Below the pieces are notes generated by a model. The model had not been told where the DNA came from, did not search any database, and was given only the letters and a program-made list of their open reading frames with translations. A DNA stretch of 64,000 bases from the NCBI RefSeq assembly GCF_001956915.1, contig NZ_MLJO01000007.1, positions 1 to 64,000 on the forward strand, given 5' to 3'. Positions 1 through 64,000 of this stretch are shown in pieces (the stretch's first letter is position 1; the number at the start of each line of letters is the position of its first letter). The position numbers were made by a program, and so were the translations under genes. Origin of the DNA: Intrasporangium flavum (GTDB taxonomy: Bacteria; Actinomycetota; Actinomycetes; Actinomycetales; Dermatophilaceae).

Positions 1-1
1 C

Positions 2-1456
2 GACACCGGCATCGACACCGAGGCCCAGCCGTTCGTGCCCCACCCGTACCGCTGGGCGGCCCTCTTCGTCGTCCTCGCCGCCGAGGTGATGGACCTGCTC
101 GACGCCCTCGTCACCGTCATCGCCGGCCCCTCCGTGGTGCGCGACCTCGGCGGCACCGCGACCCTCGTGCAGTGGTTCACCGCCTCCTACACCGTCGCGA
201 TGGCCTCCGGCCTGCTCCTCGGCGGCCGCCTCGGCGACCTCTTCGGTCGACGCCGGATGTTCCTCGTCGGCATGGCCGGCTTCACCCTCGCTTCGCTGGC
301 CTGCGCCGCCGCCGTCTCCCCCGAGATGCTCGTCGCGACCCGCGTCGTCCAGGGCTTCTTCGGGGCGGCGATGATCCCCCAGGGCCTCGGCATGATCAAG
401 GAGATGTTCCCGCCCGCCGAGATGGGCAAGGCGTTCGGCGCCTTCGGCCCGATCATGGGGCTGTCGTCCGTCGGCGGTCCGGTGCTCGCGGGCTGGCTCG
501 TCGACGCCGACGTGCTCGGCCTGGGGTGGCGGGCGATCTTCGCCATCAACGTGCCCATCGGGATCGCCGGCTTCGTCGCCGGGCTGCGCTACCTGCCGGC
601 GTCGCGCCCCGACCGGTCCCTGCGCATCGACGTGCCGGGCGCCCTGCTCGCCACCACAGGCATGGTCGCGCTCATCGTCCCCCTCATCCAGGGCCGCGAG
701 CAGCACTGGCCGGCATGGTGCTTCGCGCTCCTGGCCCTCTCCGCCGCCGCCTTCGCCGCGTTCGCCGTGCTCGAACGACGCCGTGACCGGACCGGGCTCG
801 CGACGCTGGTCGTGCCCTCGCTGTTCGGCAAGCGCGCCTTCACCTCGGGCCTGCTCACCGGGCTCGCGCTGTTCGGTTCCCTCATGGGCACCTCGCTCGT
901 CCTGACCCTCTTCGTGCAGCTCGGGCTCGGCTTCGACCCGCTCCACGCCGGTCTCGCGGGCCTGCCCCAGGCGCTCGGCATGATGGCCGGCTTCGGCATC
1001 GCCCAGGGACTCAACGAGCGTCTCGGCCGGCGGCTCATGCACCTCGGCGGCATCGTCCTCGCGGGCGGTCTCGTGCTGCTCGGCGTCGTCATCGGCTCGT
1101 CCGGCGCCTCGGTGACGATCCTCGCGCTGGCCCCGGCCCTCGTGCCGATGGGCATCGGCATGGGCATGGTCATGGCACCGTTCTTCGACATCGTCCTGGC
1201 CGGCGTCTCGCCCGAGGAGTCCGGCTCGGCGTCCGGCACGCTGACGGCGGTCCAGCAGATCGGTGGCGCGCTCGGCATCGCGGTGCTCGGCACGGTGTTC
1301 TTCGGCCGGGTCGAGGGAGCCTCGGGGGTCCCGACGGCCCAGGGTTTCGCCGCCGCCGTCCAGACCTGCGTGTGGGTCGCCGTCGCGATGGTCGCGGCCG
1401 CGTGGCTGCTCACCTTCCTGCTCCCCCGCCGGGCCGAGCACCACGGCGCCCACTGA
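2..1456 (+). CDS. MFS transporter, DHA2 (14-TM) drug exporter family, 5' end cut by window
   Basis: Probable proton-coupled multidrug or metabolite exporter of the inner membrane. The reading frame is open to the left edge; a GTG at 35 is available, but the family usually has a few residues before the HPYRWAAL stretch, so the gene probably begins just upstream. About 473 residues are visible, with roughly 14 hydrophobic segments. The family's motif A is present after TM2 as GGRLGDLFGRRR, and an Asp-rich TM1 (AEVMDLLDA) is typical of DHA2 proteins. It converges on a GNAT gene 47 bp away. The substrate cannot be told from sequence. Confidence 0.85.
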   Translation, partial: DTGIDTEAQPFVPHPYRWAALFVVLAAEVMDLLDALVTVIAGPSVVRDLGGTATLVQWFTASYTVAMASGLLLGGRLGDLFGRRRMFLVGMAGFTLASLACAAAVSPEMLVATRVVQGFFGAAMIPQGLGMIKEMFPPAEMGKAFGAFGPIMGLSSVGGPVLAGWLVDADVLGLGWRAIFAINVPIGIAGFVAGLRYLPASRPDRSLRIDVPGALLATTGMVALIVPLIQGREQHWPAWCFALLALSAAAFAAFAVLERRRDRTGLATLVVPSLFGKRAFTSGLLTGLALFGSLMGTSLVLTLFVQLGLGFDPLHAGLAGLPQALGMMAGFGIAQGLNERLGRRLMHLGGIVLAGGLVLLGVVIGSSGASVTILALAPALVPMGIGMGMVMAPFFDIVLAGVSPEESGSASGTLTAVQQIGGALGIAVLGTVFFGRVEGASGVPTAQGFAAAVQTCVWVAVAMVAAAWLLTFLLPRRAEHHGAH

Positions 1457-1503
1457 CGCGCCCCGTCATCCGCGCCCGGGCCACGCGCCCGGGTGCGGCG
1501 CGC

Positions 1504-2100
1504 CTAGCCGGGCCACTCCTCGCGCAGCACGCCCCAGATGTTGTCGTCGAGCCACGTGCCGTCCTTGCCGAGCGACCTGGCGTGGATCGTCGCCTCGAGG
1601 CGCATCCCGATGCGGTGCAGCACGCGGTTGGAGGCCACGTTGTCGGCGTACGCGTCGGCGGTGATGCGACGCAGCCCGAGGTCGTGGAAGCCGATGCGGA
1701 GCAGCTCGGCGGCGGCTTCGGCGGCGAAGCCGCGGCCGTGCACGTCGGGATGCAGGGCGTAGCCGATGGTGCCCTCCCACGCGTCGGTCGGCGTTCGCGA
1801 GATGGAGTGGCAGGGCTCGAGCCGGAGCATGACGTCGCCGATGACGCGGCCGGTGCGCTGCTCCTCGACGGCGAGACCGAGCAGCGGCTCGAGCGCGTCG
1901 GACCGGCCGCGGGCGATCCGGGTCACGACGCGCTCGCGGACCTCCTCGATGCTGAGCACGTCGTGGCTCAGGTGCACGACGACCTCCGGCAGGCTGCGGA
2001 AGGCGTGGATGGGCTCGACGTCCTCGACGCGGAGGGGCCGCAGCACGAGGCGGTCGGTGAGCCGCGGCCAGTCGAGGGCCGACAGGTCGGGACGGGGCAT
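1504..2100 (-). CDS. GNAT family N-acetyltransferase (RimJ/RimL-like)
   Basis: A 198-residue acetyl-CoA-dependent acetyltransferase. The opening TDRLVLRPLRVEDVEPIHAF is the usual start of the RimJ/RimL-like group acting on protein N-termini or small amines. The acetyl-CoA loop is seen as HPDVHGRGFAAEA, followed by the conserved NVASNRVLHRIGMRLEA stretch. The ATG at 2100 shares its A with the TGA of the upstream serine hydrolase gene, so the two are probably translationally coupled. The substrate is unknown. Confidence 0.85.
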   Translation of the reverse strand: MPRPDLSALDWPRLTDRLVLRPLRVEDVEPIHAFRSLPEVVVHLSHDVLSIEEVRERVVTRIARGRSDALEPLLGLAVEEQRTGRVIGDVMLRLEPCHSISRTPTDAWEGTIGYALHPDVHGRGFAAEAAAELLRIGFHDLGLRRITADAYADNVASNRVLHRIGMRLEATIHARSLGKDGTWLDDNIWGVLREEWPG

Positions 2101-3482
2101 CAGCGCCAACCGTGCTCGTCGACGCCGCCCGGCACGTCGGCGGCCGGGTCGTAGGGCGTGCGGGTGAACCGGAACGAGGCGAGGTCGAGGTGGGAGGCGG
2201 TCCCGTCGGGCCGGCGCACGACCCGGAGCGGCTCGCCCGTGTAGTAGCCGTCGAGCCCGACCCACGCGTCAGGACCGTCGGCGGCGACGCGGACGAACCG
2301 CGACCCGCGCGCCTGGCCCGGCTCACCGAGCACGAGGTGCTCGCCCTCGAGGCGCGCCGTCGCGACCGCCGGGCCCCAGTGCCACGTGCCGCCGAGGTCG
2401 ACCGCGTCGGCGTGCCCCGCATCGGCCCCGGCATCGGCGTGCCAGGGCGCGACCGGCGCGGGCTCGCGCTCGGCGAAGGCGTCGAGCAGCGACTGGACGA
2501 CCGGCCCCATGCCGGTGGTCGCGTTGGCGGTGACGACGGCGCCGTCGCCGGAGTCGAGGCGCACCCGCAGGCCCGCGAGGAAGCCGGGCATCGAGCCGCC
2601 GTGGCCGGCGTAGCGCACGCCGTCGAGGTTCCACACCTGCCAGCCGAGGCCGTGTGCCACCGTCCAGGCCTGCCCGGGCAGGTCGTTGACCGTGCGCGGC
2701 TCGCACATCTCGGCGAGCGTGTCGCGCGAGAGCACCTCGCCGGTGTCGCCGCCGAGGAAGGCCGCCCAGCGCGCGAGGTCGGTCGTCGTGGACCACAGCT
2801 GGCCGGCCGGGGCCATCGCGCCGGCGTCGTGCTCGGGCTCGGGCAGCAGGACGTCGGCGAACGGGTGGACGGCCAGGCCCTGCGCGGCCTTGCCGGCGGG
2901 GCGGGTGGTCGTGCGGGTCATGTCGAGCGGCACGAGCAGGTCGCGACGCACGACGTCGAACCACGACGCGCCGTGTGCGCGCGCCACGAGCTCGCCGAGG
3001 GCCGCGTAGCCGACGTTCGTGTAGTGGAAGCGACGCCCCTGCTCGAAGCGCCGGCCGACCGGCGAGGCGACGAGCTCGGCCCACGAGCCGCCGGGGGTCC
3101 GCTCCCACCACGGCCCGTTCGTCTCGGCCTGCACGCCGGCTCCGTGCGAGAGCAGCTGGGCGATCGTCACGTCCCCGAAGGCCGTGCCCGGCACGTGCCG
3201 CTCGAAGGGGTCCTCGAGGCCGAGGCGACCGGCGTCGCGCAGCCGCAGCACGGCGACCGCGACGAACGTCTTGGTGATCGAGCCCATCCGGTACTGGGTG
3301 TCGGCGTCGGCGGCCACGCCGTCGCTGCGTCCGTCGAGCGTGCCGACGGCGTCGGACCACACGAGCGCGCCACCACGCACGACGCCGGCCGCCACGGACG
3401 GCAGGCGGTGGGTCCGCTGCTCGGTCGCGAGCAAATGGCTCAGGTGGCGGGCGGTCGCGGCATCGGGACGGTACGGGCTCAC
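2100..3482 (-). CDS. Serine hydrolase, beta-lactamase class C / PBP4-like family
   Basis: A 460-residue member of the beta-lactamase/transpeptidase-like fold. The nucleophile motif SxxK is visible as GSITKTF, the second motif YxN as HYTNVGYAALGE, and the third (KTG equivalent) as HGGSMPG. No clear signal peptide is seen, so it may be a cytoplasmic esterase or peptidase rather than a resistance enzyme. The GTG at 3482 was chosen because homologous sequence starts here and a TAGGCT -10-like box (3490-3495, minus strand) lies 7 nt upstream, which suggests a leaderless mRNA. The frame itself runs about 63 codons further upstream, but that part is low-complexity Arg/Ala. Confidence 0.85.
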   Translation of the reverse strand: MSPYRPDAATARHLSHLLATEQRTHRLPSVAAGVVRGGALVWSDAVGTLDGRSDGVAADADTQYRMGSITKTFVAVAVLRLRDAGRLGLEDPFERHVPGTAFGDVTIAQLLSHGAGVQAETNGPWWERTPGGSWAELVASPVGRRFEQGRRFHYTNVGYAALGELVARAHGASWFDVVRRDLLVPLDMTRTTTRPAGKAAQGLAVHPFADVLLPEPEHDAGAMAPAGQLWSTTTDLARWAAFLGGDTGEVLSRDTLAEMCEPRTVNDLPGQAWTVAHGLGWQVWNLDGVRYAGHGGSMPGFLAGLRVRLDSGDGAVVTANATTGMGPVVQSLLDAFAEREPAPVAPWHADAGADAGHADAVDLGGTWHWGPAVATARLEGEHLVLGEPGQARGSRFVRVAADGPDAWVGLDGYYTGEPLRVVRRPDGTASHLDLASFRFTRTPYDPAADVPGGVDEHGWR

Positions 3483-3489
3483 CCGCCCG

Positions 3490-3495
3490 AGCCTA
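3490..3495 (-). promoter_or_regulatory. -10 box (TAGGCT) of leaderless serine hydrolase gene
   Basis: TAGGCT ends 7 nt before the GTG at 3482. That spacing puts transcription start at or next to the start codon, and no Shine-Dalgarno sequence is present. The same arrangement recurs before several other genes in this window. Confidence 0.45.
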
Positions 3496-3689
3496 GGTGC
3501 GGTCGCCGCGCCACGCCGCCCGGCCCCAGAAGGCCGCTCGCGGCACCCCGAGTCACACCGCCGCCGCGCCTGCGTCGCACCTGTGTCGCACCTGCGCCGC
3601 ACAGCTCCCTGCCGGCGTGACGCGTCTGGCGTGGCGCAGGCCACCCCGGCAGGATGGGACGGCGGCCCCACGGCCGCGACGCATCGGAT

Positions 3690-3705
3690 ATCTTGATGTC
3701 AAGAT
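3690..3705. promoter_or_regulatory. Perfect inverted repeat upstream of icd, putative operator
   Basis: ATCTTGA-TG-TCAAGAT is a perfect 7-bp inverted repeat with a 2-bp spacer. It lies in an AT-richer island about 130 bp before the icd start, within the 353-bp gap between the divergent serine hydrolase and icd. Size and symmetry fit a homodimeric repressor of the MarR or TetR type; I cannot name the protein. Further upstream (about 3565-3605) are three imperfect copies of TGTGTCGCACC, which may be a second site. Confidence 0.5.
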
Positions 3706-3835
3706 TTCTTGCCGGTGGACCGTGGCGGTCTCGTGCCACGGCCGGCCCGTCGGGCCCCGCCCGACGCGTCCGGACCGCCCGAGCCGCCTGACCGCCCACC
3801 GGCACGACCAGAGCACACCGAACGGAGCACCCGCG

Positions 3836-6070
3836 TTGGACTCGACCATCATCTACACGCACACCGACGAGGCCCCCGCGCTCGCGACGGCCTCGCTGCT
3901 GCCCATCGTCTCGGCCTTCGCCAAGCAGGCCGGTGTCGACGTCGAGACGCGCGACATCTCCCTGTCGGGGCGCATCCTGGCCTCCTTCCCGGAGGCCCTG
4001 ACGCCGGAGCAGGCCGCCACCGGCGTCGGGCACGACGCCCTCGCCGAGCTCGGTGAGCTCGCGCAGACGCCCGAGGCGAACATCATCAAGCTGCCGAACA
4101 TCTCGGCGTCGATCCCGCAGCTCAAGGCCGCGATCGCCGAGCTGCAGGCCCAGGGCTTCGCGATCCCCGACTACCCCGACAACCCGACCACCGACGCCGA
4201 GAAGTCTGCCCGTGCGGCGTACGACAAGGTCAAGGGCTCGGCCGTCAACCCCGTTCTGCGCGAGGGCAACTCCGACCGCCGGGCGCCCGCGTCGGTCAAG
4301 AGCTACGCGCGCAGGCACCCGCACTCGATGGGCGCGTGGAGCGCCGACTCGAAGACGAACGTCGCGACGATGGACGCCGACGACTTCCGCCACAACGAGA
4401 AGTCAACCGTCATCGGCGCCGACGGCACGGTCCGCATCGAGCACGTCGCGGCCGACGGCGCCGTCACCGTCCTCAAGCCCGACTTCCCGGTGCAGGCCGG
4501 TGAGGTCGTCGACGCCACGTACATGGACGTCGCCGCGCTCGAGCGCTTCCTCGCGGCCCAGGTCACCCGCGCCAAGGAGGAGGGCGTCCTCTTCTCGGTG
4601 CACCTCAAGGCCACGATGATGAAGGTCTCCGACCCGATCATCTTCGGCCACGTCATCCGCGCCTTCTTCCCGGCGCTCTTCTCCGGCCACGCCGCCGAGC
4701 TCACCGCCGCGGGCGCGTCGCCGAACGACGGCCTGGGCGCGATGCTCAAGGCGATCGAGTCGCTCCCGGCCGACGAGCGCGCCGCCGTCGAGGACGCCGT
4801 CAAGGCCGGCCTCGCCGACGGCCCGGCCCTCGCCATGGTCGACAGCAACCGCGGCATCACCAACCTGCACGTGCCGAGCGACGTCATCGTCGACGCCTCG
4901 ATGCCGGCGATGATCCGCACCTCGGGCCACATGTGGAACGCCGCGGGCGACGAACAGGACACCCTCGCGGTGCTGCCCGACAGCTCCTACGCCCCGATCT
5001 ACCAGGTCGTCCTCGACGACTGCCGCGCCAACGGCGCGTTCGACCCGGCCACGATGGGCTCGGTGCCCAACGTCGGCCTCATGGCGCAGAAGGCCGAGGA
5101 GTACGGCAGCCACGACAAGACCTTCGAGATCGCCGAAGCCGGCACCGTGCGCGTCGTCGACGGCTCGGGCGCCACGCTCCTGGAGCACTCGGTCTCGGCC
5201 GGTGACATCTGGCGCGCGTGCCAGACCAAGGACGTGCCGATCCGCGACTGGGTCAAGCTCGCCGTCAACCGGGCCCGCGCCACCGGCACCCCGGCCGTGT
5301 TCTGGCTCGACGCCGACCGCGCCCACGACGCGAACCTCATCGCCAAGGTCAAGGAGTACCTCGGCGAGCACGACACCGAGGGCCTGACCATCGAGATCCT
5401 CGCGCCGGCCGATGCCATCGCCTACTCGCTCGAGCGCATCCGCAAGGGCGAGGACACGATCTCGGTCACCGGCAACGTCCTGCGCGACTACCTCACCGAC
5501 CTCTTCCCGATCCTCGAGCTCGGCACGTCGGCCAAGATGCTCTCGATCGTCCCGCTCATCAACGGCGGCGGCCTCTTCGAGACCGGCGCGGGCGGCTCGG
5601 CGCCGAAGCACGTGCAGCAGCTCGTCCAGGAGAACTACCTGCGCTGGGACAGCCTCGGGGAGTTCCTCGCCCTGGCCGTCAGCCTCGAGCACCTCGCCGA
5701 GGCCACCGGCAACGCCCGCGCCAAGGTGCTCGGCGAGACCCTCGACCGCGCCACCGGCCGCCTCCTCGACGAGAACAAGTCCCCGGCGCGCAAGGTCGGC
5801 CAGATCGACAACCGCGGCAGCCACTTCTACCTGGCCCTCTACTGGGCCCAGGAGCTGGCGCAGCAGACCGACGACGCCGAGCTGGCGGCGGCCTTCGCCG
5901 ACACGGCCAAGGCCCTCGCCGACAACGCCGAGGCCATCGACGCCGAGCTCGTCGGCGCCCAGGGCCACGCGGTCGAGATCGGTGGCTACTACCGCCCCGA
6001 CGCGGCCAGGGTCTCCGCGGTCATGCGGCCGTCCGCGACGCTCAACGGCATCGTCGACTCCCTCGCCTGA
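3836..6070 (+). CDS. icd: Isocitrate dehydrogenase, NADP-dependent, monomeric type
   Basis: TCA-cycle enzyme converting isocitrate to 2-oxoglutarate and CO2 with NADP. The product is 744 residues, the size of the monomeric IDH family and about twice a homodimeric IDH subunit. The N-terminus [16 protein letters not shown] and the stretch HAHP-like [21 protein letters not shown] are hallmarks of the monomeric form. The TTG at 3836 was chosen because GGAG sits 8 nt upstream (3824-3827) and family similarity begins there; the open frame extends upstream as non-conserved sequence. A perfect 16-bp palindrome lies in the promoter region. The gene ends in a long hairpin shared with convergent gntR. 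Confidence 0.96.
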
Positions 6071-6087
6071 CGCAGGCCTCCCCCCGC

Positions 6088-6132
6088 GAGAAAGTGCCCA
6101 CTCGACCTGCCTGGTTGAGTGGGCACTTTCTC
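6088..6132. terminator. Bidirectional hairpin terminator between icd and gntR
   Basis: A 19-bp stem begins GAGAAAGTGCCCACTCGAC and closes with its complement (one G-U pair) around a 7-nt loop. Runs of A before and T after make it usable on both strands, for icd and for convergent gntR. The same stem sequence is used again at 8980-9018. Confidence 0.8.
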
Positions 6133-6152
6133 TGTCTCGTGGGCGAACTTCC

Positions 6153-6866
6153 TTACGACTGTGGGGTTTCGGTGTCGCGGAGGGCGTCGCTGGCCTCGGC
6201 GATGATGGCCTGCATCGCGGCAGACGCGGCGGCGCTGTCGCCGGACTGCACGGCCTCGGCGACGTCGCCGTGGAGGCGCACCGCGACCGGGTTGGGCGTG
6301 GCCGGCATGAGGTCGTGGTGGGTGCGGCCGGCGAGGACCTCGCCGACGACTCCGGCCAGCGCGGCGAGCATCTCGTTGCCCGACGCCGCCAGCAGCGTCG
6401 CGTGGAAGAGCTGGTCGGCCTGCAGGTAGGCCTCGAGGTCGCCGGACTTGGCGTGCACCGCCATCTGCACGACCGCCCCGAGCATCGCCCCGCACTGCTC
6501 CGGCGTCGCGTGCGCCGCCGCCAGCTCGGCCGCCACCGGCTCGACGCCGCGGCGCAGCTCGCCCAGCGACAGCAGCTGCTCCTCGCGGCCCGGCCCGTCG
6601 AGGCGCCACCGGATGACCCGCGGGTCGAAGACGTTCCACGCGCTGCTCGGCAGGACCCGCACGCCCAGGCGCTTGCGCGCCTCGACGAGCCCCATGGAGT
6701 CGAGCACCCGCACGGCCTCGCGCACCACCGAGCGCGACACCCCGTACCGCTCGTCGAGCTGGTCGATGCGCAGCACCGTGCCCGCCGCGAGCTCACCCGA
6801 GACGACCTGCCGGCCGAGGGCGTCGAGGACGCTCGCGTGGAGCGCGGGGCGGCGGTCGGTCGGCAT
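6153..6866 (-). CDS. gntR: GntR-family (FCD subfamily) regulator of gluconate genes
   Basis: A 237-residue transcription factor. Residues ~10-75 form the winged helix ([35 protein letters not shown] in two parts), and the C-terminal FCD all-helical ligand domain carries the Asp/His metal-site pattern ([22 protein letters not shown]). It is transcribed divergently from gntK-gntP, so it most likely represses them and is released by gluconate or a phosphorylated derivative (inference from position). The ATG is 6 nt after a CAGGCT box on the minus strand, consistent with a leaderless transcript. Confidence 0.88.
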
Positions 6867-7023
6867 GGCGCCAGCCTGTCACACGGCACACCCGCCCCAC
6901 CTGTGGCGTCTTTAAATCTGTTTTATTTGCTCTAGTGACTTGATAAGACGCCCTTGTTGCTTCACTCTAGGGCGAGCGACTCGACGAAGAGAGCGATCGA
7001 GCCGGACGAAGGAGTCACGGAGC
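6867..7023. promoter_or_regulatory. Divergent gntR / gntK promoter region
   Basis: This 157-bp gap holds the only clearly AT-rich patch nearby (6909-6950, with TTTAAATCTG and TTTTATTTGC). TTGATA at 6940-6945 could serve as a -35 element for gntK. I could not identify a convincing -10 box or a symmetrical GntR operator by eye. A good ribosome binding site (GAAGGAG) precedes gntK. Confidence 0.4.
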
Positions 7024-7578
7024 ATGTCGCGACAGACGACAGCGAACACAGAGCACCACCCGCCACCCCTGGTCGTCGTCATGGGGGTGTCCGGCTCGGG
7101 CAAGACCACCGTCGGCGCGGCCCTGGCCCAGCGCCTGCGCGTCCCCTTCGCGGACGCCGACGACTTCCACCCGCAGGCCAACATCGACAAGATGTCGGCC
7201 GGCACCCCCCTGACCGACCTCGACCGCGGCCCGTGGCTGGCCACGATCGCCGGTTGGCTCGCCGACCACGCCAGCACCGGCGGCGTCACCAGCTGCTCTG
7301 CGCTCAAGCAGGCCTACCGCGACATCCTCGCAGCGGCCGCCCCGCACGTGTACTTCCTGCACCTGCACGGCGACCCCGAGGTCATCGCGGCCCGCGTCGC
7401 CGGCCGCCTCGGGCACTTCATGCCCGCCGCCCTCGTCGAGTCGCAGTTCGCGACGCTCGAGCCCCTCGGCCCGACCGAGCACGGCGCCGTCATCGAGGTC
7501 GACCAGCCCGTCGACGACCTCGTCACGCAGTCCCTGCACCTCCTGACCTCCCGCACCCCGGAAGTGACCCAGCCATGA
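7024..7578 (+). CDS. gntK: Gluconokinase
   Basis: Phosphorylates gluconate to 6-phosphogluconate, feeding the pentose phosphate pathway. The product is 184 residues, normal for the GntK/IdnK family. The Walker A motif is GVSGSGKTT (residues ~21-29), followed by the gluconate-binding DADDFHPQANIDKMSAGTPL and the lid segment GRLGHFMPA. The ATG at 7024 follows GAAGGAG by 11 nt. The stop overlaps the gntP start (ATGA), so kinase and permease are translationally coupled. Divergent gntR is the probable regulator. Confidence 0.94.
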   Translation: MSRQTTANTEHHPPPLVVVMGVSGSGKTTVGAALAQRLRVPFADADDFHPQANIDKMSAGTPLTDLDRGPWLATIAGWLADHASTGGVTSCSALKQAYRDILAAAAPHVYFLHLHGDPEVIAARVAGRLGHFMPAALVESQFATLEPLGPTEHGAVIEVDQPVDDLVTQSLHLLTSRTPEVTQP

Positions 7579-8966
7579 CCACCACCCTGTCCCTGCTGTC
7601 GGCCTCGGCCGTCGGCGCCGACGCCGCGCCGGCCATCCCCGCCGGACGCCTCGTGCCCGCCGCGCTGCTCGGCATCGCCGTGCTCGTCCTGCTCATCGTG
7701 CGCTTCAAGCTGCACCCGTTCCTGGCCCTGACCCTCGGCTCGCTCACGGTCGGCGCCGTCGCCGGCGTCGCGATGACCGACGTCATGGACAGCTACACCA
7801 AGGGCTTCGGCTCGACGGCCGCCGGCGTCGGCATCCTCATCGCGCTCGGTGCGATGTTCGGCAAGCTGCTCGCCGACTCTGGCGGCGCCGACGAGATCGT
7901 CGACACCATCGTCGGGCGCAGCTCGACCAAGGTCCTGCCGTGGGCGATGGCCGGCGTCGGCGCCATCATCGGCCTGCCGATGTTCTTCGAGATCGGCCTC
8001 GTGCTGCTCATGCCGGTGATCTTCCTCGTGGCGCGCCGGTCGGGCCTGTCGCTCGTGCGCGTCGGCATCCCGGCGCTCGCCGGCCTGTCCGCGATGCACG
8101 GCCTCGTGCCGCCGCACCCCGGCCCGCTCGTGGCCATCGACGCCCTCAAGGCGAACCTCGGCATCACCCTCGGCCTCGGCATCCTCGTCGCGATCCCGAC
8201 CGTCGCCGTGGCCGGGCCGTGGTTCGCGCGGTTCGCCTCGCGCTGGGTCGACGTGCCCGCACCCGACCTGTTCGAGCCGCGTCCGGAGTCGGCCACCCGT
8301 CGCCCGTCGTTCGGCATCACGCTGTTCACCGTCCTCACGCCGGTCGTCCTCATGATGGGCAAGGCGCTGGCCGACATCTTCGCCGACAAGGGCACGCCGG
8401 CCCGCGCGGTGCTCGACTTCCTCGGCACGCCGCTCGTCGCCCTGCTCATCGCCGTCATCCTCGCGATGTTCACGCTCGGACGCGGCGCCGGCATGGGCGT
8501 CAAGGAGGTCAGCTCCTCGCTCGAGGGCTCGCTCGGCCCGATCGCGGGCATCATCCTCATCGTCGCCGCGGGCGGCGGCTTCAAGCAGACGCTCGTCGAC
8601 ACCGGCATCGGCCAGCTCGTCGCCGACTGGATCGCCCAGAGCGGCCTGTCGGTCCTGCTCCTCGCGTGGCTCGTCGCGGTGCTCATCCGCCTCGCCACCG
8701 GCTCGGCCACCGTCGCCACCGTCACGGCGTCCGGCATCCTCGCGCCGCTGGCTGCGGGCATGCCCGCCACCCAGGTGTCGCTCATGGTCCTGGCCATCGG
8801 TGCCGGCTCGGTGTTCTTCTCGCACGTCAACGACGCCGGCTTCTGGCTCGTCAAGGAGTACTTCGGGATGAAGGTCGGCCAGACGATCAAGACGTGGTCG
8901 CTCATGGAGACCGTCCTGTCGGTCACCGGCCTCGTCCTCGTCCTGCTCCTCAACCTCGTCGTCTAG
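7575..8966 (+). CDS. gntP: Gluconate:H+ symporter, GntP family
   Basis: Imports gluconate across the cytoplasmic membrane. The product is 463 residues with about 12-14 hydrophobic segments, normal for GntP/GntT. Conserved family stretches are LGAMFGKLLADSGGADEI, MFFEIGLVLLMPVIF and GLSAMHGLVPPHPGPLVAID. The ATG overlaps the gntK stop by 4 bp. Transcription ends at the hairpin at 8980-9018, shared with the convergent acyl-CoA dehydrogenase gene. Confidence 0.95.
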   Translation: MTTTLSLLSASAVGADAAPAIPAGRLVPAALLGIAVLVLLIVRFKLHPFLALTLGSLTVGAVAGVAMTDVMDSYTKGFGSTAAGVGILIALGAMFGKLLADSGGADEIVDTIVGRSSTKVLPWAMAGVGAIIGLPMFFEIGLVLLMPVIFLVARRSGLSLVRVGIPALAGLSAMHGLVPPHPGPLVAIDALKANLGITLGLGILVAIPTVAVAGPWFARFASRWVDVPAPDLFEPRPESATRRPSFGITLFTVLTPVVLMMGKALADIFADKGTPARAVLDFLGTPLVALLIAVILAMFTLGRGAGMGVKEVSSSLEGSLGPIAGIILIVAAGGGFKQTLVDTGIGQLVADWIAQSGLSVLLLAWLVAVLIRLATGSATVATVTASGILAPLAAGMPATQVSLMVLAIGAGSVFFSHVNDAGFWLVKEYFGMKVGQTIKTWSLMETVLSVTGLVLVLLLNLVV

Positions 8967-8979
8967 ACCCGTCATCGAG

Positions 8980-9018
8980 AAAGTGCCCACTCGACCGTCT
9001 CGGTCGAGTGGGCACTTT
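8980..9018. terminator. Bidirectional hairpin terminator between gntP and acyl-CoA dehydrogenase gene
   Basis: A perfect 18-bp stem (AAAGTGCCCACTCGACCG and complement) closes a 3-nt loop, flanked by A and T runs. The arm is nearly identical to that of the hairpin at 6088-6132, so the gluconate locus is bracketed by two copies of the same palindrome. Confidence 0.82.
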
Positions 9019-9047
9019 GCCGTGAGAGGGGCGCCCGGGCGTCGTCG

Positions 9048-10307
9048 TCAGCGGATGCGGACGCCGCTGATGGCGCGGGCGATCACGAGTCGCTGGATCT
9101 CGCTCGTGCCCTCGAAGATCGTGTAGATCTTCGCGTCGCGCGACCACCGTTCGACCGGGTGGTCGGAGACGTAGCCGGCGCCGCCGAGGATCTGCACGGC
9201 CTTGTCGGTGACGGCCACCGCGACCTCGCCGGCCTTGAGCTTGCTCATCGAGCCCTCGGCCGCGCCGAACGGCTGGTTCGTCTTGCCCATCCACGCCGCA
9301 CGCCACACGAGCAGCCGGGCGGCGTCGATCTCCATCCGCATGTCGGCGAGCGCGAAGGCGATGGACTGGTTCTCGATGATCGGCCGGCCGAAGGCGACGC
9401 GGTCCTTGGCGTAGTCGAGCGCGTGCTCGTAGGCGGCGCGCGCGATGCCGATGGCCTGCGCCCCCACCGTGGGCCGGGTCAGCTCGAAGGTGCGCATCGC
9501 GGCCTGGCCACCCTGGCCACCCTGGCCGCCCTGCCCAGCCTGACCGCCCTGCCCAGCCTGACCAGAGCCCTCACGGGCCCGGGCGAGGCGCTCGTCGAGC
9601 CGCTCCTTGCCGCCGAGCAGGCACGAGCCCGGCACGCCCACGTCGTCGAGGAAGACGTCGGCCGTGTGCGAGGCGCGCAGGCCGAGCTTGCGCAGCTTGC
9701 GACCGCCCTCGAGCCCCGGGGTGCCCGGCGGCACGACGAAGGCGGCCTGCCCCCGGGAGCCCAGGTCGGGGTCGACGACGGCCGTGACGACGTGCACGCC
9801 GGCGATGCCGCCGTTGGTGATGTAGGCCTTCTGCCCGTTCAGCACCCACTCGTCGGTGGCCTCGTCGTAGCGGGCTCGCGTGCGCATGGCGCCGACGTCG
9901 GAGCCGGCCTGCGGCTCGGTCGTCGCGAACGCGGCGACCTTCGGCTGGTCGGCGTCGCCGTAGCACTGCGGCAGCCACTCGACCATCTGGTCGGGCGTGC
10001 CCGAGCCGTAGATGGCTGCCACCGCGAGAGTCGTGCCGAAGATCGACATGCCGATGCCGGCATCGCCCCAGAACAGCTCCTCGTTGGCGAGGTTGATGGC
10101 GATGCCGGTGGGGTCGGCCCACGCCTGGGCGAGGAACTCGAACCCGTAGAGGCCGGCGCGCGCCGCCTCCTGGATGACCGGCCAGGGCGTCTCCTCACGG
10201 GCGTCCCACTCGGCGGCGGCCGGACGCACGACGTCGCGGGCGAAGCCGTGCACCCAGTCGCGCAGCTCGCGCTGGTCGTCGTCGAGGGCCAGCGAGAACT
10301 CGACCAC
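9048..10307 (-). CDS. Acyl-CoA dehydrogenase with Gly-Gln repeat insertion
   Basis: FAD-dependent enzyme for the first step of acyl-CoA beta-oxidation. The product is 419 residues. Family blocks are present: ATTEPQAGSDVGAMRT for FAD/substrate binding, YITNGG, RVAFGRPIIENQ, and the C-terminal IFEGTSEIQR carrying the catalytic Glu. Between the KERLDERLARAR and MRTFELTRP segments there is a Gly/Gln/Ala-rich stretch of about 21 residues encoded by seven 9-bp repeats (9503-9565), longer than usual for the family. The GTG start lies 6 bp after the stop of the SCP2 gene, so the two are probably co-transcribed and both act on acyl-CoA or sterol-type lipids. Confidence 0.92.
   Translation of the reverse strand: MVEFSLALDDDQRELRDWVHGFARDVVRPAAAEWDAREETPWPVIQEAARAGLYGFEFLAQAWADPTGIAINLANEELFWGDAGIGMSIFGTTLAVAAIYGSGTPDQMVEWLPQCYGDADQPKVAAFATTEPQAGSDVGAMRTRARYDEATDEWVLNGQKAYITNGGIAGVHVVTAVVDPDLGSRGQAAFVVPPGTPGLEGGRKLRKLGLRASHTADVFLDDVGVPGSCLLGGKERLDERLARAREGSGQAGQGGQAGQGGQGGQGGQAAMRTFELTRPTVGAQAIGIARAAYEHALDYAKDRVAFGRPIIENQSIAFALADMRMEIDAARLLVWRAAWMGKTNQPFGAAEGSMSKLKAGEVAVAVTDKAVQILGGAGYVSDHPVERWSRDAKIYTIFEGTSEIQRLVIARAISGVRIR
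9503..9565. repeat. Seven 9-bp tandem repeats inside acyl-CoA dehydrogenase gene
   Basis: Units are variants of CCTGGCCAC / CCTGCCCAG / CCTGACCGC. They are read on the minus strand as (G/A)GQ triplets. The number of units is a multiple of whole codons, so copy-number change keeps the frame. Confidence 0.9.
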
Positions 10308-10313
10308 CCGGAC

Positions 10314-10781
10314 TCAGGCCTTGGGGATGTCGAAGAAGTTCGCGATGTTGGCGGCGAGGCCGAGGTCGCCCTTGGCCTTGATCTTGCCGGTCATGAACAT
10401 CATGACCGGGTTGCCGCTCTTGGTGATGACCTTGGTGAAGTCGACGGGCGACATCGCCAGGGTCAGCGTGGCGTCGCCCTCGTGGCCGGGCACGGCCGTG
10501 CACGTGCCGTCGGCGAAGCGCACGGTCCACTCGTCGGCGCCGCCGTCGGGGCGACCGGAGATGCTCCAGTGCGTCGTGGCCGTCGTCGAGCCGGCGCGGT
10601 CGGCGCGGAACAGCTCGGGCATGCGCGAGAAGATCGCGCGCAGGATCGCCTCGCGGTTGTCGGTGGCCATGAGCGCCGTGACGTCCTTGTCGGACATCTT
10701 CTTGACGATCTGGATGAACTCGGCCGGCTCGACGGCCGCGAGCTGCTCGGGCGTGGCGGTCGCGAAGTCGATGTCGGTCAT
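10314..10781 (-). CDS. SCP2 sterol-binding domain protein
   Basis: A 155-residue cytoplasmic protein. The C-terminal ~100 residues match the SCP2 lipid-carrier fold: a hydrophobic cavity with the characteristic ending SPVDFTKVITKSGNPVMMFMTGKIKAKGD (given here as one region, about residues 108-136). The N-terminal 50 residues are helical and less typical. GAAAGGGG precedes the ATG. It is the first gene of a pair with the acyl-CoA dehydrogenase 6 bp downstream, which suggests it delivers acyl-CoA or sterol-like substrates. The actual ligand is unknown. Confidence 0.85.
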   Translation of the reverse strand: MTDIDFATATPEQLAAVEPAEFIQIVKKMSDKDVTALMATDNREAILRAIFSRMPELFRADRAGSTTATTHWSISGRPDGGADEWTVRFADGTCTAVPGHEGDATLTLAMSPVDFTKVITKSGNPVMMFMTGKIKAKGDLGLAANIANFFDIPKA

Positions 10782-10835
10782 GGTGGCCCCTTTCGGGAGA
10801 CGGTTCAGGACACGGTGGAGGTTACCGGCAGTAAC

Positions 10836-11639
10836 CTACCCGACGGCCCCGGCGTCGAGGAACCACCCCGCGACCATCCCGTCAGGGCGTCCGGGCTCGA
10901 TGAAGTGCTCCCACCCGAAGGCGACGGCAAACATCTGCTCGGGCATCTGGAGCATGCCCTGGGCGTCGGACTGGCTCGCGTGGGCCTTGAGCGCCGAGCG
11001 CTTGACCTCGAGGAAGTCGCTGACGTCGCAGGCCCAGTGCAGCTCCTCCTCGAGGCTGCCGAGCGGGTTGCCGTCGTCCATCGGCGCGCTGGGGTCCCAC
11101 TCGCCGACGTCGTGCCCGGCGGCCGTCGCCTCCTCGTGCGAGCGGATCATCGCGCTGCGGTTCATCGAGGACTCGAGGTAGCGCGGGGTGCCGGCCAGCT
11201 CGGCCGCCCGCCTCGTGACCGCGTGCACCTTGACGTGGTCGGGGTGACCGTAGCCGCCGTGCCAGTCGTAGCCGACGACGACGTCGGCGGCCTCCTCGCG
11301 CAGCACGTCGGCGACGCGTCGGGCCGCCTCCTCGGTGTCGACGCGCATGAAGCTCGCCTCGTGGTCGTTCTGCGCCCAGCCGGTCATCCCCGAGTCGGCG
11401 TAGCCGAGGAAGACGACGCGGTGGGTGCCGATGACCGCGCCCGCGGCCTCGGCCTCGACGCGCCGGCGGTGCACGACGGTCTCGCCCTCGGCGAGGTCGG
11501 CGGGGGCGTCGCCGTGGTCGCCGTTGGTGGCGACGACGAGGACGACGCGGTGCCCCTCGGACACCGCGCGCGCCATGGAGCCGGAGGTCTGGGACGCCTC
11601 GTCGTCGGGGTGGGCGTGGACGAAGACGACAGTTGCCAT
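10836..11639 (-). CDS. PIG-L (LmbE) family deacetylase, mycothiol Mca/MshB-like
   Basis: A zinc hydrolase of 267 residues removing an acetyl or acyl group from an amino sugar. The zinc motif AHPDDE is at residues ~9-14 and the second histidine set HPDH is at ~133-136. The family includes MshB and the mycothiol S-conjugate amidase Mca, both expected in actinobacteria; which of these, if either, this is cannot be settled by eye. The ATG is 6 nt after GAGGCT on the minus strand, suggesting a leaderless mRNA. Confidence 0.85.
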   Translation of the reverse strand: MATVVFVHAHPDDEASQTSGSMARAVSEGHRVVLVVATNGDHGDAPADLAEGETVVHRRRVEAEAAGAVIGTHRVVFLGYADSGMTGWAQNDHEASFMRVDTEEAARRVADVLREEAADVVVGYDWHGGYGHPDHVKVHAVTRRAAELAGTPRYLESSMNRSAMIRSHEEATAAGHDVGEWDPSAPMDDGNPLGSLEEELHWACDVSDFLEVKRSALKAHASQSDAQGMLQMPEQMFAVAFGWEHFIEPGRPDGMVAGWFLDAGAVG

Positions 11640-11698
11640 GAGGGCAGCCTCTCACCCGACGGCGACACCGACGATGCCGCCGTGGCGGACGCGGCCGG

Positions 11699-12136
11699 TC
11701 AGCCGAGCGGCATCGTGTAGACGACGAAGCCCTCGTACCTCGCGAGCCGGTCGTAGAGCCGCCGGGCCGTCGCGTTCGCCTCGTGGGTCTGCCAGTAGAC
11801 GCTGCCGCACCCCTGCGTCCGCGCCCACTCCCCCACCGCCTCGACGAGGGCGCTCGCGACGCCGTGGCCCCGTGCCTCGGGCACCGTGAAGAGGTCCTCG
11901 AGGTAGCAGAGGTCGGGCTCGCTCGAGCTCGGGTGGACGAGGAAGTGCGTGATCCCGACGAGCTCGCCGTCGAGCCAAGCGCCGAGACCGTGCAGCCTTG
12001 TGCCCGAGGCGATCTCGCGCCACGCCCGGTCGTAGGCGGCGTCGTCGAGCGTGCGCTCGTAGAAGGCGATGTACGCGCGGAACAGGGTCTCCCAGCGCGG
12101 CCGGTCGGCCGGCTGGAGGCGTCGGGTCTCGATCAC
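11699..12136 (-). CDS. GNAT family N-acetyltransferase
   Basis: A 145-residue acetyltransferase. The acetyl-CoA loop appears as VPEARGHGVASALVEAV, and the end YDRLARYEGFVVYTMPL matches small GNATs related to diamine or phosphinothricin acetyltransferases. The GTG at 12136 is 6 nt downstream of TAGCGT (minus strand), again a leaderless pattern. It lies 31 bp downstream of the topA stop region in the opposite sense of reading and is separately transcribed. Substrate unknown. Confidence 0.83.
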   Translation of the reverse strand: MIETRRLQPADRPRWETLFRAYIAFYERTLDDAAYDRAWREIASGTRLHGLGAWLDGELVGITHFLVHPSSSEPDLCYLEDLFTVPEARGHGVASALVEAVGEWARTQGCGSVYWQTHEANATARRLYDRLARYEGFVVYTMPLG

Positions 12137-12167
12137 GAGCCGACGCTAGCGCGCGGCCCGCCGAGGG

Positions 12168-14933
12168 TCACGACTTCTTGGCGGCCTTCTTCGTCGTGCT
12201 CTTCGTCGCCTTCTTCGCCGTCTTGCGGGTCGTCTTCTTGGCGGCGCGCTTGCGGGTCGTCGGGCCCTTGGCGCGCTTCTCGGCGAGCAGCTCGTAGCCG
12301 CGCTCGGGCGTGATCGAGTCGGGGTCGTCGTCCTTGCGCAGCGTCGCGTTGGTCTCGCCGTCGGTGACGTACGGGCCGAAGCGTCCGTCCTTGACGACGA
12401 CGGGCTTGCCGCTGACCGGGTCGACGCCGAGCTCCTTGAGCGGGGCGGCCGCGGCGCGTCCACGCTGCTTGGGCTGGGCGTAGATCGCCAGCGCCTCCTC
12501 GAGGGTGATGTCGAAGAGCTGCTGCTCGGTGGTGAGCGAGCGCGAGTCGGTGCCCTTCTTCAGGTACGGGCCGTAGCGGCCGTTCTGGGCCGTGATCTCG
12601 ACACCCTCGGCGTCGGCACCGACGACGCGCGGCAGGCTGAGCAGCCTGAGTGCGTCGGCGAGGTCGATGGTCGCGAGGTCCATGTCCTTGAACAGCGACG
12701 CGGTGCGCGGCTTGGCCTTGGCAGCCTTGCGGCCCTTGGGCTTGTCGCCCGCCGGCGCCTCGTCGTCGTCGATGACCTCGGTGACGTACGGGCCGTAGCG
12801 GCCGGCCCGGGCGATGATGTCGCGCCCGGTCTCGGGGTCCTGGCCGAGCACCTTGCCGTCGTCGGCGGCCACCTCGAGCAGCTCGCGGGCCTTCTCGGGG
12901 GTCATCTCGTCGGGGGCGATGTCGTCGGTGATCGTCGCGCGGCGCGGCGTCGCCGACGGGTCGGCGCCCTCGGCCACCTCACCCGTCTCGAGGTCGACGC
13001 CGCGGGGCGTCACCTCCTCGACGTACGGGCCGTAGCGCCCGACGCGCACGACCATGCCGTCGCCGAGCGGGATCGTGCTGATCTCCTTGGCGTCGATCTC
13101 GCCGAGGTCGTCGACGAGCTGCTTGAGCCCGGCGCCGGAGGTCGGCTCGTTGCCGAAGTAGAACTGCTCGAGCCAGTGCACCCGGCCCTCGTCGCCGTTG
13201 GCGATGCGGTCGAGGTCCTCCTCCATCGAGGCGGTGAACTCGTAGTCGACGAGGCTGCCGAAGTGCTCCTCGAGCAGGCGCGTCACGGCGAAGGCGAGCC
13301 ACGTCGGCACGAGGGCCTGGCCCTTGGTGAAGACGTAGCCGCGGTCCTGGATCGTGCCGATCGTCGCGGCGTACGTGGACGGGCGGCCGATGCCGCGCTC
13401 CTCCATCGCCTTGACGAGCGTGGCCTCGGTGTAGCGGGCCGGCGGGCTCGTCTCGTGGCCGTCGGCCTCGGCGCGCAGCACCTCGATGGTGACGCCGGTG
13501 GACAGCTTGGGCAGGCGGCGCTCCTCGGCGGCGGCGTCGGCGCGGGCCACGGCCTCGTCGTCGCGGCCCTCCTCGTAGGCGGCGAGGAAGCCCTTGAAGG
13601 TGATGACCGTGCCGGAGGCCGAGAACTCGACCTGCCGGGCACCCTCGACCGCGGTGTCGACCGACAGCCGCACCGTGGCCGTCGAGCCCCGGGCGTCGGC
13701 CATCTGCGAGGCGACGGTGCGCTTCCAGATCAGCTCGTAGAGGGCGAACTCGTCGCCGCGCAGCTCACCGGCCACCTGGGCCGGGCTGCGGAAGCGGTCG
13801 CCGGCGGGCCGGATGGCCTCGTGAGCCTCCTGCGCGTTCTTGACCTTCTTCTCGTACCGGCGCGGCGACTCGGGCACGTACTCGGCGCCGTACATGTCGC
13901 GCGCCTGGCTGCGGGCCGCGGTCAGGGCGGCGTCCGACAGCGTCGTGCTGTCGGTACGCATGTAGGTGATGTAGCCGTTCTCGTAGAGACGCTGCGCGAC
14001 ACGCATCGCGTTCTTGCTGCTGAGGCGCAGCTTGCGCGAGGCCTCCTGCTGCAGCGTCGAGGTGGTGAACGGGGCCGAGGGCCGACGCGTGTAGGGCTTC
14101 TCCTGCACGTCGGTGACCCGGGCGTCGGCGCCGGTGCACGCCTCGGCGATGCGGCGGGCCAGGCTCTCCTCGAGGTGCACGACCCCCTTGCCGGTCAGCT
14201 CGCCGGTGTCGGAGAAGTCGCGGCCGGTGGCCACGCGGGCGCCGTCGACGGAGGCGAGGCGCGCGGCGAAGCGCTGCTGGTCGCCGCCCGGGGTGAACTC
14301 GCCCTCGACGTCCCAGTAGGACGCCTTGACGAACGCCATCCGCTCGCGCTCGCGCTCGACGACCATGCGCGTCGCGACCGACTGGACGCGGCCGGCCGAC
14401 AGGCCCTGGCGGACCTTGCGCCACAGGACCGGGCTGACCTCGTAGCCGTAGAGGCGGTCGAGGATGCGGCGGGTCTCCTGGGCGTCGACCATCGCGGTGT
14501 CGATCTCGCGGGTGTCGTTGACGGCGCGCTGGATGGCCTCGCGGGTGATCTCGTGGAACACCATGCGCTTGACCGGGACCCGCGGCTTGAGCGCCTCGAG
14601 CAGGTGCCACGCGATGGCCTCGCCCTCGCGGTCCTCATCGGTGGCGAGGTAGAGCTCGCTGGCGTCCTTGAGGAGGCGCTTGAGCTCGGCGACCTTCTTC
14701 TTCTTGTCCGGGTCGACGACGTAGTACGGCTCGAAGCCGTTGTCGACGTCGACGGCGAACTTGCCGAACGGGCCCTTCTTCATGTCGGCGGGCAGCTCGG
14801 AGGGGTTCGGCAGGTCGCGGATGTGCCCGACCGACGCCTCCACCTCGAAGTCCCCACCCAGGTACCCCGCGATCGTCTTCGCCTTCGCGGGCGACTCGAC
14901 GATGACGAGCTTGCGGCCCTTGCCTGCAGCCAT
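12168..14933 (-). CDS. topA: DNA topoisomerase I (type IA)
   Basis: Relaxes negative supercoils by single-strand passage. The product is 921 residues. The TOPRIM domain begins at once (RKLVIVESPAKAKTIAGYLG) and contains TDEDREGEAIAWHLLE. The catalytic tyrosine is Y324 in YMRTDS. The C-terminal half carries three or four repeats of the LGxxPxTGxxIxxxxGRYGPYV type (for example at GQDPETGRDIIARAGRYGPY), the non-zinc C-terminal modules of actinobacterial TopA. It ends in a Lys/Thr/Ala-rich basic tail of ~35 residues that is typical of the group. The ATG at 14933 was chosen from family alignment; the frame is open further upstream. Confidence 0.96.
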   Translation of the reverse strand: MAAGKGRKLVIVESPAKAKTIAGYLGGDFEVEASVGHIRDLPNPSELPADMKKGPFGKFAVDVDNGFEPYYVVDPDKKKKVAELKRLLKDASELYLATDEDREGEAIAWHLLEALKPRVPVKRMVFHEITREAIQRAVNDTREIDTAMVDAQETRRILDRLYGYEVSPVLWRKVRQGLSAGRVQSVATRMVVERERERMAFVKASYWDVEGEFTPGGDQQRFAARLASVDGARVATGRDFSDTGELTGKGVVHLEESLARRIAEACTGADARVTDVQEKPYTRRPSAPFTTSTLQQEASRKLRLSSKNAMRVAQRLYENGYITYMRTDSTTLSDAALTAARSQARDMYGAEYVPESPRRYEKKVKNAQEAHEAIRPAGDRFRSPAQVAGELRGDEFALYELIWKRTVASQMADARGSTATVRLSVDTAVEGARQVEFSASGTVITFKGFLAAYEEGRDDEAVARADAAAEERRLPKLSTGVTIEVLRAEADGHETSPPARYTEATLVKAMEERGIGRPSTYAATIGTIQDRGYVFTKGQALVPTWLAFAVTRLLEEHFGSLVDYEFTASMEEDLDRIANGDEGRVHWLEQFYFGNEPTSGAGLKQLVDDLGEIDAKEISTIPLGDGMVVRVGRYGPYVEEVTPRGVDLETGEVAEGADPSATPRRATITDDIAPDEMTPEKARELLEVAADDGKVLGQDPETGRDIIARAGRYGPYVTEVIDDDEAPAGDKPKGRKAAKAKPRTASLFKDMDLATIDLADALRLLSLPRVVGADAEGVEITAQNGRYGPYLKKGTDSRSLTTEQQLFDITLEEALAIYAQPKQRGRAAAAPLKELGVDPVSGKPVVVKDGRFGPYVTDGETNATLRKDDDPDSITPERGYELLAEKRAKGPTTRKRAAKKTTRKTAKKATKSTTKKAAKKS

Positions 14934-15040
14934 GACACACCTACGACTTCCCGATCTCACGTGCAGCGGATTCGTCGCTGCTCCGACGTGGAACCGCCCC
15001 GACCGTAACAGGTGCGCCGCCGAGGTCCCGCCACATACCG

Positions 15041-15090
15041 ACGCGTGCCGACGCGTGCCGACGCGTGCCGACCAGTGCCGACCAGTGCCG
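15041..15090. repeat. Five 10-bp tandem repeats in the topA upstream region
   Basis: Three ACGCGTGCCG units followed by two ACCAGTGCCG units, with partial units on each side. They fill the stretch just beyond the GyrI-like gene's stop and 110-160 bp upstream of the topA start. A period of one helical turn puts every unit on the same DNA face. Confidence 0.85.
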
Positions 15091-15100
15091 ACGCGGGCCC

Positions 15101-15559
15101 TCAGGCCGTCGGGACGACCACCAGGGTGCGCCAGCCGGCGGGGTCCGGCTCGCGCTGCGGGTCGGACAGGTAGCTCTCCCACATCTGCGCGGCGGGGGTG
15201 AGGTGGTGCTCGGCCATCCACCGCTCCACGTCCGCGTAGGTGTCCCGGAGCCGGTCGTAGGGGCCGACGTGGACGGCCTCGACCGCCTCGCCGGCCGGCA
15301 GCGTGCCGGGCACGACCTCACCGGAGGCCGGCACCTCGGTCGAGACGGGGAAGCCCGCCTCGAGGTCGACCGTGGCCCCCGGCATCCCGTGGTAGAGGGC
15401 GAACGGAGGCCCGACGGGCACGGCCCGGTGGGCCCGGACGGCGGCGAGGACCTCGCCGTACGCGCGCTCGAAGAAGGCGGGCAGGTCCTGGACGGGGACC
15501 TGCGCGCGGACGACGGCCGTGTGCTGCGCCGTCGTGCGGACCACGTGGATGTCGCTCAT
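15101..15559 (-). CDS. GyrI-like small-molecule-binding domain protein
   Basis: A 152-residue stand-alone GyrI/AraC-effector-binding (SOUL-like) domain. Recognisable features are the duplicated beta-alpha-beta-beta units, PFALYHG, and VEAVHVGPYDRLRDTYADVERWM. Members bind small amphiphilic molecules or act as gyrase modulators. It sits just upstream of topA on the same strand, which is suggestive but not proof of a topological role. ATG at 15559. Confidence 0.78.
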   Translation of the reverse strand: MSDIHVVRTTAQHTAVVRAQVPVQDLPAFFERAYGEVLAAVRAHRAVPVGPPFALYHGMPGATVDLEAGFPVSTEVPASGEVVPGTLPAGEAVEAVHVGPYDRLRDTYADVERWMAEHHLTPAAQMWESYLSDPQREPDPAGWRTLVVVPTA

Positions 15560-15687
15560 GCCACACCCTCGCGCCCGCGACCGGCCGGCGGGAAGGGCAC
15601 AACGTCCCACGACGCGTCCGGAAGAAAGGGCGACGTGGGGGCGTTCCCGTGGTAGTTTATTGTTCAACTTTCTACAGGAGCCGCCCC

Positions 15688-16470
15688 ATGTCCACCGCAC
15701 CCGTCCTCTACCTGAGCCACGGCGCCCCGCCGCTCGCCGACGACCAGCGCTGGACCGAGGAGCTCGCCGCGTGGTCGGCCGACCTGCCCAGGCCCAAGGA
15801 CGTCCTCATCGTCTCGGCCCACTGGGAGGACGCCCCGACCACCCTCGGCTCGACGACCGGCGCCCCGCTCACCTACGACTTCTGGGGCTTCCCGCAGAAG
15901 TACTACGAGGTGACCTACGACGCGCCCGCCGCCCCCGGCCTCGCCGACGAGGTGACGCGCCTGCTCACCTCCCCCGGCCACGAGGTGCACCGCGACGAGG
16001 CCCGCGGCCTCGACCACGGCGCGTACGTCCCCCTCAAGGAGATGTTCCCCGACGCCGACGTGCCGGTCCTGCAGATGTCGATGCCGACGCTCGACCCGCG
16101 CGGACTCTTCGAGATCGGCCGACGCCTCGCACCGCTGCGCGAGCAGGGCACCCTCATCGTCGGCTCCGGCTTCACCACCCACAACCTGCGCTGGTTCAAC
16201 CCGGCGGCCGGCTCCGACGGCACGCCGCCGCAGGCCAGCGCCGAGTTCGACCACTGGGCCCAGGAGGCGATGGCCGCCCAGGACGTCGACGGCCTGCTCG
16301 ACTTTCTCGCCAAGGCCCCGGCCGCCCGTGAGGCCCACCCGCGCACCGAGCACTTCGCGCCGCTGTTCGTCACCCTCGGCGCGGCGTACGCGTCGGGCGG
16401 GCTCGCCTCCGAGAGCGTCATCGACGGCTTCTGGTTCGGCCTGAGCAAACGCTCCTGGCAGATCGGCTGA
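15688..16470 (+). CDS. DODA-type extradiol ring-cleavage dioxygenase (YgiD-like)
   Basis: A 260-residue class III extradiol dioxygenase of the 4,5-DOPA dioxygenase type. Metal ligands are visible in the YLSHGAPP and VSAHWED segments, and the later GLDHGAYVPLKEMFP and GSGFTTHNLRWF blocks are conserved. The reaction is oxygenolytic cleavage of a catechol, probably with a metal at the site; the substrate is unknown. AGGAG lies 8-12 nt before the ATG. The upstream TAGTTTATTGTTCAACTTT is unusually AT-rich for this genome and probably contains the promoter and operator. Confidence 0.88.
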   Translation: MSTAPVLYLSHGAPPLADDQRWTEELAAWSADLPRPKDVLIVSAHWEDAPTTLGSTTGAPLTYDFWGFPQKYYEVTYDAPAAPGLADEVTRLLTSPGHEVHRDEARGLDHGAYVPLKEMFPDADVPVLQMSMPTLDPRGLFEIGRRLAPLREQGTLIVGSGFTTHNLRWFNPAAGSDGTPPQASAEFDHWAQEAMAAQDVDGLLDFLAKAPAAREAHPRTEHFAPLFVTLGAAYASGGLASESVIDGFWFGLSKRSWQIG

Positions 16471-16510
16471 CGCCGGCGGAACTCCCCGCGAGCGCCTGTC
16501 GTTCGAGAGG

Positions 16511-16574
16511 CGTGGGGTACCCCACGAAACGCGACCGCGGCTCGGTGTTTCCCCTGGCGCCGGGCCGCGGTCGC
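16511..16574. promoter_or_regulatory. Two inverted repeats between the dioxygenase gene and telA operon
   Basis: CGTGGGGTACCCCACG at 16511-16526 is a perfect 16-bp palindrome. It is followed by 10-bp arms GCGACCGCGG / CCGCGGTCGC (16531-16540 and 16565-16574) with a 24-nt loop. They lie ~40 bp after the dioxygenase stop and ~250 bp before telA. They could be a terminator, an operator for the long operon, or both. A TAGAGT box at 16692 is a possible -10 for the operon. Confidence 0.45.
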
Positions 16575-16817
16575 CCCTTTCCGCGGGGTCGCGCGGGCCC
16601 CGCGGATCCTCCCCCGCGAGGCCCGATGCGACGGGCGGGGAACCGGCGTGGAACCCCTGGAAACGTCTGCCCGTCGCAGGCGCGCGGCACGTAGAGTGGC
16701 CGTACGCCCGAGACGGGGGGACGCGTCCGGCTCCAGGCCGGGCGCCCGACCCGTGGGCGAGGGACTTCGGACGCGTCGCCGACGCGTCCGGCACCGAGGG
16801 GAAGGACCCGTTCGACG

Positions 16818-18098
16818 ATGACCGACCAGCCAGCCGCCCAGGCCGCTGCCTCCGGAGCACAGGCGCAGGCCCAGCAGGTCACGCCCCTGGCCCCGCCGCC
16901 GAGCGAGGCGTTCGTCCTCACCGCCCCGGCCCCCACCCAGCCGGTCGCCGAGACCGCGGCGCCGCGGATGGCCCCGGCCGTCCCCGAGGCGGCGCTGCCC
17001 GGCCTCGACTCCAAGGTCGACACCTACCTCGACGGCCTGATGCGCACCACCGCGAAGTCGCCCGAGTGGGAGGCCAAGGCGGCCGACGTGCGCAGCATGG
17101 GCACCGACGAGATCCGCTTCGCCGCCGAGAGCAGCAACCGGATGCTCCAGATGCCGGTCAAGGCACTCAACGAGGGGGGCCTGTCGGGCAACTCGAAGGT
17201 CGGCACGACGCTGCTCGACCTGCGCCGCACGGTCGAGGACCTCGACCCGGGCCAGGCCCAGGGCGCCAAGAAGTTCCTCGGCATGATCCCCTTCGGCGAC
17301 AAGGTCACCGACTACTTCCGCAAGTACCAGTCGGCCCAGAGCCACCTCAACGGCATCCTGCACTCGCTCCAGTCCGGCCAGGACGAGCTGACCAAGGACA
17401 ACGTCGCCCTCAACCTCGAGAAGAAGAACCTCTGGGAGTCGATGGGCCGGCTCAACCAGTACGTCTACGTGGCCGAGCGCCTCGACGCCAAGCTCGCCGC
17501 GCAGGTCGCCACCCTCGAGGCCACCGACCCCGAGAAGGCCAAGGCGCTGCGCGAGGACGTCCTGTTCTACGTGCGCCAGAAGCACCAGGACCTGCTGACC
17601 CAGCTCGCGGTGTCGATCCAGAACTACCTGGCCATCGACATCATCATCAAGAACAACATCGAGCTCATCAAGGGCGTCGACCGCGCCACGACCACCACGG
17701 TGTCGGCGCTGCGTACGGCCGTCATCGTGGCCCAGGCCCTCAACAACCAGCAGCTCGTCCTCGACCAGATCACGGCGCTCAACACGACGACGTCGGGGAT
17801 CATCGAGCGCACGTCCGAGGCGCTCAAGCAGAACTCCGCGCGCATCCAGGAGCAGGCGGCGAGCTCGACGCTGTCGATCGAGTCGCTGCAGAAGGCCTTC
17901 GCGAACATCTACGAGACGATGGACACCATCGACCAGTTCAAGGTCCGCGCGCTCGACAACATGGCCGCCACGATCGGCACCCTCGAGACCGAGGTCGCCA
18001 AGTCGCGCAGCTACCTCGAGCGCGTCGCCTCGCACGACGCCCGCCAGTCCACCAACGCCGCCCCCGGCGTCTTCGACCTCAGCGGCCCGACCCGATGA
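16818..18098 (+). CDS. TelA-like (toxic anion resistance) family protein
   Basis: A 426-residue, almost wholly helical cytoplasmic protein of the TelA family, known from tellurite and other stress resistance loci. After a ~65-residue Pro/Ala linker come the family blocks KFLGMIPFGDKVTDYFRKYQSAQ, LNLEKKNLWESMGRLNQYVYVAERLD, YLAIDIIIKNNIELIKGVDRATTTTVSALRTAV and ALNNQQLVLDQITALN (regions, residues ~150-330). The biochemical role of the family is unknown. GAGGGGAAGGAC precedes the ATG. It is the first gene of the ten-gene operon running to 30105. Confidence 0.88.
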   Translation: MTDQPAAQAAASGAQAQAQQVTPLAPPPSEAFVLTAPAPTQPVAETAAPRMAPAVPEAALPGLDSKVDTYLDGLMRTTAKSPEWEAKAADVRSMGTDEIRFAAESSNRMLQMPVKALNEGGLSGNSKVGTTLLDLRRTVEDLDPGQAQGAKKFLGMIPFGDKVTDYFRKYQSAQSHLNGILHSLQSGQDELTKDNVALNLEKKNLWESMGRLNQYVYVAERLDAKLAAQVATLEATDPEKAKALREDVLFYVRQKHQDLLTQLAVSIQNYLAIDIIIKNNIELIKGVDRATTTTVSALRTAVIVAQALNNQQLVLDQITALNTTTSGIIERTSEALKQNSARIQEQAASSTLSIESLQKAFANIYETMDTIDQFKVRALDNMAATIGTLETEVAKSRSYLERVASHDARQSTNAAPGVFDLSGPTR

Positions 18099-18254
18099 CG
18101 GCCACCGACACGCCCACTCGCGAGGACGCCTAGCGACGGCGGGCAGAGGCTGGGGCGACACCCGCGCACCGACGCGCGGGCGGTCAGAAGGACGAGCGGG
18201 GCCGGGCGCGGTGGATGGGCGGGCCGGCCCCCGACGATGAAAAGGGGTCTCGCA

Positions 18255-18872
18255 GTGGGTATCCGGTCGTGGTTCGGGTTGGACAGGCCCGAGGCGCCCG
18301 AGCCGGTGCGTCCGGGCCCGCCGACGACCGACCAGCTGCTCGGCGCCCTCGACACCGTCGAGGCGCAGGCCCGGGCCGGACGCGTGCCGGGCGTCGTGCT
18401 CTCGCGCCTGCTCCGGGTCACGCGCGTCGTGCGCGAGACGCTCCCCCGCCTCGACCAGCTCGGCCTCGGCAGCGCCCAGGGCTTCAGCGTCATGGCCACC
18501 GCCACCGACTACCTGCCCGTCGCCATCGGCAACTACCTGCGCCTGCCGCGCGACTGGGCCGACACGCGCCCGATCGCCGGCGGCAAGAGCTCGGTCATGC
18601 TGCTCGTCGACCAGCTCGACCTGCTCGGCACGACGATGGACAAGGTGTACGACGCCGTCTGCCGGGCCGACGCCGAGGCGATCATCGTGCACGGGCAGTT
18701 CCTCGAGCAGAAGTTCGGGCAGGCCTCGGCCGGTGGCTCGCTCGGCCTCGGCGCGCCCGACCCGACGCCGGGTGGCCCACCCGCCGCCATGCCCTCGACG
18801 CCCTCGACGCCCTCGGCGCCCGGGGCCCCTCTGTCTCCCCCGCCCCCCTCCCCCCTGGCCCCGCCGGAGTGA
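18255..18872 (+). CDS. Unknown helical protein following telA
   Basis: A 205-residue protein I do not recognise. Residues ~25-150 are predicted helical (DQLLGALDTVEAQARAGRV, LPRLDQLGLGSAQGF, DYLPVAIGNYLRLPRDWA, LLVDQLDLLGTTMDKVYDAV), and the last ~45 residues are a Pro/Ser/Ala tail. Position beside telA suggests a TelA partner; XpaC-like partners occupy such a place elsewhere, but I cannot show homology. GTG at 18255 was chosen because AAAAGGGG ends 8 nt upstream; an ATG at 18237 would include that site in the coding region. The next gene starts 3 nt after the stop. Confidence 0.7.
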   Translation: MGIRSWFGLDRPEAPEPVRPGPPTTDQLLGALDTVEAQARAGRVPGVVLSRLLRVTRVVRETLPRLDQLGLGSAQGFSVMATATDYLPVAIGNYLRLPRDWADTRPIAGGKSSVMLLVDQLDLLGTTMDKVYDAVCRADAEAIIVHGQFLEQKFGQASAGGSLGLGAPDPTPGGPPAAMPSTPSTPSAPGAPLSPPPPSPLAPPE

Positions 18873-18875
18873 CGC

Positions 18876-20579
18876 ATGCCTGATGCACCCCGTGACGCCC
18901 CCGACCGCCGAACCGACGGCGGCGACTCGCGCCTGGCCGAGAGCCTCGAGCAGCTGACCGACGTCGCCGCAGAGGCCGGCCTCGACCCGGCGGCCGCGCG
19001 CGACGAGGGGCTGCGCGTCGCGGCCGCCCTCGCCGAGGCCGTGCCCGAGGCGGCGCCCGGCTGGGCCGAGGTGGCCCACCCGGGCCTCACCGACCTCGCG
19101 AGCATCAACGCCGCCTTCTTCGACGCCGCCTCCCGCGGACGCCGCTGGCGGGCGGCCCCGACCGACCTGCTCGAGGCGCTCGTCGGGTCGCGGCACTCGC
19201 TCGCCGACGAGTACGCCGAGGCGCTGACCGAGGTGGCCTCCGCCGCCGTCATGCTCGGCACGGCGCCGATCTGGGTCATCGCCAACGCGTCGGCCGCCTC
19301 GGGCGTGTACCTCGCTGCCGCGCGGGGCGCGTCGGTGCCGGTGCCGCAGGCGTCCGCCGCGTGGCCGGCCGGCATCCCCGGCCTCGGGTCGGCGTCCCCC
19401 GACGTGCTGCGCCCGTCGATCCCGGGGCCCCTGGGAGCTGCGGGTCCCGCTGGTGCACAAGGCGACCCGGCCGCCGTCGGCCCGGCCGGGGCGGCGGCCA
19501 CCGGCACCGATGCCGCGCCGCAGCAGCCCACACAGCCGGAGGAGCCGGCCGAGCCGGAGAAGACGGTCGAGGAGCTGCTCGCCGAGCTCGACGAGATGAT
19601 CGGCCTCGACCGCGTCAAGCGCGAGGTGCACCGCCAGGTCGCGCTGCTCACCGTCGAGAAGCTGCGCACCGAGGCTGGCCTCAAGGCACCGAGGATGAGC
19701 CGCCACCTCGTCTTCGTCGGCAATCCCGGCACCGGCAAGACCACCGTGGCGCGCCTCATCGGGGCCATCTACCGGGCACTGCAGCTGCTGCCCCAGGGTC
19801 AGCTCGTCGAGGTCGACCGCAGCGAGCTCGTCGCCGGCTACGTGGGCCAGACCGCGCTCAAGACCGCCGAGGTGTGCGAGAAGGCCGACGGCGGGGTGCT
19901 CTTCGTCGACGAGGCCTACTCCCTCACCGGCGACCAGTACGCGCAGGAGGCCGTCAACACCCTCGTCAAGGAGATGGAGGACCGTCGCGAGCGCCTCGTC
20001 GTCATCGTCGCCGGCTACCCCGACCCGATGGTCGCCTTCATCGCCCAGAACCCCGGCCTCGCGAGCCGGTTCACCACGACGATCGAGTTCGACGACTACT
20101 CCGACGACGAGCTGATGCGCATCCTCGACTCCATCGCCGAGGGCAGCGACTACGAGCTGACGCCCCAGGCCCGCGACACCGTCCGGGAGATCCTGACGGC
20201 GACGGTCCGCTCGTCGGCCTTCGGCAACGGACGCTTCTCGCGCAACCTCTTCGAGGCCGCCGTGTCCCGGCACGCGTGGCGGCTGCGCGACGCGAAGGAG
20301 CCGACGCGCGACGAGCTGCGTCTACTCACCGCAGACGACTTCACCGACCAGCCCGACGAGCCCGAGCAGCCCGACGAGCCCGAGACGGCCCCCGCCACCC
20401 CGGCAGCGGACGCCTCGGATCCGGAACCGCTCAGGGCAGACCCTGATGGAACCGCCCCGGCCGGCGAGGCAGTCTCGGACCAGGACGACCAGCACGACCA
20501 GCAGTTCCAGCACGACCAGCACGAGAACGACGACACCCGGGACACCGAGAGCCCGGACCCGAGCGAGGACACCGCATGA
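18876..20579 (+). CDS. AAA+ ATPase of the CbxX/CfxQ (EccA-like) type
   Basis: A 567-residue ATPase. The N-terminal ~150 residues are helical, then a Pro/Gly/Ala linker, then one AAA+ module: Walker A GNPGTGKTT (residues 282-290), Walker B VLFVDEA (341-347), and the SRFTTTIEFDDYS sensor region. The C-terminal ~75 residues are an acidic, Asp/Gln/His-rich tail. Relatives remodel rubisco (CbxX) or type VII secretion components (EccA). Here a substrate among the operon's own proteins, such as TelA, is the simplest guess. Its stop overlaps the next start as ATGA. Confidence 0.88.
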   Translation: MPDAPRDAPDRRTDGGDSRLAESLEQLTDVAAEAGLDPAAARDEGLRVAAALAEAVPEAAPGWAEVAHPGLTDLASINAAFFDAASRGRRWRAAPTDLLEALVGSRHSLADEYAEALTEVASAAVMLGTAPIWVIANASAASGVYLAAARGASVPVPQASAAWPAGIPGLGSASPDVLRPSIPGPLGAAGPAGAQGDPAAVGPAGAAATGTDAAPQQPTQPEEPAEPEKTVEELLAELDEMIGLDRVKREVHRQVALLTVEKLRTEAGLKAPRMSRHLVFVGNPGTGKTTVARLIGAIYRALQLLPQGQLVEVDRSELVAGYVGQTALKTAEVCEKADGGVLFVDEAYSLTGDQYAQEAVNTLVKEMEDRRERLVVIVAGYPDPMVAFIAQNPGLASRFTTTIEFDDYSDDELMRILDSIAEGSDYELTPQARDTVREILTATVRSSAFGNGRFSRNLFEAAVSRHAWRLRDAKEPTRDELRLLTADDFTDQPDEPEQPDEPETAPATPAADASDPEPLRADPDGTAPAGEAVSDQDDQHDQQFQHDQHENDDTRDTESPDPSEDTA

Positions 20580-21907
20580 GCGCCCCGAGGACGAACATCC
20601 CCGTCGCCGTGCCGGCCGGCGCGCCCGCGAACCGGCCCGGCGGCACGGGCCCGGCCGGAGGCGGCACGCGCACCATCGCCGGCAGCCTGCCCGGCGCCCG
20701 CGGCGTCGCGGACCGCCTGCTGCACGGGACCCCCGGCCGGATGCGTCTGTACGGCCTCGTCGGCGTCATCGCCGCGCTCCTGCTCGGTGCCATCAGCGCC
20801 AACGCCCTCCTCGCCTCGCAGGCGGCCGTCGAGCGTGCGGCCAACAACACCGCGCAGGTCGTGCGGGCGCAGTCGATCCACGTCGACCTGCTCCGTGCCG
20901 ACGCCCTCGCCACCAACGCGTTCCTCGTCGGTGGCGTCGAGTCGGCCGACTCGCGCGCCCGCTACGAGGAGGCGATGGGTGCGGTCGCCAAGGCGCTGTC
21001 CGAGGCCGCGGCGGCCCAGCCCGCCGACGGCACGGCGCTCGGCGCGCTGTCCCAGCAGGTGCAGACCTACGTCGGGCTCGTCGAGCAGGCCCGCGCCAAC
21101 AACCGCCTCAACCTGCCGATCGGGGCCACGTACCTGACACAGGCCAGCGACGGCCTGCGCTCGGACGCCATCCCGATCGTCGAGGCGGTCGTCTCGGCCA
21201 ACGAGCAGCGCGCGTCCGCGGAGTTCGACCGCAGCAACTCGAGCCTGCAGCTGCTGGTCGGGCTCGTGTCGCTCATCGCCCTGGTGCTCATCGCGGTCTG
21301 GCTGGCCAAGCGCACCCACCGCTACCTCAACCCGTCGCTCTCGGCCGCGATCGTCATCCTCGTCGTCGGGCTCTTCGTGGCGGCGTCGACCATCGGCGGC
21401 ATCGGCAACGCGACCCGCAACGTCCAGCAGGGCGACTTCAAGACCGCCGTGCAGCTCGCCGGCGTCACGACCGCCGCCAACGACGCCCGCGCCAACGAGA
21501 GCCTGACCCTCATCAAACGCGGCTCCGGGGCGTCGTACGAGAAGAAGTGGAAGACCGACGACACCGCCGTGCGCACCGCGCTCGGAGACGACAGCACCCT
21601 GCTGGCCGACTGGAACGCCTACCGCGGCGTCCACACCAAGGTCCGCTCGCTCGACGACAACGGCCAGTGGGACCAGGCCGTGGCCCTGTCGACGAGCATC
21701 GCGGCCGACGGCGCCGCAACGGCCTTCACCGCCTTCGACAACGCCGCCGCCGCCCAGCGCGACAAGGCGAGCCAGAGCGCCGTCGCGAACCTCGAGGGCC
21801 TGGGCGGCTCGGCCCCCTACTACGCCGCCGCCCTCGCCATCGCCGCGCTCGTCGCCGCGTGGCTCGTCGTGCGCGGCTTCGGCCAGCGGATCGAGGAGTA
21901 CCGATGA
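20576..21907 (+). CDS. Four-TM membrane sensor with two extracytoplasmic helical domains (GlnX-like)
   Basis: A 443-residue membrane protein. Hydrophobic helices lie at about residues 60-80, 224-246, 258-280 and 412-432. The two stretches between TM1-TM2 and TM3-TM4 (each ~140 residues) are helical, like the four-helix ligand domains of chemoreceptors. This is the architecture of GlnX, the mycobacterial protein that links the lipoprotein GlnH to kinase PknG. The next gene encodes a GlnH-like protein and a PknG-like kinase follows, which supports the same role. There is no signalling domain after TM4, so output must go through a partner. Confidence 0.8.
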   Translation: MSAPRTNIPVAVPAGAPANRPGGTGPAGGGTRTIAGSLPGARGVADRLLHGTPGRMRLYGLVGVIAALLLGAISANALLASQAAVERAANNTAQVVRAQSIHVDLLRADALATNAFLVGGVESADSRARYEEAMGAVAKALSEAAAAQPADGTALGALSQQVQTYVGLVEQARANNRLNLPIGATYLTQASDGLRSDAIPIVEAVVSANEQRASAEFDRSNSSLQLLVGLVSLIALVLIAVWLAKRTHRYLNPSLSAAIVILVVGLFVAASTIGGIGNATRNVQQGDFKTAVQLAGVTTAANDARANESLTLIKRGSGASYEKKWKTDDTAVRTALGDDSTLLADWNAYRGVHTKVRSLDDNGQWDQAVALSTSIAADGAATAFTAFDNAAAAQRDKASQSAVANLEGLGGSAPYYAAALAIAALVAAWLVVRGFGQRIEEYR

Positions 21908-22893
21908 ACCTCACCCTGCCCCGCGCCGCCCGCCGGGCCCTGACTACGGCCGTCGCGGTCGCGGCGCTCGGGGCGCTCGGCGCCTGCTCGAGCGTCACCT
22001 ACGAGGCGACGCCGGTGCCGGTCAAGACCCCCGCGAAGAGCTCGGCCGCCCCGGCGGTCACGCCGCAGGCGTGCGACAACGCCACCCAGTCCTACAACCC
22101 GCTGCCGAGCCTGCCGACCCGAGCCGAGATCACCGACCAGCGGATGCGCGACATCCTCACCCGCGGCTACCTCCGGGTCGGCGTCTCGGCCGACACCTAC
22201 CTCTTCGGCGCCAACGACCCGTCGACGGGCAGGCTGCAGGGCTTCGACATCGACATGGCCCGGGCGATGGCCAAGGCGATCTTCGGCGACCCGAGCAAGG
22301 TGCAGCTGCGGGTCATCACGGCCGCGGACCGCCTCCCCCTCCTCGAAGCCGGCGAGCTCGACCTCGTGGCCCGCAACATGTCGATGACGTGCGACCGGTG
22401 GCAGAAGATCGCGTTCTCGGCCGAGTACTACCGCTCCGGCCAGAAGGTCCTCGTGGGGCGCACCCTGAAGGACGCCGCGACGCTGTCGCTGCAGGACCTC
22501 AAGGGCAGGAAGGTCTGCGCCCCCAGCGGCACGACGTCGCTGACCAAGCTCGAGCAGGTCAAGGGGCCGGAGGTCGTGACGGCCCCGACCCACACGGCGT
22601 GCCTCGTGCTCTTCCAGCAGGGCAAGGCCGACGCGATCACCGGCGATGACACCGTCCTGGCCGGCCTCGCCGCGCAGGACCCGAACACCGTCGTCACCAA
22701 GGCCCCCGCGATCACCGTCGAGCCGTACGGCCTGGGCATGAACAAGGACGACGTCTACCTCGCGCGCTACGTCAACCGCGTCATCGCCGACCTCGAGGCG
22801 AGCGGTGAGTGGAAGCAGATGTACGACCGCTGGCTCGCCGGCCCGCTCGGCCCGGCCCCCAAGCCCCCGACCCCGGTGTACGGACGCGGATGA
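21904..22893 (+). CDS. Solute-binding lipoprotein (GlnH-like, amino-acid type)
   Basis: A 329-residue periplasmic-binding-protein-fold lipoprotein. The lipobox LGAC places the lipidated Cys at residue 28. The SBP_bac_3 domain runs from ~90 to 310: GYLRVGVSADTYLFG, GFDIDMARAMAKAIFGD, ELDLVARNMSMTCDRW, GRKVCAPSGTTSL. Family members bind Gln, Glu or Asp. No permease or ATPase gene is nearby, so it is more likely a sensor input for the adjacent GlnX-like protein than a transporter subunit. Start and stop both overlap neighbours by 4 bp. Confidence 0.88.
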   Translation: MNLTLPRAARRALTTAVAVAALGALGACSSVTYEATPVPVKTPAKSSAAPAVTPQACDNATQSYNPLPSLPTRAEITDQRMRDILTRGYLRVGVSADTYLFGANDPSTGRLQGFDIDMARAMAKAIFGDPSKVQLRVITAADRLPLLEAGELDLVARNMSMTCDRWQKIAFSAEYYRSGQKVLVGRTLKDAATLSLQDLKGRKVCAPSGTTSLTKLEQVKGPEVVTAPTHTACLVLFQQGKADAITGDDTVLAGLAAQDPNTVVTKAPAITVEPYGLGMNKDDVYLARYVNRVIADLEASGEWKQMYDRWLAGPLGPAPKPPTPVYGRG

Positions 22894-24116
22894 CCGCCGT
22901 CCCCGCCCCCGCGTCCGGCCCGGCCCCCGAGCCGGGCGTCGGCGTCGTCGCCCCGACGGCACCGGGCCGTCTCGGCGTGCCCGTGCAGGCGGCCGAGGCC
23001 CAGACCTACCTCTTCGCGCTGCGCGACTGGGTGGCCCAGCGCCGCGCCGACCTCGGCGAGGTCGACCGCGCCGTCCTGCGCCTGACGCCGGCCGAGCAGG
23101 CCTCGATCACCACCGACCTCACCGTCGCCCTGACGTTCTGGAAGGCCGTCAACGACCGGCTCGTCCTGCTCGAGACGACCTTCGACGGCGGGCGCGTCGG
23201 GCCGAAGGAGGCCGAGCGCCTCTCGACGCTCATCCACGGCAGGCTCGACTCCAACACCTCCGAGCAGCTGTCGCTGCCCTCGAGCGGGTCGCTCGCGGTG
23301 AGCCTGCCCGAGGCCTGCCGGCTGCTCGACTCCCTGACCCGCACGCTGCAGGCGCGGGCCTCGCTGGCGCCGGGTGCCGCCGAGGCGAGCCAGCGCATCA
23401 CCGTGGCCCGGGCGGGACTGGAACGCGTCCGCGACCAGGTGCCGCTCGTGCCGGCCGGCGCCCAGCGCGACGAGGCCGCGGAGAAGCTGGCGCGCCTCGA
23501 CCGCCGCATGGAGGACGTCGTCGAGCGCGCCCGGCGCGGCGCCGACACCGGAGGGCTCATCGCCCCGCTCGAGATCGACATCGCGGTGCTCGAGCGCGAC
23601 CTCATCGTGGCCGCTGCAGAGCGGGCCTCGGCCGCCAAGAGCCGCATCCGCACGCAGCAGCAGGTCGAGGAGCTCGACGCGCGGGCCGAGGCCATCCGGG
23701 CCCTCGAGCGGGCCTGCCTCGCCGCGATCACCCCGGCCCCGCACCTGGCAATCCCCAACGTCCGCGCCCTCGGCCCGGTGCCGCAGGGTGCCGCCGAGCT
23801 GGCCGCCTTCCGCGACAGGCTCGACCGCGTCGGGCGCGCCCTCGACCTCGCGCACGAGACGTACGCCGCGGGCCTGGCCGAGCGCGACGAGGTCGTCGGC
23901 CTGGCCGGTGCCGTCGGCGCGATGGCCGCCTCGGCCACCCTCGACCCCGACACCACCGCCGACGTCGCCGACCTGCGCGCACGGCTCGACGCGGTGCTCG
24001 CGACGACGCCGCTGCCGGTCGCCCGCGCCCGGGCGCTCGCAGCGGCCTACCAGGCCTACGTCGACGCGGCGACGCGTCCCCGTCCCACCCCCAGACCGCA
24101 GAGGCAGCGTCCATGA
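22890..24116 (+). CDS. Unknown coiled-coil protein between sensor and kinase
   Basis: A 408-residue soluble protein of unknown family. It is rich in Ala, Leu, Glu and Arg with long heptad-like stretches (for example EKLARLDRRMEDVVERARRG and SRIRTQQQVEELDARAEAI) and no Cys, signal peptide or catalytic motif that I can see. The first ~30 and last ~15 residues are Pro-rich. Lying between the GlnH-like lipoprotein and the PknG-like kinase, and coupled to both by ATGA overlaps, it is a candidate adaptor carrying the signal from membrane to kinase. This is inference from position and shape. Confidence 0.72.
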   Translation: MTAVPAPASGPAPEPGVGVVAPTAPGRLGVPVQAAEAQTYLFALRDWVAQRRADLGEVDRAVLRLTPAEQASITTDLTVALTFWKAVNDRLVLLETTFDGGRVGPKEAERLSTLIHGRLDSNTSEQLSLPSSGSLAVSLPEACRLLDSLTRTLQARASLAPGAAEASQRITVARAGLERVRDQVPLVPAGAQRDEAAEKLARLDRRMEDVVERARRGADTGGLIAPLEIDIAVLERDLIVAAAERASAAKSRIRTQQQVEELDARAEAIRALERACLAAITPAPHLAIPNVRALGPVPQGAAELAAFRDRLDRVGRALDLAHETYAAGLAERDEVVGLAGAVGAMAASATLDPDTTADVADLRARLDAVLATTPLPVARARALAAAYQAYVDAATRPRPTPRPQRQRP

Positions 24117-26614
24117 AGTGCATGCAGCCCGGGTGCTCCGGGCAGATCGTCGACGGCTACTGCGACGTGTGCGGCATGGCCGCGGGCACGTCGCTGTCCG
24201 TCAGCGCGCCCTCCACCTCCTCCGCGTCCGCCGCCGCCGGGGCGTCGGTGGGCACGCCGGCCGCCGCGTCCGCGAGCCCGGCGGGGGCGTCGGTGGGCAC
24301 GTCGGCGGGGGCATCGGTGGGCACGTCGGTGGGCACCGTCCCCGACGGCACGCCGTGCCGCCAGCCGGGGTGCTCCGGCAAGATCGACGCCGGCTACTGC
24401 GACGTGTGCGGCACGCCCGCCGCGCAGGAGGAGGTCGCCTCGCTGGCGCCGGTCGGCGGCAGCGCGCGCACCGGCTCCGGCGGCTCGGGGCCGACCCAGC
24501 CCGGCAGCGAGCCGGCCGGCGTCGGCCCGGAGCTCTCGACGCGGTCCGCCGCCTCGAGCAACCTCGCCTCGACCGCCCTGGGCTCCAAGCGCGCCCGGCA
24601 GGGCGGCAGCGTCGCGACGCGCCGCACCAGCGGCTCGCAGCGCCTCCGCGCCGCCCGCCTGGGCGGCGGCATCACGACGGTGCGCCCCGCCCCGACGATC
24701 GACGCGTCCAAGGCCCTGCTCACCGACCCCACCGTCCCCGAGAACAAGCGGTTCTGCCCCAAGTGCGGCGAGCCCGTCGGCCGCGGCCGCGACGGCAAGC
24801 CGGGGCGCACCACCGGCTTCTGCGCCAAGTGCCGCCAGCCGTTCTCGTTCGACCCGAAGCTCAAGGCCGGCGACCTCGTGGCCGGCCAGTACGAGGTCGC
24901 CGGCTGCCTCGCCCACGGCGGCCTCGGCTGGATCTACCTGGCCCGCGACAAGAACGTCTCCGACCGCTGGGTCGTGCTCAAGGGCCTGCTCAACTCGGCC
25001 GACCCCGACGCGCTCGCCGCGGCGATCGCCGAGCAGCGCTTCCTCGCCCAGGTCTCGCACCCGAACATCGTCGAGATCTACAACTTCGTCACCCACGACG
25101 ACGCCGGCTACATCGTGATGGAGTACGTCGGCGGCACGTCGCTCAAGTCGATCCTCAAGCAGCGGATGCAGGCAGCGGGGCGCTACGACCCGCTGCCCGT
25201 CGACCAGGCCATCGCCTACCTGCTCGAGATCCTGCCGGCGTTCCAGTACCTGCACGACCTCGGGCTCGTCTTCTGCGACTTCAAGCCCGACAACATCATC
25301 CAGGTCGGCGACGAGGTCAAGCTCATCGACCTCGGCGGCGTGCGCCGGGCCGACGACGAGGACTCCGCGATCTTCGGCACCGTCGGCTACCAGGCGCCCG
25401 AGGTGGCCGAGCTCGGCGTCTCGGTGGCGAGCGACATCTACACGATCGGGCGCACGCTCGTCGTGCTGACGATGGAGTTCCGCGGCTACCAGACGACCTA
25501 CCTCAACACCCTGCCGCCGCAGGACTCCGTGCCGGTCTTCCAGAAGTACGACGCGTTCTACCGCCTCGTCGCCAAGGCGTGCGCACCCAACCGCGACGAC
25601 CGGTTCGTGTCGGCCGACGAGCTGCGCTCGCAGATGGTCGGCGTGCTCCGCGAGGTCGTGGCCCTCGACCAGGGGGCCGGCGCCGCGTCGACCACGGTCA
25701 GCTCGCTGCTCTTCGACGTGCCGACGCCGGGCACCGAGCCCGACGACTGGCGCAACCTGCCCGCGCTGCGCCGCGACCCGCACGACCCGCAGACCGGCTG
25801 GCTCAGCACCGTCACCGGCTCGCCCACCGAGCGGCTCGCCGTCCTCGAGCGCGCGGCCGCCCGCACCACCGAGGTGCTCCTCGACATCGCCCGCACCGCC
25901 CTGGACTCCGGCAAGCGCGACGTCGCCGAGTCCACGGCCACCGAGCTGCTCGCCGCCGACCCGTGGGAGTGGCGCGCCGTGTGGATCCAGGGCCTGGCGG
26001 CCCTCGAGCGCGGCGACTCCAAGGCCGCGCAGGCCGCGTTCAACGCCGTGTACGGCCAGGTGCCGGGCGAGCTCGCCCCCAAGCTGGCGCTCGCCCAGGC
26101 GTCCGAGCAGGCCGGCGACGACGCCGTGGCCGAGAACCTCTACACCGCGTGCGCCCGCACCGACTCGACGTACGTGCCGATGGCGGCCTTCGGCCTGGCC
26201 CGCATCCGGGCCGCCCGACGCGACGTCGACGGCGCCGTCGGCGCCTATCGGCTCGTGCCGCCGCAGTCGAGCGCCTTCCGCACCGCCCGGGCCGGCCTCG
26301 CCGAGCTGCTCGCGCGGGCCAACCGCGGCCTGCCCGACCTCGCGGAGGCGCTGCGCACCCTCGAGGACACCTCGCTGTCGGCGCGGCGCAAGGCCGAGCT
26401 GACGACCCTCATCTACCGTGAGGCGCTCGCCAAGGTCGAGAAGAGCGGCACCAAGACCGACCTGCTCCTCGGCGAGCACAAGACCACGCCCACCGGGCTG
26501 CGGCTCGGGCTCGAGGAGTCGCTGCGCGAGCTGGCCCGCCGCACCCCCGAGCTCGACGAGCGCGTGCCGCTCGTCGACGAGGCGAACACCATCCGACCCT
26601 GGAGCCTCTGGTGA
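24113..26614 (+). CDS. PknG-like serine/threonine kinase with zinc ribbons and TPR domain
   Basis: An 833-residue soluble kinase. Two matching zinc ribbons of the form CxxxxCSGxIxxGYCDVCG lie at residues 3-21 and 82-100, and a rubredoxin-like CPKC...CAKC ribbon at 215-240 as in PknG. The kinase domain has a Gly-rich loop at AHGGLGWIYLA (267-277), Lys290, catalytic VFCDFKPDN (D389) and IDLGG (D406), lacking the usual HRD His as PknG does. After ~540 the protein is a helical TPR-type region, again as in PknG. M. tuberculosis PknG works with GlnX and GlnH, the neighbours here. Substrates may include the FHA protein encoded at 29236-30105. Confidence 0.93.
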   Translation: MKCMQPGCSGQIVDGYCDVCGMAAGTSLSVSAPSTSSASAAAGASVGTPAAASASPAGASVGTSAGASVGTSVGTVPDGTPCRQPGCSGKIDAGYCDVCGTPAAQEEVASLAPVGGSARTGSGGSGPTQPGSEPAGVGPELSTRSAASSNLASTALGSKRARQGGSVATRRTSGSQRLRAARLGGGITTVRPAPTIDASKALLTDPTVPENKRFCPKCGEPVGRGRDGKPGRTTGFCAKCRQPFSFDPKLKAGDLVAGQYEVAGCLAHGGLGWIYLARDKNVSDRWVVLKGLLNSADPDALAAAIAEQRFLAQVSHPNIVEIYNFVTHDDAGYIVMEYVGGTSLKSILKQRMQAAGRYDPLPVDQAIAYLLEILPAFQYLHDLGLVFCDFKPDNIIQVGDEVKLIDLGGVRRADDEDSAIFGTVGYQAPEVAELGVSVASDIYTIGRTLVVLTMEFRGYQTTYLNTLPPQDSVPVFQKYDAFYRLVAKACAPNRDDRFVSADELRSQMVGVLREVVALDQGAGAASTTVSSLLFDVPTPGTEPDDWRNLPALRRDPHDPQTGWLSTVTGSPTERLAVLERAAARTTEVLLDIARTALDSGKRDVAESTATELLAADPWEWRAVWIQGLAALERGDSKAAQAAFNAVYGQVPGELAPKLALAQASEQAGDDAVAENLYTACARTDSTYVPMAAFGLARIRAARRDVDGAVGAYRLVPPQSSAFRTARAGLAELLARANRGLPDLAEALRTLEDTSLSARRKAELTTLIYREALAKVEKSGTKTDLLLGEHKTTPTGLRLGLEESLRELARRTPELDERVPLVDEANTIRPWSLW

Positions 26615-27960
26615 CCGACCTGCCCCCCACCGCGCCCAGCGTGCCAGGCGCGCCCGGCGTGCCCGACGTGCCCGGCACTCCAACTGCGCACGGCCTCCCC
26701 GACGCCCCCGCCCCCGAGGCGGCCGCCGCCGACGGCGCGGCCCCGACCGGCGAGCGGCACTGCCCCTCATGCGGCACGGCCAACCCCGCCGACGCGACCT
26801 TCTGCGAGGCGTGCGGCACCGAGCTGACGGCGTCGATGCTCGGCACCGGGCTGCCCCAGGCGAGCGCGCCGGAGCCCGCCGTCGCGGTGGCCGCCACCCC
26901 GCAGACGGCACCGGCCGGCGAGGAGTCGCCGCTCGACGTCGGGTGGACCGGGGCGGTGCCCTCGGCCCCGGTCGGCGGCCCGGGCGCCGAGCCCGACGAT
27001 ACGTGCCCGACGTGCCACGAGGGACGCATCGTCGACGGCTGGTGCGACCGCTGCGGCTCGCCCCCGCCCAACCCCCGCGACCACTTCGCCGAGGCGCCGG
27101 CCTCGTGGGTGGCGGGCCTGTGCGACATCGGCCGGCGCCACTCGCGCAACGAGGACGCGATGTCGCTGAGCGCCGACGAGGCACCCGGGTCGCGGGCCGT
27201 GATCGTCGTCTGCGACGGCGTCTCGATGGCCACCGACTCCCACATCGCCTCGCTCGCCGCCGCCCAGGCCGCCCGCGCGGTGCTCGACCAGCCGTTCCCG
27301 CGCGGTGCCGGCACGCCCGAGGCGTGGGCGGTCACGGCCGGCCGCGCGCTGACCGCCGCCGTGACCCGCGCCAACGAGGCGGTCACCGCGGCCGTCGTCG
27401 ACGACGTGCCCAACCCGCCGTCGTGCACCTTCGTCGCAGCGGTCGTCGAGGACGGCGTCGTCGTGACCGGCAACGTCGGCGACAGCCGGGCCTACTGGCT
27501 GCCCGACGCCGACGCCGAACCGGCCCGCCAGCTCGGCGAGGACGACTCCTTCGCCCAGGAGCAGATGGCGGCGGGCGTGCCGCGCGCGGAGGCCGAGACC
27601 GGCCCCCACGCGCACTCGATCACCCGGTGGCTCGGCCGCGACGCCCCCGAGGACCTCACGCCGCACCTGACCACGCTGACGGCGCTGACGAACACGCCCG
27701 GCTGGCTGCTCGTCTGCTCCGACGGCCTGTGGAACTACCGCTCCGAGGCCGAGGGCCTGCGGGCCCTGCTGCGCGAGAGCGCGGCCCGCGTCGGTGACGC
27801 ACCGGCCGACCTCGCCCGCGCCCTCGTCGACTTCGCGAACGAGCAGGGCGGGCGCGACAACATCACGGTTGCCCTCGCCAGACTGGCTGGGCAAGGATCG
27901 ACAGTGAACGACGGCGCGACGACCGGCGCGCCCGAGGAAGGGGACCCGATCGATGGCTGA
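26611..27960 (+). CDS. PP2C-family protein phosphatase with N-terminal zinc ribbons
   Basis: A 449-residue metal-dependent Ser/Thr phosphatase. Two ribbons precede the catalytic domain: CPSCGTANPADATFCEACG and CPTCHEGRIVDGWCDRCG. The PP2C domain begins at ~168 with RRHSRNEDA, then VVCDGVS, TGNVGDSRAYW, CSDGLWNY and GRDNITVAL, so all metal-binding Asp positions look intact. It starts with GTG overlapping the kinase stop (GTGA). It is the expected antagonist of the kinase. The ribbons resemble those in the kinase and FHA proteins. Confidence 0.92.
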   Translation: MTDLPPTAPSVPGAPGVPDVPGTPTAHGLPDAPAPEAAAADGAAPTGERHCPSCGTANPADATFCEACGTELTASMLGTGLPQASAPEPAVAVAATPQTAPAGEESPLDVGWTGAVPSAPVGGPGAEPDDTCPTCHEGRIVDGWCDRCGSPPPNPRDHFAEAPASWVAGLCDIGRRHSRNEDAMSLSADEAPGSRAVIVVCDGVSMATDSHIASLAAAQAARAVLDQPFPRGAGTPEAWAVTAGRALTAAVTRANEAVTAAVVDDVPNPPSCTFVAAVVEDGVVVTGNVGDSRAYWLPDADAEPARQLGEDDSFAQEQMAAGVPRAEAETGPHAHSITRWLGRDAPEDLTPHLTTLTALTNTPGWLLVCSDGLWNYRSEAEGLRALLRESAARVGDAPADLARALVDFANEQGGRDNITVALARLAGQGSTVNDGATTGAPEEGDPIDG

Positions 27961-29239
27961 CTTCACCGCAGAGGTGTTCCAGAACGAGTTCCTGCCCGAC
28001 GGCGGCACCGACGTGCACGCCATCGTGCGCATCACCTCGACCGGCGCCTCGGCCGGGAGCTCCACCGGGCTCTCCGACCCGGGGTCGGCGGCCGAGGTCA
28101 TCCTCATCGACACGTCCGGCTCGATGGGCCGGCGCGGTGTCTCGGCCGCGGGCGAGGCCGCCAAGGCCGCCCTCGCCGAGATCGTCGACGGCACGCTGTT
28201 CTCCGTCGTCGCCGGCAACGGGACCGCCCAGATCGTCTACCCCTACAGCCACCAGGGCGCGCTCGTGCCGATGTCGGCCCAGACCCGCGCCGAGGCCGGG
28301 CGGGCCATCGACGGCCTGCGCGCCAACGGGGGCACGGCGATGGGCACGTGGCTGACCCTCGCCCGGCAGATCTTCGAGACCGTCCCCCACGTGACCAAGC
28401 GCCACGCGATCCTGCTCACCGACGGCGTCAACGAGGGCGAGACCCCGGCCTCGCTGCAGGCGGCGGTCCGCGGCTGCCTCGGGGCGTTCCAGTGCGACTG
28501 CCGGGGCGTCGGTGACCAGTGGCGCGTCGACGAGGTCCGCGGCATCGCCTCGGCCCTGCTCGGCACCGTCGACCTCATCCCGGCCCCCGAGGAGATGGCG
28601 GCCGAGTTCGAGGCGATGATGCGCGCGTCGATGTCGCGCGGCGTCGCCAACGCCGAGCTGCGGGTGTGGGTGCCCCAGGGCGCCGAGCTGCTCTTCGTCA
28701 AGCAGGTGTCCCCGACGCTCGAGGACCTCACGCCGCGGCGCCAGGCGATCAACCCGCTGACCAACGCCTACCCCACCGGCGCGTGGAGCGACGAGAGCCG
28801 CGACTACCACGTCGCCGTCCGGCTCCCGGCCCGCACGCTCGGGCAGGAGCAGCTCGCCGCGCGCGTGCAGATCTCGCTCGGCTCCGACCCGCTCGCCCAG
28901 GGCCTCGTCAAGGCCAAGTGGAGCAACGACGACTCGCTCACGACCCGCATCGACCCCGCGGTGGCCGCCTACACCGGGCAGGCCGAGCTCGCCACGGTCA
29001 TCCAGGAGGGCCTGGCCGCCAAGGCCGCCGGCCAGGACGACGTCGCCACCTCCAAGCTCGGCCGGGCCGTGCAGCTGGCCGGCCTCACCGGCAACGACGA
29101 GATGACCTCCCGGCTGCGCAAGGTCGTCGAGATCGACGACGCCGACACCGGCACCGTCCGCCTCAAGAAGGGCGCGAGCAAGATCGACGAGATGTCGCTC
29201 GACACCGCCTCGACGAAGACGAGCCGGGTGCGCCGATGA
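27953..29239 (+). CDS. VWA domain protein (TerY/Mg-chelatase-like)
   Basis: A 428-residue cytoplasmic protein. A von Willebrand A domain spans ~48-220, with the metal site DTSGSMG (D53, S55, S57), the conserved Thr in NGGTAMG and the Asp in LLTDGVNEG. After it come a beta-rich region (~225-330) and a C-terminal helical part. TerY-type VWA proteins are found with a PP2C and a zinc-ribbon kinase in Ter stress systems; the same trio is present here. The start overlaps the phosphatase gene by 8 bp. Confidence 0.9.
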   Translation: MADFTAEVFQNEFLPDGGTDVHAIVRITSTGASAGSSTGLSDPGSAAEVILIDTSGSMGRRGVSAAGEAAKAALAEIVDGTLFSVVAGNGTAQIVYPYSHQGALVPMSAQTRAEAGRAIDGLRANGGTAMGTWLTLARQIFETVPHVTKRHAILLTDGVNEGETPASLQAAVRGCLGAFQCDCRGVGDQWRVDEVRGIASALLGTVDLIPAPEEMAAEFEAMMRASMSRGVANAELRVWVPQGAELLFVKQVSPTLEDLTPRRQAINPLTNAYPTGAWSDESRDYHVAVRLPARTLGQEQLAARVQISLGSDPLAQGLVKAKWSNDDSLTTRIDPAVAAYTGQAELATVIQEGLAAKAAGQDDVATSKLGRAVQLAGLTGNDEMTSRLRKVVEIDDADTGTVRLKKGASKIDEMSLDTASTKTSRVRR

Positions 29240-30105
29240 GTGCGGTCTGCCCCAACGGCCACACGTCCGAGGCCGACGACTACTGCGACACGTGCGGGTC
29301 GCCGATCGACGCGTCGGCCCAGCCGGCAGCGTCGGCGGCGCCGAGCGCGGCGGCTGGCGCGGCGGCGGGTTCTGCTGCGTCGCAGGGTGGTTCGGCCACC
29401 GGCGCCGCTCCGGGGGGCCGCTCCTCGCTCGACCTCGACCCGTCCGGCGCGGCCGAGCCGGCGACGCCCGCGGCTCCCGCCGAGCCGGCGACGCCCACGG
29501 CCCTCGCCTGCCCGAACTGCGGCACCGAGAACGCCGACGGCGCGCTCTTCTGCGAGGCGTGCGGCTACGACTTCACGACCGGCGCCATGCCGCGCGACGC
29601 GGGTGGCGAGGCGTCCGGGTCGGCCCCGGCCGCGGCCGCGGGCGACCCCACCGGTGCACCGGCCGAGCCGGCTGCCCCGGCGGCCGAGCCGTTCGAGTGG
29701 CTCGCCGAGGTGTGGATCGACCCCGACTGGTACCAGACCCAGGAGGCCGAGGACCCCTGCCCCTCGCCGGGGCTGCCGGTCATCATGCCCCTGCGGCACA
29801 AGAGCGTCCTGCTCGGCCGGGTGTCCACGAGCCGCAACACCCACCCCGAGATCGACCTGTCGTCCGACCCGGGCGTCAGCCGCCGCCACGCGCAGCTGAC
29901 GACCGACGGCACGCGCTGGTTCGTCGAGGACCTCGGCAGCTCGAACGGCACGTACGTCGGGCCGGCGTCGGGTCCGCTGCCCGACCACCCGATCCCCGTC
30001 GGCCCCAAGACCGAGCTCGGCGACGACGACCGGCTCTACGTCGGCGCGTGGACGCGCGTCGTCGTGCGCCGTGCGACGCCCGACGAGGTCGACGCCTACG
30101 CCTGA
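29236..30105 (+). CDS. FHA domain protein with two zinc ribbons
   Basis: A 289-residue phosphothreonine reader. N-terminal ribbons are CPNGHTSEADDYCDTCG and CPNCGTENADGALFCEACG, separated by an Ala/Ser/Pro linker. The FHA domain covers ~185-280, with LLGR, VSRRHAQL and SSNGTYVG carrying the expected Arg, Ser, His and Asn residues. It probably reads phosphorylation by the kinase encoded in this operon. The second ribbon is nearly the same as one in the PP2C protein. Last gene of the operon; a hairpin follows at 30165-30193. Confidence 0.92.
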   Translation: MSAVCPNGHTSEADDYCDTCGSPIDASAQPAASAAPSAAAGAAAGSAASQGGSATGAAPGGRSSLDLDPSGAAEPATPAAPAEPATPTALACPNCGTENADGALFCEACGYDFTTGAMPRDAGGEASGSAPAAAAGDPTGAPAEPAAPAAEPFEWLAEVWIDPDWYQTQEAEDPCPSPGLPVIMPLRHKSVLLGRVSTSRNTHPEIDLSSDPGVSRRHAQLTTDGTRWFVEDLGSSNGTYVGPASGPLPDHPIPVGPKTELGDDDRLYVGAWTRVVVRRATPDEVDAYA

Positions 30106-30164
30106 GGCCGAGCGCCCGGCAGGCGTGAGACCGGCGTCTTTCCCGGCCGCCCCGCCCGCGACCC

Positions 30165-30193
30165 GACGCCGCCCGCTCAGCGCGGGCGGCGTC
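30165..30193. terminator. Hairpin between FHA gene and methyltransferase gene
   Basis: A perfect 12-bp stem (GACGCCGCCCGC and complement) with a 5-nt loop. It overlaps the methyltransferase stop codon and can serve both converging transcripts. Confidence 0.65.
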
Positions 30194-30968
30194 GCGCGTC
30201 GAAGAGGGTCCTGCTCGAGTGGGCCACGAACGGCTCGCCCCGGCGCAGCTGCTCGTCGAGCCCGCGCAGCACGCCGTCGTAGCGCTGGACGCTGAAGTCG
30301 GGCACCCACCAGACGCACTTGCGCAGCGTCCACACGATCGCCCCGACGTCGTGGAACTCCATCCGGCAGCGGGCGGTTCGCAGGTCGAGCACGTCGAGGC
30401 CGGCGGCCTCGGCGGCCGCTGCCTCGGTGTGCGGGTCCCTGCCGCGTCGAGCCTCGGGCTGCGGGCCGAGGAAGGCCTCGACGAGCTCGAAGGCCGAGCC
30501 CGGACCGACGTGCTGGGCCAGGTAGGTGCCGCCGTCGACGAGCACGCGCGCGACCTCGTCCCAGTCCGGGCGCACCGGGTGCCGGCTCGTCACGAGGTCG
30601 ACCGACGCGTCGGGCACCGGCAGCGGCTCCCCCGGCGCGGCATCGAGCACCTCGACGCCGAAGCGCCCCAGCGCGCGGCGGGCCACGTCGGCGTTGGGCG
30701 CCCACCCCTCGGTGGCCGCCAGCCGCTGCGGGAGCGACGCGGCCGCGGCGAGCGCCTCACCGAGCGCCTCACCGAGCACCTCCCCGCCGCCGGTGTCGAG
30801 GTCGAGCACGGAGGCCGCCGTGGGCAGCCGCTCGGCGAGGAGCCGCACGTAGCCCCACGGAGGCCGTTCCTCGGTGGCCCGCCCGTCGAGCCAGCCGAAG
30901 CCCCAACCGGTGACGTCGGCGGACTCGGCCTCGGTGACGAGCTGCTCGTAGGTGCGCACGGGCGCCAT
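30177..30968 (-). CDS. SAM-dependent methyltransferase, class I
   Basis: A 263-residue methyltransferase. Motif I is SVLDLDTGGGEVLG (about residues 57-70), and the later acidic and post-I segments VDLVTSRHPVRPDWDEVARVLVDGGTYL fit the fold. The substrate is unknown; the WTLRKCVWWVPDFSVQRYDG region is conserved among unnamed actinobacterial relatives, as far as I recall. The ATG at 30968 was preferred over upstream codons because GGGGAGG directly precedes it. Confidence 0.8.
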   Translation of the reverse strand: MAPVRTYEQLVTEAESADVTGWGFGWLDGRATEERPPWGYVRLLAERLPTAASVLDLDTGGGEVLGEALGEALAAAASLPQRLAATEGWAPNADVARRALGRFGVEVLDAAPGEPLPVPDASVDLVTSRHPVRPDWDEVARVLVDGGTYLAQHVGPGSAFELVEAFLGPQPEARRGRDPHTEAAAAEAAGLDVLDLRTARCRMEFHDVGAIVWTLRKCVWWVPDFSVQRYDGVLRGLDEQLRRGEPFVAHSSRTLFDARRRPR

Positions 30969-31083
30969 CCTCCCCGTCGCGTCAACCGGTTTCGGTGTCC
31001 GCGGCCCCGGCAGGCGCCGCCCACCACCCGCCCGCAACTTGAACGTCACCTGAAGTCCGGCGACATTCCCGGCATCGGCGGCC

Positions 31084-31089
31084 TAAGGT
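31084..31089 (+). promoter_or_regulatory. -10 box (TAAGGT) of leaderless kinase gene
   Basis: TAAGGT ends 7 nt before the GTG at 31097, with no Shine-Dalgarno sequence in between. This favours GTG 31097 over GTG 31088, which lies inside the box. Confidence 0.45.
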
Positions 31090-31096
31090 GTGCGAT

Positions 31097-31663
31097 GTGA
31101 GCGAACGGGCCTTCCTCCACGGCGCCCTCGACACCGCCCAGGTCGTCGTCGTCACCGGCGTCATGGCCGCGGGCAAGTCGACCGTGTCGCAGCTGCTCGC
31201 GGAACGGTTCAGCCGCGCCGTGCACCTGCGCGGCGACGAGTTCCGTCGGGTCGTCGTGCGCGGGCGCGTCGACATGTCGCCGCACGGCGACCCCGAGGCG
31301 GAGCGTCAGCTGGCCCTGCGCCACCGCATCACCGCGCGCACCGCCGACGCGTACGCCGACGCCGGCTTCACCGTCGTCGTCCAGGACCTCTTCGTCGGCA
31401 CGAGCCTCATGCCGTTCCTCGAGCAGGTGGGCGCCCGGCCGCTCAGCCTCGTCATGCTCGCCCCCGACGTCGGCACGGTCATGCGGCGCGAGGCCGAGCG
31501 CGTCAAGGTCGGCTACGGCGACCTCTGGTCGATCCGCGACTTCGACGAGAAGGTGCGCTCCGAGACGCCGCACATCGGGCTCTGGCTCGACAGCTCGCAG
31601 CAGACCCCGGAGGAGACCGTCGAGGAGATCGTGTCGCGGCTGCCCGAGGCGAGGATCGCCTGA
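31097..31663 (+). CDS. P-loop kinase, AAA_33 / small-molecule phosphotransferase type
   Basis: A 188-residue P-loop enzyme. Walker A is TGVMAAGKST near the N-terminus, followed by AVHLRGDEFRRVVVRGR, typical of chloramphenicol phosphotransferase- or zeta-like kinases, and VVQDLFVG. A small hydroxylated compound is the likely substrate; which one is unknown. The soxR-like gene begins 1 nt after the stop, so the two form an operon. Confidence 0.78.
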   Translation: MSERAFLHGALDTAQVVVVTGVMAAGKSTVSQLLAERFSRAVHLRGDEFRRVVVRGRVDMSPHGDPEAERQLALRHRITARTADAYADAGFTVVVQDLFVGTSLMPFLEQVGARPLSLVMLAPDVGTVMRREAERVKVGYGDLWSIRDFDEKVRSETPHIGLWLDSSQQTPEETVEEIVSRLPEARIA

Positions 31664-31664
31664 G

Positions 31665-32096
31665 ATGTCGGGCCTCACCATCGGGCAGGTGGCCGAGCGC
31701 ACCGGCGTCGCAACCTCCGCCCTGCGGTACTGGGAGGAGCTCGGGCTCGTGTCGTCGGTGCGCACCACGGGCAACCAGCGCCGCTACGAGCGCGCGACGA
31801 TCCGACGCGTCTCGTTCATCCGCGCCGCCCAGCGGGTCGGGCTGTCCCTCGAGGAGATCGCGGCCTCCCTGTCGACCCTGCCCGACGGCCGGACGCCGAC
31901 GGCGAGCGACTGGGCCCGCCTGTCGCGCTCGTGGCGGCCCCGCCTCGACGAGCAGATCCGGCGCATCGAGAAGCTGCGCGACCAGCTCGACTCGTGCATC
32001 GGCTGCGGCTGCCTCTCGCTGCGCACGTGCGCGCTCAACAACCCCTCGGACGTCCTGGCCGAGCACGGCCCCGGGCCGGTGCTCCTCGAGCCCTGA
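31665..32096 (+). CDS. soxR: SoxR-type redox-sensing MerR regulator
   Basis: A 143-residue MerR-family activator with a [2Fe-2S] sensor. The helix-turn-helix is LTIGQVAERTGVATSALRYWEE, followed by the dimerisation helix. The cluster motif CIGCGCLSLRTC (Cx2CxCx5C, residues ~108-119) is intact. SoxR responds to redox-cycling compounds or nitric oxide. It is co-transcribed with the kinase gene just upstream. No palindromic SoxR box was identified by eye nearby, so its targets may lie elsewhere. Confidence 0.93.
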   Translation: MSGLTIGQVAERTGVATSALRYWEELGLVSSVRTTGNQRRYERATIRRVSFIRAAQRVGLSLEEIAASLSTLPDGRTPTASDWARLSRSWRPRLDEQIRRIEKLRDQLDSCIGCGCLSLRTCALNNPSDVLAEHGPGPVLLEP

Positions 32097-32106
32097 CGCG
32101 TCGGCA

Positions 32107-32166
32107 GGGGCGCCGGCTTGGGCGCCGGCTGGGGCGCCGGCCGGGGCGCCGGCAGGGGCGCCGGCC
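32107..32166. repeat. Five 12-bp tandem repeats after soxR
   Basis: Five units of GGGGCGCCGGCN follow within 11 bp of the soxR stop. Each contains the self-complementary GGCGCC, so the array can fold in many ways and may act as a transcript end. It lies between convergent soxR and the NlpC/P60-like gene. Confidence 0.88.
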
Positions 32167-32258
32167 GCGACGGACGCGCGGACGCCGGCCACGCCGGGCC
32201 ACGAGGACCCGGCGCGACCGGCGCACGCCGACAGGCGGTGCCAGGCGGTGGCGAGGCG

Positions 32259-32837
32259 TCAGTCGCGGATGTTGTTGGCGCGACGGGCCAGGTAGCCGGC
32301 GTAGCTGCTGAGGTTGGCGACCCGGTGCTCCATGTCGGTCGTCGGGTTCGACTCCTCGTAGAGCCAGAACTGCGTGTGGTCGGCGTTGGCCCACTTCTGG
32401 AAGAGGACGACGTGGTTGCCGGGGTCGACGAGGTAGTCGCCCGCCTTGAGGTTGGCCTTGGAGATGCCGAAGCTGTAGGTCGAGGTCGCGAGCGCGTTGG
32501 TGTTCGGCGCGCTCAGGCCGGTCGGGCCCAGCTTGAGGGCCATCGACACGAAGCCGGAGCAGTCGCGCCGCCAGCTGTAGGTGCCGGAGGGGCCGGTGGC
32601 CGTGCCGGACTGGCTGTACTGGATGTTGCGGTCCATCCAGTTCTGGGCGCGGGCGATGACGTCGGCGCGCGAGATCGGGTCGTTGGGGGCTGCACTGGCC
32701 GGTGCGGCCGTGGCCACGGTGGCCGCTGCAGCGGCGACCATCGCCCCGGCGAGGGTCGAGCGCAGCACGGTGCGGCGGGTCATCGGCCGGCGCGCCGCGC
32801 GGGGCGCGGTCTGCGTGAGGTCGGTGTCGGTCGTCAT
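32259..32837 (-). CDS. Secreted NlpC/P60-type cysteine hydrolase with Tat signal
   Basis: A 192-residue exported protein. The N-terminus has RRTVLRS followed by a hydrophobic Ala-rich stretch ending APASA, a twin-arginine signal. The mature part has the Cys nucleophile in RRDCSGFVSMALKLG and a His in NHVVLFQKW, as in NlpC/P60 or related amidase folds, suggesting cell-wall peptide cleavage. GAAGGAG precedes the ATG at 32837. The divergent 33025 gene also encodes an exported protein, and 11-bp-spaced GTTAG repeats lie between them. Confidence 0.83.
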   Translation of the reverse strand: MTTDTDLTQTAPRAARRPMTRRTVLRSTLAGAMVAAAAATVATAAPASAAPNDPISRADVIARAQNWMDRNIQYSQSGTATGPSGTYSWRRDCSGFVSMALKLGPTGLSAPNTNALATSTYSFGISKANLKAGDYLVDPGNHVVLFQKWANADHTQFWLYEESNPTTDMEHRVANLSSYAGYLARRANNIRD

Positions 32838-32920
32838 GGACGGTCTCCTTCGGGCTGCCGGGTGCGAGCGGCTCGCGGCCCGGACGGCGGTGGTGGTGGC
32901 GCCGACGATGCGCGCCCGCC

Positions 32921-32980
32921 CTAACACGCCGCTAACCCGGCACCGGCCCGCACGGGCGCCGGTTGTTAGGCGCCGGTTAC
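32921..32980. promoter_or_regulatory. Two pairs of 11-bp-spaced GTTAG repeats between divergent secreted-protein genes
   Basis: CTAAC occurs at 32921 and 32932 (GTTAG on the minus strand), and GTTAG / GTTAC occur at 32965 and 32976. In both pairs the starts are exactly 11 bp apart. This spacing is that of SARP/AfsR-type direct-repeat operators. A third pair is at 33509-33524, and a truncated AfsR-like gene follows at 33732. Confidence 0.5.
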
Positions 32981-33024
32981 CGGCGACCGGCAGCGTCGGG
33001 GCTCCACCACACAGGAGGTCTCCC

Positions 33025-33468
33025 ATGCAGCGCAGAACCACGGTCGCCGGCGCGGTCGGCGCCCTCGTCCTCGCCCTGTCCAGCGCGGTGCTCACGGCAG
33101 CGCCGGCCTCGGCCGACGACGGGAGCGTCTCGGCCACCTCACCCGACGGCCGGGCCTACGGCTCGGCCTACCTCGACTTCGTCAGCGCCACCCGCGTCAA
33201 CATCAACGACCTCTACGTCAACGACCGCTGCCCCGGCGACGGCGTCGCGGCCACGATCAACCTCTACGTCGGCCACGGCGGCACCATCCAGGACATGGTG
33301 TGGATCAAGGTCGGCGAGCGCACCGACAGCGGCGGCTGCGGCTCCGACCCGGTCCGCACGAGCACGTACTACAAGGCCGCCTACGAGGAGGTCGACGCCT
33401 TCGCCATCCGCGTGTGCGGGTCGGGCGGCTGCTCCGGCTACGACTGGCGGATGAACCCGCACGCCTGA
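33025..33468 (+). CDS. Small secreted protein of unknown function
   Basis: A 147-residue exported protein. A Sec signal peptide (MQRRTTVAGAVGALVLALSS, cleavage after PASA) precedes a ~115-residue mature domain with four Cys (two in CGSGGC near the end), likely disulphide-bonded, and many Tyr, Asp and Asn residues. It looks like a small beta-rich domain. I do not recognise the family. AGGAGG lies 6 nt before the ATG. It shares the upstream GTTAG-repeat region with the NlpC/P60-like gene. Confidence 0.75.
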   Translation: MQRRTTVAGAVGALVLALSSAVLTAAPASADDGSVSATSPDGRAYGSAYLDFVSATRVNINDLYVNDRCPGDGVAATINLYVGHGGTIQDMVWIKVGERTDSGGCGSDPVRTSTYYKAAYEEVDAFAIRVCGSGGCSGYDWRMNPHA

Positions 33469-33508
33469 ACCGGCGTCGGCGCGGCGCGGGTGTGCGGCCA
33501 GGCGCGCT

Positions 33509-33524
33509 GTTAGCCGCTTGTTAG
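33509..33524 (+). promoter_or_regulatory. Third 11-bp-spaced GTTAG repeat pair
   Basis: GTTAGCCGCTTGTTAG: the two GTTAG copies start at 33509 and 33520. It lies ~210 bp upstream of the AfsR-like remnant and 40 bp after the secreted protein gene. Confidence 0.45.
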
Positions 33525-33615
33525 CGGCGTCGGCGAGCGTGGTGTTCGCACCACCACCGACCTGCGGCCCCCACGGGGGCCGCCCCTGCCGCTCCTCCCA
33601 GCGGCACCTCCTGGG

Positions 33616-33666
33616 CCGCCGGCCCGCGTCACACCCGACAGGGGTGGGTGTGATGCGGGCCGGCGG
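33616..33666. terminator. Strong hairpin upstream of the AfsR-like remnant
   Basis: A 21-bp stem with one mismatch (33616-33636 with 33646-33666) and a 9-nt loop, the strongest fold in this gap. It may terminate the secreted-protein transcript, although it is ~150 bp after that stop. There is no T-run. Confidence 0.55.
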
Positions 33667-33719
33667 TGTCCGATGACGTCAGGTCGGCGCGCGAACCGCA
33701 CCGGGAGGCACCGGTCCGG

Positions 33720-33725
33720 TATCAA
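33720..33725 (+). promoter_or_regulatory. -10 box (TATCAA) of the AfsR-like remnant
   Basis: TATCAA ends 6 nt before the GTG at 33732, again without a Shine-Dalgarno sequence, so the remnant may still be transcribed. Confidence 0.4.
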
Positions 33726-33731
33726 TGGCGT

Positions 33732-34095
33732 GTGCTTTTTCGTGTGCTCGGGCCGCTCGAGGTCGTCGGTGACGCCGGCGCCGTCGTCGGGCTGGGCGGG
33801 TCCCGCGAGCGGCTCGTCCTGTCGATGCTGCTGCTCGGCGCGGACCGCCTGGTGCCCACCGAGCGCATCATCGACGCGATGTGGGGCGAGCCGCCCCGCA
33901 CCGGCCGCCAACAGCTGCAGAACCTCATCGCCGGCCTGCGCCGGCGACTCGCGAACCACGACGCCGGCCTCGTCGTCACCCGCCCCCTCGGCTACGAGCT
34001 GCGCCTCGGCGAGCACGCCCTCGACGTCACGGAGTTCCGCCGCCTCGTCCGCGGCGCCGACGGCCTGAAGGCGCACGGAGACCTCGAGCAGGCCC
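33732..34095 (+). pseudogene. 5' remnant of an AfsR/SARP-type regulator gene
   Basis: About 121 codons encode the N-terminal winged helix of a SARP regulator: [76 protein letters not shown] and the start of the first BTAD helix (HGDLEQARR). There similarity stops: the DNA continues as the 3' part of cysW in another frame. The AfsR frame stays open through the cysW remnant and into cysA, so a hybrid protein is theoretically encoded. BTAD, NB-ARC and other downstream domains are missing. A deletion between two genes, or an assembly join, explains this. Confidence 0.75.
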
Positions 34096-34401
34096 GCCGC
34101 CACCCTCGGCGCGAACGGCTGGCAGACCTTCTGGCGCATCACGATGCCGGCGATCCGGTGGGGCCTGACCTACGGCATCGTCCTGACGGTCGCCCGCGCG
34201 CTCGGCGAGTTCGGTGCCGTGATCATGGTGTCGTCCGGGTTCCCCGGGGTGTCGCAGACGCTGACGCTGCTCGTGCACTCGCGCTACATCGACGACCACA
34301 ACACCTACGGCGCGTACGCCGCCGCGACCGTCCTCATGGGCATGGCGCTCGTCGTGCTGCTGCTCATGACCCTGCTCGACCGCAAGAGGAGCACCCGATG
34401 A
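34096..34401 (+). pseudogene. cysW: 3' remnant of cysW (sulfate ABC transporter permease)
   Basis: About 101 codons encode the last third of Cys[19 protein letters not shown] is the EAA-loop region, then [38 protein letters not shown] and the final TM helix. CysW is normally ~270 residues, so the first two thirds are missing, as are the expected cysT and sulfate-binding-protein genes upstream. The stop overlaps the cysA start as ATGA, the native arrangement, showing that only the 5' side was lost. An internal ATG at 34144 would give an 85-residue fragment. Confidence 0.82.
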
Positions 34402-35408
34402 TCACCGTCACCGACGCCCGCAAGAGCTACGGCTCCTTCCTCGCCCTCGACGACGTCAGCATCGACATCCCGAGCGGCTCGCTCACCGCGCTGCTCGGGC
34501 CGAGCGGGTCGGGCAAGTCGACGCTGCTGCGCTCGATCGCCGGCCTCGAGGGCCTCGACGCCGGAGTCGTGACGATCGCCGGCCGCGACGTGACGAAGGA
34601 GCCGCCGCAGCGGCGCGGCATCGGGTTCGTCTTCCAGCACTACGCGGCGTTCAAGCACATGACGGTGCGCGACAACGTCGCCTTCGGCCTGTCGATCCGC
34701 AAGCGGCCCAAGGCCGACATCGACCGACGCGTCGGCGAGCTGCTCGAGATCGTCGGTCTCGAGGGCTTCCGTGACCGCTACCCCGCCCAGCTCTCCGGCG
34801 GCCAGCGCCAGCGGATGGCCCTGGCCCGGGCGCTGGCCGTCGACCCCGAGGTGCTCCTGCTCGACGAGCCGTTCGGCGCGCTCGACGCCAAGGTGCGCGC
34901 CGACCTGCGCACGTGGCTGCGGCGCCTGCACGACGAGGTCCACGTGACCACGGTGCTCGTGACCCACGACCAGGAGGAGGCGCTCGACGTCGCCGACCGG
35001 ATCGCGGTGCTCAACCACGGCCGCATCGAGCAGGTGGGCGACCCGGTGACGCTCTACGAGCGCCCGGCCAACGACTTCGTCATGGGCTTCCTCGGCTCGG
35101 TGGCCCGCCTCGGCGGGCAGCTCGTGCGACCCCACGACATCGCGCTCGAGCGCGACCGGGCGATGGCCCGAGCCCTGGACGACAAGGTCAGCGGGTCGCC
35201 GGGCATCGTCGCGGCCGTCGTCGAGCGGGTCGTGCCGCTCGGCTTCGAGGTTCGGGTGGAGCTGCGCGCCGAGTCGGGCGAGCGGTTCGCCGCCCAGCTG
35301 ACCCGACGCGACGCCGGCGATCTCGCGCTCGAGCCCGGCGAGACGGTGTTCGCCCGGGCCGCCCAGCGCTCCACCGTCATCGAGCTCGACCCGGCCCTCG
35401 CCATCTGA
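34398..35408 (+). CDS. cysA: Sulfate/thiosulfate ABC transporter ATP-binding protein
   Basis: A 336-residue ABC ATPase. Walker A is GPSGSGKST, the signature LSGGQRQR, Walker [13 protein letters not shown], the switch His in [14 protein letters not shown], and a C-terminal regulatory (TOBE-like) domain with RPHDI. All catalytic elements are intact. Its permeases and binding protein are absent here because the upstream part of the operon is deleted, so it may be non-functional or may work with permeases encoded elsewhere. A terminator follows at 35541-35572. Confidence 0.92.
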
Positions 35409-35540
35409 GCCCGGTCGGGGCCGGCACGGGCCGGGGACTGAGACGCGGGTGCGAGCCCGCGGGGCCCACGGCATACGGTGGTCCGAGTCCCTCGCCGACC
35501 TGCCGGGCGGCGGCGGACGACCGGCACCGCCGGAGCAACC

Positions 35541-35572
35541 GGGGCGGCGAGGGGACGACACCTCGCCGCCCC
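35541..35572. terminator. Hairpin terminator after cysA
   Basis: A perfect 11-bp stem (GGGGCGGCGAG and complement) with a 10-nt loop, then GTTCCGTTC. It lies in the 267-bp gap between cysA and the Rrf2 gene; the rest of the gap holds no gene that I can see. Confidence 0.65.
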
Positions 35573-35675
35573 GTTCCGTTCGGCCCGCCGACCGGCGCGT
35601 GTGCCTGGTCCCGATCGGGACCCCGGTCGGCCCCGCGTCCGACGGCGGCGCCGGCGGCTGCGGCAGACTGTGCCG

Positions 35676-36140
35676 GTGGACATCTCTGCCCGGGTCGACT
35701 ACGCCGTCAGGGCGATGCTCATCCTCAGCGACGCGGAGGCCGAGGGCTCCGGCCCGATCAGCATCGACAGCCTGGCCACCCGGCAGGACCTGCCCCGCAA
35801 GTTCCTCGAGGCGATCTTCGCCGACCTGCGCCGGGCCGGTCTGGTGCTGAGCCGGCGCGGGGCGCGAGGCGGCTACGTGCTCGGGCGGCCGGGCGAGGAG
35901 ATCAGCGTGGGCGACGTGTTCCGGGCCGTGGACGGCCCGCTCGCCGAGGTGCGCGGGCTCCGGCCGCACGAGACCGAGTACCAGGGTGTGGCGGCCCACC
36001 TGCCGAGCCTGTGGGTCGCCGTCCGCGCCAGCCTGCGCGAGGTGCTCGACGGCACCTCGCTCGAGGCGCTTCGCACGGGCGACCTGTCCGAGCGCGTCCG
36101 CCAGCTGCTGACCGCACCGGACGCCTGGCAGAACCGCTGA
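35676..36140 (+). CDS. Rrf2-family transcriptional regulator (CymR/IscR fold)
   Basis: A 154-residue winged-helix regulator. The Rrf2 hallmarks are VDISARVDYAVRAML at the start, LATRQDLPRKFLEAIFADLRRAGLV, and RGARGGYVLGRP for the wing. There are no Cys residues for an Fe-S cluster, so it resembles the cysteine-metabolism regulator CymR more than IscR. Its place after cysA fits control of sulfur assimilation (inference). GTG at 35676 is 6 nt after CAGACT, suggesting a leaderless mRNA. Confidence 0.86.
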   Translation: MDISARVDYAVRAMLILSDAEAEGSGPISIDSLATRQDLPRKFLEAIFADLRRAGLVLSRRGARGGYVLGRPGEEISVGDVFRAVDGPLAEVRGLRPHETEYQGVAAHLPSLWVAVRASLREVLDGTSLEALRTGDLSERVRQLLTAPDAWQNR

Positions 36141-36187
36141 CGCACCGGCCCGACCCGACCGGACGCTCCGGCTCGACCCGGCCGGAC

Positions 36188-36280
36188 GCTCAGCCCGAGC
36201 GGACCGGCTCAGCCCGAGCGGACCGGCTCAGCCCGAGCGGCCGGCTCAGCCCGAGCGGCCGGCTCAGCCCGAGCGGGCCG
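36188..36280. repeat. Five 18-19-bp tandem repeats at the 3' end of the tad locus
   Basis: Five units of the form GCTCAGCCCGAGCGGACCG. The stop codon of the last tad gene is formed inside the fifth unit, so the array sets the C-terminus of that protein. The array extends 76 bp beyond the stop. Confidence 0.88.
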
Positions 36281-36641
36281 GGCCGGCCCGGGAGCGGGCT
36301 CGGGCCGCATCGGGCCAGACCGGCACCTCGACGCTGACCTCGACCGTGACGTCCTCGCCGTCCGATGAGCACACCTCGAGGCGAGCCCCGTTGGCACGGG
36401 CCACCGCAGCGGCGGTCGCGCACGCCCGGCCGTGCGCCGACCGCTCGCCGGTCGCGCCGGCGATGGCCGCGAGGTCGGCCGCGAGCCGGGCGCGCTGACC
36501 TGCCACGGCCACCGAGCCGAGCACGAGTGCCGCGACGCCGGCTGCGAGCAGGACCCCGGTCACCGCGAGCACGAGGATGCTCGCGGACCCACGGTCCCTC
36601 GCAGCTCCGGACGCACTCCGGAGGCGCCCGGGCCGGCTCAT
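36264..36641 (-). CDS. TadE-like secreted/pilus protein (Rv3654c-like)
   Basis: A 125-residue protein. After a short Arg-rich N-terminus, DRGSASILVLAVTGVLLAAG gives a TadE/pilin-like membrane segment, followed by a short extracytoplasmic domain with two Cys. This is the usual last small gene of actinobacterial tad clusters. Its C-terminal residues (RARSRAGPARSG) and stop come from the 18-19-bp tandem repeats. The ATG overlaps the tadE stop (ATGA). Confidence 0.8.
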   Translation of the reverse strand: MSRPGRLRSASGAARDRGSASILVLAVTGVLLAAGVAALVLGSVAVAGQRARLAADLAAIAGATGERSAHGRACATAAAVARANGARLEVCSSDGEDVTVEVSVEVPVWPDAARARSRAGPARSG

Positions 36642-36991
36642 GGCGGAGTCTCGGTCGGTGTGACGGCCACGGCCCGCAGGGTCCACGTGGGCAGGCCCGC
36701 CCAGCCACCGGCGTCGACGCTCACCGTCACCGCCACCCCGAGCGGCGCGGCGTGGACCTGCACCTCTGCCCCGTCGGGGGCGGCCGAGCGCCCGAGGCTC
36801 GTCACCTGCTCCACCGGGTCGCCGCGTGCCGCTGCCCGCGCGGCGATCCGGGCGGCGTCGACGCAGCGCACCTGGTCGACGGCCACCCGCACGGCGGCGA
36901 GGCACATCGCGAGGACGAGCACCACGGCCGGGACGGCGACGGCCAGCTCGGCCGTCACCATCCCGTGCTCGCGACGGGAGGGTCCGCTCAC
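36638..36991 (-). CDS. tadE: TadE-like pilus assembly protein
   Basis: A 117-residue minor pilin-like protein. EHGMVTAELAVAVPAVVLVL is the processing and membrane region characteristic of TadE (Glu at +5 of the mature form in TAEL). A ~75-residue extracytoplasmic domain with one Cys follows. GTG at 36991 was chosen because it overlaps the upstream gene's stop as GTGA and keeps the basic leader; ATG 36961 would remove it. Confidence 0.85.
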   Translation of the reverse strand: MSGPSRREHGMVTAELAVAVPAVVLVLAMCLAAVRVAVDQVRCVDAARIAARAAARGDPVEQVTSLGRSAAPDGAEVQVHAAPLGVAVTVSVDAGGWAGLPTWTLRAVAVTPTETPP

Positions 36992-37194
36992 CCGGCGATC
37001 CCCAGGGCGCTCTGGACGATCCCGGCGAGCGCCGAGCGGACCGCGTCGGACTTGACCACCCCGAGCAGCACGAGCGCGAAGGTGCAGGCCGCCATGATGC
37101 CAACGGCGTACTCGGCCGTCGTCATGCCACGGTCGTCTCCGCGCGGCCGGGCTCGACGCAGGCGGCGGAGAGTGCGGATCATGCTGTGGGACAT
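36988..37194 (-). CDS. DUF4244 Flp-pilin-like protein
   Basis: A 68-residue prepilin-like protein, most likely the major Flp pilin. A basic leader (RRLRRARPRGDDRG) precedes MTTAEYAVGIMAACTFALVL, which has the conserved Glu-Tyr pair of Flp pilins. Prepilin peptidase would cleave after DDRG-M or nearby. AAAGGA precedes the ATG at 37194. The gap to tadC (102 bp) is the only sizeable one in this cluster and may hold a separate promoter for abundant pilin synthesis. Confidence 0.85.
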   Translation of the reverse strand: MSHSMIRTLRRLRRARPRGDDRGMTTAEYAVGIMAACTFALVLLGVVKSDAVRSALAGIVQSALGIAG

Positions 37195-37296
37195 GGGGTT
37201 TCCTTTCTCTGGTCCGAGCGACGCTCGGCTGGTCTGTGGGCGAGCCGTCCTCGCGTGGCGCGACTCCGCGGCCTCGCCGGATCGCACCGCGGCAGG

Positions 37297-37908
37297 TCAT
37301 GAGGACACGAGGTCTCGGGCCAGGGCGATGACGAGGGGCACGACGGTGGTGAGGCAGAAGGCCGGCAGCAGGACCAGCCCCAGCGGGGCGACGAGGCGGA
37401 CGCCGACCCGGGCCGCGGCGACCTCGACCCGTTCGAGCTCGGCCTCGCGCAGGTCGTCGGCGGCCGCGAGGAGCAGGGGCGCGGGTGGCACCCCGGCCAG
37501 GTGCGCCACCTCGACGGCCCGCGCCGCCGGAGTCCACGCCGTGCCGACAGAGCCCCAGGCCTCGGTGTCGGAGGCACCCCAGCGAAGGGCCGTGGCCACC
37601 TGCCTCAGGTCTGCGGCCGGGTCGGCGGGCAGCCCGTCCCCCACCGCGTCGAGGACGTCCCACGTGGGCAGCCCCGAGCGGTAGCCGAGGGCCAGGAGCG
37701 CCAGGGCGGAGGCCACCTGCGCCGGCGCGGGCTCGACGCGAGCGCCACCCCGACCGGACTCGACGGACGTCGGCACGTCGGCGTCCTCGGGCAGGGTGAG
37801 GGCGTCGGGTCGATCGGCCACCTCGCGCCGGGACGGCAGGACGAGCACGGCCAGCATGACCAGGACGCCGGCGACGAGGGGCGCGCTCGCGACGGCGCCC
37901 GCGCTCAC
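37297..37908 (-). CDS. tadC: TadC, type II secretion F-type inner-membrane platform protein
   Basis: A 203-residue GspF-domain protein of the Tad pilus platform. A first TM helix lies at the N-terminus (SAPLVAGVLVMLAVLVLP), a central helical cytoplasmic domain follows (DLRQVATALRWG, GVPPAPLLLAAADDLRE), and two TM helices end it (VRLVAPLGLVLLPAFCLTTVVPLVIALA). GTG overlaps the tadB stop (GTGA). Confidence 0.86.
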   Translation of the reverse strand: MSAGAVASAPLVAGVLVMLAVLVLPSRREVADRPDALTLPEDADVPTSVESGRGGARVEPAPAQVASALALLALGYRSGLPTWDVLDAVGDGLPADPAADLRQVATALRWGASDTEAWGSVGTAWTPAARAVEVAHLAGVPPAPLLLAAADDLREAELERVEVAAARVGVRLVAPLGLVLLPAFCLTTVVPLVIALARDLVSS

Positions 37909-38792
37909 GACGCCACCGCCCGCACCATCCGGGCGCACCACCAGCGACCGAGCACCGCGAGACCGGCCCCGAGCACGACGGCCGCCGTGGACAGCGGCGA
38001 GCCGAGGTAGAGGGTCCGCGGGTCGACGCCGCACGCCATCCCGAGCAGCGGCCCGGCGAGCGGCAGTGCCGTGAGCACCGAGACGGTGGCGCGCGGGCCG
38101 GCCACGGCTGCAGCCACCCGACCGCGGCGACGGCGCACGTCACGCAGTCCGCGAGCGGCGCGCTCGACGGCGGCGGCCAGCGGCGCGCCGGTGCGCTCGG
38201 ACAGGCGCCAGGCGGCGGCGACGAAGGCCAGCTCGTCCGAGCCGCTCTTCAGCGCCCAGTCGTCCCAGACGGCCGAGGCGGGCCGGACCAGCCGGCCGGC
38301 ACGCACGAGGTCGCCCGCTAGGCCGGCGACGGCGGGGAGCGAACCCGGAGCCGGGGGCGTCGCGGCACCGGCGCCGGCTCTCGACACGTGGGCGAGCGCG
38401 TCGGCGCCGACCACCGAGGTCGCCGCGAGCTCGACGGCCCGCACGGGTGGCAGACCGGCCTCCAGGCCCGCACCGATCCCGGACAGGAGGTCGAGCGCGC
38501 CCGCGAGCAGGTCGTCGGACCGTCGACGCAGCCGCCACTCCCGCACGAGCTGCACGGGGTCGGCCCGCCACAGCCGGGCCATGGCCTCGCGGCGACCACC
38601 CGGCTCCGGGGGCGAGGAGTCAGCCGCCGAGCAGCTCGGCCCGAGGGCGAGGGCGTCCCTGGACCGGGCAGCGCGCACCGCGCGGCGTCGGGGCCAGGCC
38701 AGGGCGACCAGCGCGACGAGGACACCCACCGTCAGGCCGGCTGTGCTCAGCGGGACCGAGGCCCAGATCGACGCCCCGCCGACGACGCTCAC
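37905..38792 (-). CDS. tadB: TadB, type II secretion F-type inner-membrane platform protein
   Basis: A 295-residue platform protein paired with TadC. It has an N-terminal TM pair (TVGVLVALVALAWP), a cytoplasmic GspF-like helical domain (DDLLAGALDLLSGIGAGLEAG, WRLSERTGAPLAAAVERAARGLRD) and C-terminal TM helices (LPLAGPLLGMACGVDP, AVVLGAGLAVLGRWW). GTG at 38792 overlaps the tadA stop as GTGA. Confidence 0.86.
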   Translation of the reverse strand: MSVVGGASIWASVPLSTAGLTVGVLVALVALAWPRRRAVRAARSRDALALGPSCSAADSSPPEPGGRREAMARLWRADPVQLVREWRLRRRSDDLLAGALDLLSGIGAGLEAGLPPVRAVELAATSVVGADALAHVSRAGAGAATPPAPGSLPAVAGLAGDLVRAGRLVRPASAVWDDWALKSGSDELAFVAAAWRLSERTGAPLAAAVERAARGLRDVRRRRGRVAAAVAGPRATVSVLTALPLAGPLLGMACGVDPRTLYLGSPLSTAAVVLGAGLAVLGRWWCARMVRAVAS

Positions 38793-39988
38793 GCCGCACC
38801 CGCAGAGGAGTCTGCGCCGACCTGCTGGGCCGAAAGGCGACCGGTCGGTGGGCTGGAGGGCAGCCCGAGACGCGCGGCGAGGTGGGGCCAACCCGGCCCG
38901 ACCTGCTGCTCGCTGCCGGGACCTGCCCAGGCGAGGGCCGGCTCGACCCGCGGACCACGATCACCGCGTCGGAGCAGGGCCACGGCACGGACGTGTCGCA
39001 CGCCGCGCGAGCGCGCGACGTGGACGACGACGTCGAGGGCTGCCGACACCTGCGAACGGACCGCCGAGGGCGACAACCCCGCGAGCGCCCCGAGCGCCTC
39101 GAAGCGGGCCAGCACGTCGGTGGGCTCGTTGGCGTGCACCGTGCCGCACCCGCCCTCGTGCCCGGTGTTGAGCGCGGTCAGCAGGTCACGCACTTCGCCG
39201 CCGCGGACCTCCCCGACCACGATGCGGTCGGGCCGCATCCGCAGCGCCTGGCGCACGAGCGTCGACAACGTCACCTCGCCGACACCCTCGACGTTGGCCG
39301 GGCGGGCCTCGAGCCGCACGACGTGGGGGTGCTCGACACGCAGCTCGCGGACGTCCTCGACGACGAGCAGGCGCTCGAGCGGGTCGCACGCCGACAGGAG
39401 GGCGGCGAGCAGCGTCGTCTTGCCCGCGCCCGTTCCGCCCGACACGACGAACGCGAGCCGGCGGCGCACGAGCGCCTCGAGAACGGCTTCCCAGCCGGGC
39501 GGCACCATGCCGCGGGCCGCGAGCGACGCCAGCGACACGGACCGCGACGGCGGCACGCGGATGGTCACGTGGGCCCCGCCCTCGACGAGGGGTGGGAGCA
39601 TCGCGTGCAGGCGGGCCCCGGAGGGCAGCTGCCCGTCGACCCAGGGGCTCGCCTCGTCGAGCCGCCGGCCGGCGAGCCCCGCCAGGCGCACCGCGAGGGT
39701 GCGGGCGTCGGCCGGGTCGAGGTGGTCGGTGGTGCGCTCCATGCCGGCTCCACGGTCGACCCAGACCCACCCGTCGCCGTTGACGGCGACGTCGGTGACG
39801 CCGGGCTCGGCCAGCCACGCATCGAGGGGGCCGGCGCCCAGCACCCGGGCCCCGAGCGCCGAGCGCGTCGCCGCGACCCGCGTCGCCCCGAGCGCTCCCT
39901 GCTCCTGGGCCGCGACGGCGGCGACCGCGTCGGGGCCCGGCACGACGCCCTCACGGACCCGTTCCCAGACCGCCGGGCTGAGGCTCAC
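38789..39988 (-). CDS. tadA: TadA/CpaF pilus assembly ATPase
   Basis: A 399-residue secretion ATPase powering the Tad pilus. Walker A is SGGTGAGKTTLL, Walker B region RPDRIVVGEVRGGE, with the His box GHEGGCGTVHANEP. An N-terminal domain contains TDVAVNGDGWVWVDRG as in other CpaF proteins. It starts with GTG overlapping the ssd stop (GTGA). Confidence 0.93.
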   Translation of the reverse strand: MSLSPAVWERVREGVVPGPDAVAAVAAQEQGALGATRVAATRSALGARVLGAGPLDAWLAEPGVTDVAVNGDGWVWVDRGAGMERTTDHLDPADARTLAVRLAGLAGRRLDEASPWVDGQLPSGARLHAMLPPLVEGGAHVTIRVPPSRSVSLASLAARGMVPPGWEAVLEALVRRRLAFVVSGGTGAGKTTLLAALLSACDPLERLLVVEDVRELRVEHPHVVRLEARPANVEGVGEVTLSTLVRQALRMRPDRIVVGEVRGGEVRDLLTALNTGHEGGCGTVHANEPTDVLARFEALGALAGLSPSAVRSQVSAALDVVVHVARSRGVRHVRAVALLRRGDRGPRVEPALAWAGPGSEQQVGPGWPHLAARLGLPSSPPTGRLSAQQVGADSSAGAA

Positions 39989-40761
39989 GCCGCCTCCGAG
40001 ATGGACACCAGCCGCAGGAGCAGCTCGTCGGCGGCCCGGACGAGCGGGCCTCGACCGCGCACGCCCGGTGGAAGTCCCTCTGCGACCTCGGTGACGACGC
40101 GCCGGTCGTCACCGACCGCGGCCACGACGGGCACATCGAGCTCGTCCATGACGAGGTCCTCGAGCTCGGGCTCGACGCGGGCACCGCGGAGCACGACCCA
40201 GGGCTCGATGGGCGGCACGGGCGGCCCGGACCAGTCGTCGGCCTCCCGCCGCGCAGCGCCGACGACGCGGCGCACGCCCGGGACGACGAGCGTCGCGGCG
40301 GCCAGCTGCACCACCTCGGTGCCGACCACGACGACGATCGCGTCGACGAGCGGGGCGACGGTCTCGACGACCCCGACCGACCGGGGCAGGTCGAGCACGG
40401 TGACGGCGTGCGCGTCGGCCAGCCCGGTGACGACGTCGGGGACCGTGTCGAGCCAGTCGTGCGGGTCCTGGCCGGCCGCCCACGGCGGCGCCCCCGAGAG
40501 CACGGCGACACCGGCGGTGGTCGGCAGCCGGTCGGCGAGCCCGGCTCCGTCGACGACCCCGCGGACGTCGGCGAGGTCGGGCCAGCGCCACCCGGGCTCC
40601 TGCTCGACGCCGAGCACGACGTCCAGGCGCCCGGCGCCGCGGTCGAGGTCGACGACGACGGCGGAGCGCCCGGCGGCCGCGGCCCGGACGGCGAGCGCTG
40701 CGGCGAGGCACGAGGCCCCGACGCCGCCCGAGGCGGACAGGACGGCGATGACGTTTCCCAT
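39985..40761 (-). CDS. ssd: Ssd / CpaE-like P-loop ATPase of the tad locus
   Basis: A 258-residue MinD/ParA-superfamily protein. The deviant Walker A is SASGGVGASCLAA; the usual catalytic Lys positions are replaced by Ala/Ser, as often in CpaE/Ssd proteins, so nucleotide hydrolysis is doubtful. Actinobacterial Ssd precedes tadA and has been tied to septum placement; CpaE relatives position the pilus. ATG is 6 nt after GACGGT on the minus strand, a possible leaderless promoter for the whole tad operon. Confidence 0.85.
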   Translation of the reverse strand: MGNVIAVLSASGGVGASCLAAALAVRAAAAGRSAVVVDLDRGAGRLDVVLGVEQEPGWRWPDLADVRGVVDGAGLADRLPTTAGVAVLSGAPPWAAGQDPHDWLDTVPDVVTGLADAHAVTVLDLPRSVGVVETVAPLVDAIVVVVGTEVVQLAAATLVVPGVRRVVGAARREADDWSGPPVPPIEPWVVLRGARVEPELEDLVMDELDVPVVAAVGDDRRVVTEVAEGLPPGVRGRGPLVRAADELLLRLVSISEAA

Positions 40762-41591
40762 GACGACACCGTCGTCGCCGGTCGGTGGCAGGCCCAGCCC
40801 TCATGCCGCGGCTGTGGACGGCGGGGCAGCTGCGGGGCGGGGTGTGGACAAGGCACGTCAGCGCCTCGGGGACGACGCCGATGCGGCGCCTGACCGATCC
40901 CGGACAGACAGGTGGCCTCCGTCCGGGGGAAGACGGAGGCCACCTTCACGAGACTGGCACCGGGGGGGAGGAGCCAGATCGCGCAGCGCTCGACCCCGAA
41001 GGGGAGCGCCGCCACAATCGTGGACCCCATTGCACCCGAATGCAAACCGACTTGTCACGACACGCAGCGAATTTTCACGAATCAGGCCGTGGGTGCAGCC
41101 GCGTGGAATGGTCGCACGCGACCACCGCGCGGGCCAAAACGGTCAGACTCCAACACCCGGTCCTCCGAGGGCGTCGGGTGGCGCATACCCGAGCACACCC
41201 GCTCGGACCCGAGCACACCCGGCCCGCAGACCCGCAGACCGGAACGGTCCCCACACGAGTGGAGGCCCCCGACCGTGGACGGTCGAGGGCCTCCGGAGAC
41301 GTATCGGGCTACCAGGCGTGCAATTTCCGTAGTGTCGCCCCGGTGGTGATCCCGGGGGTGGACGGTTCCAAAAGGAACTGCTCTCGCGTGGGTACTCGAT
41401 ACTTCTCGGAAAAGGGTTCTACGCGGATCCGGATCTACGCCTCTCGGCGATGTGGTTCCTGCGTCCGTTCTACCCCACCGCGTCGGCGTGGCGACAGACC
41501 CGACGCGTCGCGGGAGCCCGGAACTGTCCACCATCGTGGACACCACGCACGGGAGGGCGCCCCGCGGGTCCGGCGAATGGGACTCGGGGCC
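40762..41591. other. Gene-free 830-bp stretch upstream of the tad operon with two hairpins
   Basis: No convincing gene on either strand: open frames here have atypical composition and no recognisable domain. It is lower in GC than its surroundings between about 40980 and 41460. It contains a 14-bp perfect stem at 40910-40945 (AGGTGGCCTCCGTC arms) and a 14-bp stem with one mismatch at 41261-41294 (GGAGGCCCCCGACC arm), plus TGTCCAC-CATC-GTGGACA at 41525-41542. It may hold a small RNA or the promoters and terminators for tad and the Fic gene. Confidence 0.5.
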
Positions 41592-42473
41592 TCAGAGGCC
41601 GGGGCCGAGCCGCCCGACGCGGACGGCGTCGCTGATCCGCTCTCCCGCCGCGGCGCCCTCGACGTAGGCGGTGCCGGCCTGGGCGAGCCAGAGACCGACG
41701 CCGCGCGCGCCGCCCGTGGCGTAGGCGGCGAGCGACCCGAGGTAGGCGGGCCCGCCCTGGGCGAGATGGCCCGCCTCGGGGACGGCGACGCCGGTGGGGT
41801 CGAGGCCGAGCGCCTGCACGAGCGCGCGCTCCATGGCGCGTGCGACGAGGCCGTTGCCGTGGACGAAGGGCCTGATCGCGGCGACCTCCGCGTGGACGAG
41901 GGCGGCCGTGACGGCTGCGGGGATCCGGGTCGACCCCGCGGCCGCGACGACGAGCTCGCTCAGGGCCGAGAGCCGGGTGGCGACGGCCGACGCCGACGGC
42001 GCGTCGCCGAGGTCGACGAGCTCGGTGCACGACTCGTCGCCGACGCGCGGGCGCCCCAGCGCGTCCGACCCGACGACCGGTGAGGCCGCCGCGACGTGGA
42101 GCCGCGCCAGGGCCTGCAGCGGCGCGGTGCGCACGAGACCCACGACGCGCTCGCTCTCGGCCGTCGCAGCGACGGCGCCCTGGAGCGTCGACAGGCCGGG
42201 GTCGGGGTCCTCGGGCCACTCGTGCGTGCCGCTCATGAACGCCCGCACGACCTCCACCGGGAAGTCCGCACCGTCCAGCGCGGCGCTGGCCTGCGCGCCA
42301 CGGACCCGCGACTCGGCCGCGGCCTCGGGGATCCGACGGCGCAGCGCCTCGTGGAACCGCAGCCGGGTGCTCGCCTCGCGGGCGGCCTCGGCGCGCTCGC
42401 GCACGTCGGGCAGGTCGACGAGGGCGGCGAGGTGGTCGAGCAGCGCGGTCTGGGCAGGGGTCGGGTCGGGCAC
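41592..42473 (-). CDS. Fic-domain protein with degenerate active site
   Basis: A 293-residue protein with the Fic fold. The region corresponding to the family motif HxFx(D/E)GNGRxxR reads RPFVHGNGLVAR: the catalytic His is Arg, the acidic residue is His and the Arg after GNG is Leu. AMPylation is therefore unlikely; the GNG loop and surrounding helices are kept, so it may bind a nucleotide or partner. The upstream part (ESRVRGAQASAALDGAD) fits Fic proteins without a clear inhibitory helix motif. GTG at 42473 follows TAGGCT by 6 nt (minus strand). Confidence 0.78.
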   Translation of the reverse strand: MPDPTPAQTALLDHLAALVDLPDVRERAEAAREASTRLRFHEALRRRIPEAAAESRVRGAQASAALDGADFPVEVVRAFMSGTHEWPEDPDPGLSTLQGAVAATAESERVVGLVRTAPLQALARLHVAAASPVVGSDALGRPRVGDESCTELVDLGDAPSASAVATRLSALSELVVAAAGSTRIPAAVTAALVHAEVAAIRPFVHGNGLVARAMERALVQALGLDPTGVAVPEAGHLAQGGPAYLGSLAAYATGGARGVGLWLAQAGTAYVEGAAAGERISDAVRVGRLGPGL

Positions 42474-42479
42474 CGGCCC

Positions 42480-42485
42480 AGCCTA
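42480..42485 (-). promoter_or_regulatory. -10 box (TAGGCT) of leaderless Fic gene
   Basis: TAGGCT on the minus strand ends 6 nt before the GTG at 42473. It is identical to the box of the serine hydrolase gene at 3490-3495. Confidence 0.45.
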
Positions 42486-42638
42486 GGAGGAGGCCCGACC
42501 GACGCGTGCCACCGCGTGAGCAGCCCCACGCCCGACGCGTCCCCACACCCCGACACGTCAACGCACCCGAGCGGCCGATGCGTCGGGCCGCACCGCGTCC
42601 GGGTCCGCCGATCGGCGGACAGGACGCATCCCACCCGC

Positions 42639-42644
42639 GACAAT
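42639..42644 (+). promoter_or_regulatory. -10 box (GACAAT) of leaderless acyltransferase gene
   Basis: GACAAT ends 6 nt before GTG 42651. It differs from TANNNT only at the first base. Confidence 0.4.
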
Positions 42645-42650
42645 CCGAGG

Positions 42651-43775
42651 GTGACCGCCGAGCCCGCAACGTCGAGCCCCGCGCACCGGGAGCGCGTGCT
42701 CGACGGGCTGCGGGGCCTTGCCGCGCTCGCGGTCGTGCACGTGCACCTCGTCTTCTACAGCGGGCTGTCCGAGCTCGACGGCGGCGGCCACGCCGGGGTC
42801 GTCGTGTTCTTCGTGCTGTCGGGCTACCTCGTGACGCGCCAGCTGTGGCGGCGCCCGGCCGGGGCCCCGCTGCGAGCCACCTACGCCGACTTCGTGCGTC
42901 GACGCGTCGTGCGGCTCTATCCGGCGCTGCTCGGCATGGTCGTCGTCACCGGTGCCGTGTTCGCGGCCCTCGACGCTCCCCCGCTCGCCGATGTGATCCG
43001 CACGGCACCGGTCGTGCTCGCGCAGGCGACGGCGCCCTTCGTCGCGGCCGGACCGATCGCCGTCGAGCCGTGGCAGCACACGTGGAGCCTCACGGTCGAG
43101 TGGGTCTTCTACCTCGTGTGGCCGCTGCTGCTGCTCGCCGCCCGACGCCGCCTCGACGCGGCCCGGCTGCGCACGGTCGTGCTCGTCGCGGCGGGCGCTC
43201 TCTACGTCGCCTCGCTCGCCCTGTCGCCGCGCGTCTTCTACTTCGTGGCACCGGCGAACTGGGCGGCGATGCTCATCGGGGCGGGGCTGGCCCTGCACCA
43301 CGCCGTGCCGGGTCGACGCGACGACGCGGGTCGCGACCCGCTCGTCGTGACGCTCGGGATCGCGCTGCTCGTCGTGGCGACGCTCCTGCCGAGCTCGCTC
43401 AACGGGCACCCCGCCTACCGCTACACGGTGTTCCCCGCGGCGGCGGTGGTCGCGTTCGTCGTCATCGACCACCGCCGCGACCGCGGGGGTGTGGTCCTTC
43501 GGCTGCTCGGTTCCCGGGTGCTGTCCGGCCTCGGAGTCGCGAGCTACAGCCTCTACCTCTGGCACCTCCCGGTCGTGTGGGCGGTGCGGGCGGCCTGGCC
43601 GGACGCATCACCGCTGCTCGTGTGTGCGGCCGCGCTCGCCGTCCTCGTGCCGGTCGTGGCCGCGAGCTTCGTCCTGCTCGAACGCCCCTGGCTCACGGCC
43701 GGCCGTCCAACGCCTACGGGTTGGCCGGCACGGTCGACGCGGAGGGCGCAGCAGGCGGAGCGGGTGCAGGCGTAG
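42651..43775 (+). CDS. Acyltransferase family 3 (OafA/YrhL-like) membrane protein
   Basis: A 374-residue membrane acyltransferase that O-acylates a cell-surface carbohydrate or antibiotic. The start RVLDGLRGLAALAVVHVHLV has the family's catalytic His in TM1. VVVFFVLSGYLVTRQLW and RRRVVRLYPALLG follow, with ~10 TM helices. The last ~20 residues overlap, in antisense, the end of the small gene at 43714-43926. The acceptor is unknown. Confidence 0.88.
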   Translation: MTAEPATSSPAHRERVLDGLRGLAALAVVHVHLVFYSGLSELDGGGHAGVVVFFVLSGYLVTRQLWRRPAGAPLRATYADFVRRRVVRLYPALLGMVVVTGAVFAALDAPPLADVIRTAPVVLAQATAPFVAAGPIAVEPWQHTWSLTVEWVFYLVWPLLLLAARRRLDAARLRTVVLVAAGALYVASLALSPRVFYFVAPANWAAMLIGAGLALHHAVPGRRDDAGRDPLVVTLGIALLVVATLLPSSLNGHPAYRYTVFPAAAVVAFVVIDHRRDRGGVVLRLLGSRVLSGLGVASYSLYLWHLPVVWAVRAAWPDASPLLVCAAALAVLVPVVAASFVLLERPWLTAGRPTPTGWPARSTRRAQQAERVQA

Positions 43776-43926
43776 CCGGCATCGAGCGGGCCGGCGTCGG
43801 CTTGCTCTTGACGGTGGCGCCGGGAGTGCGCCCGTAGGGCACCCCCTGGTTGGCGCTGGTCGGGTAGGCGAGGGTGAGCGCGAGCGCGATGGCAGTCGCC
43901 GCCACCCACAGGGTGTTCCGGATCAT
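43714..43926 (-). CDS. Small exported Pro/Ala-rich peptide
   Basis: A 70-residue product with a hydrophobic N-terminus (NTLWVAATAIALALTLAYP) and a Pro/Ala/Ser tail. CAGGAGAG precedes the ATG, and it lies 18 bp after the ferric-reductase-like gene on the same strand, so it may be co-expressed with it. The 62-bp antisense overlap with the acyltransferase gene and lack of a known domain leave some doubt. Function unknown. Confidence 0.55.
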   Translation of the reverse strand: MIRNTLWVAATAIALALTLAYPTSANQGVPYGRTPGATVKSKPTPARSMPATPAPAPPAAPSASTVPANP

Positions 43927-43944
43927 GGGGCTCTCCTGCCGCGG

Positions 43945-45471
43945 TCAGAACGCGAAGCGCTCGACGTGGATGTGGGTGTTCGGGACGCCGGCCCGTCGGG
44001 CGGCCTCGGCGGCGGACTGCGCCCACGCGTCGGGACCGCAGATGTAGACGTCGCCGTCGCAGACGTCGGGCACGAGACTCCGGATCGCCACGTGGTCCTC
44101 CTCGCTCGCTGGTGCGGCCTGCCAGGAGGTGCGGCCGCTCGGCCGGTGCCCGGGCAGGTAGACGACGCGCACGCCCCGCTCCCGCGCCAGCTCGTCCAGC
44201 TCGTGCCGGAACACGAAGTCGTCCTCGCTCGAGCCGCGGTAGATCAGGACGGCCTCGCCCGGGGCGTAGTCGAGGTCCTCCATCAGGGCACGCACCGGGG
44301 TGATGCCGATCCCCGACGCCATGGCCGTGACCCTGCCACCGTGCCCCGACGCGCTGGTGAACCGCCCGTACGGGCCCTCGAAGAGGACGGGCGTCCCGGG
44401 TCGCAGGCCACGCAGGCGCCGGCTGTTGGTGCCGACCTCCTTGGCCGTGATGCGGAGGGTGTCGGCCTGCGGGGCAGCCGAGAGGGCGTACGGGTTGCCG
44501 CGCGTCCAGCCGCGTCCGTCGCGGAAGCGCCAGATGAAGAACTGGCCAGCCTGGGTGCCGAGCCGCTCGAGGTCACGGCCCCGCAGGTGCACGGACACGT
44601 TGCCCGGCGCGTCCTCGACGACCCGGTCGACGACGACGCGGTGGCGCGCCGAGCGGAGCAGGGGCACGAGGAGCCGAAAGACGAGGAGGCAGCCGACGGC
44701 GAGGGCGTACAGCGTCACGAGGAGCACCTGGGCCCACTGCGGACGGAACTCGCTGCCGGTCCAGATCATGTGCGGCACGACGAGGGCGATGCCGAGGAGC
44801 GTGTAGAGGTGGAGCAGGTGCCAGGTGTGGTAGCGCAGGCGCCGGCGGGCGGCCCGGCTGGAGGTGACGCCCACCATGACCAGCAGCACCGTGCCGAGCG
44901 CGGCCAGCATCATGCCGCGCCAGTCGGCGACCATCCACCAGAGCGACCCGAGCACGGTCCGGCCGTCGCGGACCATGTAGCCGAGCATGAGCAGGACGAT
45001 GTGGGCGAGCATGAGGTTCAGCGACGTGAAACCCGTCCACCGGTGGATCCGCACGAGCCGGTCACGGCCGAAGGAGCGCTCGATCCACGGCAGGCGTGCC
45101 ATGAGCACGACCTGCACGATCATCAGGTCGGCCGACACCAGCCCGGCGAGCTTGCCCGGGTAGCTGAGCGGGCCCTCGGGCTTGGCGAACATCTTGTCGA
45201 GCGACCCGTCGGCGACCCAGAGGTAGACGAAGAACAGCAGGCTCGCCCAGAAGGCGACGGTGCACACGGCACGGACCACGGCCGAGGCCCGGTCGGGGGT
45301 GGCCCGGTCGGGGGCGGCCCGGTCGGGGGTGGCCCGGTCGGGGGTGGCCCGGTCGGGGGTGGCCCGGTCGGGGGTTGCCCGGCCGGGCGGCGAGAGCGTC
45401 GGTGCGGGAGGAGGGTCTGCCAGCACCTGCTGGTCCCGATCCGGGCCGGTCGCGAAAGGACTTATCGTCAT
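43945..45471 (-). CDS. Ferric-reductase-like transmembrane flavocytochrome
   Basis: A 508-residue membrane oxidoreductase. After an N-terminal repeat (TPDRA)n linker come ~6 TM helices with paired haem-ligand His candidates (RIHRWTGF, LAHIVLL, YHTWHLLHLYTLL), an FAD domain (RGNPYALSAAP) and an NAD(P) domain (ASGIGITPVRALMED, CGPDAWAQS). It should carry electrons from NAD(P)H across the membrane. ATG at 45471 has GAGGTGG upstream; the divergent trpS leader is 146 bp away. Confidence 0.88.
   Translation of the reverse strand: MTISPFATGPDRDQQVLADPPPAPTLSPPGRATPDRATPDRATPDRATPDRAAPDRATPDRASAVVRAVCTVAFWASLLFFVYLWVADGSLDKMFAKPEGPLSYPGKLAGLVSADLMIVQVVLMARLPWIERSFGRDRLVRIHRWTGFTSLNLMLAHIVLLMLGYMVRDGRTVLGSLWWMVADWRGMMLAALGTVLLVMVGVTSSRAARRRLRYHTWHLLHLYTLLGIALVVPHMIWTGSEFRPQWAQVLLVTLYALAVGCLLVFRLLVPLLRSARHRVVVDRVVEDAPGNVSVHLRGRDLERLGTQAGQFFIWRFRDGRGWTRGNPYALSAAPQADTLRITAKEVGTNSRRLRGLRPGTPVLFEGPYGRFTSASGHGGRVTAMASGIGITPVRALMEDLDYAPGEAVLIYRGSSEDDFVFRHELDELARERGVRVVYLPGHRPSGRTSWQAAPASEEDHVAIRSLVPDVCDGDVYICGPDAWAQSAAEAARRAGVPNTHIHVERFAF
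45286..45375. repeat. Six 15-bp tandem repeats in the ferric-reductase-like gene
   Basis: Six units of GGCCCGGTCGGGGGT (one with a final C), read on the minus strand as TPDRA. Whole-codon units, so copy-number change alters only the length of a cytoplasmic linker before TM1. Confidence 0.92.
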
Positions 45472-45605
45472 TGACAGTTCCACCTCACTGTGAGAGGCCC
45501 GGGACGCTCCGTGGCCTGGGGACACGCTCGTGCAGGCGCGCCCGGGGCGTCGACGTTCTGTTCATAGAGTTCTGAGCGGGATGCGACGAAGGCGGCGACG
45601 AGGCG

Positions 45606-45611
45606 TACCCT
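45606..45611 (+). promoter_or_regulatory. -10 box (TACCCT) of the trpS leader transcript
   Basis: TACCCT ends 6 nt before the leader peptide's ATG at 45618, which places transcription start at the leader ATG itself. Confidence 0.5.
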
Positions 45612-45617
45612 GACCAC

Positions 45618-45665
45618 ATGAGTTCGACCGTCGCACCGATCCGCGCGCGGTGGCTGCCCAGCTGA
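45618..45665 (+). CDS. Trp leader peptide of the trpS attenuator
   Basis: A 15-codon reading frame, MSSTVAPIRARWLPS, with a single Trp codon at 45651-45653 (position 12). It starts immediately after a -10 box, so it should be translated from a leaderless mRNA. A terminator-type hairpin begins 26 nt after its stop, and a tryptophanyl-tRNA synthetase gene follows. This is the layout of ribosome-mediated transcription attenuation, known for trp and trpS genes in Streptomyces. Confidence 0.7.
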   Translation: MSSTVAPIRARWLPS

Positions 45666-45690
45666 GGCGGCCTGTCGAACCAACCCATCC

Positions 45691-45713
45691 AGAGCCGCCC
45701 ACGGGCGGCTCTT
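45691..45713 (+). terminator. Attenuator hairpin before trpS
   Basis: AGAGCCGCC and GGCGGCTCT pair (9-bp stem, 4-nt loop, two more pairs possible) followed by TTGCC. It lies between the Trp leader peptide and the trpS start and would be the terminator arm. A competing antiterminator should involve the 45650-45690 stretch, but I could not confirm one by eye. Confidence 0.65.
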
Positions 45714-45773
45714 GCCATGTGCGTCAGGCGTGGACGGCGTGCGGCCCGTGGGCCTTCCACGAGGAGCACCCGC

Positions 45774-46922
<1,149 letters not shown>

Positions 46923-46931
46923 CCCGCCACG

Positions 46932-47060
46932 GGAAGTGCGCCGTGGCGGAGTTGGCGCGCTCGGACTGGCCCCAACACCGCTGGAACTGCGCCATGGCGG
47001 ACTTCCCGCGGCCGAGCAGGCCCTGACGCCGCCGGAACTGCGCCATGGCGGACTTCGCGC
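46932..47060. repeat. 51-bp tandem repeat (2.5 units) with CCATGG-centred palindromes after trpS
   Basis: Copies start at 46932, 46983 and 47034, exactly 51 bp apart. The core GGAACTGCGCCATGGCGGAC is a quasi-palindrome (first copy has GTGG at the centre). It fills the gap between trpS and the nucleotidyltransferase gene. The period is a whole number of codons, but no start signal serves a gene here. Confidence 0.8.
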
Positions 47061-47104
47061 AGTGGTGACCGCCCGATCCGGCCGCATGCGCTCGCCACCG
47101 GACC

Positions 47105-47110
47105 TAGCCT
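47105..47110 (+). promoter_or_regulatory. -10 box (TAGCCT) of leaderless nucleotidyltransferase gene
   Basis: TAGCCT ends 6 nt before ATG 47117. No Shine-Dalgarno sequence lies between. Confidence 0.45.
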
Positions 47111-47116
47111 GAAGGC

Positions 47117-47680
47117 ATGGACGGCGGCGACGACCGACGCGCCACCGAGGCCCGTCAGCTCGCGGCGATCGGCGAGCTCGGCGCGGCCCTCGACGCGTCC
47201 GGCTTCGAGCACTGGCTCTTCGGAGGCTGGGGCGTCGACTTCCTCGTCGGCCGCCGGACGCGTCCGCACGACGACGTCGACCTCGCGGTCTGGCTGCGCG
47301 ACCGGCCTCGCCTGCACGGCTGCCTCGTCGCCGCGGGGTGGGAGCACACTCCCCTGGCCGGCGAGGTGGTCGGCACGAGGTACGCGCGCGAGGGGGTGCG
47401 GCTCGAGCTCACGTTCCTCGTCGACGGCGACGAGGGCGAGGTCTTCATCCCCTTCGAGCCCGAGCCGGCACTGTGGAGCGCGGAGCCCTTCGGGGACGCG
47501 ACGAGCACCCTCGACGGCGTCCGCGCCCGCACCGTCCCGCTCGCCCGAATGCTCGCCGACAAGGAGAACGCGCGCGACGACCCCGCCGGTGGCGACAAGG
47601 ACCGCGCGGACCTCGAGGCCCTCCGCGCCGCGGCGGGCCGACGTGATCGCCAGCGGGGTCCCGACACCGTGCCGGGGTGA
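47117..47680 (+). CDS. Nucleotidyltransferase, aminoglycoside-2''-adenylyltransferase-like
   Basis: A 187-residue Pol-beta-type nucleotidyltransferase. The catalytic block is FGGWGVDFLVGRRTRPHDDVDLAVW, carrying the Gly-Trp-Gly and the metal-binding Asp pair (about residues 35-58), and LELTFLVDG supplies the third acidic position region. It resembles AadB/LinA-type enzymes that adenylylate antibiotics, but chromosomal relatives in soil actinobacteria are often of unknown substrate. It ends 6 bp from convergent plsC. Confidence 0.78.
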   Translation: MDGGDDRRATEARQLAAIGELGAALDASGFEHWLFGGWGVDFLVGRRTRPHDDVDLAVWLRDRPRLHGCLVAAGWEHTPLAGEVVGTRYAREGVRLELTFLVDGDEGEVFIPFEPEPALWSAEPFGDATSTLDGVRARTVPLARMLADKENARDDPAGGDKDRADLEALRAAAGRRDRQRGPDTVPG

Positions 47681-47686
47681 GTTCGC

Positions 47687-48472
47687 CTACAGGACAGCCC
47701 TGCTGGCGCGCGGCGGACCGTCGACCCTGGCCATCGCCTCGGCGTCGAGGCGCAGCCCTTCCTCGACGCCGGGGGCCGTGCCGCCGCGTGACGCGGGCAG
47801 CCACCAGCGGTCGGCGTGGTCGCGCGGGCGGTCGGGGTAGGTGTCGACCGCGTCGGCGAGCAAGCCGGCCAGCCGCTCGCGCAGCGCCTCGGTGACGACG
47901 TACGGGTCGGCATCGGCCCCGGGGTGCAGGGGCTCCCCGACGCTGACGGTCACGGCGCGGCCGCGACGCAGGCTCCAGCGTCCGCCGACCGTGAGGACGC
48001 GCTGGCCGCCCCACACGACGACCGGCACGAGCGGGACGCCGCACCACCCGGCGACCGCGGCAGCGCCGGGACGCAGCGGCCGCAGCTCCCACGAGTGGGA
48101 GATCGTCGCCTCCGGGAAGAGGCCGACGACCTCCCCGGACGCCGCGAGCCGCACCGCCCGCCGCAGCGCCACCTCCCCGTGCGCGCGGTCGACGGGGACG
48201 TGGCGCATCGACCGCATCGCCGCCCCGACAACGGGTGGCGCGAAGACGCCCTGCTTGGCGAGGAACCGGACGAGCCGGCCGCGCTCGGTGCCGACGAGGC
48301 CCACGAACAGGAAGTCGAGGAAGCTGACGTGGTTGCTCGCCAGGACCGCCCCGCCGCGCGCCGGCACGTGCTCCGCACCCCGCACCTCGATCCGCAGCCC
48401 GAGGGCGGCGAAGATCGCCCGGGCCGCACGGACGACGACGCGGTAGGTGAGGTCGGTGGGCAGGCCGCGCAC
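47687..48472 (-). CDS. plsC: PlsC-like 1-acylglycerol-3-phosphate acyltransferase
   Basis: A 261-residue membrane-associated acyltransferase of phospholipid synthesis. The HX4D motif is SNHVSFLDF, and the second block is LFPEATISHSWELRPLRPG. GTG at 48472 was used; no strong ribosome binding site stands out. A perfect 19-bp palindrome lies 64 bp upstream (48536-48554). Members with this length and the WELRPLRPGAAA block may act on lysophosphatidate or on other lipids. Confidence 0.87.
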   Translation of the reverse strand: MRGLPTDLTYRVVVRAARAIFAALGLRIEVRGAEHVPARGGAVLASNHVSFLDFLFVGLVGTERGRLVRFLAKQGVFAPPVVGAAMRSMRHVPVDRAHGEVALRRAVRLAASGEVVGLFPEATISHSWELRPLRPGAAAVAGWCGVPLVPVVVWGGQRVLTVGGRWSLRRGRAVTVSVGEPLHPGADADPYVVTEALRERLAGLLADAVDTYPDRPRDHADRWWLPASRGGTAPGVEEGLRLDAEAMARVDGPPRASRAVL

Positions 48473-48489
48473 ACCTCGTCTTCGGTGCC

Positions 48490-48554
48490 GCGGCCGCCCA
48501 CGGATGGGTGGGCGGCCGCAGCGACGGAGGCGGGCGTGTCACACCGTGTGACAC
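48490..48554. promoter_or_regulatory. Hairpin and perfect palindrome between phoD and plsC
   Basis: GCGGCCGCCCAC and its complement form a 12-bp stem at 48490-48519. GTGTCACACCGTGTGACAC at 48536-48554 is a perfect 9-bp inverted repeat around one base. Both lie between the phoD stop and the plsC start on the same strand; the first is a likely terminator of phoD, the second looks like an operator for plsC. Confidence 0.55.
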
Positions 48555-48582
48555 CGGGTGGGCCGAGGGAGGCGACCCGGGC

Positions 48583-50292
48583 TCAGTCCGAGCCGTGCGT
48601 CTCCTCGCGGATCGTGTCGGCCACGACCTGCTCGTCGGTCGGCGTCGAGCGGCGCAGCGAGGCCGACGCCGGCAGCGGGTTGTCGGCCGTCTGTCGCAGC
48701 CCGCGCACCCCGTCGTCGATGACGAACTCGGCACGGGTGAACGCCTCGGCGCCCGGCGTCGTCACGACCGGCACGCACCGGAAGCGGGCCGTCATCGCGT
48801 CGGGCGTGATCGTCGTGGACACGTAGCCGCGCAGGTTGGTCCAGAACCGCAGGTTCGGGTTCCAGGCCGCCCACGGGTGCTGGCCGGTGGGGCTGTCGTA
48901 GCCGTTGCCGCCGGAGGTGATCGAGCTGGTGACGAGCTCGGAGCCGACGACCTCGCCGGGGTTGTCGTAGTCGAGGTAGAGGTCGGAGGCCCAGTGGGCG
49001 TGGACGTCGCCGGTGAGCACCACCGGGTTGCGGACGCCGGCGTCGACCCAGCCCTGGGTCACCCGCTGCCGGGAGGCCGGGTAGCCGTCCCACGCGTCCA
49101 TCGACACGGTCGTCCTCGCCGTCGGGTCGTTGTCGCGGCGGCCGAAGAAGACCTGCTGGCCGAGCAGGTCCCAGCGGGCCTCGGAGCGTCGGAACCCGTC
49201 GAGCAGCCAGGCCTCCTGCTCCGTGCCGGGCAGCGAGCGCGCGGGGTCGGCGGCGTCGGCGCAGTCCTTGTAGCCGTCGCCGCAGGCCTGGTCGGAGCGG
49301 AACTGGCGCGTGTCGAGCATGTGGAAGTTGGCGAGCCTCCCCCACCGGACCCGTCGGTAGAGGTCGAGGTTCGGGCCGTTCGGCACGGAGGTCCGGCGGA
49401 GCGGCATGTTCTCGTAGTAGGCGCGGTAGGCGGCGGTGCGCCGCTGCAGGAAGGTCGGCTTCTCGGCGACCTTCTCGGGGGTGTCGCCGGCGTAGTTGTT
49501 GTCGACCTCGTGGTCGTCCCACACGGCGAGCCACGGGGCGGCGGCGTGCGCGGCCTGCAGGTCGGGGTCGCTCTTGTACTGGCCGTAGCGCTGCCGGTAG
49601 CCGACGAGGGTCGTCGTCTCCGGGCCGACGTGGGCGCGGCCGACGCCGTTGCCCGCGCCCTCGTACTGGTAGTCGCCGAGGTGCAGCACGAGGTCCGGAC
49701 GCTCCTGCGCCAGCCGGTCGTACGCCGTGAAGTAGCCGGCCGGGAAGTTCGAGCACGACACGAACGCCATCGTCAGCGCCGACGGCAGCTCGAGCGCACC
49801 CGGCGACGTGACGGCGCGGCCGGCGGGCGACAGGTGGCGACCGAGCCGGAAGCGGTACCAGTACTCGCGGCCGGGGCGCAGGCCGCCGACCTCGACGTGC
49901 ACCGAGTGCGCCCAGCCCGGCTCTGCCGCAACCGAACCCGCCTTGACGACGTCGGCGAAGCGCTCGTCCGTGGCCACCTGCCAGCCCAGCTGGTAGGTCG
50001 TCGACGGCATGCCCCCGAGGCCGTCCGACGCGATCGGGTCGAGCGCCAGGCGCGTCCAGATGACGAAGCCGTCGGGCGCCGGGTCACCACTCGCGACGCC
50101 GAGGGTGAACGGGTCGGCGGTCGGCGTCGGGGCGGCGGCGCTGGGCCGGCTGTCGAGCAGGACGCTGCCGCCGGCGAGGGCGACGGCGCCGGTGGCGAGG
50201 CCGGTGCGCAGGACCGTGCGCCGCGTGGGTCTGGCAGGGGTGGCTGAAGAGGCGTCGGTGGGGATGGCGGGTGCAGGGGGGTGAGTGTCCAT
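48583..50292 (-). CDS. phoD: PhoD-like alkaline phosphatase/phosphodiesterase, Tat-exported
   Basis: A 569-residue exported phosphoesterase. A twin-arginine signal (TRRTVLRTGLATGAVALAGG) is followed by the PhoD N-terminal domain (PFTLGVASGDP) and the metallophosphatase core: VSCSNFPAGYF, LHLGDYQYEG, WDDHEVDNNY, LTGDVHAHW. Metal ligands appear intact. It releases phosphate from phosphodiesters or monoesters outside the cell. No PHO-box-like repeat was recognised by eye in the 73-bp upstream gap. Confidence 0.92.
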   Translation of the reverse strand: MDTHPPAPAIPTDASSATPARPTRRTVLRTGLATGAVALAGGSVLLDSRPSAAAPTPTADPFTLGVASGDPAPDGFVIWTRLALDPIASDGLGGMPSTTYQLGWQVATDERFADVVKAGSVAAEPGWAHSVHVEVGGLRPGREYWYRFRLGRHLSPAGRAVTSPGALELPSALTMAFVSCSNFPAGYFTAYDRLAQERPDLVLHLGDYQYEGAGNGVGRAHVGPETTTLVGYRQRYGQYKSDPDLQAAHAAAPWLAVWDDHEVDNNYAGDTPEKVAEKPTFLQRRTAAYRAYYENMPLRRTSVPNGPNLDLYRRVRWGRLANFHMLDTRQFRSDQACGDGYKDCADAADPARSLPGTEQEAWLLDGFRRSEARWDLLGQQVFFGRRDNDPTARTTVSMDAWDGYPASRQRVTQGWVDAGVRNPVVLTGDVHAHWASDLYLDYDNPGEVVGSELVTSSITSGGNGYDSPTGQHPWAAWNPNLRFWTNLRGYVSTTITPDAMTARFRCVPVVTTPGAEAFTRAEFVIDDGVRGLRQTADNPLPASASLRRSTPTDEQVVADTIREETHGSD

Positions 50293-50365
50293 GTCGTCCA
50301 CGTTCGTCCGGTTCGACGCCGAGGCGGCCGACGCGGGGCCGAACCTCTGGTGAACGTTGGCCGGT

Positions 50366-50779
50366 TCACGCGTCCGGACGCGGCAGGTCGGGGTAGATGC
50401 GGAAGCCCGGTTTCTCGCGGTGCGCGAAGGAGCGGTAGAACGCCTCGGCGTCGTCGGTGACGAGGTCCATCCGCTGCGTGCCCGATGCCGCGAAGACCGC
50501 CTCGACGAGGCGCCGACCGACCCCGCCGCGTCGGTGCGTCGCGGTGACGCCGAGCTGGGCGAGGTAGGACTGCACGACGCCGTCGCCGAAGGCCTGCGCG
50601 AAGCCGACGACCCGCCCACCCTGGCCGCCCGACTCGACCGCGACCCAGGCGAAGACGCCCGGTGCCGTGCACGCCCGGGCGGCGACCTCCGCGTCGGAGA
50701 AGGAGGGCCAGCCGAGCTCGCGGCACAGCGCGGCCACGCCCTCGGCGTCGGTCGGTCGGAACGGGCGCACGTCGGTCAC
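50366..50779 (-). CDS. GNAT family N-acetyltransferase
   Basis: A 137-residue acetyltransferase. The acetyl-CoA loop is THRRGGVGRRLVEAVF, followed by RMDLVTDDAEAFYRSFAHREKPGFRIY, a typical small-GNAT ending. GTG at 50779 was chosen because GGGGAGGG precedes it by ~8 nt; the frame runs ~22 codons further upstream. Substrate unknown. It is divergent from acs. Confidence 0.82.
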   Translation of the reverse strand: MTDVRPFRPTDAEGVAALCRELGWPSFSDAEVAARACTAPGVFAWVAVESGGQGGRVVGFAQAFGDGVVQSYLAQLGVTATHRRGGVGRRLVEAVFAASGTQRMDLVTDDAEAFYRSFAHREKPGFRIYPDLPRPDA

Positions 50780-51036
50780 CGCACCACCCTCCCCCACGCC
50801 GCGTCCTTCCGGTGGCGTCGCGCGGTCCACCTTTCCACCGGCCACGGACGTCGACCGCTCGTCCGGCGGCCGGGACCGTTCGGCGGGCTACTCGCCGGTA
50901 GCGGTGAGACCCCCGTCACGCGGCCTTGCTGGGCGAACTAGCCTGCGTTTGAGTTGTGCCGACCGTCGATGCCCGCGCGCCCCGCGCCCGCCGGGTCGAC
51001 GCCAGCGCACCACCGTCGATGCGAAAGGGTGACACC

Positions 51037-53025
51037 GTGAGCGACAAGCCGCTCGAGAACCTCGTCCACGAGGGCCTGACCTTCCCGCCCCCGGCCGACT
51101 TCGCCGCTCAGGCCAACGGCACCGCCGACCTCTACGAGCAGGCGAGCGCCGACCACGAGGGTTTCTGGGCCGAGCAGGCCCGCACCTACCTGACGTGGAG
51201 CACCCCGTTCATGCAGTCGCTCGACTGGAGCAACCCGCCCTTCGCGAAGTGGTTCGCCGACGGCGAGCTCAACGCGTGCGTCAACGCCGTCGACCGCCAC
51301 GTCGAGGCCGGCCGCGGCGACAAGGTCGCGATCCACTTCGTCGGCGAGCCCGAGGGCGACACCCGCGACATCACCTACGCCGACCTGCACGAGCAGGTGC
51401 AGCGCGCCGCCAACGCCCTCGCCGACCTCGGCGTCGGCAAGGGCGACACCGTCGCGATCTACCTGCCGATGATCCCCGAGGCCGCCGTGGCGATGCTCGC
51501 CTGCGCCCGCCTCGGCGCCCCGCACTCGGTCGTCTTCGGCGGCTTCTCGGCCGAGGCGCTGCACTCGCGCATCGACGACGCCAAGGCCAAGGTCGTCATC
51601 ACGGCCGACGGCGGCTACCGGCGCGGCGCGCCCTCGGCCCTCAAGCCGGCCGTCGACGCCGCCCTCGACCACGGCGACACCTCGGTCGACCACGTGCTCG
51701 TCGTCAAGCGCACCGGCCAGGACACCGCCTGGAACGACGAGCGCGACCTCTGGTGGCACGAGGCCGTCGAGAAGGCGTCCCCGACGCACGAGGCGCAGGC
51801 GTTCGAGGCCGAGCACCCGCTCTTCATCCTCTACACCTCCGGCACGACCGGTAAGCCGAAGGGCATCTTCCACACGACCGGCGGCTACCTGACCCAGGCG
51901 GCCTACACCAACGCGGTCGTCCACGACGTGCACCGCGACACCGACGTGTACTGGTGCACCGCCGACATCGGCTGGGTCACCGGCCACTCCTACATCGTCT
52001 ACGGGCCGCTGACCAACGGCGTCACGCAGGTCATGTACGAGGGCACCCCGGACACGCCGCACCAGGGCCGCTGGTGGGAGATCGTCCAGGACTACAAGGT
52101 GACGATCCTCTACACGGCCCCGACGGCGGTGCGCACCTTCATGAAGTGGGGCACCGACATCCCGGCGAAGTTCGACATGAGCTCGCTGCGGCTGCTCGGC
52201 TCGGTCGGCGAGCCGATCAACCCCGAGGCGTGGCTCTGGTACCACAAGCACATCGGCGGGGGCCGCGCCCCGATCGTCGACACGTGGTGGCAGACCGAGA
52301 CCGGCGCCATCATGATCAGCCCGCTGCCCGGCGTCACGACGCTCGAGCCCGGCTCGGCGCAGAAGCCGATCCCCGGCATCAGCGCCGAGATCCTCGACGA
52401 CGAGGGCCAGCCGTTCACGACGCCCGAGCAGGTCGGCTACCTCGTGCTGACCAAGCCGTGGCCCTCGATGCTGCGCGGCATCTGGGGCGACCCGGAGCGC
52501 TACAAGGAGACGTACTGGTCGCGGTTCGGCGAGAAGTACTACTTCGCCGGCGACGGCGCGAAGTACGACGCCGACGGCAACATCTGGCTGCTCGGACGCG
52601 TCGACGACGTCATGAACGTGTCGGGCCACCGCCTGTCGACGGCCGAGATCGAGTCGGCGCTCGTGTCGCACCCGAAGGTCGCCGAGGCCGCGGTCGTCGG
52701 GGCCAACGACGAGACCACCGGCCAGGCCGTGTGCGCCTTCGTCATCCTGCGCCAGGAGGCGGTCCAGGAGGCCGACGAGCCCGGCGAGGGCACCGACCTC
52801 GTGCAGGAGCTGCGCAACCACGTGGCCAAGGAGATCGGCCCCATCGCCAAGCCGCGCTCGATCATGATCGTCAGCGAGCTGCCCAAGACGCGCTCCGGCA
52901 AGATCATGCGTCGCCTCCTGCGCGACGTCGCCGAGGGCCGCGAGGTCGGCGACGTGACGACGCTCGCCGACAGCTCGGTCATGGACCTCATCAAGACCGG
53001 CATGTCGAAGGACTCCTCCGACTGA
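51037..53025 (+). CDS. acs: Acetyl-CoA synthetase
   Basis: Converts acetate, ATP and CoA to acetyl-CoA. The product is 662 residues, normal size. Adenylation motifs YTSGTTGKPKGIFHT and DTWWQTETGAIM are present, and the regulatory Lys is K622 in TRSGKIMRRLLRD, the usual site of acetylation control. GTG at 51037 was chosen because GAAAGGG lies 7 nt upstream; ATG 51019 would swallow it. A terminator follows at 53054-53093. Confidence 0.96.
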   Translation: MSDKPLENLVHEGLTFPPPADFAAQANGTADLYEQASADHEGFWAEQARTYLTWSTPFMQSLDWSNPPFAKWFADGELNACVNAVDRHVEAGRGDKVAIHFVGEPEGDTRDITYADLHEQVQRAANALADLGVGKGDTVAIYLPMIPEAAVAMLACARLGAPHSVVFGGFSAEALHSRIDDAKAKVVITADGGYRRGAPSALKPAVDAALDHGDTSVDHVLVVKRTGQDTAWNDERDLWWHEAVEKASPTHEAQAFEAEHPLFILYTSGTTGKPKGIFHTTGGYLTQAAYTNAVVHDVHRDTDVYWCTADIGWVTGHSYIVYGPLTNGVTQVMYEGTPDTPHQGRWWEIVQDYKVTILYTAPTAVRTFMKWGTDIPAKFDMSSLRLLGSVGEPINPEAWLWYHKHIGGGRAPIVDTWWQTETGAIMISPLPGVTTLEPGSAQKPIPGISAEILDDEGQPFTTPEQVGYLVLTKPWPSMLRGIWGDPERYKETYWSRFGEKYYFAGDGAKYDADGNIWLLGRVDDVMNVSGHRLSTAEIESALVSHPKVAEAAVVGANDETTGQAVCAFVILRQEAVQEADEPGEGTDLVQELRNHVAKEIGPIAKPRSIMIVSELPKTRSGKIMRRLLRDVAEGREVGDVTTLADSSVMDLIKTGMSKDSSD

Positions 53026-53053
53026 CGCTCTTGGACGGCGTCCGACGCCATCC

Positions 53054-53093
53054 GACGCCGCCCGTCCCGGGCACCTGCGGGGCGGGCGGCGTC
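53054..53093 (+). terminator. Hairpin terminator after acs
   Basis: GACGCCGCCCG and CGGGCGGCGTC pair (11 bp, 18-nt loop), followed by CTTGTCC. Confidence 0.65.
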
Positions 53094-53187
53094 CTTGTCC
53101 CCAACCCCTCCCGCACGACGTTCGTCGCCGACGTCGATGTGGATCGGCGGCAGCGTCGGGGGCGTACCGCGTGGTTGACTCGGGGCC

Positions 53188-53520
53188 ATGAGCAACGCCG
53201 AGCAGGAGTCGCACACCTGGGTCGTCGAGTCGATCGGCGGCGTGCCCACGGTCGAACCGAGGCCGCGCCTGTCCCTGGGTGAGGACGGGCTGCTCACCGG
53301 GACCACGGGCGTCAACCGCATCGTCGGCACGTACAAGGCCGAGAACGAGCTGGTCAAGGTCGAGGGCACCGGGATGACGCGGATGGCCGGGTCGCCCGAG
53401 GCCATGGACCAGGAGAAGCGGTTCCTCAAGGCGCTCGAGGGTTGGCAGGCCTTCCACGTCGGGGGCGGCCGCCTCGAGATCGGCCCCGTCGACAACGGGC
53501 TCATCTGCGTCCTCACGTAG
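53188..53520 (+). CDS. META-domain (HslJ-like) protein
   Basis: A 110-residue soluble protein of the META/HslJ fold: TWVVESIGGVPTVEPRPRLSL, GTTGVNRIVGTY (the conserved Gly-Cys/Val-Asn turn), and TRMAGSPEAMDQEKRFLKAL, where T-M-A is the family's name-giving pattern. The usual lipoprotein signal is absent, so it is cytoplasmic. Role unknown; HslJ relates to heat and novobiocin tolerance in E. coli. A TTGACT box ends 7 nt before the ATG, possibly a leaderless promoter. Confidence 0.8.
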   Translation: MSNAEQESHTWVVESIGGVPTVEPRPRLSLGEDGLLTGTTGVNRIVGTYKAENELVKVEGTGMTRMAGSPEAMDQEKRFLKALEGWQAFHVGGGRLEIGPVDNGLICVLT

Positions 53521-53549
53521 CAGGGTCCGCCGACGACCTGAGCGCTGTC

Positions 53550-53615
53550 ACGACGCAGTCTGAACGTTGATACGACGCAGTCTGAACGTCGATACAACGC
53601 CGTCTGAACCTCGAT
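53550..53615. repeat. Three 22-bp tandem repeats between META gene and acyltransferase
   Basis: Three direct units at 53550, 53572 and 53594. The first two differ at one base; the third at a few. The shared core is CAGTCTGAACGTYGAT. Two helical turns per unit put all three on one DNA face, as in operator or iteron arrays. The remainder of the 338-bp gap (53521-53858) holds no gene that I can support. Confidence 0.85.
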
Positions 53616-53858
53616 GAACGACGACTGCTGAGCGGTGGCACGAGGAGGCCGAGGCGCCTTCGCGCGGGTAGCGTGCGGTCGCGCGGTCCCCGGCGAACAA
53701 CCGGGGCCGCCGCTGTCGGGCCCGGACGCCAGCCGCTGCGCCGGGGTCCACGTCCTCGCCCTCCACACAGCACCACGACCAGGGAGTCCCGTGCGCCCCA
53801 CGCACCCCCAGCCCGTCGCAACCGCATGCCCCGGACACCTCAAGGCCGGGGCCCTCCG

Positions 53859-55067
53859 ATGAGCACCTCGCGACTCGGAGGTCCGGCAGAGGTCGTCGAC
53901 GCGGACCGCCCAGACGACGCCGCGCTCGTCGGCGACTCGGGCCACGGCGTCGACGCGGTCTCCGAGGGCGATCGCAGGGGCGCCGCGCCAGACCGGACGC
54001 CGGCTCGGCCCCGACCGGACCTCGCCTGGATCTCGTGGCTGCGCTTCGTGGCCATCGCCGCGGTGGTCACGATCCACACGGTCAGCTACAACGCAGTGCA
54101 GCCCGGAGCCCGCGACACGCTGCGCGGCATTACCGCCATCCATCTCGACGTACTGGGGGTCTTCGCGGTCCCGGTGTTCGTCATGCTGAGCGGTGCCCTG
54201 CTGCTCGACCCGACCCGCTACCAGGGGCCGCGTGACTTCCTCCGAAAGCGCGCCCTCCGGCTCGTGCCGGCGGTCGTCTTCTGGCACGCGTGGTACTTCC
54301 TCGTGCGCGTCCTCCTCCTCGACCAGGACCTGCGGCTGGGCGACGCCGCTGCCGTGGCGTTGAGCGGCAAGCTCTACACGGCCCTCTACTTCTTCTGGAT
54401 CGTGCTCGGCCTGGCGGTGTTGACGCCGGTCCTCATCCCGTTCGTGGCCAAGGCGACGCACCGCCAGATGCTGGTCGTGGGCACGCTCGCGTGCCTGATG
54501 ACGGCCCTGAGCCAGGCGACGGCTCAGTGGCGCGGTACCCCGGACGTCTTCGTCGAGACGGCGTGGACCTGGTGGGTCCCCTACCTCGGATACTTCCTGC
54601 TCGGCTGGGCCCTGCGCGGCGTCGTCCTGCGCGGCCGCGCCCTCGTCGGGGCACTTGTCCTCGCCTGTCTCCTGGGAGCCCTGATGGGGTGGCAGTGGCA
54701 CAACCCCGAGGCACCGGCCTGGCTGGAAACCATGAGTCCAGTCGGCTACTACAGCACCCCGGCGATGGTGTACTCGTTGGCGGTGTTCCTGGTCTTCCAG
54801 GGACTGGTCCGGCGCGACGGGCCGCTGCGCCGCCTTGCCTCGTCCCGGATGAGCTCGCTGGCGCGAACCCTCGGCGACGCGACGATGGGAGTATTCGCAC
54901 TCCACCTCACCATCCTGATGTGGGTCCCGGAGTGGCCCGTCATCGGTGGCGAGCGCGCGGCCGGTGGCACCTCGGTCCTGCTGTTGCGCGTCGGTGCCGT
55001 GCTGACCCTGACGTACGTCATCGTCCTGCTCCTGCGGCGCGTGCCCGGAGTCAGGCGCATCCTCTGA
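53859..55067 (+). CDS. Acyltransferase family 3 membrane protein
   Basis: A 402-residue membrane acyltransferase. After a ~50-residue hydrophilic N-terminus, LRFVAIAAVVTIHTVSYN carries the family's TM1 His, followed by FAVPVFVMLSGALLLDP and RKRALRLVPAVVFWHAWY and about ten TM helices in all. It resembles WecH-type O-acetyltransferases more than the gene at 42651. The acceptor is unknown; no polysaccharide genes are nearby. ATG at 53859 has no strong Shine-Dalgarno sequence, so the start is uncertain by a few codons. Confidence 0.83.
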   Translation: MSTSRLGGPAEVVDADRPDDAALVGDSGHGVDAVSEGDRRGAAPDRTPARPRPDLAWISWLRFVAIAAVVTIHTVSYNAVQPGARDTLRGITAIHLDVLGVFAVPVFVMLSGALLLDPTRYQGPRDFLRKRALRLVPAVVFWHAWYFLVRVLLLDQDLRLGDAAAVALSGKLYTALYFFWIVLGLAVLTPVLIPFVAKATHRQMLVVGTLACLMTALSQATAQWRGTPDVFVETAWTWWVPYLGYFLLGWALRGVVLRGRALVGALVLACLLGALMGWQWHNPEAPAWLETMSPVGYYSTPAMVYSLAVFLVFQGLVRRDGPLRRLASSRMSSLARTLGDATMGVFALHLTILMWVPEWPVIGGERAAGGTSVLLLRVGAVLTLTYVIVLLLRRVPGVRRIL

Positions 55068-55326
55068 CGCCTCCTCCTCTCCTCCCAACGCCTCACGCAC
55101 CTCCGTACATCGAGATCCCCAGACGTACCAGCTCACGGACGCCCGGCACGCAACGCGCCGACGCCGTGAATCCGCATGGCCCGACGGCAGATTGGGCCGG
55201 CCCTGGATGTCGCCGTACCTGGATGTCCACGGTCGGCAGCGCGCAGCCGGCGATCGCGTTGAAGAACGTCCGCGACGGCACGCTGGCGGGCCCCGTCGCC
55301 GGACGGCGGGGCACAGGGCGGGGCAG
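55068..55326. other. Intergenic 259 bp between convergent acyltransferase and HNH genes
   Basis: I see no gene here. CTGGATGTC occurs twice, at about 55203 and 55220, and short GC-rich inverted repeats occur near 55285-55310 that could end either transcript. Confidence 0.4.
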
Positions 55327-56940
55327 CTACCGGTGCCAGGTGACCCCCAACGCGTTCACCGTCGCGGTCAGGCCCCGCTCGTGCACCACCGTGTGGTGCC
55401 TCCCGCACAAGAGCGCCCCGTTGGCCAGGTCGGTCAGGCCCCCGTGCAGCCAGTGCACGACGTGGTGGGCCTCGCACCACTGCGGTGGGATCGTGCATCC
55501 CGGATACGAACACCCACCGTCGCGCCGGGCCAGCGCCCGACGCTGGGCCGGCGTGAAGAACCGCTGCGCCCGCCCCACGTCCAACACCTCAGAGGGCCCG
55601 CCCAGCACCATCGGCACGATCCCCGCCTCGCACGCCAGCCGCCGCACTGCCCCAGGGCTCAGCACGGCGTCATCCTCGGCGATCCCGGCGCCCTGGACCT
55701 GCTCCAGCAGCGCCTCGAGGCTCATGGTCACCACCAGCGTCGTGCGCGGCGTGCGGGCCACTCCCTCGGGCGCCCCGACGGCCCGCCCGACCAGCTCGAG
55801 CAGCGCGTCTGCGCGCCGCGTCGCCGGCGTCCGCGGGTCGAGGGCACCCGACGCGGCACCACCATCGCCGGCCCCGGAAGCTGAGGCGCCTGGACCGGGG
55901 GTGGTGTCGGAGGTGGTCGCGGCCTGCAGACCGGACCAGTCGAGGTCGGGCCGCGGTCGCGCCAGCGGGTCGATCGCCGCCTCGAGGATTGCCGCGCCCT
56001 CGGGGTCGAGCCGCAGCAGGAAGTCGACGAACCCGGCACACGAGCCGACCCGCCGCAACGACCGCCCGGCGCGCAACCCTCGCTCTCGGATCTCGGCCTC
56101 GGCCGGCGGGCGCAGGCTCGCTCTTGCGTGACCGACGAGCCGGCGCAGCTCGCGAACCGTCAGCGCCGGCGCGTGCTCCACGAGCGAGGCCACCACGTCG
56201 TCGAGGTGCTCCCGGTCGGCGATCGGCGCGAGGTCACGCTGGAACCGCACGATGACGCCGGCCTGCACGGCCGACACCTCGCAGGCCGCGACCCGTGCCG
56301 CCAACAGTTCCCATCGCGGCTCTCGGAGCGCCGAGCCCAGGAGCGCCATCGTCGCTGCATCGCCGCCCTCCAGGGCCACCACCGAACCGGCGGCCGCGGC
56401 GCCTTCTCCCGGGCCGGGCTCGGACCGGTCACCGTTCCCCGCGCCGACCGCGACCCGCAGCCAGTCGGGCCCGGAGAGCCGAGCCGCGCCGGCCAGCCCA
56501 CGCTCGTCGGCCTCCCGCGCGAGCATGACGCTCAGGGCCTGGGCGGCCTCCCGCAGCGCCTGCGCGTGCCCGAAGGAGAGCGCCACTGCCTCGTCGCCGA
56601 GCGACCAGAAGGGGAAGTCGTTCGCCAGCCCGCGCACCGCCTCGAGCATCACGGCGAGGCGTTCCGACAGGTCCGTCGCGTCCGTCGCGCCCGTCGAGCC
56701 CTTCGAGCCCGTCGTGTCCGTCGCCTCCGACAGATCCGTCTCCTCTGTCGCGCCCGTCGCAGGGACTCCGGTCCCGTCCTGCTCCTGACCGGCCTCGCCG
56801 ATCGCGCCGGCGCCGAGCGCACGACCCGAGCCCCGACGCGCTCGAGCGCCCTCGACGGCAGCGCGCGCACGGACCGACCGTGTCGGCGCCGAAGGCGTCG
56901 ACACGGTGCCGGCGTCGGCGGGCCGAGTGTCGAGGAGCAT
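55327..56940 (-). CDS. DUF222 / HNH endonuclease domain protein
   Basis: A 537-residue protein of a family present in many copies in actinobacterial genomes. Residues ~95-400 are the DUF222 helical domain; the C-terminus is an HNH nuclease: RRALARRDGGCSYPGCTIPPQWCEAHHVVHW, then LLCGRHH, with two CxxC-like zinc pairs. Role unknown, possibly tied to mobile 13E12-type repeats. The N-terminal ~80 residues are low complexity with Thr-Gly-Ala-Thr-Asp repeats. It is divergent from the RHH gene. Confidence 0.87.
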   Translation of the reverse strand: MLLDTRPADAGTVSTPSAPTRSVRARAAVEGARARRGSGRALGAGAIGEAGQEQDGTGVPATGATEETDLSEATDTTGSKGSTGATDATDLSERLAVMLEAVRGLANDFPFWSLGDEAVALSFGHAQALREAAQALSVMLAREADERGLAGAARLSGPDWLRVAVGAGNGDRSEPGPGEGAAAAGSVVALEGGDAATMALLGSALREPRWELLAARVAACEVSAVQAGVIVRFQRDLAPIADREHLDDVVASLVEHAPALTVRELRRLVGHARASLRPPAEAEIRERGLRAGRSLRRVGSCAGFVDFLLRLDPEGAAILEAAIDPLARPRPDLDWSGLQAATTSDTTPGPGASASGAGDGGAASGALDPRTPATRRADALLELVGRAVGAPEGVARTPRTTLVVTMSLEALLEQVQGAGIAEDDAVLSPGAVRRLACEAGIVPMVLGGPSEVLDVGRAQRFFTPAQRRALARRDGGCSYPGCTIPPQWCEAHHVVHWLHGGLTDLANGALLCGRHHTVVHERGLTATVNALGVTWHR

Positions 56941-56998
56941 GGTTCCACCATAGACTCGAGCACTGACAATGCATGACGATGACATCTCAGGAGTCACG

Positions 56999-57415
56999 GT
57001 GCCCGACTACCCGAAGACCACCCGCAGGCGCCCCGCCGTCGACACCGTCCACCGAGGCGACCGTGGCGACCGCGACGACCGCGACGACCGCGACGACCAC
57101 GTCGACCGGCCCGACCGGCCCGACCGGCCCGACCGGCCCGACCGTTCCAAAATGATCTCGGTCCGGCTCACGACCGACGAGTTCGAGGCCCTGTCGGCGC
57201 AGGCGACCGAGCTCGGCATCGGCCCGTCCACTCTGGCGCGCACGCTGATCCGTCGCGGCCTGGCCGACCAGCCCTCCACTCCCGCAGCCACCCCAGCGTC
57301 CTCGACCCTCGAGGCGCGCCTGGAGGCCCACCTGCAGGCCGCCCTCCAGCCCGACCTCGTGCAGGATCTCGTGGCACGGGTCGAGGCCCTCGAACGCTGG
57401 GTCGCCGAGCACTGA
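56999..57415 (+). CDS. Ribbon-helix-helix protein with Asp-Arg-Pro repeat N-terminus
   Basis: A 138-residue protein. Residues ~50-85 (SKMISVRLTTDEFEALSAQA, then LGIGPSTLARTLIRRGL) form a ribbon-helix-helix DNA-binding domain of the CopG/Arc type, followed by a helical tail. Before it, ~30 residues are Asp/Arg/Pro repeats from two 9-bp tandem arrays. GTG at 56999 follows AGGAG by 5 nt; an ATG at 56969 is possible but lacks a site. Divergent from the HNH gene 58 bp away, which it might regulate (inference). Confidence 0.75.
   Translation: MPDYPKTTRRRPAVDTVHRGDRGDRDDRDDRDDHVDRPDRPDRPDRPDRSKMISVRLTTDEFEALSAQATELGIGPSTLARTLIRRGLADQPSTPAATPASSTLEARLEAHLQAALQPDLVQDLVARVEALERWVAEH
57071..57142. repeat. 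Two 9-bp tandem arrays inside the RHH gene
   Basis: Three units of CGCGACGAC, one intermediate unit, then four units of CGGCCCGAC. They encode Arg-Asp-Asp and Arg-Pro-Asp triplets. Confidence 0.9.
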
Positions 57416-57466
57416 CCCCTGACCAGGACGCAGAAGCCCTGCCCCACAACAGATCCCGGTCGTGCG

Positions 57467-58507
57467 TCAGGCCGTGCCGGCGACCTCCGGCGCGGCGATG
57501 TCGGTGGCCGCAGCATCGGTCGACGCCCGCGCCACCCAGCCCCGCTCGTGGGCGGCCCACCCGAGCTGGATGCGCGTCGTGGACCCGGTCGCGTCCATGA
57601 GCGACCTGACGCGCCGCTGCACCGTGCGAAGCCCGACGTCGAGCTGGCGCGCGACCCGCGCGTCGGAGGCACCGGCGAGCAGCAGCGAGAGCACCTGGAG
57701 GTCGAACTCGTCCGGCCCCGAGTGCATCTCGACGATGTCGTCGGCGTCGGGCGTCGACAGGACGAGCGGCCACGCGTCGCGCCACACCGACTCGAACAGC
57801 GCCACCAGTGAACCCACGAGTCCGGCGGCGTGGATGACGAGGGCAGACGGCTCGGCCCCCTCGACGTCGAGCGGCACGAGGGCGGTGCGTCCGTCGGCGA
57901 TGACGAGCTTGGTGGGCACGCGCTCGACGACGCGCACCTCCTCCTCCCGACGCAGCACGGCCGCGACGTTCGCCTGCGGCTCGTGCTCGAGGACGTCGCG
58001 CTCGAGCACCACCCGGTACCGGACGCCGCGCGCCGTGGCGATGTCCTCGGCCGAGTTCTCGTCGGCCGTGACGACCGCCGGCCGGTCGGTGACGAACGCG
58101 CAGACCTCCGACACGGCCCCGAGCTGCAGCTGGTGGAAGCGCTGACCGACCGCGCCGGCGCCGATGACGACCTCCACGAGGTCGTGGACGTCGACGGAGG
58201 CCTCGGTGCGGTGGGCCTCGGCGAGCCGGGCTGCGGCGAGCTCGGCCTGCTCGAGCTCGTGGCGCCGGTCGTTGACGATGGCGCGGAGCGCGACACCGGG
58301 CGGTGCCGCGACCCAGCGGCCCGGCGCCACCGCCGACTCGGCGACGAGACCGCGGGCCCGGAGCGCGAGCACGGCCTGCTCGACGTCGGCGTCGGGCATC
58401 GTGCACCGACGCGCGAGGTCGGCCAGCCCGGTCGCGCCGAGCCCGACGAGCGTCCGGTAGACCGTCGCCTCCTCCGGCGAGAACCCGAGGGCGCCGAGCA
58501 CCTCCAC
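57467..58507 (-). CDS. TrmB-like / LuxR-type HTH regulator
   Basis: A 346-residue transcription factor with two DNA-binding modules: an N-terminal TrmB-like winged helix (FSPEEATVYRTLVGLGATGL) and a C-terminal LuxR helix-turn-helix (LQVLSLLLAGASDARVARQL, then VGLRTVQRRVRSLM). The middle ~150 residues are a possible ligand or PLD-like region. GGGGAGG precedes GTG 58507. This architecture is common in actinobacteria next to secreted-protease genes; here it is divergent from the subtilase at 58842, which it may control. Confidence 0.83.
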   Translation of the reverse strand: MEVLGALGFSPEEATVYRTLVGLGATGLADLARRCTMPDADVEQAVLALRARGLVAESAVAPGRWVAAPPGVALRAIVNDRRHELEQAELAAARLAEAHRTEASVDVHDLVEVVIGAGAVGQRFHQLQLGAVSEVCAFVTDRPAVVTADENSAEDIATARGVRYRVVLERDVLEHEPQANVAAVLRREEEVRVVERVPTKLVIADGRTALVPLDVEGAEPSALVIHAAGLVGSLVALFESVWRDAWPLVLSTPDADDIVEMHSGPDEFDLQVLSLLLAGASDARVARQLDVGLRTVQRRVRSLMDATGSTTRIQLGWAAHERGWVARASTDAAATDIAAPEVAGTA

Positions 58508-58841
58508 GTCGCTGCCTCCCCACCGGCCGCGTGGGTGCGCGGCCGCGTCTCCGCGTCTCCATGCCGTGAGGACGGTGGCAACACCTCGGGGACCTGCACT
58601 CGCGACCACGGCGTCAGTAGACCCGCGGCCCTCGAGGGGCGGGTCACCCCGCCGGTGGCGGACCCCCGCCATGGCGCACAACCGCCGCCTGCCATTGTTC
58701 CGCAGACCGGGTCACATCGGCACATTGGGGCGCACGCCGGACGTTCCCCCGTCCGGCCACGCCGGGCTCTCCCCGTCCGGCGCCCCGAGCCGCGCGGGCC
58801 CGATCAGGCGGGCCCGCGCACCCACCCCCTTCGGAGGACTC
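58508..58841. other. Divergent promoter gap between regulator and subtilase
   Basis: 334 bp with no gene that I can support. It is the shared control region of the regulator and the protease. GGAGG at 58833-58837 is the protease ribosome binding site. TTGTTCCGCAGACCGGG around 58694 is one of the few less GC-rich patches. I found no clear symmetrical operator. Confidence 0.45.
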
Positions 58842-61800
58842 ATGCGCCCCAACTGGCGTACCACCCTGGGAGCAGCCACGGCGGCGGTACTCGCCGCGAC
58901 GGCTGCGGCCCCGACCCAGGCCCTCGGCCAGGGATCACCCGGCGCGGGCGACCGCGACCGTCCGATCGTCGGATCGGCCGCATGGTCGGCCGGCGCCGCC
59001 GCCACCAACGCCGCCGCCCAGCGCCCCAGGACCGTCACGCTCGTCACCGGCGACCGCGTCGTCGTCACCGGCGCGGGCACCGAATCGCCCTCTGCCACGG
59101 TGCTGCCCGACGCCGACGGCACCGTCCCGACGGTCGAGACCCGACGCGTCGGGCGCGACCTCTACGTCTACCCGGAGAGCGCGGCCGCGGCCCTCGCCGC
59201 CGGACGCGTAGACGACGAGCTCTTCAACGTGACGGGCCTCGTCGCGCAGGGCTACGACGACGCGTCGACGCAGAGCCTGCCCATCATCGTCGGCTACACC
59301 GGCGGCGTCGACGTCGCGCGCAGCGCGCCCGCCACCCCGCGCGGCGCGGCGAAGAAGCGCACGCTCCGGTCCATCGGCGCCGTTGCCATGGCCACCGACA
59401 AGGCGAAGGCGAAGGACTTCTGGGCCGACGCGTCGAGCCGGGCCACCCCGGCCGGCGCCCGCGTCGCGAAGGTGTGGCTAGACCGCAAGGTCAGCGCGAG
59501 CCTCGAGGAGTCGACGAAGCAGGTCGACGCCCCGCAGGCGTGGGCGGCGGGCCTGACCGGCACCGGCACCACGGTCGCCGTCCTCGACACCGGCGTCGAC
59601 GGCGCGCACCCCGACCTCGCCGGCCGCGTCAAGGCCTCCCAGGACTTCACCGGCTCCTACGGCGGCGCGCTGTCCGACCCCGACGGCCACGGCACGCACA
59701 CGGCCTCGACCGTCGGTGGCTCCGGCGCGGCGAGCGGCGGGCGGGAGAGGGGCGTCGCGCCCGGCACCGACCTGCTCATCGGCAAGGTCCTCGACGACTA
59801 CGGCTCGGGCTCCTACTCCGGGATCATCGCCGGCATGGAGTGGGCCGTCGGCCAGCACGCCGACGTCGTGTCGATGAGCCTCGGCAGCAACGGCCCCGTG
59901 GGCGACTGCACCGACCCGCTGTCGACTGCCGCCCAGCAGCTGTCGACGACGAGCACGAGCCTGTTCGTCATCGCCGCCGGCAACACCGGCCCGGGCACCA
60001 ACACGGTCTCGGCCCCGGCGTGCGCGCCCGCCGTCCTGTCGGTCGGCGCGGTCGACAGCGCGGACCAGACCGCGTGGTTCTCCAGCCGCGGCCCGGCCGC
60101 GTTCACGCACACCCTCAAGCCCGAGATCGCCGCCCCGGGCGTCGCGGTGCTCGCGGCCCGCTCCGGTGGCCGTGGCGACGACGCGTACGTCGCCATGTCG
60201 GGCACGTCGATGGCCACACCGCACGTCGCCGGCGCCGCCGCCGTCGTCAAGCAGGCCCACCCGTCGTGGACCGGAGCGCAGCTCAAGGCCGCGCTCGTCT
60301 CCACGGCGGAGTCGTCCGTGCCGGGCGACGTGCGCGAGGTCGGCGCCGGGCGCCTCGACGTGTTCGCCGCGACCAAGGCGACCGTCACGAGCGGGGCGGT
60401 CCAGGCCGGCAGCTTCGACTGGCCGCACACGGCGGCGCAGCGCACCACGGTCGACGTGCCGTTCACCAACCTCGGCGACACCCCGACCACCCTGTCGCTC
60501 AAGGTCGCCGGCCTCGTCGGCGACGACGGCAGCGCGCTCAAGACGGCCGACGTCACGCTCAACACCTCGACGCTGACCGTCCCGGCACACGGCACGGCGT
60601 CGGTCCCGCTCGCCGTCGACCCGTCGGTCAGGCTGACCGCCGCGCAGTACGGCGACGTCACCGGCCGCGTCCTCGCCACGACGGCCGACGGCACCACGGT
60701 GTCGACGCCGTTCGCGATGTACGTCCAGCCCGAGACGGTGACGCTGACGCTGCGGCTCACCGACCGCCTCGGCCACGCGGCCGCGGGCACCTCGAGCGTC
60801 GACGTCGTCAACACCGACTCGCCCCGCGGCGAGCGCCGGTACAACAACGGCCAGGCCGAGCAGACGTACGCGATCCGCCCCGGCACGTACCTGCTGTCGG
60901 CGTTCGTCCAGTCCCCAGACGGCGACGCCGCCGCGCCGACCCTCGACTCGATGGCGTACTTCGCGCGCCCCGAGATCCAGATCACGGGCGACACGACGAT
61001 CGACTTCGACGCGCGCCAGGCGCACCTCGTGTCGGTCAAGACCGACCGGCCGAGCGTGGCCCGGGCCTCGGTGCTCTCCTTCACCCGCCAGTGGGACGAC
61101 GTGTGGGTGCACGCCGGCTCGATGCTGGCCGGCTCCACGGTCAGGGCCCTCTACGCCGACGTGCAGGGCAAGCCGAAGGCCGGCACGTGGGAGTTCGGCA
61201 TCAACCAGCGTGGCTACGCCCCCGCGGTGACCTCCATGACCGCGGGTGCCGCGACGCTGCACCCGACCGCGCCCGAGGTGACGGCAGCGGGCCTCGACGG
61301 CACCGGCAGCGCGCCGCTCGTGGACGCCGGTGCCGGCACGGCGTCCGACCTGACGGCCGAGAAGGTCGGCGGCAAGGTGGCGCTCGTGCGCCTCGCCTCG
61401 CCGACGGGCAACCTCACGTCCGCGATGGTCAACGCCGTCAAGGCGTCCGGCGCCAAGGGTCTGCTGCTCTACCGCCCGGCGACCGGACGGTGGGCTCCGG
61501 CCCTGGGCTTCCCGGCGGTCTCGGTCGCGGCGTACAGCCTGCCGATGGCCGAGGGTGACGCGCTGCGTGCCGCCCTGGCGTCGGCGCCCGGCAACACGCT
61601 CACCCTGTCGTGGCAGGCCACGGCGCGCAGCCCGTACGTCTACACCCTCGGCTTCACCGAGTCGACGCCGTTCACGAGCGACAAGACGTACGTCGTGCAC
61701 GACAAGAGCCTCGGCCGCACCGACGCGACGTACACGGCCATGGGCGTCGACACGGCGTTCGTCGACGGGGTGAGCGTGCGGCGCCCGAGCGGCTTCGGCT

Positions 61801-62660
61801 TCGGCGTCTCGACCTTCAGCAGCGTGCCCGTCCCGGGCCGGCGGAGCGAGTTCTACACCGACGGCGGCTCGCAGTTCGAGCAGTTCGTCATGTCGAGCCT
61901 GCCGTTCGGCGAGGCGATGCTCGGCACGTGGCACGGCTACCCGGCCGGCAGCGTCCGTACCGAGGCCTGGCACGGCGGCGTCGTCGGCCCGACCGCGATC
62001 CAGGACGAGGACGGCGCAGAGCAGCTGACCGCCGAGCGGCAGGGTGACCTCATGGGCTTCGCGCCGCAGCTCTACGGCGACGACTGGGGCCACGTGGCGC
62101 AGCCGGGCAGCTTCGGCGACGGCGGGTCGCTGGAGATGCGCCGCGACGGCGAGGTCATCGGCACGAGCCCCTGGCCGTCCGGCGTCTTCGAGGTGCCGGC
62201 GGGCGACTCGCGCTACGAGCTGACGCTGCGCCAGTCGAAGTTCCCGTCGTCGGCCCCGGCGTGGCGGCGCTCGATGCAGGTGACGACGACGTGGGGCTTC
62301 CACTCCCACCTCGAGCCGGACGTCTTCTCGCGCGGCCTGCCGCTGCTCTTCCCGCGGGTCACGCTGCCCGAGGACGGCATGAAGACGCTGCCGGCCGCCG
62401 CCGGCCAGGTCCTGCCGGTGCGCGTCACCGGTCACGCCGGTTACACGCCGGGCGCCATCGCGTCGGTCGAGGCGGCGACGTCCTACGACGGCGGCACCAC
62501 GTGGACCGATGCCGCGGTGCGGCACACGGGTGACGCGTGGAGCGCGGTCGTCGACCACACCGGCGCGTCGGGCAAGACCGTCGCCCTCCGCGTCACGGTC
62601 ACCGACGTCACCGGCGCCACGGTCACGCAGGTGACGCAGGCGGCGTACGTCGTGCGCTGA
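58842..62660 (+). CDS. Large secreted subtilisin-family (S8) serine peptidase
   Basis: A 1272-residue exported protease. A Sec signal (WRTTLGAATAAVLAATAAAP) and a propeptide of ~170 residues precede the catalytic domain. The triad is D249 (VLDTGVDG), H283 (GHGTHTAS) and S456 (GTSMATPH), with oxyanion Asn in IAAGNTGPG. After ~490 come beta-rich modules, a PA-like insert region near residues 830-910, and a C-terminal fibronectin-like part. It degrades extracellular protein. The divergent TrmB/LuxR-type gene is its probable regulator. Confidence 0.92.
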   Translation: MRPNWRTTLGAATAAVLAATAAAPTQALGQGSPGAGDRDRPIVGSAAWSAGAAATNAAAQRPRTVTLVTGDRVVVTGAGTESPSATVLPDADGTVPTVETRRVGRDLYVYPESAAAALAAGRVDDELFNVTGLVAQGYDDASTQSLPIIVGYTGGVDVARSAPATPRGAAKKRTLRSIGAVAMATDKAKAKDFWADASSRATPAGARVAKVWLDRKVSASLEESTKQVDAPQAWAAGLTGTGTTVAVLDTGVDGAHPDLAGRVKASQDFTGSYGGALSDPDGHGTHTASTVGGSGAASGGRERGVAPGTDLLIGKVLDDYGSGSYSGIIAGMEWAVGQHADVVSMSLGSNGPVGDCTDPLSTAAQQLSTTSTSLFVIAAGNTGPGTNTVSAPACAPAVLSVGAVDSADQTAWFSSRGPAAFTHTLKPEIAAPGVAVLAARSGGRGDDAYVAMSGTSMATPHVAGAAAVVKQAHPSWTGAQLKAALVSTAESSVPGDVREVGAGRLDVFAATKATVTSGAVQAGSFDWPHTAAQRTTVDVPFTNLGDTPTTLSLKVAGLVGDDGSALKTADVTLNTSTLTVPAHGTASVPLAVDPSVRLTAAQYGDVTGRVLATTADGTTVSTPFAMYVQPETVTLTLRLTDRLGHAAAGTSSVDVVNTDSPRGERRYNNGQAEQTYAIRPGTYLLSAFVQSPDGDAAAPTLDSMAYFARPEIQITGDTTIDFDARQAHLVSVKTDRPSVARASVLSFTRQWDDVWVHAGSMLAGSTVRALYADVQGKPKAGTWEFGINQRGYAPAVTSMTAGAATLHPTAPEVTAAGLDGTGSAPLVDAGAGTASDLTAEKVGGKVALVRLASPTGNLTSAMVNAVKASGAKGLLLYRPATGRWAPALGFPAVSVAAYSLPMAEGDALRAALASAPGNTLTLSWQATARSPYVYTLGFTESTPFTSDKTYVVHDKSLGRTDATYTAMGVDTAFVDGVSVRRPSGFGFGVSTFSSVPVPGRRSEFYTDGGSQFEQFVMSSLPFGEAMLGTWHGYPAGSVRTEAWHGGVVGPTAIQDEDGAEQLTAERQGDLMGFAPQLYGDDWGHVAQPGSFGDGGSLEMRRDGEVIGTSPWPSGVFEVPAGDSRYELTLRQSKFPSSAPAWRRSMQVTTTWGFHSHLEPDVFSRGLPLLFPRVTLPEDGMKTLPAAAGQVLPVRVTGHAGYTPGAIASVEAATSYDGGTTWTDAAVRHTGDAWSAVVDHTGASGKTVALRVTVTDVTGATVTQVTQAAYVVR

Positions 62661-62677
62661 CGGTTGGTGCTGGCAGC

Positions 62678-62715
62678 GAACCGCCCGGCTCCCCATGTGG
62701 GGGGTCGGGCGGTTC
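62678..62715. terminator. Hairpin terminator after the subtilase gene
   Basis: GAACCGCCCG and CGGGCGGTTC pair, with an inner CCCC/GGGG stem, 18 bp after the stop. It is flanked by GGCAG and CTGCC, which could extend the fold. There is a short CCGTCT but no long T-run. Confidence 0.75.
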
Positions 62716-62859
62716 CGTCTGCCACGCAAGGCTCGGCTTGGCGGCTGCTCCGCCGGTGCCTCACCGCGCCGGCGCACACCCAGGTGGCTTGTCGCGCCGC
62801 GCGGCGGTCACTGGGGCTGCGGCTGGGCGACGTGTGTCGCGCACCCCTGTCGACGCACT

Positions 62860-62865
62860 ACCGTC
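62860..62865 (+). promoter_or_regulatory. -10 box (TACCGT) of leaderless helicase gene
   Basis: TACCGT ends 6 nt before GTG 62872, in the same arrangement as the other leaderless genes. Confidence 0.45.
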
Positions 62866-62871
62866 AGGGGG

Positions 62872-64000
62872 TGAGCCAGCACAGCCCCGAGACCATGACC
62901 GCCGATCCCGAAGCCGAAGCCCCTCCTTCGGAGCCCGGTCGGACGGAGGGTGCGGCCGTCGAGGCGGAGACGAGCTTCGCGGACCTCGGGCTGGACGACA
63001 AGGTGCTCAAGGCGCTGCGCGACGTGGGCTACGAGCACCCGTCGCCGATCCAGGCCGCGACGATCCCGGCCCTGCTCGAGGGCCGCCACGTCGTCGGGCT
63101 GGCACAGACCGGCACGGGCAAGACGGCGGCGTTCGCCCTTCCGATCCTCAGCCGGCTCGACCTGAGGCAGAAGTCGCCGCAGGCGCTCATCCTCGCGCCT
63201 ACGCGTGAGCTGGCGCTGCAGGTGTGCGAGGCGTTCGAACGGTATGCCGCCCACCTCAAGGGCGTACACGTGCTGCCGGTCTACGGCGGGCAGGCCTACG
63301 GCGTGCAGCTGAGCGCGCTGCGCCGGGGCGTGCACATCGTCGTCGGTACGCCCGGCCGCATCATGGACCACCTCGACAAGGGGACGCTCGACCTGAGTGA
63401 GCTGCGCTTCCTCGTGCTCGACGAGGCCGACGAGATGCTCAAGATGGGCTTCGCCGAGGACGTCGAGACGATCCTGGCCGACACCCCGGACGACAAGCAC
63501 GTCGCACTCTTCTCGGCGACGATGCCCTCGCAGATCCGGCGCATCTCCAAGAAGTACCTGCACGACCCGGTCGAGATCACCGTCAAGTCCAAGACGTCCA
63601 CGGCACCGAACATCACCCAGCGCTACCTCACGGTGTCGTATCCGCAGAAGGTCGACGCCCTCACGCGCATCCTCGAGGTGGAGAACTTCGAGGGGATGAT
63701 CGTCTTCGTCCGCACGAAGAACGAGACCGAGACGCTGGCGGAGAAGCTCCGGGCGCGAGGCTTCTCGGCGATGGCGATCAACGGCGACATCGCCCAGAAC
63801 CAACGCGAGCGCACCGTCGAGCAGCTGAGGTCGGGAAAGCTCGACGTCCTCGTCGCGACCGACGTCGCGGCGCGCGGGCTCGACGTCGAGCGGATCAGCC
63901 ATGTCGTCAACTACGACATCCCGACCGACACCGAGTCCTACGTGCACCGGATCGGCCGCACCGGGCGCGCCGGGCGCAGCGGAGACGCGATCTCCTTCGT
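62872..64000 (+). CDS. DEAD-box RNA helicase, 3' end cut by window
   Basis: The first 376 codons of an ATP-dependent RNA helicase. Motifs in order: Q motif ([19 protein letters not shown]), I (AQTGTGKT), Ia (PTREL), GG, Ib (TPGR), II (DEAD in VLDEADEM), III (SAT), IV (MIVFVRTK), V ([11 protein letters not shown]), VI ([13 protein letters not shown]). It likely belongs to the DeaD/CsdA group with a long C-terminus, acting in ribosome assembly or mRNA decay. GTG 62872 was preferred for its -10 spacing; ATG 62896 is an alternative. The gene continues past 64000. Confidence 0.94.

Follow-up and report, generated by a model that had tools for sequence, protein, structure and literature searches.

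In the window, as we call the whole stretch of 64,000 nucleotides that was analysed here, a trpS gene is preceded by a short leader in which an open reading frame (ORF) containing a single Trp codon is followed by a GC-rich hairpin (Table 1). The trpS product scores 227.9 bits against NCBIfam trpS (cut-off 176.75), its closest solved relatives lead with 1yi8 and 2a4m, the latter named TrpRS II, and a housekeeping-type trpS, 33% identical to the window enzyme, lies elsewhere in the same genome (G000:C4:32836-33810). Taken together, the TrpRS II structures nearest to it and this second gene class the window enzyme as TrpRS II-like, that is, as auxiliary. On the other side of the leader, the divergent ferric-reductase-like gene (43945-45525, minus strand) carries in its N-terminal part a repeated ATPDR motif, encoded by 6.8 copies of a 15-base tandem repeat (45286-45387). 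Right behind trpS, at 46932-47060, are 2.5 copies of a 51-base tandem unit, GGAACTGCGCCATGGCGGACTTC..., whose 23-base core, when up to 2 mismatches are allowed, has 6 copies in the genome, as against 0 for a reversed control. The downstream gene, 47117-47680, has a Pfam Aminoglyc_resit match (aminoglycoside adenylyltransferase-like, E 9e-12).

Table 1. Features of the trpS leader and gene, in positions of the window.
Feature	Position	Strand	Remark
Predicted -10 box TACCCT, leaderless promoter	45606..45611	+	TAnnnT also present in all 29 of the best family relatives
Leader ORF MSSTVAPIRARWLPS, predicted leaderless	45618..45665	+	ORF conserved among relatives; 47/48 bases as in L008
Segment 0, GTTCGAC	45622..45628	+	5' arm of outer helix, codons 2-4
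Codon 11, CGG (Arg)	45648..45650	+	TGG (first Trp codon) in close relatives
Codon 12, remaining Trp codon	45651..45653	+	Predicted stall codon
Segment 1, GGCTGCC	45652..45658	+	Starts inside the Trp codon and spans the next codons
Segment 2, GGCGGCC	45666..45672	+	Abuts the stop codon on its 3' side
Segment 0', GTCGAAC	45674..45680	+	3' arm of outer helix, just past segment 2
Segment 3, AGAGCCGCC	45691..45699	+	Putative terminator, 5' arm; its GCCGCC is the partner of segment 2
Partner of segment 5, GCCCACGGGC	45697..45706	+	End of segment 3, loop and start of segment 4
Segment 4, GGCGGCTCT	45704..45712	+	Putative terminator, 3' arm
Segment 5, GCCCGTGGGC	45744..45753	+	Complementary to terminator loop and flanks
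trpS Shine-Dalgarno (SD) sequence, GGAG	45763..45766	+	Mostly paired with the segment 5 region (local fold)
trpS, TrpRS II-like, 382 aa	45774..46922	+	Candidate start ATG at 45774

The ATG at 45618 lies 6 nt past TACCCT and opens a 15-codon ORF with one Trp codon, whose stop codon is at 45663-45665 and behind which trpS follows; all of these elements stand where a preliminary description of this DNA had placed them. TAnnnT occurs twice on the + strand between 45500 and 45790, at 45565 and as TACCCT itself, and a scan for consensus promoters upstream of trpS found none. The hairpin (45691-45712) consists of a 9-bp stem, AGAGCCGCC/GGCGGCTCT, and a CACG loop. The GC-rich stem of the preliminary description is therefore real, but its nature as a terminator is less so: no T-run follows, a terminator scan (stem plus T-run) had no match there, and of the textbook intrinsic terminator, made of a GC-rich stem and a U-run, only the stem is present. 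With the T-run absent, the hairpin is called a terminator below in a putative sense. In many family loci a tail resembling TCGCATGT or TGTCATGT, free of any U-run, recurs right behind the stem; in the window it falls at about 45713-45721. When Rfam covariance models were run over 44500-47500 at E up to 1, nothing reached its gathering score, the lone match being an L31 leader within trpS (E 0.71, under the gathering score). The whole leader folds barely better than its shuffles (z -1.72; 9/200 shuffles equal or better), so that this single sequence would by itself prove little.

What, then, is added by the relatives? A leaderless-type ORF with Trp codons is found in all 30 trpS upstream regions formed by the window and its 29 best relatives within the family (which includes Terrabacter, the best named relatives), and in each of them TAnnnT lies 6-7 nt 5' of the start codon. 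The same ORF scan matches 1/600 dinucleotide shuffles of these 30 regions, 0/30 of their reverse strands and 0/696 other 480-base stretches from the same loci, controls which already oppose a chance origin. Similar scans found the leader in 38/69 of loci L043-L111 (loci among the best 80 listed) and in 16/42 of loci L112-L153, four of which repeat ones of the former range; L032-L042, L115 and L121 were dropped from the set of loci as duplicates. The ORF scan is not exhaustive, since a covariance model (R1), built from 40/82 loci chosen by hand, adds L099, whose -10 box deviates from TAnnnT. Within the window's genome, R1 has the window element as its sole clear match (E 6.2e-14) and yields no convincing second element, the next match (E 0.0136) being the opposite strand of the same place. 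Across the family it matches 62/186 genomes at E <=0.01, many of them close to this threshold. In the window's genome, a loose Trp-Trp/GGCGGCC pattern is not above control (34 and 34 versus 48 and 45), and the one match to TIGR00564 (trpE), at a genome completeness of 81%, is far under its cut-off.

Segments 1 to 4 of the window permit alternative 1:2, 2:3 or 3:4 pairing, and the antiterminator and terminator helices are mutually exclusive, by sequence as well as by covariation. In 500 permutations of segment 2 across 69 distinct loci, neither the 1:2 nor the 2:3 score of the real arrangement was reached (0/500); a locus' own partner beats the swapped ones in 58/79 loci for 1:2 and in 52/79 for 2:3, with no gain in the remaining loci. 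Such permutations disregard descent, for which thinning by TrpRS identity is a partial remedy: in sets of 43, 14 (under 75% identity) and 8 representatives, the 1:2 score was reached by 0, 0 and 3 of 400 permutations, and the 2:3 score by 0, 0 and 1. Examples of pairs that covary in 2:3 are GGCGGC/GCCGCC, GACGGC/GCCGTC, GAGCGGCC/GGCCGTTC and GCAGCC/GGCTGC, while L006 has one broken 1:2 pair. On A2, a hand-chosen alignment of 16 close rows in which nearly all pairs are invariant, RNAalifold recovers 1:2 and 3:4. The distance from the last Trp codon to the core of segment 2 is 15-20 nt in 75/82 loci and 24 nt in L088; in 6/82 loci the script failed to match a core, the sequence there being GGCA in five and AGCT in one. 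As for the stop codon, it lies 9, 12, 15, 21 or 24 nt past the last Trp codon, which in some loci is past segment 2.

Some loci were left out of particular tests. This applies to L020 and L030, for which the wrong stem had been picked (R1 row set, helix, outer-helix shuffle, segment 5, SD-blocking and thinning tests), to L088, with no core (1:2/2:3, outer-helix, SD-blocking and thinning tests), to L009, L011 and L029, with a wrong trpS start or no spacer (SD-blocking, segment 5 own-shuffle and thinning tests), and to L062, L064 and L085 (SD-blocking test). The segment 5 and thinning tests also lose loci in which the spacer is too short or no start was found, the trpS starts being set by a script rule and some of them possibly wrong.

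The conserved Trp-codon ORF, the covarying 1:2 and 2:3 helices and the near-constant spacing between Trp codon and segment 2 support the ribosome-mediated Trp attenuation proposed in the preliminary description. We put at roughly 85% the probability that the element controls the auxiliary trpS as a ribosome-mediated transcription attenuator, with charged tRNA-Trp as the signal that it senses. Besides its exclusive helices, it has a short leader ORF with the codon of the regulated amino acid, here a single one, placed so that a ribosome stalled on it would mask segment 1 and leave segment 2 free. Judging from the -10 spacing, transcription would start at or beside the ATG. With ample Trp-tRNA, the ribosome would arrive at the stop codon and cover segment 2, upon which 3:4 would form and transcription would stop. 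With scarce Trp-tRNA, it would halt at codon 12 instead; given a ribosome cover of about 12 nt past the translated codon, the figure in the excerpt of PMC4833913 used here, its edge would fall at 45665, masking segment 1. Segment 2, which begins at 45666, would then be free to form 2:3, and RNA polymerase would continue into trpS. Forced to 3:4 or to 2:3, the window folds have about equal energies (-51.6 versus -50.4 kcal/mol). The unconstrained equilibrium fold favours 3:4 even with segment 2 free, and the probability of 2:3 is 0.004, so that 2:3 would have to be chosen kinetically, as it forms during transcription. In other attenuators, too, the choice of structure is made during transcription.

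The unconstrained fold of the window also pairs codons 2-4 (GTTCGAC) with GTCGAAC, located after segment 2. Over 80 distinct loci, this outer helix 0:0' has a mean score of 15.6, against 12.2 (sd 0.29) for permuted partners, a value reached in 0/1000 permutations, and the thinned sets of 43, 14 and 8 representatives gave 0/400 at every level. When compared with shuffles of its own partner, it reaches p <0.05 in 33/78 loci (0.015 in the window), with three control stretches at 2, 7 and 10 of 78. RNAalifold on the close alignment A2 (16 rows) does not recover 0:0', which appears once per-locus partner strands are used. By these measures the outer helix is conserved and covarying, and its predicted function is that of a default: in an untranslated leader, 0:0' and 1:2 would together hold segment 2 and 3:4 could form, an arrangement that is also the unconstrained fold.

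Segment 5, downstream of the putative terminator, behaves in a comparable manner. Its pairing with the loop and segment 4 has a mean of 21.6 over 73 loci, versus 17.1 (sd 0.34), and was reached by 0/150 permutations, or by 0, 0 and 1 of 400 on the thinned sets (43, 14 and 8). Against own shuffles, p is <=0.01 in 17/73 loci, two control stretches giving 1/73 and 2/72. Pairs that are not palindromic, such as GCCTCGTCAC/GTGACGGGGC (L026) and GCCTTCGGGCGGC/GTCGCCTGAGGGC (L051), speak against palindromes as the sole cause. After read-through, segment 5 would probably capture the freed loop and segment 4, whereby the leader would stay open; in the window, the forced 2:3 fold becomes less favourable once the compatible part of loop-4:5 is included (-47.7 versus -50.4).

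The same segment invites another explanation, in which control is chiefly translational: segment 5 would hide the trpS ribosome site and 3:4 would be no terminator. This would fit the absence of a U-run, and also the window fold, where segment 5 is part of a hairpin at 45736-45776 (-19.7 kcal/mol) that pairs most of the SD sequence. With segment 5 blocked, SD openness goes up by more than 0.1 in 26/69 loci, as against 7/69 with other blocks, and the pairing between the spacer and the SD region is above all 150 permutations over 73 loci. However, SD pairing fades on thinning, being reached by 8, 31 and 45 of 400 permutations with 43, 14 and 8 representatives, and some related Streptomyces hairpins do have T-rich tails, for example TTTCG in L066; mainly translational control is in our opinion unlikely. 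Sequestration of the SD had also been considered as a conserved feature in its own right, and was rejected for this weakening on thinning.

Transcription attenuation being the preferred reading, a broader proposal can be attached to it, although only tentatively and at clearly less than even odds. Actinobacterial trpS attenuators would be five-segment, two-stage switches, in which 0:0' sets an untranslated leader to OFF by default, while segment 5 fixes the ON shape and opens the trpS ribosome site; the switch in the window would be a version reduced to one Trp codon, on which a stalled ribosome would reach exactly as far as segment 2. Helix 0:0' and segment 5 may be a new part, as neither was found described in the literature searched, which did not include two texts of 2010, one by Vecchione and Sello and the other by Lopatovskaya et al. 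That both covary suggests a role for these attenuators beyond the choice between terminator and antiterminator.

The logic of 1:2, 2:3 and 3:4 and a stop codon near segment 2 are shared with the trp operon attenuator of Escherichia coli. The E. coli trp leader differs from that of the window by its ribosome site, its two Trp codons and the U-rich nature of its terminator. In Streptomyces coelicolor, an auxiliary, antibiotic-resistant TrpRS gene was reportedly found by Vecchione and Sello in 2010 to be under ribosome-mediated attenuation; going by the title of their work, this system is like the window in joining an auxiliary trpS to a ribosome-mediated attenuator. For actinobacterial trp operons, a leader peptide was described together with an antiterminator and a terminator sharing gGCC-rGCy-GGCC triples, and a candidate attenuator was placed 5' of trpS2 in S. 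avermitilis (Seliverstov et al., 2005, PMC1262725). As far as the excerpt of that paper used here goes, the Trp codons of these trp operon leaders number two or three and the terminators are of the poly-U type, whereas a single Trp codon, the lack of poly-U and the extra segments 0, 0' and 5 mark the window leader. TrpL2, found before trpS in S. lividans TK24, is reported to be leaderless and to have a single Trp, two hairpins and no uridine-rich stretch (PMC8079986, in the excerpt consulted); from its sequence, MMTRTCTQLWRAA, its stop codon lies 12 nt past the start of the Trp codon. The window is like it in having a one-Trp leader, predicted to be leaderless, before trpS, in this stop codon distance, in its two hairpins and in the lack of a uridine-rich stretch, and unlike it in its peptide, while an outer helix or a segment past the terminator goes unmentioned in that excerpt. 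Since TrpL2 also does without a uridine-rich stretch, the window element is filed under the actinobacterial rather than the textbook kind: it is most probably a well-conserved attenuator of known actinobacterial type, whose single-Trp leader is derived.

The single Trp codon had been called unusual in the preliminary description. One Trp codon is what the leader has, at codon 12, but the excerpt of PMC8079986 takes away its singularity, because TrpL2 provides a precedent for a leaderless, single-Trp leader before trpS. Adjacent Trp-Trp is present in 28/30 leaders, the exceptions being the window and L028, and peptides with one Trp make up 3/89 of those counted: the window, L090 (Kitasatospora paracochleata) and L152. 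A quick tree, built on 71 TrpRS proteins of the family, places the window in a clade of 19 rows (SH-aLRT 99), in which all 18 other leaders have two adjacent Trp codons, and 1/48 bases of the window ORF differs from L008, giving CGG for TGG at codon 11. On these two comparisons, the single Trp is a derived state, which would have arisen when one codon of a Trp-Trp pair was lost; the codon kept is the one nearest segment 2.

Could the missing codon be an artefact? The CGG rests on one assembly, 81% complete and in 58 contigs, and an assembly or sequencing error in a leader that is truly Trp-Trp would involve only one base; the 186 family genomes searched contain no second genome of the window's genus. 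Against this, the T-to-C change would be an ordinary transition, and one-Trp leaders occur elsewhere, which makes an error improbable. If the loss is genuine, the attenuator might have decayed, no longer responding to Trp and keeping its hairpin as a constant brake, in line with the Trp-Trp retained by every one of its clade mates and with the rarity of one-Trp peptides. Yet everything else is intact, from the 47/48 ORF bases shared with L008 to segments 0-5, the retained codon is the one held at a near-constant distance from segment 2, and a single Trp also occurs in L090, L152 and S. lividans TrpL2 (PMC8079986, in the excerpt consulted), so that decay appears quite improbable. As for an ORF and a hairpin having met by chance in GC-rich DNA, the little that the lone sequence shows (z -1.72) would allow it, but the ORF scan controls and the helix permutation tests, on full and thinned sets, leave it a negligible probability. 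With its derived single-Trp leader, the window offers a natural one-codon experiment, in which the two-Trp switch of close relatives is down to one; as the rest of the leader is nearly unchanged, how many stall codons there are and where they stand become separable in attenuation.

Genes of the window's trpS type are found in 74 family genomes, and in 36 of these a strong housekeeping trpS is present as well (best TIGR00233 E below 1e-85). The leader is present in 36/36 of these two-trpS genomes, window included, as against 11/37 of those in which the window type is the only copy found (37/38 examined, with G024 left out of the leader count), the latter group containing incomplete genomes such as G051 (81%), G121 (75%) and G129 (74%). 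The difference has a Fisher p of 2.6e-11, for counts that were assembled by hand and are not corrected for descent. The association with two-trpS genomes suggests that the enzyme behind this leader is auxiliary and called on when needed. The leader is not bound strictly to one enzyme type, since a Trp-Trp leader is also found before trpS genes below the P0001 search cut-off, in G084, G085, G086, G136, G151 and G181 (L189-L194), where the enzyme differs and the leader may have been retained or transferred. At the start of the window's trpS itself, a 9-base repeat, ACCAGCATG, at 45768-45801 gives rise to three in-frame ATG codons (MTSMTSMTST).
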